NCBI RefSeq assembly: GCF_000469545.1
Contig: NZ_KI273058.1
Coordinates: 181,102 to 245,101 of the forward strand
Direction: 5' to 3'
Source of the DNA: Mitsuokella sp. oral taxon 131 str. W9106
Lineage (GTDB): Bacteria > Bacillota > Negativicutes > Selenomonadales > Selenomonadaceae
Length of the DNA: 64,000 bases
Positions within the stretch are counted from its first letter, which is position 1. Each line of letters begins with the position of its first letter. The translations under genes were made by a program, and so were the position numbers. The notes under the pieces are model-generated. The model did no database searches. It saw only the letters and a program-made list of their open reading frames with translations, and had not been told where the DNA came from. Below, piece by piece: positions 1 through 64,000 of this stretch.

Positions 1-31
1 GTCGCGAGTTCGAGCCTCGTTTTCCGCTCCA
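1..31 (+). tRNA. tRNA-Gly, 3' end only
   Basis: Only the T-arm, the acceptor 3' strand and the encoded CCA end (29-31) lie in the window. The T-loop GTTCGAG, the acceptor ending CCGC and the U discriminator before CCA match bacterial tRNA-Gly(GCC). The anticodon is outside the window, so the identity is inferred. It is the first of four tRNAs in a row. Confidence 0.7.
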
Positions 32-66
32 TTTGCTTGATTCGCCTGTGGCGTTTCGATATACAT

Positions 67-143
67 GGGCCTATAGCTCAGTTGGTTAGAGCAACCGGCT
101 CATAACCGGTCGGTCCTTGGTTCGAGTCCAAGTGGGCCCACCA
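67..143 (+). tRNA. tRNA with CAU anticodon (elongator Met or Ile2)
   Basis: A complete cloverleaf: GGGCC acceptor paired with GGCCC, D-arm GCTC...GAGC, anticodon loop CTCATAA, T-loop GTTCGAG and an encoded CCA. CAU can be elongator tRNA-Met or, after lysidine modification by TilS, tRNA-Ile2. The loop CUCAUAA occurs in both, so I leave it open. Confidence 0.9.
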
Positions 144-163
144 AAAAATGTATTGGGATCAAT

Positions 164-241
164 GACTCAGTAGCTCAGTTGGATTAGAGTATTTGACTAC
201 GAATCAAAGGGTCGGGGGTTCGAGTCCCTCCTGGGTCACCA
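164..241 (+). tRNA. tRNA-Arg(ACG)
   Basis: Acceptor GACTCAG pairs with CTGGGTC, followed by discriminator A and CCA. The anticodon loop CTACGAA gives ACG, read as ICG for CGN arginine codons. The T-loop is GTTCGAG. It is the third gene of the tRNA cluster. Confidence 0.9.
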
Positions 242-244
242 TGT

Positions 245-330
245 GGGTAGGTGCCCGAGTGGTTAAAGGGAACAGACTGTAAATCTGTCATCTTCGGATT
301 ACGATGGTTCGAATCCATCCCTGCCCACCA
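245..330 (+). tRNA. tRNA-Tyr(GTA)
   Basis: An 86-nt class II tRNA: acceptor GGGTAGG pairs with CCTGCCC, anticodon stem-loop AGACTGTAAATCT with GTA, a long variable arm (CATCTTCGGATTACGATG region) and an encoded CCA. It is the last gene of the cluster. Confidence 0.92.
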
Positions 331-401
331 CTATGAAGTGAGAGCGTCACAGCGATGTGGCGCTTTTTCGACATCTTTCGTGGAAGAGAGGTAGCGCAGC
401 T

Positions 402-1211
402 GTGGCATTTTTCAAGAGTTCGGTTATTTTTTTCGTACTTGCGGGCGTCGCCTTCATCATCGGCGCCGTTCTTATCCTGCGCCATCGCGTTCGGCTTGCC
501 GTGGCCGCGGCCGTCTGCGCGTTCCTGCTCGTCGCGACGGGAGGCATCCTGAGCTATCGCGAGTCGCAGATGCAGGCGATCCAAGCGTATACGGCGGAAG
601 TCGATGCAGGAAGAAAGCAGACGCTCATCCGGAAGTATCAGGAGGCAGTGGAGCTCCTGCGAAACGTCTCGACCGCAAATCCCGACAAGGAAAGAACGGC
701 AAGGGCAGTTGCGCTCCTGCAGCCCGTTGCAAGCGGGGCAGAGGCGGACAGCGTCGCGTCGGAGTGTCCCGATGCAAACGTGCTGCTCTGCTATGCGGAA
801 GCGCTTCAGATCGTAAGTTCATACGACGGGCATATAACGAATCGGAATGTTGCGGAGAACGAGCCGCTGCAGAAGCTCGTCGAAGCGATTCCCGTGCCGT
901 ATCAAGGCACGCTCATGGAACGGATCGTTCCATTTCGTCAGCTCATTGAAAATCGAAAGAGCGAGGCGGAGCGCGAAGCGGAGCTCGATGCGGAAAATGC
1001 AAAGGCGCATGAGCAGGCAATGCGGGAAGGGCACTACGGCGCCCTCCGTCCTGGCGATACCGAGGAAAAAGTCACGGCGGCCATGGGCGAGCCGGATCGC
1101 GTCAATGAAAGCCAGACGGCGGACGGTGTGATCCGGCAGTACGTCTTTCGGCATAACAGCAAGTACGTGTACGTCTATACGAAAAACGGCGTTGTGACGG
1201 AAGTCAAATAG
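402..1211 (+). CDS. Membrane protein with C-terminal BamE/SmpA-like segment
   Basis: About 269 residues. I choose the GTG at 402 because GGAAGAGAGG lies about ten bases upstream; a GTG at 357 is in frame but has no ribosome binding site. Two hydrophobic segments lie in the first 50 residues (VIFFVLAGVAFIIGAVLIL and LAVAAAVCAFLLVA). A soluble, Lys/Glu-rich middle follows, then a C-terminal stretch GALRPGDTEEKVTAAMGEPDRV that resembles the BamE/SmpA fold, a small module found in envelope proteins. The function is not recognised; a role at the membrane is inferred only. It follows the tRNAs and ends in a terminator shared with the convergent PilZ gene. Confidence 0.6.
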   Translation: MAFFKSSVIFFVLAGVAFIIGAVLILRHRVRLAVAAAVCAFLLVATGGILSYRESQMQAIQAYTAEVDAGRKQTLIRKYQEAVELLRNVSTANPDKERTARAVALLQPVASGAEADSVASECPDANVLLCYAEALQIVSSYDGHITNRNVAENEPLQKLVEAIPVPYQGTLMERIVPFRQLIENRKSEAEREAELDAENAKAHEQAMREGHYGALRPGDTEEKVTAAMGEPDRVNESQTADGVIRQYVFRHNSKYVYVYTKNGVVTEVK

Positions 1212-1218
1212 AGAAAAA

Positions 1219-1244
1219 AAGAGGGGCGCGTGCCTCTCTTTTTT
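1219..1244. terminator. Bidirectional rho-independent terminator
   Basis: AAGAGGGGC pairs with GCCTCTCTT around a GCGT loop, with T-rich sequence on one side and A-rich on the other. It sits between two genes that end facing each other, so it can stop transcription from both. Confidence 0.8.
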
Positions 1245-1974
1245 ATTTTACGCCCAGTCCGCGTTTCAGATACGCGCGCTGCAGATGCGCAAGACAGCGT
1301 TCGAGCTTTATGCGCTCCGCATTCGTGAGCTCTTTCGCCATCTGTGTGCCGATGTGGTAAACGACATTCGTCGGGCGCTTGTGCTCAGCGCATCGGCGTA
1401 CGAGGCATGTGGTTGCGAGGGTGCCGAACCCGGGGAGATCCGGGATCTCCACGAGCACTTCGGTGCCCTCGGGGACGGGTTCCTTGGAGATAAAGCAGAG
1501 CCCGTCCCCGCTGAGATCGACAAGTTCCATTTCCTTGGTGTTTTTCAGTCCGCCGAGCGAGTTCGGCAAGCGTGCACGGATCGTAAGCAATGTGGGGATG
1601 CGGACGAAGCTGCGGCTCTGCTGGCGAATCATTTTCGTCGGCGCCGTGATGTACCAGATGTGGTCGGGGAGCGGCGTGCTCGAAGTGAATTTCGTAACAA
1701 AGTGATACGTACACGTGTCGCTCGTCAATGCCGCATGGAACGGCGTATTCTGTTTCGGGCTTTGTGCGTAGGCCTCATCCGTCATCTGCATGCGGACGAT
1801 GAGACGGTTCCCCTCGTGTGCGGTGATCCGGCCTTTTTTTGCCTGCTCCTCGGAGTCTTCTTCGAGGAGGTATACCGTGCCGCCGGCGTCTAAAAGAGCG
1901 GGGACGGCAGCACTTGGGACGCTTTCGATAAACGCGCTCTCATCCTTGGGGTCGGACGTTTCCTTTGTCGCCAT
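1243..1974 (-). CDS. PilZ-domain protein, YcgR/YpfB-like cyclic-di-GMP effector
   Basis: 243 residues from the ATG at 1974, preceded by AAGGAGA at a spacing of seven; a longer in-frame start at 2037 lacks such a site. The N-terminal half resembles the YcgR N domain. The C-terminal half carries the PilZ cyclic-di-GMP signature: RQQSRSFVR (RxxxR) and DLSGDG (D/NxSxxG). Family members bind cyclic-di-GMP and slow flagella or control exopolysaccharide. The neighbour on the same strand is an HD-GYP protein, so effector and degrading enzyme sit side by side. The target (flagellar brake or other) cannot be told from the sequence. Confidence 0.8.
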   Translation of the reverse strand: MATKETSDPKDESAFIESVPSAAVPALLDAGGTVYLLEEDSEEQAKKGRITAHEGNRLIVRMQMTDEAYAQSPKQNTPFHAALTSDTCTYHFVTKFTSSTPLPDHIWYITAPTKMIRQQSRSFVRIPTLLTIRARLPNSLGGLKNTKEMELVDLSGDGLCFISKEPVPEGTEVLVEIPDLPGFGTLATTCLVRRCAEHKRPTNVVYHIGTQMAKELTNAERIKLERCLAHLQRAYLKRGLGVK

Positions 1975-2052
1975 TCGTTTCGTCTCCTTGCATCTATGGG
2001 ATACGACTAGCTTATCCGTAAAAGAAAAGGCTGTCAAGGATCGAATAAAGCC

Positions 2053-2084
2053 AAAAAGCTGTTCATGCCGGAATGAACAGCTTT
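2053..2084 (-). terminator. Rho-independent terminator after the HD-GYP gene
   Basis: AAAGCTGTTCAT and its complement form a 12-bp stem with a short loop. On the minus strand the stem is followed by a short T run, 20 bases past the HD-GYP stop codon. Confidence 0.7.
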
Positions 2085-2104
2085 CGCAGAAATCCTGGAT
2101 CCGA

Positions 2105-3166
2105 TCATTTCGGATTGTACTCCATGATCGTAAGCTCTGGATGATCGTTTAGGTTGATGAGCTCGTCTTCGGAGAGGCTGACGATTGGGAGCGAGGCAAA
2201 TCCGTGCGGATAAGCGGAGATCGTGCCCTTCTCGCCGTTTGAAAGCAAGACCTTCGAGCCGAGGAAAGCGTCCTTGATGTGCGTGAGGACGGGAACGCAG
2301 ACCGTCGGATCGAGCGAGGTGAACATGTTTTCCGTGACCATGGCGATCGCGGCGAACGGTGTGCGCTTCACGTAGCCCGTGCGCTCCGTCGTGATGTTGT
2401 CGTAGAGATCTGCGACCGCGATGACGCGCGCGTACTCGTGGATGTCCGCGCCGTCACAGCCAAACGGGAAACCGCTGCCATCCATGCGTTCGTGGTGCTG
2501 CAGGGCAGTGAGCTTGACACCGTCTGAAAGGCCGTCCATCCGATTCAGGATATGATGGCCGTCGACGGTGTGCTGGATGTAGGCCTCGTAGTCCTCGCCT
2601 TTGAGCGTTTCGATGTTCTTTGAGAGCAGGCGCTTTGGAAACTTCGATTTGCCGATATCGTGGAGGAAGCCCGCGAGGATGATATCCTGCGTCTTCTCAC
2701 GGTCAAAGTGCATCCATTTCGCAATGACGCCGGCCAAAAGCGAGACGCGGAGCGAATGGTTGTAGACGTCATCGGCGAGGTGGTTGACATCGTTGAGGTA
2801 GTCGATGACACCGCTGCGGCGTGACAGCGGGAATAGGCTTCCCTTGACCATCGTCGACGTTTCCTCGACGGGCACTTCGCCCGTCTTTTGCACGTTGCGG
2901 AAAATATTCTCTGCCGTCTTGACGACGGTGCCGTACTCGCGTATGAATTGATTGCTCCGCATGAAAAGCGGCGACGTATTTTCTGCCTGTCGAAGTTCCT
3001 GCTCGTCCTTGATGTAGACGACGGGGATGTTCAGGAAGGTGAGTCGCGTGATGTGGGGCTTTTGCAGGACCGTGTCCTCCGACAGGACGACGACCATGTC
3101 GGGGTTCGTGACGGTGCGCGCGAGTACCATGCCGGGTTTTAGATCCTCAACGGAAATTGCTCGCAA
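2105..3166 (-). CDS. HD-GYP domain phosphodiesterase (cyclic-di-GMP hydrolase)
   Basis: 353 residues from a TTG start with AGGAGG about eight bases upstream. The N-terminal region (about 1-80) has the pattern LKPGMVLARTV...LTFLNIPVVYI that usually precedes HD-GYP domains. The HD-GYP core follows: HSLRVSLLAG, the metal-binding LHDIGK near residue 168, and HHERMDGSGFP, where the usual GYP is replaced by GFP, a common variant. Such enzymes hydrolyse cyclic-di-GMP in the cytoplasm. The adjacent PilZ gene supports a local cyclic-di-GMP module. No transmembrane or receiver domain is visible, so the input signal is unknown. Confidence 0.85.
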   Translation of the reverse strand: MRAISVEDLKPGMVLARTVTNPDMVVVLSEDTVLQKPHITRLTFLNIPVVYIKDEQELRQAENTSPLFMRSNQFIREYGTVVKTAENIFRNVQKTGEVPVEETSTMVKGSLFPLSRRSGVIDYLNDVNHLADDVYNHSLRVSLLAGVIAKWMHFDREKTQDIILAGFLHDIGKSKFPKRLLSKNIETLKGEDYEAYIQHTVDGHHILNRMDGLSDGVKLTALQHHERMDGSGFPFGCDGADIHEYARVIAVADLYDNITTERTGYVKRTPFAAIAMVTENMFTSLDPTVCVPVLTHIKDAFLGSKVLLSNGEKGTISAYPHGFASLPIVSLSEDELINLNDHPELTIMEYNPK

Positions 3167-3304
3167 GAAAGTTCCCTCCTTTTATTCGGTGCGTGTGCAG
3201 CGCAGTAGGTTCATGAATGAATTTTGTCGAATATCCATCTGCTTTGTTTAATTCGCTTCATTTTAAGAAAACCCTTCTTTTTCTGTAAATTAAGGAAAGA
3301 AAAC

Positions 3305-3334
3305 TTGACAGCCCGCCCGATCCTAACGTATAAT
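3305..3334 (+). promoter_or_regulatory. Sigma-A promoter of the amino-acid ABC operon
   Basis: TTGACA (3305-3310) and TATAAT (3329-3334) are separated by 18 bases. The start codon of the binding-protein gene lies about 60 bases downstream. Confidence 0.8.
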
Positions 3335-3349
3335 AACGCCATACTAATA

Positions 3350-3365
3350 CTTTAGCAGGCTAAAG
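3350..3365. promoter_or_regulatory. Inverted repeat in the 5' leader, possible operator
   Basis: CTTTAGC and GCTAAAG form a perfect 7-bp inverted repeat with two bases between, about 16 bases past the -10 box. Its position suits a repressor site; the protein is unknown. Confidence 0.4.
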
Positions 3366-3392
3366 AACAAAATGAAAAGGAGATTCGATAGG

Positions 3393-4202
3393 ATGAAATG
3401 GAAAACGCTCTTGGCGCTCGGCATGACAGCTGTTTTTGCAGCGGCATTCGTGACGGGCTGCGGCGGCACTGGCAAGGCCGTGAAAGACGGATCCTCTGCG
3501 GGCAACGAAACGATCATCGTCGGGCTCGATGACAATTTCCCGCCGATGGGATTCAAGGATGAGAACAACGAGATCACCGGCTTTGACGTCGAGCTTGCGA
3601 AAGAAGCATCGAAGCGCCTTGGCCGCGAAGTCGAGTTCAAGGCAATCGACTGGGCAAGCAAGGAGGCGGAGCTCAAGAGCGGTCGCGTCAACGTCCTTTG
3701 GAACGGGCTCGACATCACGGAAAAGCGCAAGGAGAACATGATCTTCTCCGATCCGTATATGGAGAACCGGCAGATTATCTTCGTCCGCAAGGGCACGCAG
3801 GGCATCACGGACGAGAAGAGCCTCGCAGGAAAAGCCGTCGGCACGCAGAGCGCCTCGACGGCAGAAGAATACATGGACAAGAGCGACTTCTTCAAGAACG
3901 AGGTCAAGGAGGTCAAGAAGTACTCCGACTTCGTCACGGCGTTCATGGATCTCGAAAACGGCCGCCTCGATGCCGTCGTCGGCGATGAGATCGTTGGCCG
4001 CTACTACATGAGCAAGCACCCCGAAGCGATTGAGGCAGTCGATAGCGCAGTCGGTCCCGTCAGCGACTTCGGCATCGCGTTTGCAAAGGACGACCAGAAG
4101 CTTCGCGACGCGGTGCAGAAGGTCATCGATGAAATGAAGCAGGACGGCACGATGGCGAAGATTTCCGAGAAGTGGTTCGGCAAGGACATCACGAAGAAGT
4201 AA
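3393..4202 (+). CDS. Amino-acid ABC transporter, substrate-binding lipoprotein
   Basis: 269 residues from the ATG at 3393, with AAGGAG ten bases upstream. The signal peptide ends in a lipobox (VTGC), so the mature protein should be lipid-anchored. The body is a family 3 solute-binding protein: IIVGLDDNFPPMGFKDENNEITGFDVELA is the typical start, with the amino-acid-binding region GRVNVLWNGLDITEKR and the closing motif MKQDGTMAKISEKWFGKD. It delivers a polar amino acid to the permease and ATPase encoded just downstream; cystine, glutamine, arginine or lysine are all possible. Confidence 0.9.
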   Translation: MKWKTLLALGMTAVFAAAFVTGCGGTGKAVKDGSSAGNETIIVGLDDNFPPMGFKDENNEITGFDVELAKEASKRLGREVEFKAIDWASKEAELKSGRVNVLWNGLDITEKRKENMIFSDPYMENRQIIFVRKGTQGITDEKSLAGKAVGTQSASTAEEYMDKSDFFKNEVKEVKKYSDFVTAFMDLENGRLDAVVGDEIVGRYYMSKHPEAIEAVDSAVGPVSDFGIAFAKDDQKLRDAVQKVIDEMKQDGTMAKISEKWFGKDITKK

Positions 4203-4229
4203 TGCCAATCGCATAAGGAGATTGAATCC

Positions 4230-4874
4230 ATGGCCCATTTATCCGATACGGTCTGGCAGATGCTCGAAGGTTCTACGGTGACCTTCGAGATTTTCTGTGT
4301 TACGCTCGTGCTCGCACTGCCGCTCGGCGTGCTCGCGTCTTTGGGGCGGCTTTCTGCGTTTCGCCCCGTTTCCCTTCTCATGGAACTTTACGTCTGGCTC
4401 ATGCGCGGCACGCCGCTGATGCTCCAACTCCTATTCGTCTACTTCGCGCTGCCGATGGTCGGCATACGCCTGCCGGACATGGCAGCGGCGCTTCTCGCCT
4501 TCACGCTTAACTATGCGGCGTACTTCGCGGAAATCTTCCGCGCGGGGCTGGAAGCCGTGCCGAAGGGGCAGTACGAGGCGGCGAAGACGCTCGGCATGAG
4601 CTACCCGCAGACCATGCGCCGCATCATCCTGCCGCAGGTCATCCGCATCGTGCTCCCTCCCGTGAGCAACGAGACGATCAACCTCGTCAAGGACACGTCG
4701 CTCATCTACATCCTCGCGATGAACGATCTGCTGCGCGTCGCGCGCACGATCGTGCAGCGCGAGTTCGACATGACGCCGTTCCTCATCGCAGGGCTTTTCT
4801 ACCTCGCGATGACCTTTGTCCTGACGTGGATGTTCAAGCGACTGGAGGCGCACTATGGCAAATACGACAACTGA
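4230..4874 (+). CDS. Amino-acid ABC transporter permease
   Basis: 214 residues, start preceded by AAGGAG. About five membrane segments, the HisM/GlnP-type N-terminus ([22 protein letters not shown]) and the EAA loop [22 protein letters not shown] that contacts the ATPase. It forms the membrane channel for the binding protein upstream, probably as a homodimer because only one permease gene is present. Its last 20 bases overlap the ATPase gene, so the two are translationally coupled. Confidence 0.92.
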
Positions 4875-5631
4875 TGCCGTCATGCTGCGCATGACTGCAA
4901 TCCGCAAGTCCTTCGACGCGCTTCCGGTTCTGAAGGGCATCGACCTCGCCGTGCGCTGCGGCGAAGTGCTCGCGATCATCGGCCCCTCGGGTTCCGGGAA
5001 GAGCACGCTCCTTCGCTGCGCCAATCGCTTGGAGTCGATCGACAGCGGCACGATTGAAGTCGTCGGCAAGACGCTCGCAAAGACGCAAGGCACTCGCGCC
5101 GTTTACGCTGCGCCGGAAAAGAGCCGTGAGATCCTCGCACACATGGGCATGGTGTTCCAGCAGTTCAACCTCTTCCCGCACATGACCGTCATGGAGAACC
5201 TCATCGAGGCGCCCATGCAGGTCAAGGGGATGAAGCGGGAAGAAATCCTTCCCTATGCAAGTGAGCTGCTCGAAAAGGTAGGGCTTACAGGCCGCGCGGA
5301 TTCCTATCCCGCCCAGCTCTCCGGCGGCCAGCAGCAGCGCGTCGCGATCGCTCGCGCGCTCGCGATGCAGCCCGATATCATGCTCTTTGACGAGCCGACG
5401 TCCGCACTCGACCCTGAGCTTACGGGCGAGGTGCTGAGGACGATGCGCGAGCTCGCCGCTGAGCATATGACGATGCTCGTCGTCACGCACGAGATGGCGT
5501 TCGCGCGCGAGGCCGCGAGCCACGTCATCTTCATGGCAGACGGGCACATCGTCGAGCAAGGCGAGCCCAAGACGTTCTTTGAACACCCGAAAGAGGAGCG
5601 CACGCGCGCATTCCTCCAAAACATGTTGTAA
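4855..5631 (+). CDS. Amino-acid ABC transporter ATP-binding protein
   Basis: 258 residues. Walker [11 protein letters not shown]-loop [12 protein letters not shown], signature LSGGQQQR, Walker [14 protein letters not shown] and switch histidine VVTHEM are all intact. The sequence is of the GlnQ/TcyN type that powers polar amino-acid uptake. It is the third gene of a binding protein, permease, ATPase operon started at 3305-3334 and appears fully functional. No transport partner beyond these three is needed. Confidence 0.93.
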
Positions 5632-5658
5632 GGATGGACTCCTGGCGGTTGGATTGAC

Positions 5659-6099
5659 TGTAGGTTTGTCAATCCTATGTTACACTGAGCCGGAATTTTT
5701 CCAAACATTCGTTTGGTGAATCCCAGCCCAGTGGACGCATCGGGAATGCATTGCAGATTCGATTGCGCCGAGCCAGCTGCCTTTTGAAATCCGCAAGGGA
5801 ATCGAACTCGATCTGCACCTTTTCGCCAGGGAAAGAAGCGGGCTTGTATGGCTTCGGGATGTATTTCGGGTTCGGCAGCTTTTCCGCATAGAGCTTCATG
5901 CGCCGCATATGCCGGTACAGCCCTGTGATGGGCCGTGCCGTTCGGCATACCGAACTACGGCTAGACGGAAGGCTGCTTCTTGTGCGATTCTGTTCCTGAG
6001 AGGACACTCCTTGGCTTTTGGATTTGCTGCTTAAAAGCATAACACAAGGTGCGTCCTCTTTTCATGACGATTTTGTAACACATGTATTGTAAACCTACA
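5659..6099. mobile_element. Deleted insertion sequence with terminal inverted repeats (MITE-like)
   Basis: A 441-bp remnant. The left end (5659-5684) and the reverse complement of the right end (6074-6099) both begin TGTAGGTTT and end GTTACA, agreeing at about 19 of 26 positions. Inside, on the minus strand, lies a collapsed transposase. No convincing target duplication is seen. The element could have moved only with a transposase supplied elsewhere. It sits at the left border of the peptide island. Confidence 0.7.
5675..6040 (-). pseudogene. Transposase remnant (IS481/IS3-type integrase core, internally deleted)
   Basis: About 121 codons remain of a protein normally 300-450 residues long. 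The piece [20 protein letters not shown] is like the segment that leads into the first catalytic Asp of IS481/IS3-type DDE transposases. After a join, [20 protein letters not shown] is the family's C-terminal motif. The DDE core between them is missing, so no active enzyme can be made. The reading frame ends inside the left terminal repeat, as expected for this transposon layout. Confidence 0.65.
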
Positions 6100-6128
6100 A
6101 CTTTTTTATTAACAATGCTCCAAAGATA

Positions 6129-6157
6129 TTGACTCAGCAGTCAATGACCGGTATAAT
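6129..6157 (+). promoter_or_regulatory. Sigma-A promoter of the repeat-peptide gene
   Basis: TTGACT (6129-6134), a 17-base spacer and a consensus TATAAT (6152-6157). The precursor start codon is 36 bases downstream. The promoter is strong, as expected for a precursor peptide made in excess. Confidence 0.75.
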
Positions 6158-6192
6158 ATAAGTGCCAACTAATTATGAATGGAGGTATTCTT

Positions 6193-6420
6193 ATGGCACT
6201 CTCAAATCTCAGCGAATGGTCAGCTTCCGGAACAGCCTGCGGATCATCTGACAAGCCTGCAGCTTGTGGTTCTTCTGATAAGCCTCCAGCTTGCGGATCA
6301 TCTGACAAACCCGCCGCTTGCGGTTCTGCGGACAAGCCGGCGGCTTGCGGTTCTTCTGATAAGCCTGCGGCATGCGGCAGTGCGGACAAGCCTTCCGCTT
6401 GCGGAGCTTCCGACAAGTAA
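6193..6420 (+). CDS. Cys-x3-Asp repeat RiPP precursor peptide (ACGX-type, ranthipeptide-like)
   Basis: 75 residues from the ATG at 6193, with GGAGG (6181-6185) at a spacing of seven. A short N-terminal region, MALSNLSEWSASGT, precedes seven copies of a 9-residue unit of the form ACGSSDKPA. Each unit holds one Cys and an Asp four positions later (CGSSD, CGSAD or CGASD); there is no other Cys. In freyrasin-type ranthipeptides a radical SAM enzyme joins the Cys sulfur of each CX3D motif to a carbon of the Asp. The repeat also fits what I remember as the ACGX-repeat peptide family, whose partner is a radical SAM/SPASM protein like the next gene. The mature product and its activity are unknown; an antimicrobial or metal-binding role is only a guess. 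Confidence 0.85.
   Translation: MALSNLSEWSASGTACGSSDKPAACGSSDKPPACGSSDKPAACGSADKPAACGSSDKPAACGSADKPSACGASDK
6234..6417 (+). repeat. 27-bp tandem repeat encoding the CX3D units
   Basis: Seven in-frame units of 27 bases, the last shortened to 21. Units differ mostly at third codon positions (TCT/TCG, GCT/GCG/GCC, TGC/TGT), while the Cys, Gly, Asp and Lys codons are kept. This suggests selection on the peptide rather than recent duplication alone. Confidence 0.85.
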
Positions 6421-6449
6421 GAAGCGGCATCGTAAGAGAGAACGGTCGG

Positions 6450-6484
6450 TCACCGGGAGGCTTCGCGCTTTCCGGTGATTTTTT
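6450..6484 (+). terminator. Strong hairpin plus T6 between precursor and maturase
   Basis: TCACCGGGAGGC pairs with the GC-rich 3' arm ending CCGGTGA (12 pairs, including three G-T pairs) around a TTCGC loop, followed by six T. It lies 30 bases after the precursor stop and 12 before the maturase start, so it probably lets only part of the transcripts continue into the enzyme gene. Confidence 0.8.
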
Positions 6485-6496
6485 ATGGGAGGGCTT

Positions 6497-7549
6497 ATGA
6501 ACTATTTTGCGTTTCAATGGCAGCTGCTCGATGACTGTGACCAGCGGTGCAGGCATTGCTATATCTTTCATGGGAATAATGGCGTGCCGCTCACACGTAT
6601 GGGTTCGGAGCAGATCGATAAGACGCTCGAAAACTGCCTTGATTTCTGCAGGACGTTTCAAAGGCTTCCTGAGTTGTACATTACGGGCGGCGACCCGATA
6701 TTGCACAGGGATTTCTGGCGGCTCCTCGAAAAGCTGCATGAGCTGGATATTCCTTTCACGATTATGGGCAATCCCTTTCATCTAAGCGATGAAGTATGTC
6801 AGAGAATGCGCGGCCTCGGCTGCAAGAAATATCAGATGTCGCTTGACGGTCTGCAGGAAACCCATGACTGGTTTCGCAAACCGGGCAGCTTTGACATTAC
6901 GCTCGAAAAAGTCGCCTGTATCAATAAATCGGGAATGCACAGTGTGATCATGTCCACGGTTTCGAGCAAAAATATTGACGAGATTCCGGAACTGATTGAC
7001 ATTTGCGCGGAGCACGATGCAGACATCTTCGCTTTCTCACGTTACTGTCCGGGCGCGGAGGACAAGACCAACGGCATCACGCCGGAGCAGTATCGGGAGT
7101 TTCTGCTTAAATGTGACGAGAAGTTTGAATATTACAATAACCTGTGCTATTTCGGAAAGGGACGGCTCTGGTGCAATAAAAAAGACCATCTGTGGACGCT
7201 GCTTGACTGGGAGCTCGGCCGTTTCAAAATTCCTGAAAACGCAAAGGAAAACATGATCTATGGCGGCTGCAACTGCGGCAACTGCCACTTAACCATTCTG
7301 CCGACCGGTGATGTTTACGCCTGCCGGAGGCTGTCAAGCAAGGTCGGGAATGTTTTCAAAGACAGGCTGGCTGACATATGGCTGAAGCCGATGGAGGACT
7401 ACCGACAGTACGACAAATTTGAGAAATGCTCGAAATGCGAGTTGCTGCGGTTTTGCCGTGGGTGTCCCGCCGTAGCGCACGGAACATACGGAAGCTTTTA
7501 TGCGGAAGATCCGCAGTGCTGGCACGAGGTACAGGAATCATGTCAATGA
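6497..7549 (+). CDS. Radical SAM/SPASM peptide maturase (ACGX system)
   Basis: 350 residues from the ATG at 6497, preceded by GGGAGGG. The radical SAM cluster motif CDQRCRHC (C14, C18, C21) binds the [4Fe-4S] centre that cleaves S-adenosylmethionine; TGGDP is the GGE-like SAM site. A C-terminal SPASM region holds a first Cys group (CNCGNC, then a Cys 13 residues on, about 257-275) and a second one (CSKC, FCRGC and a last Cys before Trp, about 312-344) for auxiliary Fe-S clusters, as in enzymes that make thioether bonds in peptides. The substrate should be the Cys-repeat peptide directly upstream. No separate peptide-recognition (RRE) domain is obvious. The exact bond formed cannot be read from sequence. 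Confidence 0.87.
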   Translation: MNYFAFQWQLLDDCDQRCRHCYIFHGNNGVPLTRMGSEQIDKTLENCLDFCRTFQRLPELYITGGDPILHRDFWRLLEKLHELDIPFTIMGNPFHLSDEVCQRMRGLGCKKYQMSLDGLQETHDWFRKPGSFDITLEKVACINKSGMHSVIMSTVSSKNIDEIPELIDICAEHDADIFAFSRYCPGAEDKTNGITPEQYREFLLKCDEKFEYYNNLCYFGKGRLWCNKKDHLWTLLDWELGRFKIPENAKENMIYGGCNCGNCHLTILPTGDVYACRRLSSKVGNVFKDRLADIWLKPMEDYRQYDKFEKCSKCELLRFCRGCPAVAHGTYGSFYAEDPQCWHEVQESCQ

Positions 7550-8148
7550 CAGCAGAAAACAGGAAAATACTGGAAGATAAACGCACAAGCGAGATACAGG
7601 CGGCGGCGAAGAAGCTGTTCAGCATTTACGGGTATTGCCATACAAGCATGGACTCCGTGGCTGTGGAAGCCGGAATCAGCAAAGGACTGATTTATCACTA
7701 CTTCAAAAACAAGGAAGACCTGCTGCTGTCGTTTTCTGATGAAGTGGAAGAATATCTTCATAAACTGAAAAAAGAAAAAAATCCTGTGACGGCACTGAAA
7801 CGGTTCGGGACAGATTTCCTTACTTCTGACGAATCCAAATATGCAGACATGCCACCGATACAGCTGCTGCTCATTACTTTCGCCAATCAGGAAATGGATA
7901 TATCAAAATACGAAAAGCAGAATCCCATCCTGCGTGACTTCGGCAGAGGTTATCTCGGCGGATTCTTTCAGCAGGGAATAGACGCGGGTATCTTTCAAAA
8001 TGGAAATGCCAAAGTCTACGGAGACATTTACTGGTCTTTCCTGATGGGCAAACTGCTGCCAATCAAAAAAGGCAACGAAAAGGGAAAGCCGGAAGTTTAT
8101 GTGGACGAAATTCTGATGCTGTTTATAAAGAAGAAACAGGAGGGCTGA
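7540..8148 (+). CDS. TetR-family transcriptional regulator
   Basis: About 202 residues from ATG 7540 (ATG 7546 is equally possible); the start overlaps the maturase stop codon. The N-terminal helix-turn-helix is typical of TetR: EIQAAAKKLFSIYGYCHTSMDSVAVEAGISKGLIYHYFKNKEDLL. The C-terminal half should bind a ligand but resembles no specific group I know. Placed inside the cluster and co-translated with the maturase, it probably controls the island. No clear palindromic operator was seen near the promoter at 6129-6157. Confidence 0.85.
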   Translation: MSMTAENRKILEDKRTSEIQAAAKKLFSIYGYCHTSMDSVAVEAGISKGLIYHYFKNKEDLLLSFSDEVEEYLHKLKKEKNPVTALKRFGTDFLTSDESKYADMPPIQLLLITFANQEMDISKYEKQNPILRDFGRGYLGGFFQQGIDAGIFQNGNAKVYGDIYWSFLMGKLLPIKKGNEKGKPEVYVDEILMLFIKKKQEG

Positions 8149-8150
8149 AT

Positions 8151-8762
8151 ATGGATGCCAAAACCTGTATTTTGAAACTATCCTATGTCGGCGTGCTCAA
8201 TTTTGCTACCGTTGACCAAAACGGGCTGCCGCAGGTGCGCTGTATCAGTGCGGTTCATTATGAGGAGAACTCCTTCTGGTTTCTGACGGCAAGGGGAAAG
8301 GAATTTTACCATCAGCTGATCGAAGATGGGCATGTGCAGATCCTTGTCTATACACGGTTCAAGGAAATGATCCGCGTTTCCGCTGTGGCAAAACGCCTGC
8401 CGGACGAAGTGCAGGAAAGCTGCCGGAATACAATCTGGGAAGAACAGCCCTATATGGAAAATGTCTATCCAAACGGCACAAGGGAAATCCTGGAAGCTTT
8501 TGAAATCAAGGATATGCAGATGGAGTATTTCAATCTCGGAACCCACCCGATTGGCCGCTACTATTACACGGTCGGAAACGCAGAGCCGATCGTTAAAGGA
8601 TACCACATTTCCGATGCGTGCATTCAGTGCGGAACCTGTGCGGAAGGATGTCCGCAGAATGCGATTGACGAGGGCGAGCCATTCGTCATTCATCAGGATC
8701 ACTGCCTGCAGTGCGGCAGATGCTACGAAAACTGTCCGGTGCAGGCGATAGAAAGATTATGA
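8151..8762 (+). CDS. FMN-binding split-barrel protein with two [4Fe-4S] ferredoxin motifs
   Basis: 203 residues, starting two bases after the TetR stop with GGAGGG upstream. Residues 1-130 resemble the pyridoxamine-phosphate-oxidase-like FMN split barrel (YVGVLNFATVDQNGLPQVRCISAV...FWFLTARGKEFYHQL). The C-terminus has two full ferredoxin motifs, CIQCGTCAEGCP and CLQCGRCYENCP. Such proteins pass electrons between flavin and Fe-S clusters. In this island it could supply electrons to the radical SAM enzyme, or reduce a small molecule; both are inference. Confidence 0.8.
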   Translation: MDAKTCILKLSYVGVLNFATVDQNGLPQVRCISAVHYEENSFWFLTARGKEFYHQLIEDGHVQILVYTRFKEMIRVSAVAKRLPDEVQESCRNTIWEEQPYMENVYPNGTREILEAFEIKDMQMEYFNLGTHPIGRYYYTVGNAEPIVKGYHISDACIQCGTCAEGCPQNAIDEGEPFVIHQDHCLQCGRCYENCPVQAIERL

Positions 8763-8772
8763 GGGAAAAGCA

Positions 8773-9744
8773 ATGAACCAAACGATGAAAGCGGTTTTGA
8801 TAGACAAGCCGATAAAAGGCGCGGACGTGGAACTCTCGGAAGTGTCGATTCCGCAGGTTCAGCCCGGCTGGGTGCTGGTTAAAGTAAAAGCCTTTGGCAT
8901 GAACCATTCGGAGGAAATTCTGCGGGAGTTTGAAATTGAAAATGACTATATCAAAAAGCCGATCATTGCCGACATTGAATGTGTCGGAGAGATCGTCGAT
9001 CCGTCCGACAGCGGTCTTGCAAAAGGACAGAAAGTCGCGGCTCTGATGGGCGGCATGGGCAGGAGCTTTGACGGTAGCTACGCCGAGTATGCTCTGCTCC
9101 CCGTTTCTCATGTGCTTCCGGTGGAGTCCAATCTCACGTGGGAAGAAATGGCAGCGATTCCGGAAACATATTTCACGGCGTGGGGTTCGCTCTTCCAGTG
9201 CCTGCGCCTGCAGCCGGAGGACACGCTTTTAATCCGAGGCGCGACCTGCGCCCTCGGTTATGCGGCGGTTCAGCTTGCAAAAGCGCTTGGCTGCAAGGTC
9301 ATCGGCACAACACACAGGGAATCCAAAATGCAGCTCTTAAAAGACGCTGGCTGCGACGAATGCCTGCTTGACGACAGGAGCCTTCGCGGGCGTGTCCATG
9401 GAGTGAATAAAGCCTTGGAACTTATCGGAATCAAAACGGTGCAGGATACCATGATGAGCGTTGAACAGGGCGGAATCGTCTGCAACACGGATGTTTTGGG
9501 CAAGGTTTACGAGTGGAATCACTTTGACCCGATTAAAGACATTCCAAACGGCGTCTGCCTGACGGGTTTCTACTCCAACTATCCCACAACTGAGATGATG
9601 CGGGACATCTATCATTTCATGGATGAACATCACCTCAAGCCGCTGTATGGTGCGGTATATGATTTCAAGGATATCCGCGAGGCCTGCATTGCTCTCGATG
9701 AGGGTAAGGTCAACGGGAAAATCGTGGTCAGAGTTGAAGATTGA
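8773..9744 (+). CDS. MDR-family (quinone-oxidoreductase-like) dehydrogenase
   Basis: 323 residues, SD-like GAGGG upstream. A medium-chain dehydrogenase with a GroES-like N-terminus and a Rossmann NADPH site (TLLIRGATCALGYAAVQLAKALGCKVIGTTH, about 155-185). The Cys/His zinc ligands of alcohol dehydrogenases are missing, so it belongs with the zinc-free quinone/enone reductases. It is the fifth gene of the peptide island, eleven bases after the FMN/ferredoxin gene. The substrate is unknown. It could act on the peptide or simply travel with the regulator. Confidence 0.8.
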   Translation: MNQTMKAVLIDKPIKGADVELSEVSIPQVQPGWVLVKVKAFGMNHSEEILREFEIENDYIKKPIIADIECVGEIVDPSDSGLAKGQKVAALMGGMGRSFDGSYAEYALLPVSHVLPVESNLTWEEMAAIPETYFTAWGSLFQCLRLQPEDTLLIRGATCALGYAAVQLAKALGCKVIGTTHRESKMQLLKDAGCDECLLDDRSLRGRVHGVNKALELIGIKTVQDTMMSVEQGGIVCNTDVLGKVYEWNHFDPIKDIPNGVCLTGFYSNYPTTEMMRDIYHFMDEHHLKPLYGAVYDFKDIREACIALDEGKVNGKIVVRVED

Positions 9745-9896
9745 TGGCAATGCCCCATATTGAGTTTTTTAGGTCGTTGGATTATGAGAACGGATTTGAG
9801 GTCACGGAGAAGATATTCCGGAGATTTCCCATGCAGTATGGCGTGACGCTCGGCCTTGACGGCAAAACAAATGTTCTGCAAATAGCAGGGTACTGA
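9744..9896 (+). CDS. Small unknown ORF coupled to the dehydrogenase gene
   Basis: 50 residues; its ATG overlaps the preceding TGA (TGATG), which suggests translational coupling. The sequence MAMPHIEFFRSLDYENGFEV...FPMQYGVTLGLDG looks like real protein but is not recognised. After its stop, another frame (about 9931-10020) encodes TEMKAEFATFLPGLTIKL, also protein-like. The region may therefore be one gene broken by a frameshift. Whether the 50-residue product is made is uncertain. Confidence 0.35.
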   Translation: MAMPHIEFFRSLDYENGFEVTEKIFRRFPMQYGVTLGLDGKTNVLQIAGY

Positions 9897-10109
9897 CAGA
9901 ACAGTTCGGCAGTCATAGGGAGTAGGTCATTGCCTACTATCTGACGGAGATGAAAGCGGAGTTTGCCACCTTCCTGCCCGGACTGACAATTAAACTTGCA
10001 ATCTTCCCGAGGTTGTGCCATTTCTTACAGATTTTTGTGTTCAAATAACGTTTATATTATGATACAGTGAGATGGATGGAATTGTGCATGATGGCTGGAA
10101 GAGGATTTT

Positions 10110-13064
10110 ATGAAAGGCAAGACAAATACGCGTGAGGCGAGACAGGCATTGCAGGGAGCATTGCAGCAGATTCTTGCGGAAGAAAACAAAAAAATCCCAT
10201 TGTCCGACAGGGAAATTGCAAAAAAACTCGGAATCCGTCGCGAGCGGGTCGTCCTGCTGCGCGGTGAAATGAAGATCCCATCGTGCCGAGCCCGCCGCCA
10301 AAAGGCGATGGAAGAAGATGCATTCCGTATCCTGCAGAAGGATCCAAATCTGTCGGAGCGTGCCTTTGCCATGGCGTTGCAGGAATGCGGATATGCGGTT
10401 TCGCGCTATGCGGCCGCCTCGATTCGAAAAGCATTGGCGTGCGAGCCAAAGGCACGCATGAAAGCGGCCTCAAAGAAACGGTCGGCACGGCACCCGTCCA
10501 TGCAGGCGGATCCCCAAAAGGGGAGCCAAGAGAAAGCAGGCGCATTTCAGGATATTATCGGCAGGGATGATGGGCTGCGGGTTCAGATCAATCAAGCGAA
10601 GGCGGCCATTTTGTACCCGCCGCATGGCCTGCACACACTGCTCACAGGCCCTTCCGGCGTCGGCAAGAGCTATTTGGCCGAAAATATGTACGTGTTTGCC
10701 AAAGAAGAAGACGTCATCGGGAAAGAGGCCAATTTTGTCGTATTTAACTGTGCGGACTATGCCGACAATCCGCAGCTCTTGCTTTCGCAGCTTTTCGGTT
10801 ACCGGAAAGGTGCGTTCAGCGGCGCTTCGGCCGACAAGGCCGGCCTTATCGAAAAGGCTGACGGCGGCATCTTGTTCTTGGACGAGGTGCACCGCCTGCC
10901 TAGCGAAGGGCAGGAAATTCTTTTTTCGATCTTGGACAAGGGAGCGTATCGAAGGCTTGGCGACACGCGAAGCATTCGGGTCCATGTGCGCATCATTGCC
11001 GCTACGACGGAAAACATTGAATCGACGCTGCTGCTGACGTTTCGCAGGCGTATCCCTATGATCATCGACATACCGCCGCTGGCAGAGCGCCCGGTCTCGG
11101 AGCGCTATGCCTTGGTGCAGCGTTTTTTCCTAACAGAGGCGGTGCAGACGCAGCGGTCCATTCGCGTAGAAGAACGTGTGATCCGGTTTTTGCTCCTGTA
11201 TAAATGCCCCGGAAATATTGGGCAGCTCCTGAGCGATATTCGCGTTGCCTGTGCAAATGCATTCCTGGACTCCGTTGCAAAAGGAAGCGGGGGAGTGGCC
11301 GTACGCACGCGGAATCTTGCGAAGTATGAGGAATCCGTCCATGCATCGAAAAAACAGGAGGAGGCAATCCGTGCATATACGCTGCAGCCTCTTGTCATCG
11401 ATCCGGTGGATCAAGCCGGGGCGGCGATGGTGACACGTCATCTGGATACCATCTATCATACGATAGAAGATAATGTGCTGGAACTGCGGCGCATCGGCAT
11501 AGATGATGCCAAGATCAACGAAATCGTGCAGCGGAAAATCAAGGAGAAAATTCAGGAATATGCATTGCCAAAAGAGGACGTGGGGCAAACCTTGGAAGAA
11601 CTTTGCTCCATTGTAGATCCGCAGATTGTGGTCGCGGTCCGTGAAGCGGTGGAAAAAGCACGGTCCTACCTGCCACATCTTCAAATGAAGCTGGTTTATT
11701 TTTTCGCCATTCATTTAAGCACCTTTTCGGAACGGATCAAGCGAGGCGCCTATTGGAATTTTACGTTGGATGTCCATGACATCAGTACGCGATACCAGCG
11801 CGAGTATGAGGTGGCATGTATTTTGGCGCGCGATCTCCGCGATGCATTGGATCTCGACCTGCCGCCGGAAGAAATCGCTATGATGGCGATGTACTTGTAT
11901 ACGTTTTCGCATACGGATGTGCAGGAAAAGGCGCAAGTGCGCGTCATCGTGCTCAGCCATGGGCGCGTGGCTTCGGCTATGGCAGAAGTGGCAAATCGAC
12001 TGCTCAATCTGAATGATGCGATTGGCATGGATATGGACTTCAATGAAACGCCGGAGTTTATGCTCGAAAAGGTCATCTCGGTCGTGGAAGAAGTGGATTC
12101 AGGCAAAGGCTGCTTGTTCCTTGTCGATATTGGCTCCTTGACGACTCTCGCACAGCAGGTCACGGAGCGGACGGGGATTCCTGTGGCGTGCGTTACGCGC
12201 GTCGATACGGCGATGGTCTTGGAAGCGGTAAGGCGTGCGGCTCTCACGAGCGTACGCCTGGAAGAGATTGCAAGTGCGTTGCGCATGGATAAGTTTGGCG
12301 GGCAGGATCTGGCCGGATTCGAGCGTCCGCCTGCCTTGCTCTTCGTCTGCATCACAGGAGAGGGAACAGCGCGGCGCCTGCAGGAATACATCGAGCGGGA
12401 AGACAAAAAAGGACTGCTTCAAGGCATTCGCACCTTTTCCATTGGCGCGTTGGATTCTGCGCACATGAAGGAGGAGGTCAGCAAGATACGAAGCGCGCAT
12501 CGCATCTTGGCTTCCATCGGAAATATGCGCCCTCTCGGCACACGTGCTCCGTTTATCTCAGCACAGGAGATATTTTCGGGCACGGGCATGGCACGATTGA
12601 AGCAGCTTTTGGAAGAAGAAGTCATCGGCCCGGTTTCCCTGACGGATGTCTTGGACGAATCGAACATTGTATGCGGGCTTGGTTTTTCGGATAAGACGCA
12701 GGTCATGGATCGGTTGGCAGGTCTTTTGCAGCAGCATGGTGCAGTGGAGGCGGGGTTCCTGCTAAGTGCTTACAAAAGGGAAAGCACTGGTGCGACGTAT
12801 CTGAGCGGTGGGATCGGCATACCGCATGGCGATGCCAAATACGTCAAACGCCCTGCGATTGCGATGGCTTGTTTAGAGCGGCCGGTCTTGTGGGAAAATA
12901 ATTTTATGGTTGATTTGGTGTTCTTGCTGGCGCTGCGGGAGGACGATCAAAAATACGTCAATGCCTTTTATCGGATCCTATCGAACAAGGACACGCTGTC
13001 TAAGCTAAAGGCGGCAAAAACGCCAGCAGAATGCTTGACCGTTATGATAGAAAAACAATTTTAG
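10110..13064 (+). CDS. LevR-like sigma-54 transcriptional activator with PTS regulatory domains
   Basis: 984 residues. Domains in order: an N-terminal DNA-binding region with a helix-turn-helix-like segment (about 30-60); a sigma-54 AAA+ domain with Walker A GPSGVGKS (about 180), the sigma-54 contact loop GAFSGA (234-239) and Walker B GILFLDEV; a PRD domain (about 480-590, HLSTFSERIKRG); a mannose-type EIIA-like domain (VIVLSHGRVA, about 610); an EIIB-like segment (FVCITGEG, about 745); and a C-terminal fructose-type EIIA domain with GIGIPHGD (about 900) where LevR has a second PRD. It should activate the -24/-12 promoter just downstream when the PTS is active on its sugar. Confidence 0.88.
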   Translation: MKGKTNTREARQALQGALQQILAEENKKIPLSDREIAKKLGIRRERVVLLRGEMKIPSCRARRQKAMEEDAFRILQKDPNLSERAFAMALQECGYAVSRYAAASIRKALACEPKARMKAASKKRSARHPSMQADPQKGSQEKAGAFQDIIGRDDGLRVQINQAKAAILYPPHGLHTLLTGPSGVGKSYLAENMYVFAKEEDVIGKEANFVVFNCADYADNPQLLLSQLFGYRKGAFSGASADKAGLIEKADGGILFLDEVHRLPSEGQEILFSILDKGAYRRLGDTRSIRVHVRIIAATTENIESTLLLTFRRRIPMIIDIPPLAERPVSERYALVQRFFLTEAVQTQRSIRVEERVIRFLLLYKCPGNIGQLLSDIRVACANAFLDSVAKGSGGVAVRTRNLAKYEESVHASKKQEEAIRAYTLQPLVIDPVDQAGAAMVTRHLDTIYHTIEDNVLELRRIGIDDAKINEIVQRKIKEKIQEYALPKEDVGQTLEELCSIVDPQIVVAVREAVEKARSYLPHLQMKLVYFFAIHLSTFSERIKRGAYWNFTLDVHDISTRYQREYEVACILARDLRDALDLDLPPEEIAMMAMYLYTFSHTDVQEKAQVRVIVLSHGRVASAMAEVANRLLNLNDAIGMDMDFNETPEFMLEKVISVVEEVDSGKGCLFLVDIGSLTTLAQQVTERTGIPVACVTRVDTAMVLEAVRRAALTSVRLEEIASALRMDKFGGQDLAGFERPPALLFVCITGEGTARRLQEYIEREDKKGLLQGIRTFSIGALDSAHMKEEVSKIRSAHRILASIGNMRPLGTRAPFISAQEIFSGTGMARLKQLLEEEVIGPVSLTDVLDESNIVCGLGFSDKTQVMDRLAGLLQQHGAVEAGFLLSAYKRESTGATYLSGGIGIPHGDAKYVKRPAIAMACLERPVLWENNFMVDLVFLLALREDDQKYVNAFYRILSNKDTLSKLKAAKTPAECLTVMIEKQF

Positions 13065-13072
13065 CCAAATCT

Positions 13073-13087
13073 TGGCACGATTCTTGC
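13073..13087 (+). promoter_or_regulatory. Sigma-54 (-24/-12) promoter of the PTS operon
   Basis: TGGCAC, five bases, TTGC: a full consensus match to the sigma-54 promoter. It lies nine bases after the activator stop codon and 108 bases before the aldolase start. The activator upstream and rpoN at 60888 supply the matching factors. Confidence 0.9.
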
Positions 13088-13194
13088 GAGAAGAAATAGG
13101 TGTAGGGATGTACATCTATTTCTTTTTCTTTTATGCGTATATGTGTGCCTAAATATATGCGTATGATGCGTATGAATGGTATGGAGGTGTGCGA

Positions 13195-13827
13195 ATGAAA
13201 CAGGCGGTAGCGGATTTTTCAAAAATTACAGCCATCTTGCGCGGTTACGATTACGAGCAGGTAGAAGCCGCCGTTCGCGTCTTGTGCGGAAGTGTCGTAT
13301 CCGCTGTGGAAATCACACTGAATCGCGTGGATTCCAAAGATACGATCCGACGCATTGCCGACAAGTACGGGGATCGGATCGCCGTGGGGGCGGGAACCGT
13401 CCTGAACGCAGAAGATCTTCAGGATGTCGTCGAGGCGGGAGCCGACTTCGTCCTAGCCCCAAGCATGTTTTCGCGGGATATGCTCGATTACTGCCGGCAT
13501 CATCATGTGATCAGCGTGCCGGGCGTATTTTCCCCCAGCGAAGTCCGGCAGTGCGCAAAGGATGGAGCGGACATCCTTAAGATTTTTCCTGCCGGCACGG
13601 TCGGAAGCAAGTATTTTACGGATATACAAGCGCCGTTTGGGAAATTGCCGCTCATGGCGGTCGGCGGGATCAACGCAGAAAATATGGCGGAATACTTCCG
13701 CGCAGGCGCTTCCTTTGTCGGCATTGCCTCCGGACTGTTCCAAAAAGAAGATATCCTGAACAGGAATGCGACGGGGATGGCTCGCTCATTGGAAGTTTTT
13801 GCGCGGCAGATGGAGGTGGTTTCATGA
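13195..13827 (+). CDS. KDPG/KDPGal-type aldolase
   Basis: 210 residues from the ATG at 13195, with GGAGG seven bases upstream. A class I 2-keto-3-deoxy-6-phospho-aldonate aldolase: AVEITLN, VGAGTVLN, the Schiff-base Lys in DILKIFPAGTVG, and the phosphate-binding AVGGINAENM. It splits 2-keto-3-deoxy-6-phosphogluconate or -galactonate into pyruvate and glyceraldehyde-3-phosphate. The neighbouring DgoD-like dehydratase points to the galacto substrate (DgoA role), but the DgaF/Eda roles use the same fold. First gene of the sigma-54 operon; its end overlaps the next start. Confidence 0.88.
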   Translation: MKQAVADFSKITAILRGYDYEQVEAAVRVLCGSVVSAVEITLNRVDSKDTIRRIADKYGDRIAVGAGTVLNAEDLQDVVEAGADFVLAPSMFSRDMLDYCRHHHVISVPGVFSPSEVRQCAKDGADILKIFPAGTVGSKYFTDIQAPFGKLPLMAVGGINAENMAEYFRAGASFVGIASGLFQKEDILNRNATGMARSLEVFARQMEVVS

Positions 13828-14285
13828 TAGAAGGCTTTCATGAAGACATGGTTTTGCGTGTCTCAGCAGAAGGAAAAACAAAGCAGGATGTTCTCGCCTT
13901 TCTTGCCAGAACGCTTTGCATGGCGGGATACGTAAAAGAAAGTTATCGGGATGGCATATTGCATCGGGAGGAAATCTATCCGACGGGACTCGCGACGGGG
14001 CACATCAATGTTGCCGTTCCGCATACAGACTGTGAACATGTACGTGAAAATGCGATAGCGGTTGGGCTTTTGGATGTGCCGGTTTCGTTTCGCGCGATGG
14101 ATGATCCCAGTCGTGAGGTGGCGGTTTCCATCGTCATCATGCTGGCAGTGAAGGAGCCGCATGGGCAGGTTGACATGCTTCGGAAAATCATTGCACTTGT
14201 CAAGCGGCAGGATGATTTGAAACGGATCGTCGAAGCCAAGGAAACGAAGCAAGCGTATCAGATCATAGCCGGATATTTGGGATGA
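13824..14285 (+). CDS. PTS EIIA component, galactitol/fructose type
   Basis: 153 residues, ATG overlapping the aldolase stop (ATGA). It is an EIIA of the fructose/mannitol/galactitol fold; the phosphorylated His is in GHINVAVPHTD. It accepts phosphate from HPr and passes it to the EIIB encoded next. Separate A, B and C proteins are typical of the galactitol (Gat) class. The transported compound is inferred from the catabolic genes to be an aldonate or alditol. Confidence 0.88.
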   Translation: MIEGFHEDMVLRVSAEGKTKQDVLAFLARTLCMAGYVKESYRDGILHREEIYPTGLATGHINVAVPHTDCEHVRENAIAVGLLDVPVSFRAMDDPSREVAVSIVIMLAVKEPHGQVDMLRKIIALVKRQDDLKRIVEAKETKQAYQIIAGYLG

Positions 14286-14322
14286 AACGGCATGAATTTT
14301 TGGTGTGAAGGAGTGGAAGGCA

Positions 14323-14625
14323 ATGAAAAAGGTTTTAGTGGCATGCGGAAATGGAATCGCGACTTCTACGGTTGTGGCGTCGAAGATACGAGAAGCTTGT
14401 GAAGAGGCAGGGATCGATGTCTCGGTGAGCCAGTGCAAACTGTTGGAAGTCAAGTCGAAGGCAGCGGATTACGATCTGCTCGTGACTTCCGGCATGTTTA
14501 CAGGCGGAGAAGCAAACATCCCCGTGATTGGCGCCATTTCTCTTTTGACAGGTGTTGGCGAAGAAGAGACGATAGAAGAGATTTTGATGCATTTGAAGTC
14601 AAATGGATGTCGTCCGGCAAAGTAA
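14323..14625 (+). CDS. PTS EIIB component, galactitol type
   Basis: 100 residues from the ATG at 14323, with AAGGAG nine bases upstream. The P-loop with the phosphorylated Cys is at the N-terminus: MKKVLVACGNGIATSTVV, as in GatB. It phosphorylates the substrate as it crosses the EIIC encoded next. It sits 37 bases after the EIIA gene and 14 before EIIC. Confidence 0.9.
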   Translation: MKKVLVACGNGIATSTVVASKIREACEEAGIDVSVSQCKLLEVKSKAADYDLLVTSGMFTGGEANIPVIGAISLLTGVGEEETIEEILMHLKSNGCRPAK

Positions 14626-14639
14626 GGAGGCGTATCGAA

Positions 14640-16013
14640 ATGGATTTTGTATATGTTGTATTCCATGCCCTTTTGGGCGCTGGTCCTATCGTCCTGCTTC
14701 CGATCATCATCACCATCATTGGGCTGTTGTTCCGCGTCCGACTGCTGAAGGCTTTTCGTGCCGGTCTTACGATTGCGATCGGGTTTGCCGGCATCAAGCT
14801 GGTCATCAATCTATTGTCTGGGAACCTAGGCCCTGCGGCAAAGGCGATGGTCGAGAATTTCGGCATACATCTCGATATCCTCGATGTAGGATGGGGGGCG
14901 ATTGCTGCCGTTACTTGGTCGTCTCCCATCATTCCGCTTTTGATTTTTGGCATTTTGCTGACAAACATCGTTTTGTTGGTGTTCAAACTGACCGATACGC
15001 TCGATGTCGATATTTGGAATTACCATCATATGGCGATTGTCGGAATCATGGCATACTTTGTGACGGATAATGTCCTGCTCGGACTGGGCGCTTCTGTCAT
15101 GATGGCCGTTATTTCGTTCAAACTGGCCGATTGGACCGCTCCTTATGTGGAAAAGTATTTTGGCATACCGGGCGTGTCGCTCCCGACGATGTCTTCGCTG
15201 TCGTCTGTCGTCATTGCCGCTCCACTCAATCGCCTGATTGACAGGATCCCAGGGGTCAACGGGATCGACTTTTCTGTCAAAGACACGCAGAAGTATCTCG
15301 GATTCTTTGGCGAGCCTCTTTTCATGGGGCTGATACTCGGCTGCGGCATTGGCGTTTTGGCAGAATATCCCGTCACGAAAATTTTTGAGCTGGGGGTCAA
15401 CATGGCCGCTGTCATGATCCTGATCCCTAAAATGACAGCGCTCTTCATGGAGGGGTTGATGCCCATTTCGGAAGCGGCAAAAAAATTGACCAAAGAGAAG
15501 TTCAAGGGACGTAAATTCCTGATCGGTCTTGACGCTGCCGTGGTCGTCGGCAATTCCACCGTCATTACGACGGCACTGCTTGTCATACCGCTGACGATTT
15601 TCATGGCAGCCGTGCTTCCCGGAAACCGCGTGCTTCCTTTTGCGGATCTCGCCGTTGTTCCATTCCGTGTCGCCATGGTTGTCGCACTTTGCCGCGGCAA
15701 TCTGTTCCGCAGCCTGCTCATCAGTCTCATTTGCATGGCCGCTATTTTGCTGGCGGGCACTGCTACTTCCCCCGTATTGACGCAGCTTGCCATGACGACG
15801 GGGATCGATCTTTCGGCAAGCGGGGGCATATCCTCCTTTGCCGCAACTAGCCTGACGGTCAGCTACTTGGTATATATAGCATTCACGAGCAATCCATTCG
15901 TATGCGTTCCGATCTTGCTTGTTGTTTTGATTGGCGTTTGGGCCTACATGGATAGACGCGCAAAACGTGCGGGACAGGCTTCGGGAACCGAGGAAAGCGG
16001 CAGGGCAGAATGA
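14640..16013 (+). CDS. PTS EIIC component, galactitol type
   Basis: 457 residues from the ATG at 14640, with AAGGAGG nine bases upstream. A polytopic membrane protein with about ten or more hydrophobic segments. The pattern GIKLVINLLSGNLGPAAKAMVENFGIHLDILDVGWGAIAAVTW is characteristic of GatC-type EIIC. It forms the channel and sugar-binding site of the PTS. Its C-terminus is a short charged tail. The substrate specificity is not readable from sequence. Confidence 0.9.
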   Translation: MDFVYVVFHALLGAGPIVLLPIIITIIGLLFRVRLLKAFRAGLTIAIGFAGIKLVINLLSGNLGPAAKAMVENFGIHLDILDVGWGAIAAVTWSSPIIPLLIFGILLTNIVLLVFKLTDTLDVDIWNYHHMAIVGIMAYFVTDNVLLGLGASVMMAVISFKLADWTAPYVEKYFGIPGVSLPTMSSLSSVVIAAPLNRLIDRIPGVNGIDFSVKDTQKYLGFFGEPLFMGLILGCGIGVLAEYPVTKIFELGVNMAAVMILIPKMTALFMEGLMPISEAAKKLTKEKFKGRKFLIGLDAAVVVGNSTVITTALLVIPLTIFMAAVLPGNRVLPFADLAVVPFRVAMVVALCRGNLFRSLLISLICMAAILLAGTATSPVLTQLAMTTGIDLSASGGISSFAATSLTVSYLVYIAFTSNPFVCVPILLVVLIGVWAYMDRRAKRAGQASGTEESGRAE

Positions 16014-16028
16014 AAGGAGAAGTCGGAA

Positions 16029-17174
16029 ATGAAACTTATTTCCTTTAAGGTATACCGCGTAAAACCCAGATGGATCTTCATCAAGCTCGTCACGGACGAA
16101 GGCATTGAGGGTTGGGGCGAGATGATTTCGGGAACGAAGACGGAAACGGTCGTCGCAGGTGCGGAGGAAATGGCGGCGTATCTGATCGGACGGGATCCGT
16201 TTGCCATAGAAACGCTTTGGCAGGAACTCTACAAATCGTTTTTCCGTGGCGGCCCGATCAATTCGACGATTGTTTCGGGCATTGAAATGGCACTGTGGGA
16301 CATCAAGGGAAAAGCGTTGCAGGTCCCGATCTATGAACTCTTGGGCGGACGTGCCCGCAGCAAGATCAAGGTTTATTCTTGGATTGGCGGGGATCGGCCC
16401 GACGATGTGGTCCGGGAAGCGCTCGACCGCAAGAATCGTGGATTTGATGCGGTCAAGATGAATGCGACAGAAGAACTCCATTATATCGACTCGTATGATA
16501 AGGTGCAGGCAGTGGTCGATCGCGTTGCCTCGATCCGAAAGGAACTCGGTGCCGGGTTTGGCATCGCAGTGGACTTTCATGGACGTGTGCACAAGCCCAT
16601 GGCGAAGGTATTGGCAGCCGCGCTTGAGCCATATCATTTGATGTTTTTGGAAGAAGTGGTACTGCCTGAAAATGAAGAGGCATTCCGGGAGGTCGCGCAT
16701 CATGTTGCGACGCCGCTTGCCACGGGGGAGCGCCTTTGCAGTCGTTGGGCGTATAAGAATCTCTTTCGCGAAGGGGTCATCGATATCATTCAACCCGATG
16801 TCGCCTTGGCAGGCGGCATATTGGAAACGCGCAAGATTATCGCGGCGGCAGAGAGCTTTGATATGGCAGCGGCACCGCATGCGCCGTATGGGCCGATTGC
16901 GCTCGCGGCAACGCTTCAGATCGACGCTTGCGCACCGAATGTATTCATCCAGGAGCAGAGCCTTGGCATCCACTACAACAAAGGGTTCGATCTATTGGAT
17001 TTCGTGCAGAACAAGGAGATTTTCCAATATAAGGACGGATTCGTCGATCTGCCGTCCTTGCCGGGGCTTGGGCTTATCATCGATGAGGAACGCGTGAAAA
17101 AAGTTTCGGCAGAGGGGTTGGTTTGGACGAACCCCAAATGGAAGAATTATGATGGAACGCAGGCGGAGTGGTAG
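16029..17174 (+). CDS. DgoD-like sugar-acid dehydratase (enolase superfamily)
   Basis: 381 residues, colinear with D-galactonate dehydratase DgoD over its whole length. Metal ligands are D182, E208 and E234; the catalytic histidines are H184 (DFHGR) and H284 (PHAPYGP). The closing region QEQSLGIHYNKG...LLDFVQNKE also matches DgoD. DgoD removes water from D-galactonate to give 2-keto-3-deoxy-galactonate. Here the gene ends a PTS operon with no 2-keto-3-deoxygalactonate kinase, so a phosphorylated substrate is possible. Galactonate itself, or a related aldonate, is the first guess. Confidence 0.85.
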   Translation: MKLISFKVYRVKPRWIFIKLVTDEGIEGWGEMISGTKTETVVAGAEEMAAYLIGRDPFAIETLWQELYKSFFRGGPINSTIVSGIEMALWDIKGKALQVPIYELLGGRARSKIKVYSWIGGDRPDDVVREALDRKNRGFDAVKMNATEELHYIDSYDKVQAVVDRVASIRKELGAGFGIAVDFHGRVHKPMAKVLAAALEPYHLMFLEEVVLPENEEAFREVAHHVATPLATGERLCSRWAYKNLFREGVIDIIQPDVALAGGILETRKIIAAAESFDMAAAPHAPYGPIALAATLQIDACAPNVFIQEQSLGIHYNKGFDLLDFVQNKEIFQYKDGFVDLPSLPGLGLIIDEERVKKVSAEGLVWTNPKWKNYDGTQAEW

Positions 17175-17231
17175 TCGTCGGGGAAAAGCAGACCCGAATC
17201 GGTGCGGGAGAGTGGCATTTTCTCTCCTGGA

Positions 17232-18044
17232 TCACGATTCCCGCATAAGAAGCTTCAGACAGAGGATCTTGTTATTGAGATTCCGGTTTACCCATGGAAT
17301 CCATGAAAGAATGCCCAACAATCCCCAGTGCATTCGGTACCCTTCGTAAAGGGTTCGTTCCCATGACAGGCGCAGCTGCGGATGAAGCGCGAGGACATCG
17401 CGCCCGCGCTCGACACCCCATTGAAACGGAGCGGATTCCCTCTTTACGGAGTCATGGTGCTTTTGGTGGCGAATCAAAAAAGGCGGCATGACCTCCATGA
17501 GCATGGTTGCAGGTGCGAAATGCTCTATGAGAAGTTGCAACAGCGTTTCCATCTGTTCTTTTCTGAAATACATCGAAGCGCCTTCCATGAGGATTAGGAC
17601 AGGACGGTCATGATGCGGAATTTGGTTTATCCATGCCGGATCAAAGATGGACGCGGCGATGTTCTTCGTATGCGGATCCACTTCCGTGAGCAGACGTTCC
17701 CGCAATTCGATCCCTTCGGGAAGATCGATGTTGTACCAGTCCACCCGTCCATTTTTGACGCGCTCAAAACGCGTGTCAAGCCCGCAGGCGAGGTTGAGGC
17801 AGACGGCATTTTCGTGCTCATGGATAAATGCTTTTGTTGCACGGTCTAAGATATTGCTGCGGACAGCTGTGCCAATCTGTGAAAGACGTGCATGCTTAAA
17901 TTTTGAGAAGTCGTAGTCCAGCTTGGAGACGAGATCCACGGCAATCGGGTCGCGAACGAGGGGCGAGCTCTTTTGGGTTTCGTATGCGCGCGCCCAAAGC
18001 GGGATCAGCATGGTTTCCGGCACGCCATGAAGCGATACGTTCAT
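17232..18044 (-). CDS. Class I SAM-dependent methyltransferase, leucine-carboxyl-methyltransferase (LCM/PPM1) family
   Basis: About 270 residues from ATG 18044; an ATG four codons upstream (18056) is also possible since AAAGG abuts it. The family pattern is clear: KHARLSQIGTAVRSNILDRATKAFI, the SAM-binding NLACGLDTRFERV, WYNIDLPEGIELRERL, and LILMEGASMYF. Relatives methylate carboxyl or hydroxyl groups of small molecules (TcmP, PPM1), but bacterial members are mostly uncharacterised. It runs opposite to the PTS operon and has no obvious partner gene. The substrate is unknown. Confidence 0.82.
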   Translation of the reverse strand: MNVSLHGVPETMLIPLWARAYETQKSSPLVRDPIAVDLVSKLDYDFSKFKHARLSQIGTAVRSNILDRATKAFIHEHENAVCLNLACGLDTRFERVKNGRVDWYNIDLPEGIELRERLLTEVDPHTKNIAASIFDPAWINQIPHHDRPVLILMEGASMYFRKEQMETLLQLLIEHFAPATMLMEVMPPFLIRHQKHHDSVKRESAPFQWGVERGRDVLALHPQLRLSWERTLYEGYRMHWGLLGILSWIPWVNRNLNNKILCLKLLMRES

Positions 18045-18206
18045 TACAAAGCACATCCTTTCTTCTAGCCATTAACATGAGAACTATTCTCTATTGTAGC
18101 ATAGAATGTTATGAACTGGGTTAGATTTTGCGCCGATAAAATCGGGAAAGTCTTCGTAAGGACCTTGCATATCTGTGTTGCATTTGCTAAAATGACCGTG
18201 GTGATT

Positions 18207-18283
18207 GCGGTTGTAGCTCAGCTGGATAGAGCAGTTCCCTCCTAAGGAAAAGGTCGTGCGTTCGAATCGCACCAATCGCACCA
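18207..18283 (+). tRNA. tRNA-Arg(CCT)
   Basis: 77 nt: acceptor GCGGTTG pairs with CAATCGC (one G-T), TAGCTCAG D-arm, anticodon loop CTCCTAA reading AGG, T-loop GTTCGAA, encoded CCA followed by six T. It is a lone tRNA gene. Confidence 0.92.
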
Positions 18284-18301
18284 TTTTTTCGTCATGGAAT
18301 G

Positions 18302-18335
18302 GACGCCTGCCAAGTGTTTTGCCCGGCGTCTTTTT
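18302..18335 (+). terminator. Terminator downstream of tRNA-Arg
   Basis: GACGCC pairs with GGCGTC across a 17-base loop that holds a further short pairing (TGCC, GCCC region), followed by five T. Confidence 0.55.
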
Positions 18336-18337
18336 GG

Positions 18338-18571
18338 GCAATAGGCTTGCCTTAGTTATCCTCTCATGCTATACGGAAAAAATATATATCGTTCTTATGT
18401 TTTTCGAGCCGTCGCACCTGTGGTCTTGCTATGGTGTGCCGGCCTGGCCGTGGGATTTCCACGAGCCGCGGGGGAGGCACTGGAAACGGATCTCCCTGCC
18501 CGCAGGCGTTGCTCTGCACTGCAAAGGAAAACCGGCAGGAAAGCTGCGTCTCTTTTTCGCGCGCGAAAGTT
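18338..18571 (+). promoter_or_regulatory. Structured leader, possible degenerate cobalamin riboswitch
   Basis: A 234-base stretch without a convincing gene, rich in GC-stem motifs and followed by a perfect terminator. GGCAGGAAAGCTGC resembles the B12 box (CCAGGAGACCTGCC), and GAGGCACTGG upstream resembles another conserved cobalamin-riboswitch block. The genes behind it are remnants of a permease and ATPase of the iron/cobalamin family, which would suit such control. The match is partial, and the element may be decaying with its genes. An 83-codon frame here has a hydrophobic start but no family resemblance. Confidence 0.35.
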
Positions 18572-18603
18572 GTCCTCCCGGAATTTTCCGGGAGGACTTT
18601 TTT
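18572..18603 (+). terminator. Perfect terminator hairpin ahead of the permease remnant
   Basis: GTCCTCCCGG and CCGGGAGGAC pair completely around AATTTT, followed by six T. It stands 30 bases before the permease remnant, the position of a riboswitch expression platform. Confidence 0.85.
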
Positions 18604-18632
18604 GGGGGAATTTTTAAGAAGGGATTGACGGT

Positions 18633-18998
18633 ATGGGGCGGTATGCGCGCATGTTGGCAGCGGGGATTGTTCTCGCCGTGCTGTTTTTCATCTTGTCACT
18701 CGCGAGCGGGCGGTTTTATGTTCCGCCGGATGAAGTGGCGGCGATTCTCGGCTCGCGTTTTCTGGAAGTGCCGATTACGTGGGATGCCTCGATGTACAAT
18801 GTCGTGATGGAGATCCGCCTGCCACGCGTGTTCGGGGACATTCTCGTCGGCGTCGCGCTTGCCGCGTCCTTTTTGATGCTGGCGGATCTCTTGGCGCGCA
18901 TGCTGACGGCGGTGGAGATTCCGCTCGGGATTCTCTGAGGGTTCGTCGGGACGCCGTTCTTTGCCTGGATTCTCTATCAGCAGAGAAGGTTTTTCTGA
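18633..18998 (+). pseudogene. Iron/cobalamin ABC permease remnant (FecCD/BtuC family)
   Basis: The N-terminal 75 or so codons are a normal FecCD start: an N-terminal membrane helix, SGRFYVPPDEVAAIL and the conserved IRLPRVFGDILVGVALA. This joins directly to the family's C-terminal part (LADLLARMLTAVEIPLGIL), skipping roughly 220 residues. An in-frame TGA at 18936-18938 then interrupts GFVGTPFFAWILYQQRR, the usual C-terminus. A large deletion plus a nonsense codon make it inactive. An intact homologue is at 44887. Confidence 0.85.
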
Positions 18999-19210
18999 TG
19001 GACCGCGCCATGCTTTGGCTGGAGGACGGCTCGTTTCGCTATCGGTCGGATGCGCCGTTCATCTTCTATCATATTTCGTTTTCCATCAAGGGCGGCGAGG
19101 TGCTGGCGCTCCTCGGCCGCAACGGCGTCGGGAAGTCCACGCTGCTCAGCTGCCCGATGGGGTTCTCCCCGCTGGTTTTGCAAGGCATTGAAAAATACTC
19201 TCAAATATGA
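18998..19210 (+). pseudogene. Iron/cobalamin ABC ATPase remnant (FecE/BtuD family)
   Basis: Starts on the stop codon of the permease remnant (TGATG), as in an intact operon. The first 50 or so codons hold a proper ABC beginning with Walker A GRNGVGKST, then the frame runs out at 70 codons. The signature motif, Walker B and everything after are lost. Together with the permease remnant this is the wreck of one uptake system; no binding protein is left nearby. Confidence 0.85.
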
Positions 19211-19291
19211 AAATATTGCGATTCCTCTTCCAAAATGAAGCAGATTCATTTATAATAAAACGAAGAGAGCCAGTGCGTGGGAGGATGATGC

Positions 19292-19897
19292 TTGTTGGAA
19301 GAGAAGATGGGGCGAAGGGAGCGCAAGAAGCTGCTTTCGCGCAAGGCCATATTGGATGCGGCGGCGCGGGCATTTTCCGAAAAGGGGTTTCGCGAGACGT
19401 CGGTAGCCGATATCATGAATGCGGCGGATCTCGGCATCGGCACGTTCTACAATTACTTCGAGTCGAAGGAAGAGATCTTGATGTGCCTGCTCGGGCAGCT
19501 CGTGCAGGAGGCCCGTGTGGAGATCGATGCGCTGCGCACGAAGGGGAGCACGGCGTCGGAGCTTTTGACGACGGTCTGCAGCATGACGGCGCGCTTCCTC
19601 GACGAGAACCGCTTCGTGCTGCCGCTTTTCCTTTCCGGCTCGGAGCACAGCGCCATGCCGGAAGGCATCGCACCGTCGCGCCAGCTCGAGACGCCTGGAT
19701 TCAAGTCGATCTTTGGACAGATTTTGCGTCAAGGGCAGGAGACAGGCGAGTTCCGATGCGACGTGCCCGTCGATCTTCTCGCGGAGATGTTCCACTCGCT
19801 CTATCAGGCGGCGGCATTCAGCAAGCTCACGTTTTCGTTTCGGGAAAATGTCGCGCTCAAGACGCGCATCCTGCTCGATGGGATCCGAGCAAAATAA
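19292..19897 (+). CDS. TetR-family transcriptional regulator
   Basis: 201 residues from a TTG start with GGGAGG about seven bases upstream; a TTG one codon later or ATG 19307 is also possible. The N-terminal DNA-binding domain is typical: AILDAAARAFSEKGFRETSVADIMNAADLGIGTFYNYFESKEEIL. The C-terminal domain is of the TetR_C type with no specific match. TATAAT at 19251-19256 may be its -10 box. It stands between the dead ABC transporter and the heme genes; it may have regulated either. Confidence 0.85.
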   Translation: MLEEKMGRRERKKLLSRKAILDAAARAFSEKGFRETSVADIMNAADLGIGTFYNYFESKEEILMCLLGQLVQEARVEIDALRTKGSTASELLTTVCSMTARFLDENRFVLPLFLSGSEHSAMPEGIAPSRQLETPGFKSIFGQILRQGQETGEFRCDVPVDLLAEMFHSLYQAAAFSKLTFSFRENVALKTRILLDGIRAK

Positions 19898-19948
19898 GGC
19901 GTGTGCAAAGAACGCGCCTAGGGCATTGTTTTTAGGAGCAAAAGAAGA

Positions 19949-21148
19949 ATGATCAGTGTTACAAAACTTTTATTCGCTCGTGAGTATTACGGGGATAAGC
20001 TGCGCTACACGAAGAGCGCGCATACGATGCGCAATGGTGCAAGCGAGGGCGTCGGCCCAGTCGTCGTTTGGAATTCGACGAAGACGTGCAATCTGAAATG
20101 CATGCATTGCTACATGGGATCGGATGCGCAGAAGTACAAGGACGAGCTCACGACGGAGGAAGCGAAGAAGTTTATCGACGACCTCGCGGACTTCCATGTG
20201 CCCGTGCTGCTCTTTTCGGGCGGGGAGCCGCTCATTCGTCCCGATTTCTTTGCGCTTGCGGCTTACGCGCAGGAAAAGGGCGTGCGTCCGACACTCTCGA
20301 CGAACGGCACGCTCATCACGCGCGAGGTCGCGCAGAAGATCAAGGACATCGGCGTCGGCTATGTCGGCATTTCGCTCGATGGGCTTCAAGACGTCAACGA
20401 CAAATTCCGCGGTGTCGAGGGCGCGTACGAGAAGGCGATGCAGGGCATTCAAAACTGTGTTGCAGTCGGTCAGCGCGTCGGTCTCCGTTTCACGATCAAC
20501 CATCACAATATCGCAGAGCTCGACAAGATCTTCGACTTTATCGAGGCGGAGCATATCAACCGCGTCTGTTTCTACCACCTCGTCTACAGCGGACGCGGTG
20601 AGAAGATGATGGATCAGGATGTGACGGCAGCGGAGTCGCGCCGCGCGATGGACACGATCATCCGCCGCACGAAGGACTTTGAGGCACGCGGGCTCGAAAA
20701 GGAGATTCTGACGGTTGACAACCACTGCGACGGGCCGTACCTTTACCTGAAAGCACTGGAGGCAGGCGATTACAGGAGAGCGAAGCAGATCGAGAAATTC
20801 ATCTCGATGAACGGCGGCAACCGTTCGGGCATCGCGTTCGGCGAAGTCGACCCGCAGGGCTACGTCCATCCCGATCAGTTCACGCAGCATCACACGTTCG
20901 GCAATGTACGCGAACGCAGGTTCGGCGATATTTGGTCGGATGTATCGAATCCCATCATGAAGGGACTCAAGAATCGCAAGCCGCTTCTCAAAGGACGCTG
21001 TGCGACGTGCCGCTTCCTCGCGAACTGCAACGGCAACTTCCGCACGCGCGCCGAGGCACGGACGGGCGATTTTTGGGCGTCCGATCCGAGCTGCTACCTC
21101 ACGGATGAGGAAATCGCGCAGGACAAGGCGCACGCTGTGGGCGAGTGA
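19949..21148 (+). CDS. NirJ1/AhbC-like radical SAM protein of heme synthesis
   Basis: 399 residues. The radical SAM motif CNLKCMHC (C47, C51, C54) and SGGEP are intact; the SPASM-type C-terminus has CATCRFLANCNGNF and a final Cys. The start MISVTKLLFAREYYGDKLRY and the partner gene downstream match the NirJ1 group of Firmicutes and other anaerobes. By analogy with AhbC it would remove the acetate side chains of 12,18-didecarboxysiroheme to give Fe-coproporphyrin III in the siroheme-dependent heme route. The other genes of that route are not in the window. Confidence 0.8.
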   Translation: MISVTKLLFAREYYGDKLRYTKSAHTMRNGASEGVGPVVVWNSTKTCNLKCMHCYMGSDAQKYKDELTTEEAKKFIDDLADFHVPVLLFSGGEPLIRPDFFALAAYAQEKGVRPTLSTNGTLITREVAQKIKDIGVGYVGISLDGLQDVNDKFRGVEGAYEKAMQGIQNCVAVGQRVGLRFTINHHNIAELDKIFDFIEAEHINRVCFYHLVYSGRGEKMMDQDVTAAESRRAMDTIIRRTKDFEARGLEKEILTVDNHCDGPYLYLKALEAGDYRRAKQIEKFISMNGGNRSGIAFGEVDPQGYVHPDQFTQHHTFGNVRERRFGDIWSDVSNPIMKGLKNRKPLLKGRCATCRFLANCNGNFRTRAEARTGDFWASDPSCYLTDEEIAQDKAHAVGE

Positions 21149-21216
21149 GCGTCGCCCGTCGCTTGGGATGGATCGGGCAGCAAAGCCAAACTGTGATGAT
21201 GGATACGGAGAGCATC

Positions 21217-22215
21217 ATGAAGATTATATCTTGGAATACGACGAATGCCTGCAATATGTACTGTGCACACTGCTATCGCGACGCAGGATGCAGGGCGGAG
21301 GAGGAGCTGAGTACGGCAGAAGGCAAGAAACTCCTCGATGAGATCGCGAAGGCGGGTTTCAAAATCATGATTTTTTCGGGCGGCGAGCCGCTCATGCGCC
21401 CCGATATCTTGGAGCTCGTCGAACACGCGGCAGGGCTTGGGCTGATCCCTGTCTTCGGTACGAACGGCACGCTCATCACGAAGCAGATGGCTCGCGGCCT
21501 AAAGTCCGCAGGCGCACGCGCAATGGGGATTTCGCTCGACTCGCTCGACCCCGAAAAGCACGACAAGTTCCGCAGCTTCCCCGGCGGCTGGGAGGGCGCA
21601 GTCGAGGGCATGAAGAACTGCACGGAGGCAGGGCTTCCGTTCCAGATCCATACGACGGTCATGGACTGGAACCAAGGCGAGCTTGAGGCGATGACGGACT
21701 TCGCCGTTTCGGTCGGCGCGAAGGCGCACCACTTCTTCTTCCTCGTGCCGACGGGGCGCGCCGAGACGATCGAAGAGGAGAGCCTGCGCGCCGAACAGTA
21801 CGAGGATGTCCTCACGCGCATCATGAAAAAGCAGCAGGAGGTCGATATCGAGCTCAAGCCGACGTGCGCGCCGCAGTTCCTGCGCATCACCGACCAGCTC
21901 GGCTACAAAAGCCGATTCCATCGCGGCTGCCTTGCCGGTCTTTCGTACTGCATCATCAGCCCACGCGGCAAGGTGCAGCCCTGCGCTTATCTCAATATGG
22001 AGCTCGGCGACGTGCGCGAGACGCCGTTTGACGAGATTTGGGAGCAGAGCGACGTGCTCAAAACGCTTCGCACGCTCGACTACAGCGGAGGCTGCGGCAC
22101 ATGCAGCTACAAGGGTGCCTGCGGTGGCTGCCGTGCGCGCGCCGCGTACTATCACGATGGCGACTACATGAGCGAAGAGCCTTGGTGCCTCTATCATGGG
22201 CGCCGCGGTGAGTGA
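21217..22215 (+). CDS. NirJ2/AhbD-like radical SAM protein of heme synthesis
   Basis: 332 residues from the ATG at 21217, preceded by CGGAG. Radical SAM motif CNMYCAHC (C12, C16, C19) and SGGEP are present. The SPASM end has GCLAGLSYCIISPRGKVQPCAYL and GGCGTCSYKGACGGCRARA. AhbD converts Fe-coproporphyrin III to heme by oxidative decarboxylation of two propionates; NirJ2 is its close relative in the NirJ1/NirJ2 pairs. It follows NirJ1 after 68 bases and ends in a terminator. Confidence 0.8.
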   Translation: MKIISWNTTNACNMYCAHCYRDAGCRAEEELSTAEGKKLLDEIAKAGFKIMIFSGGEPLMRPDILELVEHAAGLGLIPVFGTNGTLITKQMARGLKSAGARAMGISLDSLDPEKHDKFRSFPGGWEGAVEGMKNCTEAGLPFQIHTTVMDWNQGELEAMTDFAVSVGAKAHHFFFLVPTGRAETIEEESLRAEQYEDVLTRIMKKQQEVDIELKPTCAPQFLRITDQLGYKSRFHRGCLAGLSYCIISPRGKVQPCAYLNMELGDVRETPFDEIWEQSDVLKTLRTLDYSGGCGTCSYKGACGGCRARAAYYHDGDYMSEEPWCLYHGRRGE

Positions 22216-22238
22216 GAGCCATTTTTTGTCATGCCCAC

Positions 22239-22263
22239 AGGAGACGATGAAGTCTCCTTTTTC
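22239..22263 (+). terminator. Terminator after nirJ2
   Basis: AGGAGAC pairs with GTCTCCT around a six-base loop, followed by TTTTCTTTT. TATAAT at 22280-22285 just beyond may be the -10 box of the next gene; no good -35 was found. Confidence 0.8.
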
Positions 22264-22329
22264 TTTTCATCTTCTATGCTATAATAGGAATATAAAATTA
22301 ATGGAAGATGAGGAGGAAGTTTTGAAAAA

Positions 22330-23631
22330 ATGAAACGCTGGAAAGGATTGGGTGCTTGTCTCATAGCGGGGCTTGTGGCGTTTGGGGCAAGCCATAAAGG
22401 CGAAGCAGCGCGGCATAGGGTGGCGGCGCAGGAAGGCGACAGCTCGACGATCGTCGAGCGCGTGCACGCGATACTCTCTTCCGACCCGTCTTACTCCGTC
22501 TCCATGGAGCGCGGGGGAGAAACGAAAAATCTCACGGCAGATCGGCTCGCGCAGAAGGCTGGCGATGCCGCATCGAACGGCGCGCTCCACTACAATCAGA
22601 CGACGCGGAATATGCACGAGTGGGCAGTCGATGTCGAGGATACGGGCGGAACGCTGCTCTTTTCCGACAGCCCCGAGTACGTCAAGGACAGCGGCATTCT
22701 CTATGAGGACACGGTCGTGGGGGATGCGCGTGTCCTCTACTATCACTTGAACGATTCCGAGGCGGTGAAGAAGGTTGCCGTCGTGCTTCAGAATCCGAGT
22801 GCTTCGCCCGTCACCGTGACGGTCACGCGCGGCGGTACGAGCGATGCGAGCACCGACTACCTCGAAGTGGGCAAAAACACACAGATCGCCTATTTCCAAA
22901 CGAAGCGCAACGACGTGATCACGGTTCCCGCACACGGCAAACGGCTTTTGGAGGCGGAGATGGACGAAGCTGTTCTCATGCCCGGACAGCTCGTGTACGG
23001 CGTCTATGATTTTCATGCGGCGGCGCCGGTAAAGGCATCCGTCATTTGCTATCCGGACTGGGCAAACCCGCTTTCCTTCCTTTCGCATGCCCGCGTCCTG
23101 CCTAAGGATGAGCAGCGCCTGCGCGGCACGTTCAAGGGCATGGATCGCGTGATCAGCAGCAAGCCGTACGATCCGGAGCGCGACGGCGTCGTCTACATTT
23201 CCATTGGCGACAGCCATCGCGATACGTTCCGCAAGGGAATTGACGCGACGGATGGCAGCACGGTGACGGATGTCGGAAACTACGGCGTGCTCTACCGTCT
23301 CGAGATCCCGTCGGTCGGCCGCGTTGCGACGCAGTATTACCTGACGCCGCTCGGCGGCGTTTATGCGGGTGCCATGCGCGTCCATTACGGACAGGGCAAG
23401 ACGCGCCTTCTTGAAACGCCAGGCGGCCGCGCTTACTTTGGCGACGATATCCCGCCCGACAGCGACGCAGACCGCGCCTTGCGCCTTCTCGGCCGCGATC
23501 GGCTCAAGGCTTCGGCGGAGATGTCGGATCTCGGCAGCTATCACAGCACGAGCGCGCCGCGGTTTGAGTTTTCGCCGCCCGGCGCATCGAATCTGCCCGT
23601 GCAGATCATCCTGATGCCGGCAAAACAATAA
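22330..23631 (+). CDS. Secreted protein of unknown function
   Basis: 433 residues, AGGAGG upstream. A clear signal peptide (CLIAGLVAFGASHKGEAA) leads into a protein without further membrane segments and without Cys pairs. Recognisable pieces are LLFSDSPEYVKDSGILYEDTVVGDARVLYYHLND and YDPERDGVVYISIGDSHRDTF, which look like beta-rich extracytoplasmic modules. I know no family name. It is monocistronic, between a terminator and the convergent rpiR gene. A periplasmic or surface location is inferred. Confidence 0.6.
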   Translation: MKRWKGLGACLIAGLVAFGASHKGEAARHRVAAQEGDSSTIVERVHAILSSDPSYSVSMERGGETKNLTADRLAQKAGDAASNGALHYNQTTRNMHEWAVDVEDTGGTLLFSDSPEYVKDSGILYEDTVVGDARVLYYHLNDSEAVKKVAVVLQNPSASPVTVTVTRGGTSDASTDYLEVGKNTQIAYFQTKRNDVITVPAHGKRLLEAEMDEAVLMPGQLVYGVYDFHAAAPVKASVICYPDWANPLSFLSHARVLPKDEQRLRGTFKGMDRVISSKPYDPERDGVVYISIGDSHRDTFRKGIDATDGSTVTDVGNYGVLYRLEIPSVGRVATQYYLTPLGGVYAGAMRVHYGQGKTRLLETPGGRAYFGDDIPPDSDADRALRLLGRDRLKASAEMSDLGSYHSTSAPRFEFSPPGASNLPVQIILMPAKQ

Positions 23632-23652
23632 GAGACTGTCGCAGGCAGTCTC
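23631..23652. terminator. Hairpin between convergent genes
   Basis: AGAGACTG pairs with CAGTCTCT around a six-base loop. The T run is weak, but the position between two convergent genes suits a terminator. Confidence 0.55.
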
Positions 23653-23671
23653 TTGAAGGATGGTTGGAACT

Positions 23672-24505
23672 TTATTGCCGCACGGCTTCCGTCGTGCGGA
23701 TTTTTTTTTCGATCGCTTCGTTTGGCAGCATCTTTACGACCTGCGTATAGACGAGGTCAATGAGGAAGAACTGTGCCATTTTTGCGGCGACGGAGCCCGT
23801 CTCCAAAGCCGTTTCTCCCGCTATATAGGAAAGACCGACGTCGGAAGCTGCATACAGGCGCGAGGCGCGGTTCTCCGTGAGGGAGATGATGCGCAAATCG
23901 CGCTTGCGGCCGATTTCGACGGTCTGGAGGATCTCTTCCGTCTCGCCCGAATGGGATATGGCGAAGATGACGTCATTCGGCTCGAGGATCGCGGCAATCA
24001 TGCGCATGGTATGGCTGTCGCACGGGGCGACACAGTCGAGACCGATGCGCATGAACTTGAAGTACGAGTCTTGTGCAATGATGCCGGAATAGCCGAGACC
24101 GACGAGTGCGATTCGCTTTGCTTGGATGAGCAGGGAAGCAGCCTTTTGGATCATGGCGTCTTCAATGATGTCCTGCGTCTTTTCGAGTGCGATCATGTTC
24201 GATGCGAGCAGCTTGCGCGCCGTCTCGCCTGCAGGCTCGTCGTTCTTGATGTTCTCGTGGCCGATGAACCGACCGATTTCTGCGCCTTCCCGCGCAAGGG
24301 CAGCCTTGAAATCGCCGAGGCTTGAAAAGCCGAGCTTGCGGACAAAGCGCGTGCATGTCGCTTCTGCCGTCCCGCTCGCGAGCGCGATTTCCGAAATGGT
24401 CATGCGCGGGATGTCGAGCAAATGGGTTTTGATGCAGGCGATGATTTTCTTGTCGCCCTTTGATACGCGGAATGATGGTGCGTCAAGTTGGCTCAGTATT
24501 TTCAA
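23672..24505 (-). CDS. RpiR-family regulator with SIS sugar-phosphate domain
   Basis: 277 residues. The N-terminal HTH_6 domain (MTISEIALASGTAEATCTRFVRKLGFSSLGDFK) is followed by a SIS domain (about 105-240; RIALVGLGYSGIIAQD, FAISHSGETEEILQ) that senses a sugar phosphate. It is the last gene of the minus-strand sialic-acid and amino-sugar cluster, ten bases after the PTS gene. NanR of several Gram-positives is of this type and responds to ManNAc-6-P; by position this is the likely repressor of the cluster. Confidence 0.85.
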   Translation of the reverse strand: MKILSQLDAPSFRVSKGDKKIIACIKTHLLDIPRMTISEIALASGTAEATCTRFVRKLGFSSLGDFKAALAREGAEIGRFIGHENIKNDEPAGETARKLLASNMIALEKTQDIIEDAMIQKAASLLIQAKRIALVGLGYSGIIAQDSYFKFMRIGLDCVAPCDSHTMRMIAAILEPNDVIFAISHSGETEEILQTVEIGRKRDLRIISLTENRASRLYAASDVGLSYIAGETALETGSVAAKMAQFFLIDLVYTQVVKMLPNEAIEKKIRTTEAVRQ

Positions 24506-24515
24506 TGTAAGCCCT

Positions 24516-26099
24516 CTATTCCAAATGCAGTTGTTCTTCCACTTCGTTCTTGATCACGGTGACCTGCGGCCCATAGATGATTTGGATGCCGTTTCCGCTC
24601 GAGAGAATGCCGCGGCTTCCCGATTCCTTCAGCAGCCGCTCGCTCACTTTGTCCGAATCCTTGACGGTCACGCGCAGGCGCGTCGCACAGCAGTCAAACT
24701 CCACGATGTTGTCCTTGCCGCCAAGCCCCTCGATAATAAGGTCGGCGCGGTATCCTGCACCATCTTTTTCGGACGCGCTTGCCGCATCTGACATGTCGTC
24801 TTCGTCGTCCTCACGGCCGAGCGTTTTGAAGTTGAACTTTTGGATGAGAAACTTGAACGAGAAGTAGTAGAGGAAGAACCAGGGAATGCCGACCATGGGG
24901 ATGTAGAGCCAGTTCGTCTTGGCATCGCCCTGAAGGACGCCGAAGAGGATGAGGTCAATGCAGCCGCCGGAGAACGTCTGCCCAACCGTGATTTGCAGGA
25001 TATGGGCAATCATGAAGGCGCAGCCGTCAAAGAAGGCATGGAGGACGTAAAGAGCTGGGGCGACGAACAGGAAGGAGAACTCGATCGGCTCGGTGATGCC
25101 GGTCATGAAAGACGTGAGCGCAGCCGACAGCAGAAGGCCGCCGACGACCTTGCGCTTCTCCGGTCTTGCCGTATGGTACATGGCAAGGCATGCGCCGATC
25201 AGGCCGAACATCATCGTGATGAAACGGCCGGACATGAAGCGGGAAATGCCGATGTAGTAATGCTGTGTGCTGGGATCGCCGAGCTGGGCGAAGAAGATGC
25301 GCTGCGTGCCCTCGACGAGCTGTCCGTTGATGACTTCCGAACCGCCGAGCGCCGTCGTCCAAAATGGCAGATAGAAGATGTGATGCAGGCCAAAAGGGCC
25401 GAGCATGCGGAGCACGAAACCGTAAATCAGTGTGCCGATGTAGCCGGTCGAATCGACAATGCCGCCCATGCCGAGGATGATCTTTTGAACATGAGGCCAG
25501 ACGAGGAACATGATGCAGCCGAGGAAGATGGCCGAAAACGAGCAGATGATCGGCACGAAGCGCGAGCCGCCGAAGAATCCGAGAAATGGCGGAAGCTCAA
25601 TCTTGTTGAACCGTTTGTGCAGGGCATACGTCATGAGGCCGACGACGACGCCGCCGAATACGCCCGTTTCGAGCGTCTGTATGCCGAGGCTCATGCCTTG
25701 GCCGACGCCTGCAAGGTTGTCCTTGGCGAGCGTGCCCGTGATGATGAGCAGGGCGTTGATCGTCGCATTCATGACGAGCAGTGCGAGCACGGATGCAAGT
25801 CCTGCCGTTCCCTTGTCCGTACGCGCAAGCCCGACTGCAATGCCAACGGCGAAGAGGATGGCGAGGTTGGCAAAGACGATATTGCCTGCCGAGGCCATGA
25901 TGGCAAAAACGTTTTGCAGCCAACCGATGTCAAGAAACGGATATGCCTTGACGGAGTTCGGGTTTGAAAGCGCGCCGCCGATGCCGAGCAAAAGACCGGC
26001 AGCCGGCAGGACCGCAATCGGCAGCATGAAAGACTTGCCGAATCGCTGGGCCTTGGCGAAGAAAGAATGATTGCTGCTTTCTTGCGAGAAGATGCCCAT
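24516..26099 (-). CDS. PTS EIICB, glucose/N-acetylglucosamine class
   Basis: 527 residues. The EIIC domain (about 1-400) has around ten membrane segments and motifs of the glucose superfamily (KSFMLPIAVLPAAGLLLGIGGAL, GITEPIEFSFLFVAP). The C-terminal EIIB domain (about 440-527) carries the phosphorylated Cys in DCCATRLRV. No EIIA domain is fused, so an EIIA-Glc-type protein must come from elsewhere. The surroundings suggest an amino sugar such as GlcNAc or a related N-acetylated sugar. It has its own promoter at 26149-26177. Confidence 0.88.
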   Translation of the reverse strand: MGIFSQESSNHSFFAKAQRFGKSFMLPIAVLPAAGLLLGIGGALSNPNSVKAYPFLDIGWLQNVFAIMASAGNIVFANLAILFAVGIAVGLARTDKGTAGLASVLALLVMNATINALLIITGTLAKDNLAGVGQGMSLGIQTLETGVFGGVVVGLMTYALHKRFNKIELPPFLGFFGGSRFVPIICSFSAIFLGCIMFLVWPHVQKIILGMGGIVDSTGYIGTLIYGFVLRMLGPFGLHHIFYLPFWTTALGGSEVINGQLVEGTQRIFFAQLGDPSTQHYYIGISRFMSGRFITMMFGLIGACLAMYHTARPEKRKVVGGLLLSAALTSFMTGITEPIEFSFLFVAPALYVLHAFFDGCAFMIAHILQITVGQTFSGGCIDLILFGVLQGDAKTNWLYIPMVGIPWFFLYYFSFKFLIQKFNFKTLGREDDEDDMSDAASASEKDGAGYRADLIIEGLGGKDNIVEFDCCATRLRVTVKDSDKVSERLLKESGSRGILSSGNGIQIIYGPQVTVIKNEVEEQLHLE

Positions 26100-26148
26100 A
26101 GGAAGACCTCCCTTTTAAGATACAACGAAAAGAAAAATGCACAATCGA

Positions 26149-26177
26149 ATCATAACATAGAATGAAATGATTTGCAA
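26149..26177 (-). promoter_or_regulatory. Promoter of the PTS EIICB gene
   Basis: On the minus strand: TTGCAA, 17 bases, TATGAT. TTGCAAATTGCAA-like repeats surround the -35 box. A related copy of the element seen at two other promoters of the cluster lies further upstream at 26199-26213. Confidence 0.6.
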
Positions 26178-26275
26178 TTTGCAAAGAAATCAGCATGAAA
26201 TGCAAAGAAAAATGAAAATAACCGCGAGTTTGCAAGGGGGTGTGCAACTGCGGTTATTCTCATTTGACCGGGCCT

Positions 26276-27166
26276 CTAGGAATGGACACGATGCTCCTGG
26301 AGGAAGTGATAGAGCGCGCCGAGCATTCCTGCTGTGTTCTGCGTGGCGGCGAATGCAACTTTTGTTGCGCCGTAGACACTCGGCACGAGGCGCTCGCGAA
26401 GCCTCGCTTCGAGCAATGGGCGAAGCACGGCTTCGCGAGCCATGATCCCGCCGCCCAAAATGATGCAGTCGGGATTTGCAACGCAGACAATATTTGTGAT
26501 GGCATCGGCGAGCGACGCGATGAGCGCTTCGACGGCGTCCTTTGCGGATGCGTCGCCTTCGTCGAGGAGCGCGAATACCTGCTTGCCGTCGAGACTGCCT
26601 TCCGGCAAGGCTTTTGTCCGTTCGACGTCTTTCACGAGACGCGTTGCGGAGCAGTTCTCGTGGAGACGCCCGCTCGGAACGCGCATATAGGCGATTTCGC
26701 CCGCGCTTGCGCTCGTGCCGTGCACGACGTGCCCGTCTACGATGAGACAGCCGCCGATGCTCGTGCCGACCGTTATGGCAAAGAGCGATTTTGCGCCTTT
26801 TCCCGCGCCCTTCCATAGTTCGCCGAGTGCGGCGCAGTTGACGTCGTTTTCGACCGAGCAGGGCAGGGAGAATCGTCCTTCTATGACGGTGCGCCAATTC
26901 GTACCCGTGTAGTTTGGGATAGAGGAGGGAAGTGCATACGTGATCGTGCAAGAGGCCGTGTCCACCATGCCTGCCGTGGAAATGGCGACACCCTCTGCAG
27001 CATCGCCGCGCAGGGACTCGACAATATGGCAGACTTTCTGGACGATTCCGGGTCCCCCATGCGAGAGCGCTTCCGTCGGCATGGCGTCCTGCGTGATCAG
27101 CACGCCGTTTGCGTCGGCCGTGCCGTACTTGATGGCCGTGCCGCCGATGTCCATGCAGATATACAT
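26276..27166 (-). CDS. nanK: N-acetylmannosamine kinase, ROK family
   Basis: 296 residues from the ATG at 27166, with GAGGAGG upstream. ROK motifs: ATP site MDIGGTAIKYG, the catalytic Asp in ENDVNCAALGE, and TVGTSIGG. The Cys-rich zinc motif of many ROK kinases is reduced to HENCSA. The placing next to nanQ, the symporter, nanA and nanE makes ManNAc kinase the best assignment: ManNAc to ManNAc-6-phosphate. Glucokinase or allose kinase would be the alternatives by sequence alone. Confidence 0.8.
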   Translation of the reverse strand: MYICMDIGGTAIKYGTADANGVLITQDAMPTEALSHGGPGIVQKVCHIVESLRGDAAEGVAISTAGMVDTASCTITYALPSSIPNYTGTNWRTVIEGRFSLPCSVENDVNCAALGELWKGAGKGAKSLFAITVGTSIGGCLIVDGHVVHGTSASAGEIAYMRVPSGRLHENCSATRLVKDVERTKALPEGSLDGKQVFALLDEGDASAKDAVEALIASLADAITNIVCVANPDCIILGGGIMAREAVLRPLLEARLRERLVPSVYGATKVAFAATQNTAGMLGALYHFLQEHRVHS

Positions 27167-27217
27167 AGCGATTCCTCCTCGTTCTCCGCAGCTTGCCATA
27201 CGGCAGGCTGCGAGGCC

Positions 27218-27673
27218 TCATCCTCTGATGCGCACCTTGAAAATTCCCTTCTTGAGCGGTGCGGGAGCATCGAGCATGACGCCTGGGCGGTGGACGTCCT
27301 CTGGATAGCATAGGAGGAAGTCGCCGGGGTGCATGGTGACGGAGGCAGTCGCCTCGCCGGTCGCGGGGACGTAGTCACGGTCTTTTTCATACGTGCCCGT
27401 CTGCATGCGTTCGATGGGTGCGAGGTCGATGCGCTCGCAGCCTTCCGCGAGGACGTGGATATCGAGGTAGTCGCGGTGCGCTTCCCAGCCCTTTTCCTCG
27501 GATGGGCCGGTCGTGTAGTGCGCGATGTTGACGTAGAGCGCGTCGCCTGCGATGTCGTTCCGCCCTTTTGGAAGTGCGCTGAGGTCATGTGTCCGCGCGA
27601 AGTCGATCGCCTCCTGTACTTCCCTGGGAAGAAAAGAGTATGTTTTTTCATGGGAAAGACTGCCGTAAATCAT
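27218..27673 (-). CDS. nanQ: YhcH/NanQ family protein (sugar anomerase)
   Basis: 151 residues, full length for the YhcH/YjgK/YiaL family. Typical motifs: MIYGSLSH start, EAHRDYLDIHVLAEGCERI with metal-binding His and Glu, and HPGDFLLCYPEDVHRPGV, a cupin-like metal site. E. coli NanQ (YhcH) speeds anomer conversion of sialic acid before the lyase acts. The surrounding nan genes support that role here. Confidence 0.85.
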   Translation of the reverse strand: MIYGSLSHEKTYSFLPREVQEAIDFARTHDLSALPKGRNDIAGDALYVNIAHYTTGPSEEKGWEAHRDYLDIHVLAEGCERIDLAPIERMQTGTYEKDRDYVPATGEATASVTMHPGDFLLCYPEDVHRPGVMLDAPAPLKKGIFKVRIRG

Positions 27674-27689
27674 GATGGCCTCCTTGTGG

Positions 27690-29186
27690 TCAGGGATGCG
27701 GGGTAAAGACGGTCGTGCCGTTCGGAGCTTCGTAGCTCGGTTCCGTCATCCGGCTGACGAGGCTGCCGACCAAGATGGAGAGCGTGATCGTGATGAACGT
27801 ATACGCCCAGAACGAAACAGAGGGAACGAAGTATTTCAGGTAGATGACGACGGCTGTCGAGACGATGAAGCCTGCGAGAGCGCCCTTGGCGTTGGCGCGG
27901 GGGCAGAACGCGCCGAGGACGAACATGCCGGCGAGCGCGCCGAGCGCAAGCCCGATGAAGCTGTTGAACCATTCGTAAGCGGAATGGATGTTGCTGCCGG
28001 CCATGATGATGGCGACGACGATGGAGAGAATGCCGACGCCGAGCGAGATGAACTGCGCGATGCGCGTTTGGCGTTTCATGGGCATTTCGGGGTCGGCGAC
28101 AGACTGGATATCGAGCACCCAGCTCGTTGCAACGGAGTTGATGCCCGTTGAGAGGGTCGATTGCGCAGCGGCAAAGAGTGCGGCGAGCAGGATGCCCGTG
28201 AGCCCTGTCGGAAGCTCGTAGGTGATGTAAGCTGCGAGCACGAGGTCGCGGCGGTCGGTCATCAGAAGATCCGGGTTCTGTGCGTAGAACACGAAGAGAC
28301 TCGTGCCGACCAAGAAGAATACCGTCGCGGAGAAGATGGAAAGCACGCCATTGCCAAGCGTCATTTTGTTGAGCTGCTTGACATCCGTCGTCGTCGTGAA
28401 GCGCTGGACGATGTCCTGGCTTGAGATGTAGGAGGCAAAGGTGCTGAGACCGCCGCCGATGAATACGATGAAGACGCTCGTCGAGAGGATGTCGGGGCTG
28501 ATCCAATGCTCGGTTTCAAACAAGAACTTGTGCCCTGTCGTCAGCGTATCCCAAATGGTGCCGAAGCCGCCGTTTATGCTGCCGATCATGACGATGAGCG
28601 TGAGTGCGATGCCGACGATGAGCACGGTGCCTTGGATGAAATCGGTATAGAGGACGGCCTTTAGCCCGCCCGAGTAGGAGTAAATGATGGCAATGACGCC
28701 CATGACAACGATGAGCAGATTGACATCGATTCCCGTGAGTTGTGCGAGTGCGAGCGACGGCAGGTACATGATGATGGACATGCGCCCGAGCTGGAAGAGG
28801 ATGAACATGATTGCGCCGAGCATGCGCAGCCGCTTGCTTTCAAACCGCTTTTCCAAGTAGTGATAAGCCGTGTCGATCTCAAGCCGGCTGTAGATGGGCA
28901 GGAAGAAGCGGATGGTCAGCGGTATCGCGATGAGCATGCCGATTTGTGCCCACCAGAGGATCCAGGAGCCGTGGTAGGAGTTGCCGGGAATGGAGAGAAA
29001 GGAAATGGGGCTCAGAAGCGTAGCGAATATGGAGACGCAGGTGACATACCAAGGAATGGTTCCGTCTCCTTTGAAGAACTCCTTGCCCTGCATGTCTTTC
29101 TTTGAGTAGTATAGGCCTGCGAGCAGCACGCCGCCAAGGTATACGATCAGGACGACCGTATCAATCCAAGTAAAACCTTCATGCAT
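27690..29186 (-). CDS. Sodium:solute symporter, probable sialic acid transporter
   Basis: 498 residues from the ATG at 29186, preceded by GGAGGAG. About 13 membrane segments; SSS-family motifs SGGLKAVLYTDFIQ and QSTLSTGINSVAT. It lies between nanA and nanQ and is the only secondary transporter of the cluster, so sodium-coupled Neu5Ac uptake (as by SiaT/NanT of this family) is the likely role. The assignment rests on context; the family also carries sugars and proline. Confidence 0.82.
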   Translation of the reverse strand: MHEGFTWIDTVVLIVYLGGVLLAGLYYSKKDMQGKEFFKGDGTIPWYVTCVSIFATLLSPISFLSIPGNSYHGSWILWWAQIGMLIAIPLTIRFFLPIYSRLEIDTAYHYLEKRFESKRLRMLGAIMFILFQLGRMSIIMYLPSLALAQLTGIDVNLLIVVMGVIAIIYSYSGGLKAVLYTDFIQGTVLIVGIALTLIVMIGSINGGFGTIWDTLTTGHKFLFETEHWISPDILSTSVFIVFIGGGLSTFASYISSQDIVQRFTTTTDVKQLNKMTLGNGVLSIFSATVFFLVGTSLFVFYAQNPDLLMTDRRDLVLAAYITYELPTGLTGILLAALFAAAQSTLSTGINSVATSWVLDIQSVADPEMPMKRQTRIAQFISLGVGILSIVVAIIMAGSNIHSAYEWFNSFIGLALGALAGMFVLGAFCPRANAKGALAGFIVSTAVVIYLKYFVPSVSFWAYTFITITLSILVGSLVSRMTEPSYEAPNGTTVFTPHP

Positions 29187-29304
29187 TTGTATCTCCTCCA
29201 AATAGATTCGTTTGAAGATTTCAACACATTTAGGAAACACGCTCCAAAAGGAGCGCATTTCCATGCAGCTTACAGAGGGTCAGGGGATAGGGGATCGTCG
29301 CAAA

Positions 29305-30186
29305 TCAGAAATACGTTTTGTAAATCTCCTTTGCCCGTGCGCGCATTTCCGGGGTATACGCCTTCATCGGCTCACGGCAAGCGCCGGCGTGGATGCCTTC
29401 TTCTTCCAACAGGAGCTTTATTGTGCCGTAGAGACCGTTGCCGAGTATATCGGTGATGAGATCGTTTGTGACGTGCTGGATTTCGAGTGCTTCCTTGGTC
29501 TTTCCTGCGCGGGCGAGGTCGAAAATCTGTCGTGCGCGCGGCCCGTTGACGTTGTATGTCGAGCCGATTGCGCCGTCCACGCCGAGCACTGTCGCGGGAA
29601 GCAGCATCTCATCGAAGCCCGCGAAAATGAGCTTGTCGGGGAATGTCTTGCGCATCCGCTCAAGAAGATAGAAGTCTGCCTGCGTGAATTTGACGCCGAC
29701 AATTTTCTTGTCCTCAAAGAGCTTGCCGAACTGCGGCAGGCTCATGTCCACGCCCGTCAGGAACGGGATGGAGTAGATGACCATGCGGTTATCGACAGGA
29801 CCGATGATGCTTTCGTAGTAGTGGCGGATTTCGTCGAAGCTGAACTTGTAGTAGAATGGCGTGACGGCACTGATTGCATCATAGCCGAGATCCGTGACGA
29901 ATTTTGCGAGTTCACAGGATTCCTTGAGGTTGATTGAGCCGACCTGCGCGATGAGGGTCACAGCGTCCTTTGCCTCGTCCTTCACGATTTCGAAGATTCG
30001 CTTTTTTTCATCCGTCGCGAGCATGAAATTCTCGCCCGTGCTGCCGCCGACATAGAGACCGTCCATTTTCATCTTGTCGATGTCATGGCGGACAATTTGG
30101 CGTAGGCCGCTTTCGTTCAGCGTGCCGTCCTCATGGAATGAGGCGAGCAGGGCGGCGTAGAGGCCGCGTAAATCTCTCTTGGACAT
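29305..30186 (-). CDS. nanA: N-acetylneuraminate lyase
   Basis: 293 residues from the ATG at 30186, AAGGAGG upstream. A DHDPS-fold aldolase: pyruvate-binding GGSTGENFMLATDEKK, catalytic Tyr138 (MVIYSIP), Schiff-base Lys166 (VGVKFTQAD) and GFDEMLLPA. The Glu-Asn-Phe in STGENF is typical of sialic acid lyases rather than DHDPS. It splits Neu5Ac into ManNAc and pyruvate, feeding nanK and nanE on either side. Confidence 0.92.
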   Translation of the reverse strand: MSKRDLRGLYAALLASFHEDGTLNESGLRQIVRHDIDKMKMDGLYVGGSTGENFMLATDEKKRIFEIVKDEAKDAVTLIAQVGSINLKESCELAKFVTDLGYDAISAVTPFYYKFSFDEIRHYYESIIGPVDNRMVIYSIPFLTGVDMSLPQFGKLFEDKKIVGVKFTQADFYLLERMRKTFPDKLIFAGFDEMLLPATVLGVDGAIGSTYNVNGPRARQIFDLARAGKTKEALEIQHVTNDLITDILGNGLYGTIKLLLEEEGIHAGACREPMKAYTPEMRARAKEIYKTYF

Positions 30187-30231
30187 GATGGTTTCCTCCT
30201 TGCTGTAGGTATGGTTGGTTGGCAAAGCGCA

Positions 30232-30903
30232 TTATGAAATCGCTTCGATGAAACGCTTGGCGATGAGCTGGGGGCGCGTGATGGCAGAGCCGACAATCGC
30301 GCCGTGCACGCCGGTCCGCATGGCTTCTTTCAAATCATTCGGCGTATTGATCCGCCCTTCGGCAAAAACGGGGACGGATGCATCTGATGCAAGGCTGCGC
30401 ATGAGCGCAAAGTCGGGGCCAGTCCGCTTTTTGCTGTATGGCGTGTAGCCCGACATGGTCGTGGAGATCGCATCCGCCCCGAGCCTTGCGGCCTTTATGC
30501 CCTCCTCGTAGGTCGAAATGTCGGCGAGCACGAGCGTGTTCGCTTCGTGGACGCGTGCGATGAGGTCGCGGATGTCCGTCTTCTTCGGCCGCTCACGGTC
30601 CGTCATGTCGAGCGCGACCATCTCGCAGCCCGTTTTGAGGAGCAGGTCGACCTCACGCATCGTCGGCGTGATGTAGATGGGGGAGTCTGCATAGTTCTGC
30701 TTGATGAGCCCAATGACGGGAAGCTGTGCGATGCGGCGTATCTCCTCGATATCGGCGACGCTCTGCGCGCGTATGGCAGCGGCTCCCGCCTCCTTTGCCG
30801 CGTATGCCATGCGCCCCATGATGAAGGGGCTGAACAGTGGCTCGTCAGGGAGTGCCTGGCAGGAAACGATCAGCTTGCCCTTGACCGCGTCGAAGAAATT
30901 CAT
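30232..30903 (-). CDS. nanE: N-acetylmannosamine-6-phosphate 2-epimerase
   Basis: 223 residues, SD GGAGG upstream. A TIM-barrel epimerase: LIVSCQALPDEPLFSP start, RAQSVADIEEIR, GLIKQNYADSPIYITPT with the catalytic Lys, and the phosphate-binding VFAEGRINTP and AIVGSAITRP. It turns ManNAc-6-P into GlcNAc-6-P. The gene stands between nanA and nagA and has its own promoter with a palindrome over the -10 box. Confidence 0.93.
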   Translation of the reverse strand: MNFFDAVKGKLIVSCQALPDEPLFSPFIMGRMAYAAKEAGAAAIRAQSVADIEEIRRIAQLPVIGLIKQNYADSPIYITPTMREVDLLLKTGCEMVALDMTDRERPKKTDIRDLIARVHEANTLVLADISTYEEGIKAARLGADAISTTMSGYTPYSKKRTGPDFALMRSLASDASVPVFAEGRINTPNDLKEAMRTGVHGAIVGSAITRPQLIAKRFIEAIS

Positions 30904-30949
30904 GGATATACCTCCAATTTTATAAATGAAATATTTTTTCTTATTTCGA

Positions 30950-30972
30950 TAGAATTATATCATATAATTCTA
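30950..30972. promoter_or_regulatory. 23-bp perfect palindrome, likely operator
   Basis: TAGAATTATAT and its exact complement ATATAATTCTA flank a single C. The palindrome covers the -10 box of the nanE promoter. A repressor bound here would block the polymerase; the RpiR protein of the cluster is the obvious candidate. Confidence 0.65.
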
Positions 30973-30982
30973 GAAAATGCAA
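30954..30982 (-). promoter_or_regulatory. Promoter of nanE-nanA and downstream genes
   Basis: On the minus strand: TTGCAT, 17 bases, TATAAT. The -35 box is within a 15-base element (30976-30990) that recurs before nagB. It overlaps the end of nagA. Confidence 0.7.
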
Positions 30983-30988
30983 ATATAT

Positions 30989-32149
30989 TTACTTCTTATA
31001 ATATGTCGTCCCGCCGACAACGGTGCGGCGCATGCGAAAATCGCGGTCGAAAATGGCGAAATCGGCGGTCTTTCCCTCGGAGAGAGAGCCGATTTCGTCG
31101 TAGAGACCGAGTTCCTTCGCAGGGGTCCGCGTTACCATTTCGATGATGGAGGGAATGGGCGCGCCTGTGTTCGTGCGGAAGATGCGCAGCCCGTCGTTGA
31201 GGCAGAGGACACTTCCGGCGATCGTCCCGTCTGCAAGCGTCGCAAGCGTGCCGCGGACGGTCACCTTCTGCCCGCCGAGTTCGGATGGTCCGTCGCCAAG
31301 CCCGCAGGCGCGGAGCGAGTCGGTGATGAGGATGAGGTGCTTCCCGCCTTTTGCATGGTAAATGATGCGCTGCATGGTGGGATGGAGGTGGACATTGTCG
31401 CAAATCAGCTCGCAGTTCGCCGTCGAATCGAGCGCAGCACCCAATACGCCGGGGCGGCGGTGGTGCAGTCCCGTCATGGCATTGCAGAGGTGCGTGATAT
31501 GATGCGCGCCCGCCTCAATGGCGTGTGCCGCCGTCTTATAGTCTGCTGCCGTATGGCCGATGGAAACGACGATGCCGTGTGCGGTGCATGCCTTGATGAA
31601 CGCATCGTCCGGGAGCGTTTCTGGGGCGACCGTGATGATTTTGATCACGTCCGCATAAGGCTCGATGGTGGAAAAGTCGGCAGGGAGGATATGCGCCGCA
31701 TCCTGCGCGCCCTTTTTGGAGGGCGCGATGAAAGGCCCTTCCATGTGGCAGCCGAGCACGCGTGCGCCGTGCGCGTCCCCGTGCATGGCATGGCGGATCG
31801 TGCAAAGGGCGTGCGCGATGTCCGAAAAAGCGCAGGTCATCGTCGTCGGCAGGTAGGCGGTCACGCCCGTCCTCGCTTGGAAGAGACTCATCTTGTCGAG
31901 CGCGTCAGAGTCCGCGTCCATCGTGTCCGCGCCGTCGCAGCCGTGGATATGGACGTTGAGGAATCCCGGCGCGACGTAAGCGCCGCCTGCGTCATAGACC
32001 TCCTCTAGGTCGGCGTGGCCCGCGTCTTTCCCCTCTGGCCGGATCGCGCGGATTTTTTCGTCGTAGAGGAGGGTCAAGCCTTCCTTGGAGCAGAAGTGTC
32101 CCGTTTCATCGGGGACGATGAGAATCCCGTTTCGGATGGCTTTCATCAT
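30989..32149 (-). CDS. nagA: N-acetylglucosamine-6-phosphate deacetylase
   Basis: 386 residues; two ATG codons in a row (32149, 32146) follow AAGGAG, and the first overlaps the nagB stop. Amidohydrolase motifs: NVHIHGCDGAD, HMEGPFIAPSKKGAQD, SIGHTAAD, HLCNAMTGLHHR and the catalytic Asp in LITDSLRACG. It removes acetate from GlcNAc-6-P to give GlcN-6-P for nagB. Confidence 0.93.
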   Translation of the reverse strand: MMKAIRNGILIVPDETGHFCSKEGLTLLYDEKIRAIRPEGKDAGHADLEEVYDAGGAYVAPGFLNVHIHGCDGADTMDADSDALDKMSLFQARTGVTAYLPTTMTCAFSDIAHALCTIRHAMHGDAHGARVLGCHMEGPFIAPSKKGAQDAAHILPADFSTIEPYADVIKIITVAPETLPDDAFIKACTAHGIVVSIGHTAADYKTAAHAIEAGAHHITHLCNAMTGLHHRRPGVLGAALDSTANCELICDNVHLHPTMQRIIYHAKGGKHLILITDSLRACGLGDGPSELGGQKVTVRGTLATLADGTIAGSVLCLNDGLRIFRTNTGAPIPSIIEMVTRTPAKELGLYDEIGSLSEGKTADFAIFDRDFRMRRTVVGGTTYYKK

Positions 32150-32895
32150 GCGAGCTCCTTCCCCTTTGCGGTGAGCAGGCTCCCTGCCTCGCGGTCGACG
32201 ATGAGCGTCACATGGGGATGGAGCTGCAGGATGGAAGCAGGGACGGCTGGCGTGATCGTGCCTTCCCATGTGTCCTTTACCGCTTGCGCCTTTTCCGCCC
32301 CGCTCGCGAGCAGGAGAATGTGCCGTGCCTGAAAGATCGTGCCGATTCCCATGCTCATCGCCTCGCGCGGCACGTCCTTTTCCGAGGCGAAGAACCGCGC
32401 ATTCGCCGCAATCGTGTTCCCCTTCAGCGCGACCTTATGCGTCGTGCGTGTGAAGCAGTCTGCGGGTTCGTTGAAGCCGATGTGCGCGTTGCGCCCGATG
32501 CCGAGAAGCTGCAGGTCGATGCCGCCTGCCGCCTCGATGGCCTTTTCGTAGCGCATGCCCTCTGCTGCTGCATCGTCTGCCAGCCCATCGGGGAAGAAGA
32601 TGCGCTCGTTTCGGATGTTGACATGGTCGAAAAGGTTTTCATGCATGAAGCGATGATAGCTCTGTTCGTCATTCGGCGAAAGGCCGACATATTCGTCAAG
32701 GTTGAACGAAGTTGCCTGCGAGAAGTCCAGTCCGACCGTCTCATATAGGTGGATGAGTTTCTGATACAGCATGACGGGCGTGCTGCCCGTCGCGAGGCCG
32801 AGGACGGAATCGGGCTTCAGCCAAAGCTGTGCTGCGATGATTTTGGCAGCTTCCTCGCTCATGCTTTCGTAGTGGTCTGTGAAGATGATGCGCAT
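32146..32895 (-). CDS. nagB: Glucosamine-6-phosphate deaminase
   Basis: 249 residues, a normal length for the short bacterial NagB. Motifs: LGLATGSTPVMLYQ phosphate loop, FNLDEYVGLSPND with the catalytic Asp, LLGIGRNAHIGFNEP with the catalytic His, and the VPASILQLHPHVTLIVD end. It converts GlcN-6-P to fructose-6-P and ammonia, the entry to glycolysis. First gene of the cluster. Confidence 0.95.
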   Translation of the reverse strand: MRIIFTDHYESMSEEAAKIIAAQLWLKPDSVLGLATGSTPVMLYQKLIHLYETVGLDFSQATSFNLDEYVGLSPNDEQSYHRFMHENLFDHVNIRNERIFFPDGLADDAAAEGMRYEKAIEAAGGIDLQLLGIGRNAHIGFNEPADCFTRTTHKVALKGNTIAANARFFASEKDVPREAMSMGIGTIFQARHILLLASGAEKAQAVKDTWEGTITPAVPASILQLHPHVTLIVDREAGSLLTAKGKELA

Positions 32896-32938
32896 GACAG
32901 GTGCTCCTTTCTGACCTATAGAAGTTCGTCTTCATAAG

Positions 32939-32967
32939 AATATACCACGTGAAACTAAATAATGCAA
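32939..32967 (-). promoter_or_regulatory. Promoter of nagB-nagA
   Basis: On the minus strand: TTGCAT, 17 bases, TATATT. The -35 region (element 32961-32975) is nearly identical to that of the nanE promoter: AAATTTATTTGCATT against AAATATATTTGCATT. Confidence 0.65.
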
Positions 32968-33006
32968 ATAAATTTCATAAAACTCTTTATTCCTTCAAAA
33001 ATAAAA

Positions 33007-33037
33007 GCATGTAAAGAAAAATTATTTCTTTACATGC
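33007..33037 (-). terminator. Terminator of the glycerate operon
   Basis: GCATGTAAAGAAA and its complement form a 13-bp stem around a five-base loop; on the minus strand TTTTATTTTT follows. It ends transcription from the glycerate kinase gene. The 130 bases between it and that gene hold no feature I can support. Confidence 0.8.
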
Positions 33038-33167
33038 AAGGGATGGATTTCTTGTTTGCACGTACGCCTTAGGTTGGAAATCGCTGCCGCCAGCAGACGT
33101 CCTCGCGCGCAATATCGAAATTGCGTTCCTCGTGCTTTCGGGGCTTTGCCTCATGGGGACGATTCCC

Positions 33168-34316
33168 TCAACGGCAAGGCGCAAGTAGTCCGAGAACCTG
33201 CCGCGCCGTCCGCGCGAGGTTTTCACGCGCCGTCGCGGGATGCATGGCCTTATCGAGTGCCATGGGCATGGAGAGAATCGGGAAAAAGGCGTCGATTCCC
33301 GCTGCATTGACCGCTTCTGCACCGCGCTTTGCGCCGCCGCAGAGCGCGACGGTGCGGCAGGCGGGGCGGCATTTCTTCGCGAGGGCGGCGACGGCGACGG
33401 GCGCTTTTCCCATGGCACTCTGTTCGTCCATGCATCCCTCGCCCGTGATGAGGAGGTCGGCACGGGCGAGCGCCTCGCGTATCGCGGGAATCGCCGATAG
33501 GATGAGAGCGCCGCCGGGCACGAGTGAGCCGCCAAGAAAGGCGGAGAAGGCAAAGCCTAGCCCGCCTGCCGCGCCCGCGCCCGCACGATCCATCGCCGCC
33601 ACGCCCGTGGCGCGTCCGGCGATTTCGGCGAAGTGACGGATGTCGGCGTCCATGCGCGTGACGATTTCAGGCGTCGCGCCCTTTTGCGGGCCGTAGACGG
33701 CGGAGCAGCCGTTTTTGCCGCAGAGCGGGTTCGTCACGTCGCAGGCGATGGAAAATGCCGCTTCGCGCACTGCGCCGTCCAGCGCCGCGAGGTCGATCAC
33801 GGCAACGTCCCCAAGATCGCCTCCTGTGATGCCGGCGGGCGAGCCGTCCGTCTTTTGAAACCGCACGCCGAGCGCCGAGAGCATGCCGAGACCGCAGTCG
33901 TTCGTCGCGCTGCCGCCGATGCCGATGATGAAGCGCCGGCAGCCTCTGTGCGCGGCGGCGCGTATGAGCTCGCCGACCCCGTACGTCGTCGTGCGGAGCG
34001 GATTGCGTTTTTCCGTTGGGACCATCGGCAGGCCTGCCGCGTCTGCCATCTCGATGACGGCGGTCTGCGTCTTGGGCAGATAGCCATAGCGGCTTTCGAT
34101 TGGCTCGCCGAGCGGGCCCGTTACCGCCACGTGCTCGATGCTGCCGCCTAGCCCTGCCGTGAGCGCCTCGACCGTTCCCTCGCCGCCATCGGCGAGCGGA
34201 AAAACGCGCACCTGTGCGGATGGGTCACGCGCGAGAAGCCCGTTTCGTGCGGCCTCGCCTGCTTCGAGGGAGGAAAGGCAGCCTTTGAAGGAATCGATTG
34301 CTACGACGATATTCAT
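33168..34316 (-). CDS. glxK: Glycerate kinase (GlxK/GarK type)
   Basis: 382 residues from the ATG at 34316, GGGAG upstream. Full-length type 1 glycerate kinase: MNIVVAIDSFKGCLSSLEAGEAARNG start, PLADGGEGTVEAL, GIGGSATNDCGLGML, CDVTNPLCGKNG and ITGEGCMDEQSAMGKAP. It phosphorylates D-glycerate with ATP, to 2-phosphoglycerate in the bacterial type. It lies 46 bases after the GntP-type permease, which probably brings in the substrate. Confidence 0.92.
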   Translation of the reverse strand: MNIVVAIDSFKGCLSSLEAGEAARNGLLARDPSAQVRVFPLADGGEGTVEALTAGLGGSIEHVAVTGPLGEPIESRYGYLPKTQTAVIEMADAAGLPMVPTEKRNPLRTTTYGVGELIRAAAHRGCRRFIIGIGGSATNDCGLGMLSALGVRFQKTDGSPAGITGGDLGDVAVIDLAALDGAVREAAFSIACDVTNPLCGKNGCSAVYGPQKGATPEIVTRMDADIRHFAEIAGRATGVAAMDRAGAGAAGGLGFAFSAFLGGSLVPGGALILSAIPAIREALARADLLITGEGCMDEQSAMGKAPVAVAALAKKCRPACRTVALCGGAKRGAEAVNAAGIDAFFPILSMPMALDKAMHPATARENLARTARQVLGLLAPCR

Positions 34317-34362
34317 ATTGCCAGCTCCCTTTTCTTGAAGACTCGGATCTTTTGGAGACAGG

Positions 34363-35748
34363 TCATAGCAGAATGAGAGAGGCGGCAAAGATGGAAATCA
34401 TGGAGACGATGCCGACGACAAGCGTCATCATCGTCTGCGTGCGATAGCCGTCCTGTGGATCCATGCCCGTGAAGTTCGTGACGACCCAGAAATAACTGTC
34501 GTTTGCATGCGAGACGGTCATTGCGCCTGCACCGATTGCCATGACGGTGAGAAGCGCCGCCATCGGCGTCGTGAGGCCGAGCGCCGTCATCATCGAGGCG
34601 CTGTCGGAGAACATGCCCATGATGCCGGCCGTCGTCGTGATGGCAACCGTCGAAGAGCCCTGCGCCGTCTTTAAGATGGCAGAGATGACAAACGGGAAGA
34701 AGATACCGACACTTGCGAGGAATGCCGCATTGGTCTTCATGAATTCGACGAACCCTGCCGCCGAGATGACCTTGCCGAGCACAGCACCGGCTGCCGTGAT
34801 GAAGAGGATGGGTCCGACCGTCTTGAGCGTTTCCTCCGTGACTTGGTAGAACATTCCCATTTTGCTCGTCGCAAACAGCAGGTAGACCGTGAAGAGCAGG
34901 CCGATGATCAAGGCGATGATCGGCGTGCCGAGGAACTTCAGTCCCGTCGCGGCAGCGCCTTCCATGCCTGCCATTGCGGCAACCGAGCCGAGCGCCATGA
35001 GGAGAATCGGCACGATGATCGGAGCGAAGGAAGCGCCTGCACTCGGCAGTCTGCCGTACTCGGCGACGAGCGCATCGTAGTCCTTTTCGACCGTATCGGA
35101 GGCGCCCTCCGGGTCTTGGATCTGGATGTCCTGATTGGCGATATGGCGCGAGAAGAGATAGGCAGCGATCAGCGCGGGGATGGAGGCGGCGATGCCGACC
35201 AAGATGACGGCGGCGAGATCGTCCGCGAGTCCCAAGAAGCCTGCAGCGGCAATCGGTCCCGGCGTCGGCGGGATAAAGACGTGCGAGACGTATAGGCCGC
35301 CTGAGAGCGCGACCGCCATGCCGACGGGGCTTGCATTCCTGAGCTTCTTGCAGAGCGCCTTGCGAATGGGGTTCAGGATGACGAACCCGCTGTCGCAGAA
35401 TACGGGAATCGAGACGATCCAGCCCATCAGCATGATGGCGAGCTGCGGATGCTTCTCGCCGACGCAGCGGATGACGACATCGGCGAGGCGGATCGCGCCG
35501 CCCGTGCGCTCCAGCACGAGACCGATCAATGCCCCGAGGATGATGACGAGGCCAATGCTGGAGAAAATGCCGGAAAAGCCCGCGCCGACAATGCCCGGGA
35601 TCTTCGCAAGCGGCAGCCCGACGGCGATGGCAAGCAGAAGCGACGTGCCCATCAGCGAGAGAAACGGATGGATCTTGAGCTTGGAGATGGCGACAATCAT
35701 TACGACGATTGCCAAGAAAAATGTGATGAGAAGCGGGATGCCGGTCAT
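34363..35748 (-). CDS. GntP-family organic acid permease (gluconate or glycerate)
   Basis: 461 residues, AAGGAGG upstream, about 12-14 membrane segments. GntP family motifs: SIPVFCDSGFVILNPI, HVFIPPTPGPIAAAG, GSSTVAITTTAGI and SHANDSYFWVV. Members are proton symporters for gluconate and related acids. As it is paired only with a glycerate kinase and CdaR, D-glycerate is a likely substrate; gluconate cannot be excluded. Confidence 0.88.
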   Translation of the reverse strand: MTGIPLLITFFLAIVVMIVAISKLKIHPFLSLMGTSLLLAIAVGLPLAKIPGIVGAGFSGIFSSIGLVIILGALIGLVLERTGGAIRLADVVIRCVGEKHPQLAIMLMGWIVSIPVFCDSGFVILNPIRKALCKKLRNASPVGMAVALSGGLYVSHVFIPPTPGPIAAAGFLGLADDLAAVILVGIAASIPALIAAYLFSRHIANQDIQIQDPEGASDTVEKDYDALVAEYGRLPSAGASFAPIIVPILLMALGSVAAMAGMEGAAATGLKFLGTPIIALIIGLLFTVYLLFATSKMGMFYQVTEETLKTVGPILFITAAGAVLGKVISAAGFVEFMKTNAAFLASVGIFFPFVISAILKTAQGSSTVAITTTAGIMGMFSDSASMMTALGLTTPMAALLTVMAIGAGAMTVSHANDSYFWVVTNFTGMDPQDGYRTQTMMTLVVGIVSMISIFAASLILL

Positions 35749-35809
35749 AATGAAACCTCCTTTTCACAATAGATCGATTATGTATTGAACTAAAGCTATT
35801 GTAGCATAG

Positions 35810-35858
35810 AAAAGCAGCAGGGGAATATGTCTTCTAGAACATATTTCCTGCTGCTTTT
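35810..35858 (-). terminator. Long hairpin after cdaR
   Basis: AAAGCAGCAGG...AATATGT pairs with ACATATT...CCTGCTGCTTT, about 18 pairs with one bulge. It lies 18 bases past the cdaR stop and ahead of the permease gene, so it separates the two transcripts. Confidence 0.7.
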
Positions 35859-35876
35859 ATGGTCTTTTCTATAAGG

Positions 35877-37004
35877 TCAGACGAGCTGCTTCACTTCGGG
35901 ATAGAAGTAGAGGACGAGATAGAAGACGGCGCTTGCGCGCAGGGAGCGTGGGTCGTAGCCCGTGCGCCGGGCGATTTTCCGCAGATGCTGCTGGAGGGTG
36001 TTCTTGTGGATGTAGAGCGCAGCGGCGGTCTTTGCAATCGAGCCGTCGTACTCGTAGTAACATTCGAGCGTGCGGAGCGCTGCCTCGCGTTCGAGCGGCG
36101 TGTAGCCGTGAAAGATTTTCTCGATGTAGTCGCGCTTCGCGCTGAGCGGGATGAAGTCGGCGACGATTTCCATATTGATTTCGGCGTAGCTCTTGATGGA
36201 TACATTGCCCTTGCGGCGGCAGGAGGCGAGCGCCTTCTGTGCCTGCAGGTAAGCCGTGTGCAGATGCGTGTTGTCGGCGGCGGGCGCATCGATGCCGATG
36301 CAGAGCGTGGGGGAAAATGCGGCGGCATGACGTAAAAGATCCCGTGCGAAGGCAGCAATTTCCTCGTCGTCCGAAATGCTCGTCAGAAGCACGATGTTCT
36401 GCCCCATCATTGTGCAGCGGCAGCATGGATCGCAGCGGCATGCGTCTGCCTCAAGCGCGCGGCAGATATCATGCAGGTCGTGCGAAGCATGGTCCTTTAG
36501 ACCCGCGACGAGCACGCGGCGCGGAATGAGAAGGTCGATGCCGAGACCATGCCCGCGCTCCATATTCGATTTCGTCAGGAAGGTCTCGCTTGCCGTCAGA
36601 AGCTCTTCGAGAAAGGCATGTTTCTGCCGCTCGCGTGAAGCCTGCTCGCGCAGGTGTTCCTGCTCGTGGACGAGCAGTTCCGTCATCTTGCGGATGACAT
36701 TGGCGAGCGGCAGGATCGTATCGTAGCCGCCCGTGATGCCAAGGACGCCGATCGGCGCGCCCGATGCCTTCAGCATGAAATTTGTCCCCGGACGCGCGCC
36801 GGGGTAGTCGTGCGTGGTGAAGATCCGAAGCTCGTCCAAATTTTCGGCGATGATGCGCGCGGCTCCGCCGTGATACGTTCCGACGCGATTCGGATCGGTG
36901 CTCGCGATGATGTGTCCCGTTGTGTCCATCAAATTGATTTTTTGCGGCAGGACGCTGTTGATCTCGCGTACGATTGCCATAGCCTGCTGCGTTTCCAGTT
37001 GCAT
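35877..37004 (-). CDS. cdaR: CdaR-type sugar-diacid/glycerate regulator
   Basis: 375 residues. The N-terminal diacid-recognition domain (about 1-135; QQAMAIVREINSVLPQKINLMDTTGHIIASTDPNRVGTYH) is followed by a linker and the C-terminal PucR-type helix-turn-helix (YEYDGSIAKTAAALYIHKNTLQQHLRKI). In E. coli CdaR activates glycerate, glucarate and galactarate genes in response to these acids. Here it precedes the permease and glycerate kinase on the same strand and very likely controls them. Confidence 0.9.
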   Translation of the reverse strand: MQLETQQAMAIVREINSVLPQKINLMDTTGHIIASTDPNRVGTYHGGAARIIAENLDELRIFTTHDYPGARPGTNFMLKASGAPIGVLGITGGYDTILPLANVIRKMTELLVHEQEHLREQASRERQKHAFLEELLTASETFLTKSNMERGHGLGIDLLIPRRVLVAGLKDHASHDLHDICRALEADACRCDPCCRCTMMGQNIVLLTSISDDEEIAAFARDLLRHAAAFSPTLCIGIDAPAADNTHLHTAYLQAQKALASCRRKGNVSIKSYAEINMEIVADFIPLSAKRDYIEKIFHGYTPLEREAALRTLECYYEYDGSIAKTAAALYIHKNTLQQHLRKIARRTGYDPRSLRASAVFYLVLYFYPEVKQLV

Positions 37005-37080
37005 AGCCTTCGCTTCCTTTTCTGCCTCGTATTATAGCATGACGATAAACATACGGAAAGAAAAAGAGAGGAGCACGGCG

Positions 37081-37108
37081 GCGTATGGCGTATGGCGTAT
37101 GGTATAAT
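37081..37108 (+). repeat. Three 7-base repeats ending at a -10 box
   Basis: GCGTATG occurs three times in a row (37081-37101), directly followed by G and TATAAT (37103-37108). The repeat fills the promoter spacer region of the zinc-ribbon gene. Confidence 0.6.
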
Positions 37109-37136
37109 GATCCTAGCGGAAAGGAGAGATGGCGAT

Positions 37137-37649
37137 ATGGAACGCTATTGTACCAATTGCGGCAAGCCATTGAAGGCGGTGGATCGTTTTTGTGCGAACT
37201 GCGGGAAACCATGCCCGATTTCTTCGCGTGAGCGTGCCGCGCCCTCTTGCAGTGCCGTGCGCAGGGAAGAGCCGAGCGGCCTTTGGAAATTCCTCGCAGG
37301 CTCGGCGCTCGGCGTAATGGTCGCCAATCTCTTCGGACACGCCTCTCATGACGCACAGGCAAATGCCATGGCGCAGGCTTCGGCGGCGGACCATCATGCT
37401 CAGGGCGGCGATGCGGATTACGATGCCTACCTGGAGGGCTATCGGGAAGGGCATCAGGACGCGCTGGACGACGACTTCCGCGAGCCTGTCGATTATGGCG
37501 ACGAAGACGATGCGGACGCCTATGCGTACGATGGGGGACGCGATGACGACATGGACATGGATTCCGACTGCGATGACGATTGTGACGACGGCTACGGGGA
37601 CGGCTATGATGACTTCGATGATTGCGATGATTACGATGAAGAAGACTGA
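37137..37649 (+). CDS. Zinc-ribbon protein with Asp-rich C-terminal tail
   Basis: 170 residues from the ATG at 37137, AAGGAG upstream. The N-terminus is a zinc ribbon: CTNCGKPLKAVDRFCANCGK. A hydrophobic stretch near 55-70 (LWKFLAGSALGVMVANLFG) may touch the membrane. Residues 95-170 are extremely acidic, mostly Asp with Gly, Tyr and a few Cys (for example DDDMDMDSDCDDDCDDGYGD). No function is known to me. Metal binding by the tail is a guess. Confidence 0.7.
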   Translation: MERYCTNCGKPLKAVDRFCANCGKPCPISSRERAAPSCSAVRREEPSGLWKFLAGSALGVMVANLFGHASHDAQANAMAQASAADHHAQGGDADYDAYLEGYREGHQDALDDDFREPVDYGDEDDADAYAYDGGRDDDMDMDSDCDDDCDDGYGDGYDDFDDCDDYDEED

Positions 37650-37733
37650 GCGATAAAGAGGGGATAGGATTGTAGTCCCCCAACAAAAGTTAGATTCTCT
37701 AGGGCAGGTCAAACTTAGAGGAGGAAGACCCTG

Positions 37734-38162
37734 CTAAAATAGCGCGAGCATCAAGCCGCCGACCGCAATCAAGGCAATCGCGGCGGCGTGCAGGAGGCTG
37801 ACTTCCTCGTGAAAAAGAATGACGGCAAGCACGACGGCGAAAACGACGCTGAGCTTGTCGATGGGAGCGACCTGCGAAACCGTTCCTGTTTTTAGCGCCA
37901 TGAAGTAAAAGAGCCACGACGTCGCGCCTGCGATGCCGCTGAGCGTGATGAAGAGGAGCGCCTTGCGGTCGGCAAAGACGGCGCCGAGGCCTGCCGTATG
38001 CCCCTCCACAGCCATGACGCCGATGAGGAACATCGCCATGATGACGGCGCGGACAGCAGTCGCGGCGCTGCTGTCGAGTCCCGCAAGTCCGACCTTGCCG
38101 AAGATGGAAACAAGTGCAGCGGAAATCGCTGACAGCAGGGCGAAAACGAGCCATGAAGGCAT
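37734..38162 (-). CDS. EamA/DMT-family transporter, single-domain
   Basis: 142 residues from the ATG at 38162. One EamA unit with four to five membrane segments: LVFALLSAISAALVSIFGKVGLAGLDS, VRAVIMAMFLIG, SGIAGATSWLFYFMALKTG and the typical PIDKLSVVFAVVLAVILFHEEVS. Such half-size proteins probably work as dimers. The substrate is unknown. Two TATAAT-like sequences on the minus strand near 38270-38285 may serve as its promoter. Confidence 0.8.
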   Translation of the reverse strand: MPSWLVFALLSAISAALVSIFGKVGLAGLDSSAATAVRAVIMAMFLIGVMAVEGHTAGLGAVFADRKALLFITLSGIAGATSWLFYFMALKTGTVSQVAPIDKLSVVFAVVLAVILFHEEVSLLHAAAIALIAVGGLMLALF

Positions 38163-38190
38163 AGGAAGGACTTCCTTTCTGCTTGGCACA

Positions 38191-38244
38191 CTGCGATGAT
38201 TGGATCGAGTTGGTGCCCTGCGATGATCGGATCGAGCTGTTTGG
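38191..38244. repeat. 27-bp direct repeat, two copies
   Basis: CTGCGATGATTGGATCGAGT... (38191-38217) is followed at once by CTGCGATGATCGGATCGAGC... (38218-38244). It lies upstream of the EamA gene, with no known role. Confidence 0.6.
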
Positions 38245-38365
38245 GGGCAGAAGCGGGTTGAATTTATTATAGCGTAATTATAGCGTAAAAAAACAGTGCG
38301 TCATCCGAAAAATCGTCCGTTTTAAGCGGGCAGGAAGAAGGGAATGGGGATGGGATCTGCTGCCA

Positions 38366-38394
38366 TTGATTTTCGTCAGGGGATTTGCTATAAT
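38366..38394 (+). promoter_or_regulatory. Sigma-A promoter of the thiamine-transport operon
   Basis: TTGATT (38366-38371), 17 bases, TATAAT (38389-38394). The TPP aptamer begins 20 bases downstream. Confidence 0.75.
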
Positions 38395-38413
38395 AAGCGC
38401 AAACAGAATAGTT

Positions 38414-38503
38414 AAGATCTTGGGAGTCTCGTTCGGGAGGCTGAGAGTGTATGAAACAGACCAATATCATCTGATCAACTTCATGGTTGCGTAGAGAGTA
38501 TCT
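38414..38503 (+). promoter_or_regulatory. TPP riboswitch (THI element)
   Basis: The outer stem AAGAT/ATCTT encloses conserved TPP-aptamer blocks: GGGAG, GGCTGAGAG, then ACC...CTGATC and ATGGTTGCGTAGAGA. The downstream terminator and the thiamine-precursor transporter genes agree. Thiamine pyrophosphate binding should switch the operon off. Confidence 0.9.
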
Positions 38504-38536
38504 TAAACAATACATGCGTTTTGCACACGGAATATG

Positions 38537-38574
38537 CCCCCTTTCAAGGCTTCATCATCTTGAAGGGGGTTTTT
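38537..38574 (+). terminator. Riboswitch expression-platform terminator
   Basis: CCCCCTTTCAAG pairs with CTTGAAGGGGG (one bulge), followed by five T. The 3' arm contains GAAGGGGG, the only ribosome binding site for the TTG start at 38578, so folding would also hide it. Confidence 0.88.
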
Positions 38575-38577
38575 GCG

Positions 38578-39204
38578 TTGCAACATGTTTCGTATGAAGG
38601 CTGCCGCGTCGGCGTGCCCGGATCGCACCTCGACATCACGGGCGCCCGTTTCAGCCTGATGCCGATGTCCGATGATTTCCTTGCCATTATCCTAGGCGCG
38701 ATACAGAAGGTCAATCGAACTAAGGTTTGGGCAAAGACGGATCCTACTTCGACGGTTTACCGAGGCGGCAGCACGGAAGTTTTCGATGCGCTGAAAGCGT
38801 GTTTTGTCTTCAGCTACCGCCCGCGCGTCCATGCTTCGCTTGAAGCCACGATTTCGAAAGGCTGTCCGGGCGATGTGGATGCGGATGCCGCCCTGTCCTT
38901 TGATGGAAGCCGTGTCAATGAATCCGCCAGCCAAGCGATTCATTTCCCTGTCATTGGCAAGTTTTCCGTCTACCCGATGGGCACGGGGGACTATATGCAT
39001 TGCATTGAAACCGTGATCAATCGCGGCATAGACAAGGGAATTGTTACGGGAACGGGACATTACGTCACATTTCTTGGCGGCGATGTGCATGAAGTGTTTC
39101 GTTATATCGAAGAGGTATTCCATGAATTGGATGCAAACGTGAGCCATTTTGTGATTCAATTGACGCTGCTGTGCAATTTGCCGGAGGGAGAAGCACATGA
39201 ATAA
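38578..39204 (+). CDS. ykoF: YkoF, thiamine/HMP-binding protein
   Basis: About 208 residues from a TTG start at 38578 with GAAGGGGG eight bases upstream, inside the terminator arm. YkoF has two repeats of a ferredoxin-like fold that bind thiamine or its pyrimidine precursor; the halves GARFSLMPMSDDFLAIILGAIQKV and GKFSVYPMGTGDYMHCIETVI show this repeat. First gene of the TPP-controlled operon. Its end overlaps ykoE by eight bases. Confidence 0.88.
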   Translation: MQHVSYEGCRVGVPGSHLDITGARFSLMPMSDDFLAIILGAIQKVNRTKVWAKTDPTSTVYRGGSTEVFDALKACFVFSYRPRVHASLEATISKGCPGDVDADAALSFDGSRVNESASQAIHFPVIGKFSVYPMGTGDYMHCIETVINRGIDKGIVTGTGHYVTFLGGDVHEVFRYIEEVFHELDANVSHFVIQLTLLCNLPEGEAHE

Positions 39205-39763
39205 GAAACCATTGCGTCTGCGCGATTTTTTGTTGATCAGTTTCATCTGTGTGCTGTTTGGCGTATTCTATCTGTCGGCGGTTTACGCGGGCGGCATGCT
39301 TGGCGGGCTTTTAGCTCCCATGGGGCTGGGAATTTTAGGCTACGAGCCGTTTTACGGCATTTGGTTTATGGCACCCGTCTTTACGCTCTGCATCATTCGC
39401 AAGCCCGGAATCGGGATCCTTACGGAAATCATCGCGGCTGCAATCGAAGTGCTTTTGGGCAATATGTTTGGCGTGATTGTTTTGGTCAGCGGGTTTATTC
39501 AGGGGCTTGGCGTGGAGCTCGCATTCCTGAGCCGGAAGTACGCGAATATCACATACGGCACGACGATGCTCGGCGCTGTGCTTGCGACGGTTTTTTCTTT
39601 TCTGTGGACGGGATTCCGCAGCAATTACCTCGCTCTCGATTGGCACGTTGTAACGGCGATCTTCATCATCCGTTTGCTGTCGGCGCTTTTCTTCACCGGG
39701 TATCTAAGCAAGCTCCTATGCGACAAGCTGCTGGAAACGGGCGTGGTGAAGGCGCGTGGATAA
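39197..39763 (+). CDS. ykoE: YkoE, membrane substrate-binding component (ECF-S) for thiamine precursor
   Basis: 188 residues with about five or six membrane segments; family motifs LRDFLLISFICVLFGVFYL, LGYEPFYGIWFMAP and AEIIAAAIEVLLGNMFG-like text (ILTEIIAAAIEVLLGN). YkoE is the S component that captures hydroxymethylpyrimidine or thiamine for the energy-coupling module encoded by the next two genes. Confidence 0.9.
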   Translation: MNKKPLRLRDFLLISFICVLFGVFYLSAVYAGGMLGGLLAPMGLGILGYEPFYGIWFMAPVFTLCIIRKPGIGILTEIIAAAIEVLLGNMFGVIVLVSGFIQGLGVELAFLSRKYANITYGTTMLGAVLATVFSFLWTGFRSNYLALDWHVVTAIFIIRLLSALFFTGYLSKLLCDKLLETGVVKARG

Positions 39764-41180
39764 GCGCGATACGATCCTGCGCCTCCGCAATGCCCGCTTG
39801 GAAATCGGCGGGACGACGCTGTTTTCTAGCCTTTCCATGGAAGCAAGAGCAGGTGAAATCGTCCTGCTCGCCGGCAGGAGCGGCGTCGGAAAGAGCAGCC
39901 TCATGCACGTCATCAGCGGCTATTATCCCAATGAAGATGCTGCAGTGGACTGTGAACAATTAGAGGTCGCAGGGCATGATCTGCGCGGCAAAAGCCTTTT
40001 GGAACGAACGCGTTACGTGCGATCGGTATTTCAAAATGCGCGATTGTCGTTTGCGATGGCAACGCCTTACGAAGAGATGCTATTCTGCTTGGAAAATTTT
40101 TGCGCTCCGGTCCATCAGATGGAAGAACGGGTCATGGAACAGGCGAGGGCGTGCAGGATACAGCCTCTTTTGCATCGCGAATTTGCCATGCTGTCAGGCG
40201 GCGAGCTGCAAAAGGTCGCCTTTGCCTGTGCAAGCCTCGTAGAGGCGCCTCTGTATTTGCTGGACGAACCCTTTGCCAATATCGACGAGGAAAGCATCCC
40301 GTATTTCATCGAGCGGATCAAGCGGTGGGCAGGGCAGGGGAAGGCGGTCTGCGTCATTGACCATCGGCTGGATTTTTGGGATTGGGTGGATCGTTGGTAC
40401 CTGTTGGATGAAAGGGGAACGCTGCAAATTATCGGGGTGCCGCTCTCCGCTGCGGATACCGAAAGCCTGAAAGAGAATGGCCTAGTCGGAGACTTGCCGC
40501 CAAAATCGGCGAAACCAGAATGGCGGTATCCGCAGAGAGAAGTGCTCCGCCTTCAGGATGTGTCCATTTTTGTTTCCCCGGACGAGCCGCTCGTCCGGAA
40601 TATCCATGTCCGCCTTCATGAAGGAGAGATGGCGGCGCTCATCGGGGCGAGCGGCGCCGGCAAGACGAGTTTTTTCAGGGCACTGTTGAAGCAGTGCCCC
40701 TTTCGCGGAAGCATTGAGCTATTGGGACGACCGTTGGGAAAAGTGAAAAAGAAGGAACTCTACGCGAGCGTAGGGCTTGTGTTTCAAGACCCGTCTCTGC
40801 AATTTATGGCCGTGCGGGTCAGCGAGGAGATTCGAATCAGCTTTCCGCATCTGCCTGAAGCGGCGCGGCGGGAATGGATGGGCAGGTTCCATTTTGATGC
40901 CGTGCAAGACGTATCGCCTTGGCTCATCAGCCAAGGACAGCAACGCCGCCTGGCATTTTTGACGATGGCATGCGGGGATAAGAAGATTCTTTTGGTGGAC
41001 GAGCCGACCTACGGGCAGGATTTCCAACATGCCTGCCTCATCATGACGCTGCTGCAAGGCTTGTGCCGACGAGGGCTTGCCTGCATTTTTGCGAGCCACG
41101 ACCGACGCTTTGTCAACCAATTTGCGCATCAAGTGATGCGGATCCGCGACGGAAGGATGGAGGTTCTTTGCCATGCGTGA
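39756..41180 (+). CDS. ykoD: YkoD, double ATPase of the ECF-type thiamine-precursor transporter
   Basis: 474 residues from a GTG overlapping the ykoE stop. Two ABC domains in one chain. First: Walker A AGRSGVGKSS, signature LSGGELQK, Walker B LYLLDEPFANID. Second: Walker A GASGAGKTS, a degenerate signature ISQGQQRR, Walker B ILLVDEPTYGQD. It drives transport together with YkoC and YkoE. Confidence 0.92.
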   Translation: MDKRDTILRLRNARLEIGGTTLFSSLSMEARAGEIVLLAGRSGVGKSSLMHVISGYYPNEDAAVDCEQLEVAGHDLRGKSLLERTRYVRSVFQNARLSFAMATPYEEMLFCLENFCAPVHQMEERVMEQARACRIQPLLHREFAMLSGGELQKVAFACASLVEAPLYLLDEPFANIDEESIPYFIERIKRWAGQGKAVCVIDHRLDFWDWVDRWYLLDERGTLQIIGVPLSAADTESLKENGLVGDLPPKSAKPEWRYPQREVLRLQDVSIFVSPDEPLVRNIHVRLHEGEMAALIGASGAGKTSFFRALLKQCPFRGSIELLGRPLGKVKKKELYASVGLVFQDPSLQFMAVRVSEEIRISFPHLPEAARREWMGRFHFDAVQDVSPWLISQGQQRRLAFLTMACGDKKILLVDEPTYGQDFQHACLIMTLLQGLCRRGLACIFASHDRRFVNQFAHQVMRIRDGRMEVLCHA

Positions 41181-41862
41181 CCGATTGAACCCCGGCGTGC
41201 AGGTGGTCGCCTCGTTCCTTTTGTCGGTGCTCATTCTCGTGACGCATTCGTGGAAGCTCAATCTTTCGCTCGCGCTCCTGTCGCTCATTTGCATTGCCCT
41301 TTTCCGGCGGACGCCATGGCGGCACATAGTGCGGCTTTTGCTGGGACTGCTCTTTGTCGCGGGCGTTTATTTCTGGGCGGCGTACGTCCATCCAAATCCG
41401 GAGCATGTCATAGATTCCGCCAAGGATGCCGTTTGGTTTGCTGCGCTTGAGATGGGAAGCCGGATTTTCGCATTGGGCGCTATTGGCATCAGCCTTTGCG
41501 TGTCGATTGAAAGGAATTATTTCGTCGCGAGCCTCATTCGGCAATTCAGGGTACCCATCCCGATTGCGTATAGCGTCCTGGTCGCGATCCACTTTTTGGG
41601 GCTGATTCAAAATTCGTATCGGCAAGCGGAATTGGCGCTGAGGATGCGAGGCCTTTCGGGGCTGTCTGCCCGTTTTCGGGCATTGCTCACGATGCTGGTA
41701 CGGCTGATTCGCCAATCCGAGTATACTGCGATCGCCATGGAAGCGCGGGGGTTTTCCGAGAAGCGCGTGCAAAGGATCAATCCGTCGATTACGAAGTTCG
41801 ATATTGCTTATGTCGCCATGCTGGCCTGTTATGTGCTCGGCATCTTTCATTTCATGCGATAA
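41173..41862 (+). CDS. ykoC: YkoC, EcfT-type transmembrane coupling protein
   Basis: 229 residues, overlapping ykoD by eight bases. Four to five N-terminal membrane segments, then the cytosolic coupling helices with the two EcfT signatures ALRMRGLSG and AMEARGFSE that dock on the ATPase. Last gene of the operon. Confidence 0.92.
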   Translation: MRDRLNPGVQVVASFLLSVLILVTHSWKLNLSLALLSLICIALFRRTPWRHIVRLLLGLLFVAGVYFWAAYVHPNPEHVIDSAKDAVWFAALEMGSRIFALGAIGISLCVSIERNYFVASLIRQFRVPIPIAYSVLVAIHFLGLIQNSYRQAELALRMRGLSGLSARFRALLTMLVRLIRQSEYTAIAMEARGFSEKRVQRINPSITKFDIAYVAMLACYVLGIFHFMR

Positions 41863-41893
41863 AAGAATTGCAGGACTGGCAGGGGGCACGTAT

Positions 41894-42120
41894 ATGGGAT
41901 GGGCGTTGGCACTGATTTACCTCGTTTGGGGCATGAACTGGGTCGTAATGAAAACGGCGAATCTCTATTTCCCGTCGACGCAGTTTGTCGCCTATCGCTT
42001 TGCAGTTGGCGCGGCGAGCCGTTTACGCCATGGATTGCGTGCGGCATGGCGCTGATTCTTGCCGGTATTGTCGTCGTGGTGCAAGCACCGCCGGCCACTC
42101 GCATGCGTGAGGAAAAATGA
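41894..42120 (+). pseudogene. EamA/DMT transporter remnant
   Basis: The first 40 or so codons from 41894 are an EamA beginning (WALALIYLVWGMNWVVMKTANLYFPSTQFVAYRFAVGA). They then join, in another frame, to the C-terminal piece of the same family (GEPFTPWIACGMALILAGIVVVVQ, ending at 42120). About 200 residues are missing and the frame is broken, so no transporter can be made. Confidence 0.8.
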
Positions 42121-42267
42121 GCTGGAATGCAGGTGCTTGCTTTTGAGGGCGGGTGTGCTAAAGACGTGGACCGCCCAAACACTTGGCATCGCGCCCGCTA
42201 TGCACTCCATGTGGAGCGCGGGCGCGGTATGTCAGAGCAGAGTGCTAGATGGAAAGGCGGCGTCAGC

Positions 42268-43017
42268 ATGAACAAAACAGACAAGCTGGCACAGATCATC
42301 CAGGGAAGTTCCCGCATGGTATTCTTCGGCGGGGCAGGCATGTCCACCGAATCGGGCATACCGGATTTTCGCAGCGCGGATGGCATCTACAGCCAATCGC
42401 TGAGCCGTGCGTTCCGCCCCGAAGAAATGGTGTCGCATACGTTTTTGCTCCAGCATCCGCAGGCGTTTTTTGATTTTCTCTTCGGGAAGATGATTTTCTT
42501 GGATGCACGGCCAAACGATGGGCATAGGGCACTGGCGTCGCTCGAGGCGCGCGGCAAACTGTGCGCCGTCATCACGCAGAACATCGACGGGCTTCACCAG
42601 ATGGCGGGAAGCAAGGCGGTATACGAGCTGCACGGCTCGCTCATGCGCTGGTCCTGCACGGAATGCGGCAGGTGTTATTTCTTGGCGTACGCATTGCAGG
42701 AAAGAAAGACGCATCCGATCCCGCGCTGCAGGGAATGCGGCGGCATGGTGCGCCCCGATGTCGTCCTCTATGAGGAGCCGCTCGATGGACGTGTGATCGA
42801 ACATTCCGTCAAAGCCATTCGGCAGGCGGATACGCTCATCGTGGGCGGGACTTCGCTCGCGGTATACCCTGCAGCAGGGCTTTTGGATTATTTCCATGGG
42901 GATCATCTGGTCGTGATCAACCGTACGGCCACGAAAGCCGACCAATCGGCAAGCCTGTTGATACGCGAGCCGATTGGCGAAGTCCTGCGTGCGGCAGGAA
43001 TTATTCGCGCAATATGA
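42268..43017 (+). CDS. NAD-dependent protein deacylase, Sir2 family
   Basis: 249 residues from the ATG at 42268, SD-like AAAGGCGG upstream. Sirtuin motifs: FFGGAGMSTESGIPDFRS, ITQNIDGLHQMAG, the catalytic His in YELHGSL, four zinc Cys (CTECGRC..., CRECGG) and VGGTSLAVYPAAGL. It removes acyl groups from lysines with NAD. It stands alone after the transporter remnant, ahead of the heme locus. Confidence 0.92.
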   Translation: MNKTDKLAQIIQGSSRMVFFGGAGMSTESGIPDFRSADGIYSQSLSRAFRPEEMVSHTFLLQHPQAFFDFLFGKMIFLDARPNDGHRALASLEARGKLCAVITQNIDGLHQMAGSKAVYELHGSLMRWSCTECGRCYFLAYALQERKTHPIPRCRECGGMVRPDVVLYEEPLDGRVIEHSVKAIRQADTLIVGGTSLAVYPAAGLLDYFHGDHLVVINRTATKADQSASLLIREPIGEVLRAAGIIRAI

Positions 43018-43039
43018 ATGGAAAGCCTATTGTTTCACA

Positions 43040-43068
43040 TTGACAAATCGCGTAGGGCATGCTAAAGT
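43040..43068 (+). promoter_or_regulatory. Sigma-A promoter of the hutW-like gene
   Basis: TTGACA (43040-43045), 17 bases, TAAAGT (43063-43068). A Fur box follows directly. Confidence 0.7.
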
Positions 43069-43075
43069 TATTTTT

Positions 43076-43094
43076 GTGATTGATAATCGGTATC
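43076..43094 (+). promoter_or_regulatory. Fur box before the hutW-like gene
   Basis: A 19-base site with TTGATAATCGGTATC agrees at 14 of 19 positions with the Fur consensus GATAATGATAATCATTATC. It lies just after the -10 box, where bound Fur would block transcription in iron-rich cells. Confidence 0.7.
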
Positions 43095-43178
43095 AAAACC
43101 TGAAGTGAGTTCCATCTAGAAAATGGTTCTGCTTCGTTGCCGGGGGCATGGAAATACGGAAATAATGGAAGGTGCAAT

Positions 43179-44774
43179 ATGACGCTGAAAGAATACTTGG
43201 ACGGCTTGCCCGACGAGAAGCGCGTGGCGCTCGTTGGGCGCGAGACACAGGACGTGCGTCATGCCGCATTTGGGAGCAAGCGCGTCGTCCATGCGGGCAT
43301 TATCGGCATGCCGGTCGCGCAGGACGCGTACCAAAAGAGCTGGCGGCGCGTGATGCATGAGGAGGCAGACGCCTCGCGCCCGTACGCGGTCTACATCCAT
43401 GTGCCGTTTTGCCAGACGAAATGCCTTTACTGCGGCTTTTACCAAAATGCGAGCCGTCAGGAGGTCGAGGACGCGTACATCGACGATCTCGTCGAGGAGA
43501 TCGAGCGCGATGCGGCGATGCCGCAACTGAGGACGGCAAAGATCGCGAGTGCCTTTGTCGGCGGCGGCACGCCGTCCTCGCTTTCCGCAGGGAACGCGGC
43601 GCGCCTGCTCGCAGCCGTACAAAGGAATCTGACGCTTTGCGAGGACTGCGAGCTGACGTTTGAGGGGCGCATCCACGATCTCGTTCCCGAAAAGATCGAG
43701 GCGTGGAAGGCGGGCGGCGTGAACCGCGTCTCGCTCGGCGTGCAGTCGTTCGACACGACGCTCCGTCACCGCGTCGGACGCATGGACTCGCGCGAAGAAG
43801 TGCTCGCGCGTCTCGCGCTGCTCAAAGGCTATGACATGACGGTCATCGTCGATCTGATCTACGGGCTTCCGGGGCAGACGGGAGAGCTTTGGCTGCGGGA
43901 TATGGAGACGTTGCTCGAAGCGCCGATTGACGGCATGGATCTCTACCAGCTCAACGTGTTTCCCGATGGCGATCTCGCGCGCGCGGTGAGAGCGGGGCGC
44001 GTGCCGCCCTGCGCAGACCTTGCGGGACAGGCGGATCTCTACCATGCGGCGCGGGCGTTCCTGCTCGCGCATGGCGTGGAGCGATTGAGCCTTTGCCATT
44101 GGCGGCGCGATAGGCGCGAGAGCAGTCTCTACAACACGCTCGCGAAGACGGGCGCGGTCGTTTATCCGTTCGGCTGCGGCGCGGGCGGCAATGTCGGCGG
44201 CATCTCGTTCATGCACCAGCGCAGGATTGAGGCGTATCATGCGGCGATCCTGCGCGGCGAGAAGCCCATCATGATGATGGCGCATCAGGCGAAGCGCGAG
44301 CTCATGCGGGTTTCCGATGAGATCATCGCGGGACTTGAAAAGGGCTTCGTCGACCTGCGGCGCCTCGTGATGATGGACGGACGTCTCGGCGAGCTGGAGG
44401 AGCTGCTGGGCATTTGGCAGGAACGCGGTCTCATGCAGGAGGATCTCGGCATCTATCGCCTGACGGCAGACGGCGAGTTCTGGTACATCAGCATGACGCA
44501 GTCGCTCGTGGAGTGCGCGGAGGCGCTGCTCACCGCGCCGGCGGAAATGGCGGATGAAAATGAGAAGGCGGCGTCGTCCGCGCTCGACCGCGTCATCGCG
44601 GAGATGGCGCCGGAGGCGAGCGCCGATGAGCGGCAGGCAATGGCGGCGCGCATTCCCGCGTCCGTCCGTATGATGATTCGAAGCAGTTCCTACGAATCGC
44701 TCAAGAAGATGCTCGCAGGGCTGCCGCCCGCGATGCGCGAGCGCATGATGAGCCGCGGCCACGCGAACGCATGA
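43179..44774 (+). CDS. hutW: HutW/ChuW-like anaerobic heme-degrading radical SAM enzyme
   Basis: 531 residues from the ATG at 43179, GGAAGG upstream. HemN-like: YIHVPFCQTKCLYCGFYQN (C78, C82, C85), GGGTPSSL, RVSLGVQSFD and VDLIYGLPGQT. The longer C-terminus and the heme-uptake genes behind it place it with HutW/ChuW/HmuW, which open the heme ring without oxygen using SAM, releasing iron and making a linear tetrapyrrole (anaerobilin). Coproporphyrinogen oxidase is the alternative but fits the Fur control less well. Confidence 0.83.
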   Translation: MTLKEYLDGLPDEKRVALVGRETQDVRHAAFGSKRVVHAGIIGMPVAQDAYQKSWRRVMHEEADASRPYAVYIHVPFCQTKCLYCGFYQNASRQEVEDAYIDDLVEEIERDAAMPQLRTAKIASAFVGGGTPSSLSAGNAARLLAAVQRNLTLCEDCELTFEGRIHDLVPEKIEAWKAGGVNRVSLGVQSFDTTLRHRVGRMDSREEVLARLALLKGYDMTVIVDLIYGLPGQTGELWLRDMETLLEAPIDGMDLYQLNVFPDGDLARAVRAGRVPPCADLAGQADLYHAARAFLLAHGVERLSLCHWRRDRRESSLYNTLAKTGAVVYPFGCGAGGNVGGISFMHQRRIEAYHAAILRGEKPIMMMAHQAKRELMRVSDEIIAGLEKGFVDLRRLVMMDGRLGELEELLGIWQERGLMQEDLGIYRLTADGEFWYISMTQSLVECAEALLTAPAEMADENEKAASSALDRVIAEMAPEASADERQAMAARIPASVRMMIRSSSYESLKKMLAGLPPAMRERMMSRGHANA

Positions 44775-44809
44775 GATCGCGCTGGAACGTGTCATGGGCA
44801 TTGCGGTGG

Positions 44810-44836
44810 AAAAGGGGAAAGTCCCCTTTTCTTTTT
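44810..44836 (+). terminator. Terminator after the hutW-like gene
   Basis: AAAAGGGGA pairs with TCCCCTTTT around AAG, followed by CTTTTT. The following transport genes then start from their own Fur-marked region. Confidence 0.8.
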
Positions 44837-44847
44837 GAACATTGAAC

Positions 44848-44866
44848 GAGAATGAAAATCAAAATC
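44848..44866 (+). promoter_or_regulatory. Fur box before the heme/iron transport genes
   Basis: GAGAATGAAAATCAAAATC matches 15 of 19 positions of the Fur consensus. It lies 20 bases before the permease start codon. Confidence 0.65.
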
Positions 44867-44886
44867 TAATTAAATGGGGCTTATAG

Positions 44887-45915
44887 ATGGAAGCATTGAA
44901 AGAAATGCCGCAGGCAGCGGTGCACCCGCGCGCCGTAAAACGAAGGATTGCGCTGGGGGTCGGCATCGTTGCGCTCCTCGCGGCGCTCGTCGCGAGCGCA
45001 TCGGTCGGGGCCGTGGCGATCGCGCCGGGGGATATCGTGCCGACGCTCATGGGGAACGGCTCGGTGGAGGACTACCGCATCCTCTGCCACATCCGTCTGC
45101 CACGCCTTTTGACGGGAGCGCTTACAGGCATCAACCTCGCGCTTGCGGGCTGCATCCTGCAGGGCATCCTGAAAAATCCGCTTGCGGATCCCGGCATCAT
45201 CGGCGTCTCGTCGGGCGCGGGGCTTGCCGCGATGTCGATTATGATCCTCTTGCCCGCACAGACGGCGTTCGTCCCGCTCGCCGCTTTTTGCGGCGCGATG
45301 GTCGCCGTGGCGCTCGTCTTTGCGCTCTCGTGGGAGCACGGCGTGCGCCCGATGCGCATGGTGCTCGCGGGCGTTGCGATCGCAGCGTTTTTCGGCGGCG
45401 CGATGACGGCGCTCATGGTGTTCTACTCCGACCGCGTGCAGGGGACGGTGAACTGGATGGCGGGCGGCTTTGCCGGGCGGAGCTGGACGCATGTCGAGAT
45501 GGTGCTTCCGTACACGCTCATCGGCATCGCGGGGACGCTGCTCGGCAGCCGCTGGCTCAATGCGCTGCAGCTCGGCGAGGAGACGGCGCGCAGCCTCGGC
45601 GTGAACGTCGCGCGGGCGCGGCTCGTGCTGCTCGTGCTCGCGGCCCTGCTCGCGGCGTCCGCCGTCAGCGCGGCGGGCATGCTCGGCTTTGTCGGTCTCG
45701 TCGTGCCGCATATCGTGCGCCTCTTGACGGGGTCGGATTTCGATTACCTCTTGCCTGCGGCGGCAATTTGGGGCGCGACGCTTGTCACAGGCGCTGACGC
45801 GGCAGCGCGGACGGCATTCGCGCCCGTCGAGATCCCCGTCGGCGTGTTCATGTCGTTCCTCGGCGCACCGTTCTTCCTCTACCTGCTCAAGAAGGGCATG
45901 AAGCACAGCGCGTAG
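44887..45915 (+). CDS. Heme/iron ABC transporter permease (FecCD family)
   Basis: 342 residues, full length, about nine to ten membrane segments. Motifs: IRLPRLLTGALTGINLALAGCILQGILKNPLADPGIIGVSSGAGL, LGVNVARARL, VGLVVPHIVRLLTGSD and the GAPFFLYLL end. It forms the inner-membrane channel for heme or a ferric siderophore. The hutW-like gene before it and the receptor after it favour heme. The ATPase follows 18 bases later. Confidence 0.9.
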   Translation: MEALKEMPQAAVHPRAVKRRIALGVGIVALLAALVASASVGAVAIAPGDIVPTLMGNGSVEDYRILCHIRLPRLLTGALTGINLALAGCILQGILKNPLADPGIIGVSSGAGLAAMSIMILLPAQTAFVPLAAFCGAMVAVALVFALSWEHGVRPMRMVLAGVAIAAFFGGAMTALMVFYSDRVQGTVNWMAGGFAGRSWTHVEMVLPYTLIGIAGTLLGSRWLNALQLGEETARSLGVNVARARLVLLVLAALLAASAVSAAGMLGFVGLVVPHIVRLLTGSDFDYLLPAAAIWGATLVTGADAAARTAFAPVEIPVGVFMSFLGAPFFLYLLKKGMKHSA

Positions 45916-45933
45916 GATGGAGGGGGACGAGAG

Positions 45934-46803
45934 ATGGATATACGGAACAGGGAAGAAAAGACGATGCAGGACAAGAAACAGAAGGAGGAAGAAATCATCC
46001 TTCGCGCGGCGAATCTGACGCTCGGCTACGGGGCGGCGGATATCGTGAAGGATGTCAGTCTCTCGATACGCCGTGCGGAAATCGCCGCGATCATCGGGCC
46101 GAACGGCTCAGGGAAGTCGACGCTCTTAAAGGCGCTCGCGCGGCTCTTGCCGATCCGCAGCGGGAAAATCACGCTCGGGAATGCGGATATGTGGGAACAG
46201 CCTACGCGGCAGGTCGCGCAGCGCGTCGCCTTCCTGCCGCAGAGCGCGGATTTCCCGCCGGACATCACGGTCATGGAGCTCGTGCGCATGGGGCGTCTGC
46301 CGCACCGCGGCTTTTGGGATGGGTTTTCCAGGAAGGACGCGGCGGCGAGCGAGGCAGCGCTCAGGCGGACGGGGCTCATTCCTTTCGCACGGCGTCCGCT
46401 GCGCGCGCTCTCCGGCGGGGAGCGGCAGCGGGTGCGCCTCGCGATGGCGCTTGCCCAGGAACCGGAGATCCTGCTGCTCGACGAGCCGACGACGTATCTT
46501 GACATACGCCATCAGCTCGCGCTCATGGAGCTGGTCGAGCATCTTCACGATACGCTCGGCCTCACGGTCGTCATGGTGCTGCACGACCTCAATCAAGCCG
46601 TGCGATACAGCCATCACCTCATTGCGCTCACGGATGGACGCGTGATGGCGGACGGCGCGCCGGAGGAAATATTCACGCGCGATCTCGTACGCGATCTCTA
46701 CGGCGTCGAGAGCCTCGTGCGCGATGTGGAGCTTGCGGGACGGCGCACGCGTCTTTGCCTGCCGGAGCGCGTCGCGCAGGAAAAGGAAGGGGAGGCGGTA
46801 TGA
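45934..46803 (+). CDS. Heme/iron ABC transporter ATP-binding protein
   Basis: 289 residues, GGAGGGG upstream. FecE/HmuV-type ATPase: Walker A GPNGSGKST, LPQSADFPPDITVMELVRMGRLPHRG, signature LSGGERQR, Walker B ILLLDEPTTYLD, switch His MVLHDLNQA. It powers the permease upstream. Its stop overlaps the start of the next ATPase gene (ATGA). Confidence 0.92.
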   Translation: MDIRNREEKTMQDKKQKEEEIILRAANLTLGYGAADIVKDVSLSIRRAEIAAIIGPNGSGKSTLLKALARLLPIRSGKITLGNADMWEQPTRQVAQRVAFLPQSADFPPDITVMELVRMGRLPHRGFWDGFSRKDAAASEAALRRTGLIPFARRPLRALSGGERQRVRLAMALAQEPEILLLDEPTTYLDIRHQLALMELVEHLHDTLGLTVVMVLHDLNQAVRYSHHLIALTDGRVMADGAPEEIFTRDLVRDLYGVESLVRDVELAGRRTRLCLPERVAQEKEGEAV

Positions 46804-47552
46804 TCGTGTGTGCAGGGGAAGGACCTCCCGCCATCGAGGTGCAGGGCGTCGACTGCTCGCGCAAGGGAAAGCAGATCCTGAAGGACGTGACGCTGACGGT
46901 GCCAAAAGGCACGGTGTTCGGCCTTTTGGGTCCGAACGGCGCGGGCAAGACGACGCTCATCCGCCTGATCGCGGGGCTTGCGTGGCCGGACGCCGGACGG
47001 ATCCGCGTCGCAGGCGAGGACGCCTCGCGGCGAAGCGTGGCATTTCGGCGGCGCATCGGACTTGTGCCGCAGGAGAACACGCTTGAGAGCGAGCTCACCG
47101 TCGGCGGGAGTTTGCTCGCCTATGCACGTCTCTACGGAGTAGCGCATCCGAAGGTGCGTGTGCGCGAGGCGGCGCGCAAGTATCATCTGACGGGCTTCCT
47201 CGCGCGCCGCCCGGAAGAGATATCCGGCGGCATGCGCCGCCGCGCCGTCATCGCGCGCGCCGCAATGACGGATCCGGACGTGCTTCTGCTCGATGAGCCG
47301 AGTGTCGGGCTTGACCCCGATCTTCGGCAGGAGATATGGGCGCTCGTGCGGACGCTTCAGCGCGCGGGCAAGACGATCCTCCTCACGACGCACTACATGG
47401 AGGAGGCGGAGACGCTCTGCGGCCGCATCGCTTTTTTGCGCGAGGGGCGGCTGCTGCTCGTCGACACAGCGGACGGCATCCGCCGCCGCGCGGGCGCCGA
47501 CAGCCTTGAGCAGGCGTTCCTGCGCCTCTCGCGCGAGGAGGAAGAAGCATGA
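46800..47552 (+). CDS. ABC-2 type exporter ATP-binding protein
   Basis: 250 residues from the ATG at 46800, GGAGG upstream. The sequence is of the DrrA/CcmA exporter type, not the importer type: LLGPNGAGKTT, VPQENTLESELTV, signature ISGGMRRR, LLLDEPSVGLDPD, TTHYMEEAE. It pairs with the ABC-2 permease that overlaps its end by four bases. Finding an export module inside an uptake operon is unusual; a tetrapyrrole or heme efflux role is a guess. Confidence 0.9.
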   Translation: MIVCAGEGPPAIEVQGVDCSRKGKQILKDVTLTVPKGTVFGLLGPNGAGKTTLIRLIAGLAWPDAGRIRVAGEDASRRSVAFRRRIGLVPQENTLESELTVGGSLLAYARLYGVAHPKVRVREAARKYHLTGFLARRPEEISGGMRRRAVIARAAMTDPDVLLLDEPSVGLDPDLRQEIWALVRTLQRAGKTILLTTHYMEEAETLCGRIAFLREGRLLLVDTADGIRRRAGADSLEQAFLRLSREEEEA

Positions 47553-48286
47553 GTTTTCTTCCCGTATTTCAGCGCGAGATGGCGATGCTTGTGCACCGCA
47601 TCGGAGGGCTTGGCTACCTCTTTTCAGGGCTGCTCTTCCCGATGATCTACCTGCTCGCATTCGGATGGGGACTAGGCAGCAGGGTCGAGGTCGCGGGCGG
47701 CTACGTCGCCTATCTCGCGAAGGGCATGCTCGCGATCGCCGTCATGATGAACGGGTTTCAGCAGACGGCCATATCCGTCAGCGCGGCGCGGTTCTACTTC
47801 CGCACGTTCTCCGTGCTGCGTATGAGCCCGGTGAGCGACTTCGGCATCGTCTTCGGCATTGCGCTCGCGGGCGCCGTGCGCGCGCTCTTCGCGGGCGCGG
47901 CGATATTCCTTGCGGCGTGGCTCTTCTTCGACGTGCAGCTCCTCTCCCTGCCTGGGCTTTTGGGAATCGTGCTCACGGCATTTTGCTTTGCGGCGTTTGG
48001 CGTCGCGGTCGGGCTTTCGATACGCGGACAGGAACAGTTTTCGGTGATCATCAATTTCTTTATCACGCCGATGACGTTCTTCTGCGGATCGTTTTTCCCC
48101 ATCGCCAATCTGCCGTCTGCCGTTGGGAAGGTCGTCTCGCTCCTGCCGCTCGCGCAGACGAATGCGCTTTTGCAGGCGGACGGCTGGGATGGCGGCGCCG
48201 TTGCCGCACTCATCCTGCTGGCCGTTCTGACGGCTCTCGCATTCGCGTGGGGCGTCGTTCGGATGAAGCGGTACCAGGAATTTTAG
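47549..48286 (+). CDS. ABC-2 type exporter permease
   Basis: 245 residues, six membrane segments, an ABC-2 membrane protein (FQREMAMLVHRIGGLGYLFSGLLFPMIYLLAFGWGLG; FFITPMTFFCGSFFPIANLP is the family signature). It overlaps the exporter ATPase gene (ATGA). The two genes form an export system, probably assembled as two of each. The substrate is unknown. Confidence 0.88.
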   Translation: MSFLPVFQREMAMLVHRIGGLGYLFSGLLFPMIYLLAFGWGLGSRVEVAGGYVAYLAKGMLAIAVMMNGFQQTAISVSAARFYFRTFSVLRMSPVSDFGIVFGIALAGAVRALFAGAAIFLAAWLFFDVQLLSLPGLLGIVLTAFCFAAFGVAVGLSIRGQEQFSVIINFFITPMTFFCGSFFPIANLPSAVGKVVSLLPLAQTNALLQADGWDGGAVAALILLAVLTALAFAWGVVRMKRYQEF

Positions 48287-48307
48287 TTATTTGGACAGGA
48301 GGCCATC

Positions 48308-49279
48308 ATGCGAAAAATCATTTTGGCAATCGCGGCGCTCTGTGTGGTCGGTGCGATCGCCTTTGTCCTTTGGCCGAAGCAGAAGGAGGCGGCGCAGACC
48401 GTCGACATGACGGTGACGGACAGCACGGGGCGCGAGGTCACGCTCCCCGCACATCCGAAGCGCGTCGTCTTCCTCAACGCGTCGAACCTCGATCTCTTCG
48501 TTGCGGCGGGCGGCGCGGATGCCGTCGTCGGCAAGCCGACCTCGCAGGCGCTTTCGGAAGCGGTGCAGGAGGCGACATCCTCCGCTGAGGAGGTCGGCAT
48601 CATCCATCAGCCCGACATCGAGAAGATTCTCTCGCTGCAGCCGGATCTTGTCATCGGCACGAACGTGCCGTTCCATACGGATTTGGAGGATACGCTCGGC
48701 GAAGCGGGCATCCCGATCTACATCCGCGCGCTCGACGACGTGCCGTCGCTCTTCGAGACGCTCGCGCTTTACGGCAAGCTTACGGGCGACGAGGCGCGGG
48801 CGCAGGCGGTGGCAGACGACCTGCAAAAGAAGATGGACGCCGTGCAGGCACAGGCAGAGGGCAGGACGCCGCCGAAGAATCTGCTCGTCTTCGGTGCGCC
48901 GGACAGCTTCAACATGGGGACGGGCAAATGCTTTACGGGCGGGCTCATCCATATGCTGGGCGGCGGCAACATCGCGGACAAGGCGGAGGAAGGAAGCGAG
49001 GGCAGCTACGGCGGCTACATCCCGCTCTCCATGGAATTCGTCGCGCGGGAGAATCCCTCGGTCATCTTCATCATCGTCCACGGCCCCGTGGAGACACTTG
49101 AACCGAAGATGCGCCGCGACTTGCAGGAAAATCCCGCATGGGCGGATGTCGATGCCGTGAAGAACGGGCGTGTCTACGTCCTGCCGTACGACCTTTTCGC
49201 CGTGAATCCCGGCATCCGCGCGGCGGATGCGCTGCAGGTACTCGCCAATGCGATGTATCCGGAGGATGCGCCGAACTAG
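48308..49279 (+). CDS. Heme/iron ABC transporter substrate-binding protein
   Basis: 323 residues, AGGAGG upstream. FecB/BtuF-type binding protein: VTDSTGREVTLPAHPKRVVFLNASNLDLFVAAGG, IHQPDIEKILSLQPDLVIGT, GKCFTGGLIHMLGGGNIAD. The N-terminus is one hydrophobic segment without a lipobox Cys, so it is probably anchored by that helix or cleaved. It hands the ligand to the FecCD permease upstream. Confidence 0.88.
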   Translation: MRKIILAIAALCVVGAIAFVLWPKQKEAAQTVDMTVTDSTGREVTLPAHPKRVVFLNASNLDLFVAAGGADAVVGKPTSQALSEAVQEATSSAEEVGIIHQPDIEKILSLQPDLVIGTNVPFHTDLEDTLGEAGIPIYIRALDDVPSLFETLALYGKLTGDEARAQAVADDLQKKMDAVQAQAEGRTPPKNLLVFGAPDSFNMGTGKCFTGGLIHMLGGGNIADKAEEGSEGSYGGYIPLSMEFVARENPSVIFIIVHGPVETLEPKMRRDLQENPAWADVDAVKNGRVYVLPYDLFAVNPGIRAADALQVLANAMYPEDAPN

Positions 49280-49313
49280 GCATAGGACGCAAGGAAAGAG
49301 GGAATGAAGACGC

Positions 49314-49823
49314 ATGAAGATTTTAGTCGTATACTCCAGCAAGACGGGCAATACGAAGCGCGTGGCAGAAGCGATTGCCGAAGAACTCAGGACGACGGCG
49401 ACCGACGTCCGCGGACAGCCGGATCCGGCGGGCTACGACCTCGTTATCGCGGGGTACTGGGTCGACCGTGGCGCGCCTGACGCGAAGATGAAGCAGTGGC
49501 TCGGTTCGCTCACGGGCGGACGCGTCGCCGTATTCGCGACGCTCGGCGCACGCGCGGACAGCGACCATGCAGCGAAGTGCCTCGAGGCGGGAAAAGCACT
49601 TGCCGGCGAGCGCGGCGCCATGGTCGTCGGCGGATTTATCTGCCAAGGGAAGGTCGACCCCGCACTCGTCGAGATGATGAAGGGGATGTTCCCCGCAGGC
49701 CATCCGCATGCGATGACGCCGGAGCGTCTCGCGGGCATTGCGGAGGCGGATAGCCACCCGGACGAGGCGGATCTCTCGGCTGCGCGGGACTATTTCCGCA
49801 CGCTCGTCTCGTCGCTTAGCTAA
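49314..49823 (+). CDS. Flavodoxin-like protein of the heme locus (HmuF-like)
   Basis: 169 residues. An FMN-binding flavodoxin start (MKILVVYSSKTGNTKRVAEAIAEEL), then DLVIAGYWVDRGAPDAKMKQWL and VAVFATLGARADSDHA. Flavodoxins of this kind sit beside HutW/HmuW genes in anaerobes and are thought to feed electrons to the radical SAM enzyme or act on its product. Its place between binding protein and receptor supports that. The precise role is inferred. Confidence 0.8.
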   Translation: MKILVVYSSKTGNTKRVAEAIAEELRTTATDVRGQPDPAGYDLVIAGYWVDRGAPDAKMKQWLGSLTGGRVAVFATLGARADSDHAAKCLEAGKALAGERGAMVVGGFICQGKVDPALVEMMKGMFPAGHPHAMTPERLAGIAEADSHPDEADLSAARDYFRTLVSSLS

Positions 49824-49856
49824 TACGTCATGGGATTAGGGAAGGGAAGAAACAAG

Positions 49857-51839
49857 ATGATAGCCAAGCTTACGAAGAAGAAAACCGCACTTTTGACGGC
49901 CGCTGTGCTCGGTGCACTCACGCTGCCCGCTTACGCAGCAGAAGCAAACGCAAATGCGGACGCGGATACCGTAAAGGTCAAGGCGAATGACGTCGTCGTC
50001 ACCGCCTCGCGCACGGAGCAGATGGTCAAGGAAACGCCGTCCTCCGTCGAGGTCATCACGCGCGCAGACATTGACAGGATGGGCGCGGAAAACCTCGTGC
50101 AGGCGCTTCGCCTCGCCGCCGGCATCGACATCCACGAGAACGGAATGGTTGGCAACCAGTCCGCCATCCGCGGCATGGACACGAATCAGACGCTCATTCT
50201 CATCGACGGGCGGCGTATCCGCACGGAGAACACGAGCGAAACGGCGAACTACTACGAGCTTCAGCGCGTCAATATGGACGACGTCGACCGCATCGAAATC
50301 GTGCGCGGCGCGGCGAGCTCGCTCTATGGTGCGGATGCCTTGGGCGGCGTCATCAACATCATCAAGAAGGTGCCAAAGGAGGACAAGGTTGGCGTTCTCG
50401 CCGATTGGACGAGCCGCCAAAAGGACGGAGGCATTCGTTTGGAGACGGCGAAGAAGGGGAACTGGGCATTCTCATCGAGCTTCAAGACGACGGATATCCG
50501 TGAGCGCGGATCCGATGCGATGAGCAATATGTACGGCAACAAGTATTTCTTTGATCTCGACGGACGCATGGATCTCGCGAAGAACAAGTGGCTCGACGTC
50601 TTCTTCGACTACATGAAGGAAGATCTCGACATGAAGGATTCGCTCGTGCAGGCGACGAACTACGATCATGACCGACTCTCGACGGGCGTGAAGTTTTCCG
50701 GACGCGATCACCTCGGCAACTACGATATGCAGCTCTATTATACCTACTTTAATAAGGATCAGGAGACACGCTACCGCCATGGCGGAAATCTTTCGAGCTT
50801 CGATAAGATGCGGCTTGATTCCTACGTCTTCGACGGAAAGCGCAGCTTGGCACTCGGCGATGATCACCTGCTGACGGTCGGCGGCGAGTATCGTCAGGAA
50901 GACTATGAGAGCACGCGCATCAAGGGCTCGGGCACGATGACGCGCGACGGCATCACAGACCATCTCGGCGACAGCTCCATGAAATATGCGGCACTCTACT
51001 TGCAGGACGAGTGGACGGTCACGCCGAAATGGCTGCTCATTCCCTCCATCCGCTGGGACTACAACGATACGTTTGGCAGCGAGGTGACAGGCAAGCTCGG
51101 CACGACGTACAAGCTCAGCAAGAACACGCGCTTCAAGGCGAATATCGGAACCGCGTACCGCGCACCGACGGCGAGCGAGCTCTTCTTCTCATGGCAGCAC
51201 ACGCCGAACGCCATCATGGAAGTCCACATCAACGGCAATCCTGATCTAAAGCCGGAAAAGTCCGTGAACTTCGACCTCGGTTTCGAGGCGGAAAAGGGGA
51301 AGACATCCGGCAAGGTGACGTACTTCCACAACAAGGTTGACGATCTGATCCATATCCATACCGTCATGACGCCCGTCCCCATGCCGCATTTCCATATGCT
51401 GGCAAACGGCACGTATGAGAATGTGGACAGCGCGACGATGCAAGGGGTCGAGGCCGAAGTCAAGCATGCGCTCGGAGCGGGATTCTCCTTGCGCGGCACG
51501 TATACCTATCTCGATGCGAAGGACGACACGACGGGCGCGCGCCTCACGGGGCGTGCACGCCATACGGCGAGCCTGCAGCTCGGCTACGAGGATCCGAAAC
51601 ACGGTCTGAGCGCGCTGCTTTGGAACGACTGGACGAGCGGCTATCGCTATGAAGAATCGGTCGGGCGCAGGAGCGTTCCGCGCGACGCTTCGATCAGCCT
51701 GCTGAACTTCGTCGTCAACAAGAAGTTCGGCGACCGATTCAGCGCATACCTCGGCATCGACAATATCCTCGACAAGACGAGCGATGCGCTCGCCTACGAT
51801 GGGCGTATCTGGCGCGGCGGCGTGCGCATGACATTTTGA
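49857..51839 (+). CDS. TonB-dependent outer-membrane receptor, probably for heme
   Basis: 660 residues from the ATG at 49857, AAGGGAAG upstream. Signal peptide ending AYA. TonB-box-like [11 protein letters not shown], plug domain ([65 protein letters not shown]-like text) and a 22-strand barrel ending in MTF with a terminal Phe. It imports heme or an iron complex across the outer membrane with TonB energy. Last gene of the plus-strand operon; a strong terminator follows. Confidence 0.93.
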   Translation: [660 protein letters not shown]

Positions 51840-51858
51840 GCCAATCGGCAGGACAAAG

Positions 51859-51894
51859 AAAGGCGGCAGGACGTGATGGTCCTGCCGCCTTTTC
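51859..51894 (+). terminator. Strong terminator after the receptor gene
   Basis: AAGGCGGCAGGAC and GTCCTGCCGCCTT form a 13-bp perfect stem around GTGATG, followed by TTTTC. It also stands downstream of the convergent tonB gene. Confidence 0.9.
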
Positions 51895-52005
51895 TGCGTG
51901 AAGGGCGAAAGCACGGATAAAAACCACTGCCCTAGTGCAGCTTTTTCCCGCCCTTCGGCGGAACATCTGCGCCGATCGGAAGGAATTCATTTTATCAGCG
52001 GCGCT

Positions 52006-52821
52006 TTAATTCAAGTAGAACTTAACGGAAATCGTGACGGAAACGGTGCGCCCTGTCGGATTCGGGTACGAGCCGACAGCGCGCGCTGCCGAGACGGATG
52101 CTTTGTCGATGACGCCGTAGCCCGAAGAGCCTGCCACGGACACGCCTGTGATGCTCCCGCTCGGCTCGATCGTGCAGGTGAGCGTGGTCGTGCCCTCAAG
52201 ACCGCGCGTGATCGCTTGGTAGGGATATTCCTTGTTCGCGTCGACAGCGGCACTGAATCCGGCGGTGTCAAACGGGCTGCTTCCCGTGCCTGCCGTTTCC
52301 CCTGTACCCGTGCCTGCGCCATTTTCGCTGCCTGCGCCGACACCTTCGCCGCCGCCCGCCGCATCGCCTGCACCTGTGCCTTCGCCTGCGCCGAAGCCAT
52401 GCGCATCGCCCGCCGCTTCACCTGTGCCATTGCCTGCATCCGATGCGCTTTGCCCCGCGGCAGGCGTACCCGCCTCGGCTGTATTCGCGGCAGGCGCGCT
52501 CGCTGCAAAGGAGAGCGGGGCCTCGGGTGATATGGCCTGCATCGTGGCTGCGGTCTTTGCGAGTGCCTGCTCCTGCTGGACGCTTTCGATGCGCTTTTCG
52601 ACGTCTGCTTCTTTCAGCGGCTCAGGAAAATCCGCACCCGCGCCGCCGCCTTCGTGGCCGCTTCCTTCCCGAAACTCGGAGCTCGCGAGGTCGACGACGT
52701 ACGTCTGCGCCTCCTTTTCCGCGACGATTTGCGAGAGCCCAGCTGCAAGCAAGGCGAACATGACGAGATGGAACAAAATGGACGTGCCGTACGCCTTGAT
52801 CCACGAAAGGTGCTGTTCCAT
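52006..52821 (-). CDS. tonB: TonB family energy transducer with Gly/Ala-rich linker
   Basis: 271 residues from the ATG at 52821. N-terminal membrane anchor (LFHLVMFALLAAGLSQIV), then a long linker, then a TonB C-terminal domain (AVDANKEYPYQAITRGLEGTTTLTCTIEPSGSITGVSVAGSSGYGVIDKAS). The linker (about 115-195) is Gly, Ala and Thr-rich instead of the usual Pro-rich rod. It transmits energy from ExbB/ExbD to the receptor. Gene order exbB-exbD-tonB, one base after exbD. Confidence 0.9.
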   Translation of the reverse strand: MEQHLSWIKAYGTSILFHLVMFALLAAGLSQIVAEKEAQTYVVDLASSEFREGSGHEGGGAGADFPEPLKEADVEKRIESVQQEQALAKTAATMQAISPEAPLSFAASAPAANTAEAGTPAAGQSASDAGNGTGEAAGDAHGFGAGEGTGAGDAAGGGEGVGAGSENGAGTGTGETAGTGSSPFDTAGFSAAVDANKEYPYQAITRGLEGTTTLTCTIEPSGSITGVSVAGSSGYGVIDKASVSAARAVGSYPNPTGRTVSVTISVKFYLN

Positions 52822-52822
52822 G

Positions 52823-53230
52823 TCACGTCCTCTGCTCGGTGGCAATCGAGAGACGCTTCACGCCTGCGCCTTTGAGCATGTCCATGACCGCGACGACCTG
52901 TCCGTGCGCCGTGCGCTTGTCCGCCTGCAGGACGACGGCGGCATTTGCGTTTTCGTGCATGTGCTCGCGCATGATCGCGCCTGCCTCGTCGAGGTTGACG
53001 GGCTTGTTGTCGACCGTGATGTGTCCCGCCTCGTCGATCGTCATGATGATCGGGAGCTGGGCGGAAAGGGAGGCGCTCTGCGCCTCTGGCAGCTGGACGG
53101 CGAGCGCTTTCTGCGCGACCGTCTGCAGGCTGTTCATCATGAAGAAGACGAGCAGGAAAAAGATGATGTCGATCATGGGAATGATCATGAAAGTCGGTTT
53201 CTTCCTAGGGCGATATTTAGTGAAATTCAT
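52823..53230 (-). CDS. exbD: ExbD, biopolymer transport protein
   Basis: 135 residues from the ATG at 53230, overlapping the exbB stop (ATGA). One membrane helix near the N-terminus with the essential Asp: MIIPMIDIIFFLLVFFMM. A periplasmic domain follows (LPEAQSASLSAQLPIIMTIDEAGHITVDNK). It uses the proton gradient together with ExbB to energise TonB. Confidence 0.92.
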   Translation of the reverse strand: MNFTKYRPRKKPTFMIIPMIDIIFFLLVFFMMNSLQTVAQKALAVQLPEAQSASLSAQLPIIMTIDEAGHITVDNKPVNLDEAGAIMREHMHENANAAVVLQADKRTAHGQVVAVMDMLKGAGVKRLSIATEQRT

Positions 53231-53841
53231 GCGGTTTCCCAGCTTTCTCTCTTTGCATTGATTACGGTTTGGCAAAGGCCTTCCGTATCCGTCACCATCG
53301 TGTCGAGCTGATGGCTGAAATACGTGTAGAAACAGAATGCGAGAATCGCGACGCAGAGACCGGTCGCCGTTGCGACGAGTGCTTCGCCGACGCCGCCCGT
53401 GATCGCCGACGCACCGCCGCCTCCGTCGAGGACGCTGAACGTCTGGATCATGCCCGTGACCGTTCCGAGCAGCCCCAAAAGCGGCGCGATCGTCACGATC
53501 GCGCTGAGGTAGTCGAGATAGCGGTTGAACGCGATCGATTCCATCGCCATGCGGTCCTCGAAAGCGCTCTTCATCGCGTGCTCGCTCTTTGCATGGGAAA
53601 GCCCGTTTTCGATGATGCGGCTCGGCGCTGTCTTTGAGGCGGCACAGATTCGCTCGGCTTCCGCCCAGTCCCCGCTTCCTGCCGCATCCCGCAAATGGAG
53701 GAAGAGCGAGCGAAAGCCCTTTCGGTTTGTGTGATAGAAGAAGAAGCGTTCCACTGCGATCGCAAACGTGATGATGGAAAGGATGAGCAGCGGGTACATG
53801 ACGAAGCCGCCACTTTCAAACAGATGCGTCAAATGTTCCAT
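53227..53841 (-). CDS. exbB: ExbB, MotA/TolQ/ExbB proton channel
   Basis: 204 residues from the ATG at 53841, AAGGAG upstream. Three membrane segments; family motif TIAPLLGLLGTVTGMIQTFSVL and ALVATATGLCVAILAFCFYTYF. First gene of the exbB-exbD-tonB operon, which begins beside a Fur box. It faces the receptor operon across a shared terminator region. Confidence 0.92.
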   Translation of the reverse strand: MEHLTHLFESGGFVMYPLLILSIITFAIAVERFFFYHTNRKGFRSLFLHLRDAAGSGDWAEAERICAASKTAPSRIIENGLSHAKSEHAMKSAFEDRMAMESIAFNRYLDYLSAIVTIAPLLGLLGTVTGMIQTFSVLDGGGGASAITGGVGEALVATATGLCVAILAFCFYTYFSHQLDTMVTDTEGLCQTVINAKRESWETA

Positions 53842-53905
53842 TCGGACAACACTCCTTAATATATTGCATATTTCAGCAAGAATCATTCTCATAGTAACAA
53901 AATAT

Positions 53906-53924
53906 GATATTGATTGTCAATATC
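53906..53924. promoter_or_regulatory. Fur box of the exbB-exbD-tonB operon
   Basis: GATATTGA and TCAATATC flank TTG: a perfect palindrome matching the Fur consensus at about 16 of 19 positions. A second, weaker Fur-like sequence (AGAATCATTCTCAT) lies at about 53879-53892, nearer the gene. Confidence 0.8.
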
Positions 53925-54043
53925 TTTATTTTAGGCGAGGGAGGGGCAATGCGTGCTTGACAAAAGAAGGCATTTCTTCAATAATTGAAAGGAATAGTTA
54001 ACAGCACGGAACAGGTTATCCGTACGGATGAAAAGGAGTGCTT

Positions 54044-54415
54044 ATGGCTCGTGTCTTCATGTTTCTTCGCCTCTTTCGGCGCGATCTCATCGTCATGCTG
54101 CTCGCGCTGAAAAATCCCGCTACGCCGCGGCGCGTGAAGTACCTGATGGCACTGGCGGCGCTCTATCTCGTGAGTCCCATTGACCTCGTGCCCGACACGA
54201 TCCCGTTTTTCGGGCTTGTCGACGACGCGGTCATCGTGCCGGCGGCAGTTTACGGACTCATGCACCTCCTGCCGCACGGCGTCCGTGCCGAGAGCGAATA
54301 CCAAGCGGATTACGTCCTGCGCCACGCAAGGGCCGTGCTCATCCTCGCGAGCGCGTTTATCGTCTGCTGGATGGCGCTGCTCCTATGGGGGATCTGCCGA
54401 TTGCTTGCGGGGTGA
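54044..54415 (+). CDS. DUF1232 membrane protein
   Basis: 123 residues from the ATG at 54044, AAAAGGAG upstream. The DUF1232 core RRVKYLMALAALYLVSPIDLVPDTIPFFGLVDDAVIVPAAVYGLM is complete, with two further hydrophobic segments at the C-terminus. The family is widespread and its role is unknown. Confidence 0.88.
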   Translation: MARVFMFLRLFRRDLIVMLLALKNPATPRRVKYLMALAALYLVSPIDLVPDTIPFFGLVDDAVIVPAAVYGLMHLLPHGVRAESEYQADYVLRHARAVLILASAFIVCWMALLLWGICRLLAG

Positions 54416-54476
54416 GCGATGCAGTGCCGCGTACTTGTTTAGGCCGGGAAGTCTGGCAGCATTGGGGGGATTTTTG

Positions 54477-55508
54477 ATGGATCATATGGCTGGGCGTGTG
54501 CGCTTTGTCGTGACGGGCATGTTGCTCATCTTGCTTTTCCTGCCGTTTTCCTGTGCTGCAGCAGCGGAAAAGGCGGATTCGAGCGTGCGCTACGAGAATG
54601 AGGAACTCGGCATTTCGCTTGCGCTGCCGACGGGGTTCCGTTTGGTCAAGTTGGAACCGGCCGGCGCGATTTACGAGCGTGAACGGGATGGCGTGCGCAT
54701 TCTCGTACATGTGGAGGACTGGCGCAGCCGGGGGACGCTGCCGCCGCATTTCTATCGAATGGTTCCAAGCGTGTATGCCGATAAAATCAAGAAGGAAAAG
54801 CAGAAGCGCTACAAGGTCCTTCGGGCAGAGCCGATGGAGATCCAGGGCATGCCGGTGCTCCGCGTGAAATGGTTTGATCCGGGACCGAAGGTCTATCGCG
54901 AGGATTACCGCTGGGCAATGCCCGGCCGTATGTTTTTGCTCCGCGTGGATTCCAAGACGAAAGAAGGGCTGACGGAAAGGGAGCGGAAGGCACTTATGGA
55001 TTCCCTTTCGATGCAGCCTATTTTCACGCGTCATGCGGTTGCGTCCGAGCACGTATCCTATGCGCTGCCGAGCAGTTGCTACGTCTTCCCCGAGGCGAAG
55101 CATGACGAGGAACACGCGTTTTTAGCGATGGACGAAAATATGCTCGCAGGCGTGGCGATCCCCGCACGTCGCAAGGCAGGCTACGCGCTGCCGGCCGATC
55201 TGTCCGATTTGACCGAAGAAGGAAAGGCGGAGACAGAAGCGTTTTTGCGCAAGGACCTGCAGGACGCCGCCCCGCAGGCACGGAATGTGCAGGTCGATTT
55301 CGGCATGACGAAGAACCAAGTCCCGTACGTGCGCGTCTCGTTTGATATCGGCAGCGAAGGCGACGGCGGGACGGACAGCGAGAGCGTCAGCTATTTCATC
55401 CAGCACAACAAGGCGGTGCTTTCGTTTGATTACGTGTACCCGAAGGCGAAGGCGGAGCTCGTCCGCGCACTCGTGCAGAAGTCCGTGGACAGCATCGTGC
55501 TGGAGTGA
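54477..55508 (+). CDS. Secreted protein of unknown function
   Basis: 343 residues from the ATG at 54477, GGGGGG upstream. A signal peptide (GMLLILLFLPFSCAAAAEK) leads to two similar-looking halves: YENEELGISLALPTGFRLVKLEPAGAIYER and ASEHVSYALPSSCYVFPEAKHDEEH, each starting like a PsbP/DcrB-type beta-sandwich. The mature protein would be periplasmic. No enzyme motif is visible. Confidence 0.65.
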   Translation: MDHMAGRVRFVVTGMLLILLFLPFSCAAAAEKADSSVRYENEELGISLALPTGFRLVKLEPAGAIYERERDGVRILVHVEDWRSRGTLPPHFYRMVPSVYADKIKKEKQKRYKVLRAEPMEIQGMPVLRVKWFDPGPKVYREDYRWAMPGRMFLLRVDSKTKEGLTERERKALMDSLSMQPIFTRHAVASEHVSYALPSSCYVFPEAKHDEEHAFLAMDENMLAGVAIPARRKAGYALPADLSDLTEEGKAETEAFLRKDLQDAAPQARNVQVDFGMTKNQVPYVRVSFDIGSEGDGGTDSESVSYFIQHNKAVLSFDYVYPKAKAELVRALVQKSVDSIVLE

Positions 55509-55560
55509 CTCGTACACGAAGGCTGTATTGGGCTATTGAGGCATTGAGGAGGAACCGGGA

Positions 55561-58077
55561 TTGCGGCTGTATATCGCCGAGAAGCCGAGCATGGGACGTG
55601 AAATCGCGAAGTGCCTGAAAGGACCGGTCGTGCGACACGACGGCTATCTCGTGACGGGTGAGGGCACGGTGACGTGGCTCTTCGGCCATGTGCTCCGGCA
55701 GGCGGAGCCGGAGGAGTACGACGCGCGCTGGAAGTACTGGCGTACAGAAGACCTGCCGATCATCCCCCGGAAATGGCAGCTCGTCGTCGACGCAAAGGCG
55801 GCGAAGCAGTTCGCCATCGTGAAGGAGCTTATCGAGCAGGCGGACGAGATCGTCCACGCCGGCGACCCGGACCGCGAAGGGCAACTGCTCGTCGACGAGG
55901 TGCTCGACTACCTCGGCACGAAGAAGCCCGTGCGCCGCATCCTCCTCAATGCGCTCGATGCGCGCAGCATCAAGAAGGCGAATGCGAGCCTGCGTGACAA
56001 CAGCGAGTTCTTCCATCTTAGGCAGTCGGCACTCGCGCGTGCGCGCGCGGACTGGCTCATCGGCATGAATCTCTCGCGCGCCTACACGCTCGCGGCGCGG
56101 CGGGCAGGACACGATAAGATCGTCCTTCCCATCGGACGCGTCAAGACGCCGACGCTCGCGCTCGTCGTGCGCCGCGAGCGCGAGATCGAAGGCTTTAAGC
56201 CCGTGCACTATTACACGATAAAGGGCACGTTCGCCCATGCGGGCGGTTCGTTCTTCGCACAGTGGAAGCCGAAGGATACGATGGCGGGGCTTGACAGCGA
56301 GAACCGTCTCGTTGACAAATCGCTTGCAGAAAAATGGCTCCAGGCATTCGAGGCGTTGCCGCATGAGGCGAAGATCACGGCGTATCAAAAGACGAAGCGA
56401 GAGGAGCCGGCACCGCTTCCGTTCTCGCTCTCATCGCTGCAGGTGCTCGCGGGCAAGCGGTTCGGCTACGCGCCGCAGCTCGTGCTCGATACGGCGCAGA
56501 AACTCTACGAGCACAAGCTCACGACGTACCCGCGTTCGGACTGCGAGTACCTGCCCGTGAATCAGCACGGCGATGCGAAGAAGATCCTCACGAATCTCGC
56601 GGCGTCAGGCGATGCGGAGCTCGCCGCATGGGTTCCTGCGGCGAATCCGGCGGCGAAGAGCCGCGCGTGGAATGACAAGAAGGTCTCAGCACACCATGCG
56701 ATCATCCCGACGACGGTGCGCGCCGACGTCTGCAAGCTGACGGCGGAGGAGCGAAATCTCTACCGGCTCATCGCGCGCGGTTACCTCGCGCAGTTCTACC
56801 CCGTACACATCTACGACCAGACGAAGGTGGCGGTCACCTACAAGGACGAGCTCTTTGCTGCGAGCGGCCGCACGGAGCGCGATCCCGGCTGGAAGGCCAT
56901 GTACAAGCCTGCGCGCAGGAAGGCGGAGCACGCAGAAGACGGTGAGGAGACGGAGGACGCGGGCATGCTGCCCGCGATGAAGAAGCTGGATATGGTCGGA
57001 TGGACAGATGGCGCACTCGCCGCGCGCGAGACGAAGCCTCCCGTCCGATTCACGCCGGCGACACTTCTCGCCGGCATGAAGGAGATCCACAAGTACGTCA
57101 AGAGCCCTGAGGCGAAAAAGCAGCTCAAGGACGTCTACGGCATCGGCACGGAGGCGACGCGCGCAGGCATCATCGACGATCTCATCCGCCGCAAGTTCCT
57201 CGCGCTAAAGGGCAAGAAGAAACAGCTCGTCCCGACATCGGCGGCGTACCTTCTCGTCGACGCACTGCCCGACGAGATGACGTATCCGGACGCGACGGCG
57301 ATTTGGGAGGACAAGCTTCACTCGATGGCCGACGGCGACGGCACGCTTGCGGATTTCCTCGCGGGACAGATCGCGTTCACGCGGGCGCTCTGCGCGAAGG
57401 CGGGCGCGGCGCGCATGTTGGTCACGGGAAAGAACGTCTGCCCGCGCTGCGAGCAGGGCGTCCTTCTGCAGCGCAAGGGAAAGAACGGCGTCTTTTGGGG
57501 CTGCTCGAACTATCCGAAGTGCCGCATGACGACGGGGGACCGGAACGGCGAACCCGATATGGAGGCAGCGCGCGCCCGCCTCGCGCAGGCGAGTGGAGGC
57601 ACGATCTCAGCGCGTGCGCTCGCGCAGCGGATGGAAGCTGCGCCAGCGGGAGGACCTCGTCATACGCCGGGGACGCGACGCCCGTACGGCAGTGAAGAAG
57701 AGCCGGTCTGCTATCCGGCACAAGGGGCGCCGTCGGCTGCGGATGAGGCGGAATTCGCCTCGCTGTTCGGCGCGGCGGATTACGAGCGTGAGCTTGCCGC
57801 TGCGGCGGAGAGCTACGCGGACTTTGCACCGATGCGAAAGAGAGGGCAGGACGATGCGCCAAAGGCTTCGGCAAGCCCGCTCGAAAAGCTCGCGGCAGAG
57901 GAGGCGGCAGGCATCGCGCCTGACGAACCGCCTTCGGGCACGATCCCGTGCCCTGCCTGTGCAGACGGCCGCCTGCGGCGCGTCTTGGGGCGCAACGGCG
58001 CATTTTGGGGCTGCACGAATTATCCGCGCTGCACGGCGACGTTTGATGACGTGGATGGAACACCGCGCCTGAATTAG
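55561..58077 (+). CDS. topB: DNA topoisomerase III with two C-terminal zinc ribbons
   Basis: 838 residues from a TTG start, GAGG upstream. Type IA topoisomerase: Toprim motifs IAEKPS and DPDREGQLLVDE, the nucleophile Tyr near 323 (LTTYPRSD), and the SAHHAIIPT motif. After the core come two four-Cys zinc ribbons (about 622-650 and 799-827; CPRCEQGVLL...CSNYPKC and CPACADGRLR...CTNYPRC) joined by a low-complexity linker. It relaxes and decatenates DNA. Longer than E. coli TopB (about 650) because of the tail. Confidence 0.92.
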   Translation: MRLYIAEKPSMGREIAKCLKGPVVRHDGYLVTGEGTVTWLFGHVLRQAEPEEYDARWKYWRTEDLPIIPRKWQLVVDAKAAKQFAIVKELIEQADEIVHAGDPDREGQLLVDEVLDYLGTKKPVRRILLNALDARSIKKANASLRDNSEFFHLRQSALARARADWLIGMNLSRAYTLAARRAGHDKIVLPIGRVKTPTLALVVRREREIEGFKPVHYYTIKGTFAHAGGSFFAQWKPKDTMAGLDSENRLVDKSLAEKWLQAFEALPHEAKITAYQKTKREEPAPLPFSLSSLQVLAGKRFGYAPQLVLDTAQKLYEHKLTTYPRSDCEYLPVNQHGDAKKILTNLAASGDAELAAWVPAANPAAKSRAWNDKKVSAHHAIIPTTVRADVCKLTAEERNLYRLIARGYLAQFYPVHIYDQTKVAVTYKDELFAASGRTERDPGWKAMYKPARRKAEHAEDGEETEDAGMLPAMKKLDMVGWTDGALAARETKPPVRFTPATLLAGMKEIHKYVKSPEAKKQLKDVYGIGTEATRAGIIDDLIRRKFLALKGKKKQLVPTSAAYLLVDALPDEMTYPDATAIWEDKLHSMADGDGTLADFLAGQIAFTRALCAKAGAARMLVTGKNVCPRCEQGVLLQRKGKNGVFWGCSNYPKCRMTTGDRNGEPDMEAARARLAQASGGTISARALAQRMEAAPAGGPRHTPGTRRPYGSEEEPVCYPAQGAPSAADEAEFASLFGAADYERELAAAAESYADFAPMRKRGQDDAPKASASPLEKLAAEEAAGIAPDEPPSGTIPCPACADGRLRRVLGRNGAFWGCTNYPRCTATFDDVDGTPRLN

Positions 58078-58145
58078 GCGCCTTGCAGCCGGCGATTCCT
58101 TGATATTCGCGGATTTCTGTAGATTTCTTTAGGGGGAACTATCGC

Positions 58146-59474
58146 GTGGACATATTGCCCATCGTATTTCAGCTCATCTTGGTCGCGTTCCTCATCTTCA
58201 TGAATGGGTTTTTTGTCGCGGCGGAATTTTGCTGCGTGAAGATGCGTTCGTCGCGTCTTGAGACGCTGATCCATGAAGGGAGCAAGCGGGCGGCGTACGC
58301 CAAGAGCCTGACCGACCATCTCGACGAGGCGCTGTCGGTGACGCAGCTCGGCATCACGCTCGCTTCGCTCGGACTAGGCTGGGTCGGCGAGCCGTTCGTC
58401 GCGACGCTCATCCATCCGGGAGTCGAGGCGCTCGCGCTCGGCGAGGCAGCCACGCACACGATCGCGCTTGCCATCGCGTTCACGCTCATCACTTCAATGC
58501 ACATCGTGCTCGGCGAGCTTACGCCGAAGTCGATGGCGATTCAGGACGTCGAGCGGATCATGCTCGCCGTCGCGCCGCCGATGCTCGTGTTCCAAAAGGT
58601 CATGTACCCATTCGTTTGGCTGCTCAACCACATCGCGAACTGGACGGCGCGCCAAATGGGCTTTGAGTCGCGCGGCGAGGGCGAGGATGCGCACACCGAA
58701 GAAGAAATACGGCTCTTGATGGAGGAGAGCCATAAGCAGGGTCTCATCGACGATACGGAGGTCGACTTCGTCGACAATGTCTTTGACTTCACGGAGCTGA
58801 ATGTTCGCGAGATCATGACGCCGCGCACCGATATGATCTGCCTCTACCTTGAGGACAGTTCCGAGGAATGCCTGCAGACGATCCTAAGCGAGCAGATGAC
58901 GCGCTATCCGATCTGCCGCGAGGACAAGGACCACATCATCGGATTCCTGCACGTCAAAGACATGATCCAGGCACTCGCCAAGGGCGACCGCCTGCGTCTT
59001 AGACGCCTCGCACGCAAGGCGCTCGTCGTGCCGGAGAGCATGGACGTCAGCGTGCTGTTAAAGACGATGCAGAAGAGCCGTTCGCAGATGGCTATCGTCG
59101 TGGACGAGTACGGCGGCACGTCCGGCATGGTGACGATCGAGGACATCGTCGAGGAGATCGTCGGCGATATCCAGGATGAGTTCGACGAGGAGCGCAATGC
59201 GGCAGAGTATCGCGGCGATCGCGTCTACTCCGTCGACGCGAAGATGCTGCTCGAAGAGCTCGAGGACACGCTTGAGATCTGCATCGAGGACGAGGACGTC
59301 GACAGTGTCGGCGGCTGGCTTTACGACCGCATCGGGCTTACGCCGCGCGTCGGGCAGATGGCGGCGTACGCGGGCAACCTCTTCTACGTCGAGGAGGTCG
59401 ATGGCGTGCGCATCAAGCGCGTGCTCATTCATCTCGCACGCCCCCTGCAGGAGGAGCACGACGATATCGTTTGA
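58146..59474 (+). CDS. CNNM/HlyC-CorC family membrane protein with CBS pair
   Basis: 442 residues from a GTG. Domains: DUF21/CNNM membrane region (about 1-195; NGFFVAAEFCCVKMRSSRLE, LASLGLGWVGEPF, GELTPKSMAI), a CBS pair (about 215-335; VREIMTPRTDMICL, VVDEYGGTSGMVTIEDIVEEIVGDIQDEFD) and a C-terminal transporter-associated domain (about 350-430). Members move or sense Mg or Na ions. Confidence 0.92.
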   Translation: MDILPIVFQLILVAFLIFMNGFFVAAEFCCVKMRSSRLETLIHEGSKRAAYAKSLTDHLDEALSVTQLGITLASLGLGWVGEPFVATLIHPGVEALALGEAATHTIALAIAFTLITSMHIVLGELTPKSMAIQDVERIMLAVAPPMLVFQKVMYPFVWLLNHIANWTARQMGFESRGEGEDAHTEEEIRLLMEESHKQGLIDDTEVDFVDNVFDFTELNVREIMTPRTDMICLYLEDSSEECLQTILSEQMTRYPICREDKDHIIGFLHVKDMIQALAKGDRLRLRRLARKALVVPESMDVSVLLKTMQKSRSQMAIVVDEYGGTSGMVTIEDIVEEIVGDIQDEFDEERNAAEYRGDRVYSVDAKMLLEELEDTLEICIEDEDVDSVGGWLYDRIGLTPRVGQMAAYAGNLFYVEEVDGVRIKRVLIHLARPLQEEHDDIV

Positions 59475-59599
59475 CCGGGGGGTTGGACTGCGTTTCAAGA
59501 CTTGTACTAGGTTTTTGCGTGAGAAAACGCTATAATAAAGGGCAGGAACGGGTGCGGGAAAGCGCCTTACAAGAGAGCAAGGGAAAAGGGGACGGTATC

Positions 59600-60886
59600 A
59601 TGACATTCGACAAGAAACAGTTTGAAGAGATCATCGATGCGTTTACGGTCACGAAGGAAGGGCTGCGCGAGGTTGCGGCAGACTTCCGCTATGACTTGCG
59701 GCAGGGACTGAAAGACCCGGCGCAGTCGTCCCTTCGCATGCTCAAGTCCTATATTGGGCTTCCGACGGGTGATGAGCAGGGCGAATACCTTGCACTCGAC
59801 CTCGGCGGCACGAATGTCCGCGTCCTGCGCATCCGCTTGGACGGCGAAGGCCGGTTTAAGGTACTCAAAAAGGTAGCGAAGCCCCTGCGCAAGGAAGGCG
59901 CGTACGACTACATCGGAAAGGGATCGACGGCAACGCAGATGTTTGATTTCCTCGCCTCGCTCGTCGATGATGCGATCGACGGGGAACGTCAGGAAACATT
60001 CCTGCTCGGCCATACGTTCTCCTTCCCATCCGAGCAGAGCAATCTTTACAATGCAAGGCTGATTGTTTGGACGAAGGAGTTTGCGACGGCGGGCGTCGAG
60101 GGCGAGGTCGTCAACGATCTTTTGAAGGCGGCGCTCCATCGCCGCGGCATCGAAAATGTCGAGCCGACGGCTGTCATCAACGATACGGTCGCAGTGCTGC
60201 TCGCTGCCGCCTACGAGTACGGGGACACGTATATCGGCTCGATTTATGCGACGGGGCACAATACGTGCTATTTGGAACCCTATGCGGGGAAGGTGGAAAA
60301 GCCGATGATCCTGAACCTCGAGTCGGGTGGATTCATGAAGCTCGTGCCGAACCGTTTCGATGCCGCGCTGGATGCGGCGTCGGAAAAGCCAGGCGAACAG
60401 CGCTTGGAGAAAATGGCGTCGGGACGCTACATGGGCGAGCTTTTCGGCATGGCGCTCGCAGAGCTTTTGGGCGAGTCGAAGAACTATGGCTTTACGAGCA
60501 TTGACATGAGCGCGATTCTCGTCGACGATACGGAACCCCTTGAAACGGCAAAAAAGATTGTCGCGAGCAAGACGGGCCATGTGCTCGGAGCGGACGACCT
60601 CGCGCTTGCAAAGCGGCTCGCCCGCGCGATTCTCGTGCGTTCGGCGCGCCTTGTGACGGCGAGCTATGTCGGCATCATCTGGCAGCTCGCTGGCGATGGC
60701 GGGATCCAAAAGCAGCATATCGCAATCGACGGGAGCGTCTACGCGAAAATGCCCGGCGCGAAGGAGTGCATCACCGCGACGCTTTCGGAGCTCCTCGGCG
60801 AGGATGCGGAGAAGATTGACACGACCCTTGCGCACGATGGCAGCGGCCTTGGCGCGGCGATTGCTGCCGCCATATCGACGAAGTGA
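59600..60886 (+). CDS. Hexokinase, eukaryote-type family
   Basis: 428 residues from the ATG at 59600, AAGGGG upstream. It belongs to the hexokinase family of eukaryotes, not to ROK or Glk: ATP site LALDLGGTNVRVLRI (about 64-78), the sugar-binding signature LGHTFSFPSEQ (about 134), the catalytic Asp in VINDTVAVLLA, and GHNTCYLE. It phosphorylates glucose or other hexoses. TATAAT at 59531-59536 may be its -10 box. rpoN follows almost at once. Confidence 0.88.
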   Translation: MTFDKKQFEEIIDAFTVTKEGLREVAADFRYDLRQGLKDPAQSSLRMLKSYIGLPTGDEQGEYLALDLGGTNVRVLRIRLDGEGRFKVLKKVAKPLRKEGAYDYIGKGSTATQMFDFLASLVDDAIDGERQETFLLGHTFSFPSEQSNLYNARLIVWTKEFATAGVEGEVVNDLLKAALHRRGIENVEPTAVINDTVAVLLAAAYEYGDTYIGSIYATGHNTCYLEPYAGKVEKPMILNLESGGFMKLVPNRFDAALDAASEKPGEQRLEKMASGRYMGELFGMALAELLGESKNYGFTSIDMSAILVDDTEPLETAKKIVASKTGHVLGADDLALAKRLARAILVRSARLVTASYVGIIWQLAGDGGIQKQHIAIDGSVYAKMPGAKECITATLSELLGEDAEKIDTTLAHDGSGLGAAIAAAISTK

Positions 60887-60887
60887 C

Positions 60888-62279
60888 ATGGCGATGCAGC
60901 AGAATCTCAGCATGGGGCTTTCGCAGCATCTCGTCATGACGGCGCAGATGCAGCAAGCCGTGCAGATTCTTCAGCTTTCCTCGACGGAGCTCAGCGCGCT
61001 CGTTGAAAGGGAATTTTTGGAAAATCCTGCACTTGAACTGGATTATGCGGATGTGGGCGAGGCGCAGCAGCAGGAAATGCCGGATAATGCGCGCGCCTTT
61101 GCGGACTACCTCGGCGACGATGACTTGTCGCCGAGGTTTTCGCGGTTGGAGGAGAGGCGCCCGGATGTCGCGGATGAAGCGGGAAGATCGCTGGAGGAGG
61201 AGCTGCTGGAGCAGGCCCGCTTCGCCTTTGCGGACGAGTGTGACCGCGCGATCGCCGTATTCCTTGTCGGCTCGACGGACGAAAACGGCTATTTGACCGT
61301 TTCGGTCGAGGAAGCGGCGCGCGTTTCGCAGACTGACACGGCACACGTCCGGCGCGTGCTCCGCGTCTATCAGACCTTTGAGCCTGCGGGCGTCGGTGCG
61401 CGTGATCTCGCCGAGTGCCTGCGCATACAGGCGAAGGCGCAGGGGATTTACGAAGGGCTCGTCGCACATCTCATCGATGCGCACCTCGCGGCGCTTGCAG
61501 ACGCGAAGATCCGCGAGATCGCCGCGGCAGAAGGATGTTCGCCGCAGGAGGTGCAGCAGGCAGCCGACATCGTGCGGCGCCTTGACCCGAAGCCTGGGCG
61601 CGCCTACGGCGGGCGCACGGCAGAGCGCATCGTGCCCGATATCGTCGTGCGCCGTACGAATGGCGGCGCAGGCTACGTGGTCGAGCTTACGGACGCGCGC
61701 GTGCCGCACCTTTGCATTGCGCAGGCGTACCGTGAGACGGATGGATTCGACGAGGCGACGCGCAGCTACATCCAAAAGCGGCTCAGTGCGGCTTCGTGGC
61801 TCATCACGAGCATTGAGCAGAGGCGCACGACGATTCGGCGTGTCGTCGAGGCGATCCTGCGCGCGCAGCAGGACTATCTCGCGCATGGCGAGGCGGCGCT
61901 CCGCCCGATGACGATGAAGCAGATTGCGGAGGCGACGGAGCTTCACGAATCGACGGTGAGCCGTGCCGTTGCGAACAAGTACATCGAGCTGCCACACGGC
62001 ACGATGCCGCTGCGCCGCCTCTTTTCGGCAAATCTTTCGGCCTCTGCAAAAGAGGGAAAAGCGACGGATGCGGAGAACATGGGAAAAGGGCATACGGCGG
62101 CAGCGGCAAAGGCTGCCATACGCCAGGCAATCGAGACGGAGGATGCGCACCATCCGCTTTCCGACCAAAAGATCTGCACGCTCCTCACGGGGCAGGGATT
62201 TGCCGTCTCGAGGCGCACGGTCATGAAGTACCGCGAACAACTCGGTTATCCTTCGTCGACGCGACGCAGAAGGTACTGA
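60888..62279 (+). CDS. rpoN: RNA polymerase sigma-54 factor
   Basis: 463 residues from the ATG at 60888, one base after the hexokinase stop, with only a weak ribosome binding site, so coupling is likely. Region I is Gln-rich (MAMQQNLSMGLSQHLVMTAQMQQAVQILQLSSTEL); the core-binding region and the helix-turn-helix (TMKQIAEATELHESTVSRAV) follow; the RpoN box is SRRTVMKYREQL. It would serve the -24/-12 promoter at 13073. Confidence 0.94.
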   Translation: MAMQQNLSMGLSQHLVMTAQMQQAVQILQLSSTELSALVEREFLENPALELDYADVGEAQQQEMPDNARAFADYLGDDDLSPRFSRLEERRPDVADEAGRSLEEELLEQARFAFADECDRAIAVFLVGSTDENGYLTVSVEEAARVSQTDTAHVRRVLRVYQTFEPAGVGARDLAECLRIQAKAQGIYEGLVAHLIDAHLAALADAKIREIAAAEGCSPQEVQQAADIVRRLDPKPGRAYGGRTAERIVPDIVVRRTNGGAGYVVELTDARVPHLCIAQAYRETDGFDEATRSYIQKRLSAASWLITSIEQRRTTIRRVVEAILRAQQDYLAHGEAALRPMTMKQIAEATELHESTVSRAVANKYIELPHGTMPLRRLFSANLSASAKEGKATDAENMGKGHTAAAAKAAIRQAIETEDAHHPLSDQKICTLLTGQGFAVSRRTVMKYREQLGYPSSTRRRRY

Positions 62280-62463
62280 GCCTTAGGGAAGCGCGGATTC
62301 GTTCAGCGTCTTGCCGTATCTCTTTTGCCCGCACTTCGGCGGAAAAGCTCTCACAGAGTGCCACGCTGTATTCGGAGCTCCGCATCGTTTGGACGAACGA
62401 TCTATGCCAATCGGGAGTCTTTCAGTTGATCCGCGATTCCTTAGATGATTTTAGGAGGTACGT
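62280..62463 (+). other. Intergenic region without a recognised gene
   Basis: 184 bases between rpoN and the phosphorylase. It holds small inverted repeats (ATCGTT...AACGAT near 62387-62402; CTTCGGCGGAA) and ends with the phosphorylase ribosome binding site GGAGGT. Parts loosely resemble 51920-52010; I cannot decide whether this is a repeat family. Confidence 0.4.
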
Positions 62464-63201
62464 ATGGAAGGACATCGAACCATGGAACCGCATACCCAAC
62501 TGACGCGCGCAATCCGTACGGATCGCGCGATCATCATGGGTGATCCCGCCCGCGTCGATAAGGTCGCTGCATGCATGGAGAACGTGCGGGAGTGGGCGTT
62601 CAATCGCGAGTATAAGTCCGTTCTCGGCACGTACCGCGGCAAGCGCATTCTTGCGATGTCGACGGGCATCGGCGCGCCGTCGGCAGGCATCGCCGTGGAG
62701 GAGATGCACAATGTCGGCATTCGTTACGTCATCCGCGTCGGATCGGCAGGCGCGATGCAGCACGACATCGCATTCGGCGAGCTCGTGATCGCGGAGGGCG
62801 TAGTACGCGACGATGGTCTCTCGCGCAGGTACGTGCCGGAGACATACCCTGCCGTCCCCGCGTATTCGCTCATGCATCTCGCACATCGCTATGCGCCGAA
62901 GGCGCATTACGGCATCGTGCGCTCGCATGATGGCTTTTACACCGATGACAATGCAAAGGTCGAGGCGTATTGGCACAGTAAGGGAATCTTGGCAGACGAT
63001 ATGGAATCGGGCATTCTCATGGTCATCGGCAGACAGCGCAGGATGGAGACGCTTTCGATCCTCAATAATGTCGTCCTCTATCAGGGCGACCTCGCGGCGG
63101 GCGTCAACGATCTCGTGAACGAGGAGGGAGCCGTGCAGCAAGGCGAGCGCGATTCAATCGTGGCAGCACTTTCGATTTTAAGCGATGCAGGATTGGAGTG
63201 A
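62464..63201 (+). CDS. Nucleoside phosphorylase (uridine/purine nucleoside phosphorylase type)
   Basis: 245 residues, GGAGGT just upstream. PNP/UDP family type I: IIMGDPARVDKVAACM, phosphate-binding MSTGIGAPSAGIAVEEM, YVIRVGSAGAMQHDIAFGELVIAEGVVRDDG and ADDMESGILMVIGRQRRM. It splits a nucleoside with phosphate; the MESG motif leans to uridine phosphorylase. Overlaps or abuts the PnuC gene. Confidence 0.85.
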   Translation: MEGHRTMEPHTQLTRAIRTDRAIIMGDPARVDKVAACMENVREWAFNREYKSVLGTYRGKRILAMSTGIGAPSAGIAVEEMHNVGIRYVIRVGSAGAMQHDIAFGELVIAEGVVRDDGLSRRYVPETYPAVPAYSLMHLAHRYAPKAHYGIVRSHDGFYTDDNAKVEAYWHSKGILADDMESGILMVIGRQRRMETLSILNNVVLYQGDLAAGVNDLVNEEGAVQQGERDSIVAALSILSDAGLE

Positions 63202-63206
63202 AATAC

Positions 63207-63920
63207 ATGAATGGACATGGTTGGCTATACAGCCAGCTCTTTACGAATTGGAAACCCTTTGAAATGGCGTATGTGACGGTGCTCGTCCTCCTGCAGGTCG
63301 GCGTCTACGCGCTTGCGCCGGACAGCGCCGTCGGCATGGTATCCGGCATCGCGGGCGTCCTCTGCCTCGTCTACGGCATGAAGGGGCGACGCATCTCCTT
63401 TCTTTTCGGTCTCGTTCAATGCCTTGCCATGACATATATCGCGTGGATCAGCCATGCCTTTGGGTCGTTTGCGATGGATATCGTCTACGTCATCTCGCAG
63501 CCGATCGGTTTTTTCATGTGGGGCAGGCAGGCTGCGACGCACTCCTTCCAGCCCGGCACGCGCAACAAGATTTTTGCGGGCGCATTCATCGCATGGGGGA
63601 TTGGTTGGTTCGTGCTTGCACGTGTCGGCGGGCAGCTCCCGTACTTCGATTCGATCAACTTCGTCATCAGCTTTATCGCGCAGATTCTTTACGTCTTGAA
63701 GTACAATGAAAACTGGTCGCTTTGGATATTTGTCAACATCGCAAATCTCGTCTACTGGTCGATTCTTTCCATCCAAACGGTGACGGGCGACAATACGATC
63801 GGCTCGCTTGGCGCGAACCTTTCACAGGTCGCACTGCAGGGCGCGCTGCTCTTCAACGCGGTCTATGCGCAGAAGGTATGGTCGAGTGGGGAAGCTGACA
63901 ATGAGGGCGGCGCGCAATAA
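63207..63920 (+). CDS. PnuC-type nicotinamide riboside/vitamin transporter
   Basis: 237 residues from the ATG at 63207, GGAG upstream, seven membrane segments. PnuC family motifs: LFTNWKPFEMAYVTVLVLLQVGVYAL, ISQPIGFFMWGRQA, and YVLKYNENWSLWIFVNIANLVYWSI (the WxxW-type substrate site). It takes up nicotinamide riboside or another nucleoside-like vitamin. The phosphorylase before it fits nucleoside salvage. Confidence 0.87.
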   Translation: MNGHGWLYSQLFTNWKPFEMAYVTVLVLLQVGVYALAPDSAVGMVSGIAGVLCLVYGMKGRRISFLFGLVQCLAMTYIAWISHAFGSFAMDIVYVISQPIGFFMWGRQAATHSFQPGTRNKIFAGAFIAWGIGWFVLARVGGQLPYFDSINFVISFIAQILYVLKYNENWSLWIFVNIANLVYWSILSIQTVTGDNTIGSLGANLSQVALQGALLFNAVYAQKVWSSGEADNEGGAQ

Positions 63921-63949
63921 GGATTCCATTCCCAAAAGGAGGAATAGCC

Positions 63950-64000
63950 GTGAGAGGGATACGCGGTGCGATTACCGTACAAGAGGATACGCGTGAAGCG
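63950..64000 (+). CDS. aroH: Chorismate mutase AroH, start only
   Basis: Seventeen codons from a GTG preceded by AAAAGGAGG, running off the window. MRGIRGAITVQEDTREA is the conserved N-terminus of AroH-type chorismate mutase, which turns chorismate into prephenate. Confidence 0.8.
   Translation, partial: MRGIRGAITVQEDTREA

Follow-up and report, generated by a model that had tools for sequence, protein, structure and literature searches.

The question that this locus raises is what a bacterium of an anaerobic type makes of a small peptide in which one cysteine-bearing unit is repeated seven times, and which reaction the radical SAM enzyme encoded directly behind it carries out. We analyzed a 64,000-nucleotide stretch (the window) of the 2.3-Mb genome of Mitsuokella sp. 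oral taxon 131 str. W9106, in which positions 6193-9744 would constitute an operon, acgAM, of what NCBIfam calls the "ACGX system." The features on which the argument draws are as follows.

6128-6145, no strand: palindrome ATTGACT-CAGC-AGTCAAT over the -35 box, a candidate operator for the operon's TetR gene
6129-6157, plus strand: sigma-70-type promoter TTGACT-17-TATAAT (11 of 12 consensus positions; a consensus match only)
6193-6420, plus strand: acgA, ACGX-repeat precursor peptide of 75 aa (TIGR04341, 46.6 bits; genome search)
6448-6484, plus strand: terminator-like hairpin (14 pairs; fold z-score -3.07) with a T-run, separating acgA from acgM
6497-7549, plus strand: acgM, radical SAM/SPASM maturase (TIGR04340, 548.7 bits; alignment; tree)
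7540-8148, plus strand: TetR-family regulator overlapping the acgM stop (Pfam TetR_N, 5e-15)
8151-8762, plus strand: fusion of a flavin (PNPOx-like) domain and a 2x[4Fe-4S] ferredoxin (Pfam PNPOx_N and Fer4; homologues at 10 of 35 loci)
8773-9744, plus strand: zinc-type dehydrogenase/quinone-oxidoreductase-like protein of the PIG3 class (homologues at 23 of 35 loci)

The acgA gene, with its ribosome-binding site GGAGG at 6181-6185, encodes the leader MALSNLSEWSASGT and then seven ACG[S/A][S/A]DK(P) units, giving seven Cys at a 9-residue period, all of which have Gly as the next residue (+1) and Asp at +4. The reading frame (6193-6417) has Cys codons only, with no in-frame TGA for selenocysteine. 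Against the ACGX-repeat peptide model TIGR04341 (cut-off, 28 bits) the peptide has an E value of 4e-12, and it is found at 30.1 bits in the genome-wide search. Only synonymous differences separate the units in their A, C, G, D, K, and P codons, and since many such changes have accumulated while the six residues stayed constant, selection appears to act on the protein sequence; unit positions 4, 5, and 9 vary among Ala, Ser, and Pro. The units are tandem duplicates, meaning that their regular spacing counts as one observation and not as seven independent ones. A chance or antisense open reading frame was considered and ruled out by this synonymous turnover and by the HMM scores, that for TIGR04341 lying above its cut-off.

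The enzyme gene follows directly downstream, and its product retains the CxxxCxxC motif and every SPASM cysteine in the alignment. Its start more likely lies at 6497 than at 6485, because GGGAGGG at 6487-6493 precedes the former, because acgM family proteins begin with M-x-x-[YF]-[FL], and because 6485 sits directly behind the hairpin. The nearest full-length relatives of AcgM are about 62% identical to it. AcgM reads QWQ, as against QWH or QFH in the 23 other members compared, but keeps all cluster cysteines. AcgM exceeds the 400-bit cut-off of TIGR04340, the model for the radical SAM/SPASM protein of the ACGX system. The first-pass annotation was right that a 75-residue peptide of seven 9-residue Cys/Asp+4 units is followed by a radical SAM/SPASM gene and that the peptide has this maturase as its own; the family of ACGX-repeat peptides with such enzymes, which it had named, turns out to be the exact one, both proteins scoring above the curated cut-offs. 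The pair clearly belongs to a RiPP-like family that is catalogued but apparently unstudied; on the Roseburia plasmid NZ_CP135163.1, NCBI gives this gene pair the names acgA and acgM, and we found no paper on the ACGX family in the open-access literature, a scope outside which most subscription journals fall. A phage or viral origin was rejected, as a search at E 1e-40 matched no phage and a scan of viral contigs turned up no relative.

Which part of the unit matters to the enzyme can be asked of the precursors that we read beside acgM at loci from five phyla (Bacillota, Bacteroidota, Desulfovibrionaceae, Treponema, and Methanobacteriaceae loci). The 40 distinct acgA precursors contain 208 core Cys, of which 206 have Gly at +1 and 189 have Ala at -1. 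Asp stands at +4 of 109 of the 208, Asp or Glu of 121, and another Cys of 57. None of the 27 Cys in the three methanogen precursors has either acidic residue at +4. A second count, with one leader-boundary Cys set aside, gives 57 of 207 Cys with no Asp or Glu anywhere from +1 to +7. In four precursors the Cys outnumber the acidic residues, and one core (L011) combines six Cys with only three acidic residues. Most single or paired Cys units in the family do have an acidic residue close by, paired CGxxCG units occur in many members (none in the window peptide), and eight other precursors share with it an Asp at +4 of every Cys. These eight, together with the leaders of similar length that are common in Bacillota acgA (MALSNLxxW...), remove the impression that a leader of 14 residues and a perfect spacing are unusual, as had initially been proposed. 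A TIGR04341 search of the class to which the Methanobrevibacter locus belongs returned no match, a null result that reflects the model's missing divergent archaeal precursors, even plainly readable ones: the archaeal acgA peptides with ACGEE and ACGSE units at three loci (L049, L050, and L051) were apparently overlooked, so the ACGX family would be wider than its annotation suggests. A Bacteroidales MAG (L056) carries an acgM relative with neither a recognizable precursor nor the usual neighbors.

With respect to the enzyme, the best NCBIfam match of AcgM after its own model is SbtM (148.8 bits), followed by heme b synthase (120.5 bits); PapB reaches 50.1 bits and SCIFF 44.7 bits. AcgM remains below the cut-offs of SbtM (TIGR04082, 350 bits), PapB (NF047865, 340 bits), and SCIFF (TIGR03974, 425 bits). 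The match to TIGR04082 spans profile positions 199-515 only, leaving AcgM without the N-terminal part of SbtM. When profiles are compared with one another, ACGX finds SbtM as its best match and SbtM finds ACGX (375 and 378), and SCIFF (121) and PapB (81) are the weakest matches to ACGX among the compared groups. A 63-row tree places ACGX, SbtM, and two intermediates on one branch (99/97), and a second tree with four long rows left out recovers ACGX with SbtM at 98/93; an AU test of ACGX and the ranthipeptide enzymes (PapB/SCIFF) as a single clade does not reject that grouping (p 0.151). Common to ACGX and SbtM enzymes are QWH before CxxxCxxC, GNP, ACR[RK], and the SPASM cysteines, and AcgM carries additional family-conserved Cys outside the shared set. 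On these sequence comparisons, the nearest characterized relative of AcgM is the thio(seleno)oxazole maturase SbtM and not the freyrasin enzyme PapB. The two long-branched intermediates (L014, 1459-2865; L015, 1483-2631) each adjoin another radical SAM-like gene. Elsewhere, the host genome encodes a separate SCIFF enzyme, and the window itself has, at 19292-22215, two radical SAM/SPASM genes of the NirJ1/AhbC and NirJ2/AhbD kind that come after a TetR-type gene.

The SbtM precursors, read as small open reading frames at SbtM loci with in-frame TGA taken as Sec, consist of units such as GSGUGGNK and GSSUGGAKP plus a C-terminal copy, and in the clear cases (L085, L087, L088, L089, and L098) Gly follows every Sec; the [Cys/Sec]-Gly motif is thereby common to SbtM and acgA precursors. 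We found no SbtM above threshold in the window's phylum, and SbtM enzymes are present in the phylum to which the Humidesulfovibrio locus belongs. The SbtM reaction is reported to take away four hydrogens and to yield a thiooxazole (reviewed in PMC11002830). By analogy, AcgM would modify the Cys of each Ala-Cys-Gly unit, most likely in an SbtM-like way, with hydrogen abstraction at the Cys beta-carbon and subsequent oxidative cyclization with the preceding carbonyl to a thiooxazole. This would cost four hydrogens per Cys, or about -28 Da over seven sites, and Asp-Lys-Pro would serve as spacer and charge rather than as a cross-link partner. The modified peptide would probably stay in the cell and act with the operon's reductases in redox, electrophile, or soft-metal stress. 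To this reading as a whole, an intracellular redox/electrophile-stress RiPP with SbtM-like cyclized Cys-Gly units, in which modification, structure, retention, and role are all inferred, we give slightly less than even confidence. Its chemical part has to accommodate the distance of AcgM from the SbtM cut-off and the missing N-terminal part, given that chemistry can change at about 30% identity; the QWQ motif; and the nearby acidic residues in most units, which could serve a Cys-Asp/Glu cross-linker for some of the Cys.

That last point leads to the chemistry that had been proposed initially, in which AcgM is a ranthipeptide-type enzyme that joins each Cys to the Asp at +4 by a thioether as in freyrasin, giving up to seven rings. 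The window peptide by itself agrees with it, all seven Cys and those of the eight similar precursors having their Asp, with a DK pair that stays constant despite synonymous turnover, and neither does the AU test contradict it. PapB makes CX3D rings and accepts CXnD/E with n = 0-6 (PMC9413430), a tolerance that keeps variable spacing alone from counting against the rings; the case instead rests on the partnerless Cys and on the invariant Gly, which such rings do not need. Taken together with Asp+4 at about half of the Cys, Cys at +4 in 57, four precursors short of acidic residues, and the low PapB and SCIFF matches, this makes modification of Cys-Gly likelier, judging from the family alignments, than Cys-Asp rings, which have been ruled down as the most likely chemistry of the acgA family and which we retain as a quite unlikely rival. 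The HMM comparison with radical SAM RiPP families that had been suggested as a check places the enzyme in the ACGX system and speaks against the PapB type. The two chemistries would be told apart by a change of -4 Da with the product still alkylatable as against -2 Da with it blocked. Alternatively, AcgM could act on Cys-Gly by another reaction, forming inter-unit or backbone-carbon thioethers or some other oxidized sulfur group. An invariant Cys-Gly in the substrate of an enzyme that nevertheless falls under the SbtM cut-off would fit this, as would its extra conserved Cys and the paired CGxxCG units of many members; the closest characterized enzyme, however, makes a thiooxazole on Cys/Sec-Gly, and the window peptide has no Cys pairs, so that we hold this to be unlikely.

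The proposed role follows from the gene neighborhood, counted over loci flanked by 1300 bases or more; as the loci are related, the counts are no independent trials. A quinone-oxidoreductase-like, nitroreductase, and/or flavin-ferredoxin gene lies downstream of acgM on the same strand at 34 of 35 loci, and an HxlR-family (HxlR/YodB-type) gene lies within 1500 bases upstream at 30 of 41, divergently at 29 of these; LysR regulators occur at four. Of the 32 HxlR stretches that were aligned, two of them fragments, 31 have a Cys at the CP position near the N terminus. We take DUF24 to be the HxlR family, to which YodB would then belong. YodB, a MarR/DUF24 regulator, senses quinones via Cys6 (PMC8063818). 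Sirtuin-like genes (assigned by weak NCBIfam matches and by the NCBI annotation in Roseburia) are present at 7 of 35 loci and macrodomain genes at 3 of 35, and SirTM/Zn-Macro pairs have been tied to oxidative stress (PMC11490716). The neighbor pattern holds across phyla. It suggests redox or electrophile stress inside the cell; this reading is based on gene neighbors, and the window has a TetR gene and not an HxlR gene.

Individual loci vary in layout. The Roseburia plasmid mentioned above (L118) carries a complete operon, with an HTH gene, acgA, acgM, and genes for a nitroreductase, a 4Fe-4S protein, an ADP-ribose hydrolase, a Sir2-like protein, and a DUF1848 protein. On the archaeal Methanosphaera plasmid pNP174 (L119, 4992-6016), acgM is annotated as two open reading frames, the radical SAM and SPASM parts; the frame preceding it is annotated "hypothetical protein," and the plasmid also has a BREX gene. 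In a Lachnospiraceae MAG (L062, 5980-6700), an acgM start of 84% identity is fused in frame to a TetR remnant, with no acgA seen and fragments of the flavin-ferredoxin gene behind the fusion; on this arrangement, it is a copy of the window-type operon that has either decayed or been misassembled.

Within the window operon, the TetR protein may act on the palindrome over the -35 box, which is the sole match in the 2.3-Mb genome at up to one mismatch; a search of L062, the most closely related locus, did not find the palindrome there. The hairpin between acgA and acgM is what one would expect if the peptide is needed in excess of the enzyme, and is a probable attenuator holding the level of the peptide above that of the enzyme. 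Comparable hairpins, found at 15 of 39 loci in a loose scan with no shuffle control, faintly suggest a conserved attenuator across acgAM loci.

Two other functions can be set against the stress role. Modified Cys-Gly repeats could, with the chemistry of the preferred reading, buffer copper or other soft metals in the manner of captophorins, as an anaerobic counterpart of the MNIO pathway, which uses oxygen. MNIO enzymes, which are unrelated to SbtM, form a 5-thiooxazole in the EGKCG repeats of captophorins with loss of four hydrogens per repeat, the product absorbing at 302 nm and remaining alkylatable (PMC12668002), and copper binding and a link to oxidative and metal stress have been described (PMC12668002, PMC12452194). 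The precursors of bufferins and oxazolins, however, have Sec signal peptides (PMC12452194), which the acgA leaders by inspection do not resemble, and the annotated recurring neighbors are quinone and nitro reductases and redox-type regulators, with no metal gene among them, and we consider a metal buffer quite unlikely. A secreted antimicrobial or signaling RiPP would match the combination of a leader and a maturase with a small repeat peptide that many RiPP clusters show, and yet no transporter, protease, immunity, or export gene is among the annotated recurring neighbors (clusters at 3-4 loci being only partly annotated), and we consider it very improbable.

As regards what the preferred reading could mean, the ACGX family is named in NCBI models and so already catalogued; the family evidence supplies testable chemistry and a testable biology of redox/electrophile stress rather than warfare. 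A wider proposal, speculative and in our view somewhat unlikely, is that acgAM encodes a stress RiPP that anaerobic bacteria and archaea do not secrete, in which a radical SAM enzyme would form a thiooxazole on every Cys-Gly without O2 and the product, controlled by thiol sensing, would buffer redox state, electrophiles, or metals, an independently evolved anaerobic counterpart of the O2-dependent captophorins with a tie to sirtuin/macrodomain ADP-ribosylation signaling in some hosts. If true, two unrelated enzyme families, one requiring O2 and one not, would arrive at one and the same sulfur heterocycle in Cys-Gly repeats, and RiPPs would acquire an intracellular stress role from bacteria to methanogens.

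Compared with known systems, the locus is closest to the ACGX system itself (TIGR04341 plus TIGR04340), with the acgA-acgM order of NZ_CP135163.1, and differs from other members in its seven even units without CGxxCG, in TetR in place of HxlR, and in QWQ in place of QWH. It resembles SbtM/SbtA (TIGR04082) in its reciprocal best enzyme profile, [Cys/Sec]-Gly repeats, and SPASM cysteines, whereas AcgM stays under the cut-off and lacks the N-terminal extension and AcgA has Cys instead of Sec and a different leader. With PapB/PapA (freyrasin) and SCIFF it shares a radical SAM/SPASM enzyme beside a Cys-rich peptide, and the window peptide the CX3D spacing, but AcgM is far under both cut-offs, and in the acgA family Cys-Gly is invariant and Asp+4 is not conserved. 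The captophorins and bufferins share the Cys-Gly repeats, the proposed product, and the stress link; theirs, however, is a multinuclear non-heme iron enzyme, a Pfam scan detects no MNIO (DUF692) enzyme among the five proteins of the window operon, and the neighbors give no hint of copper.
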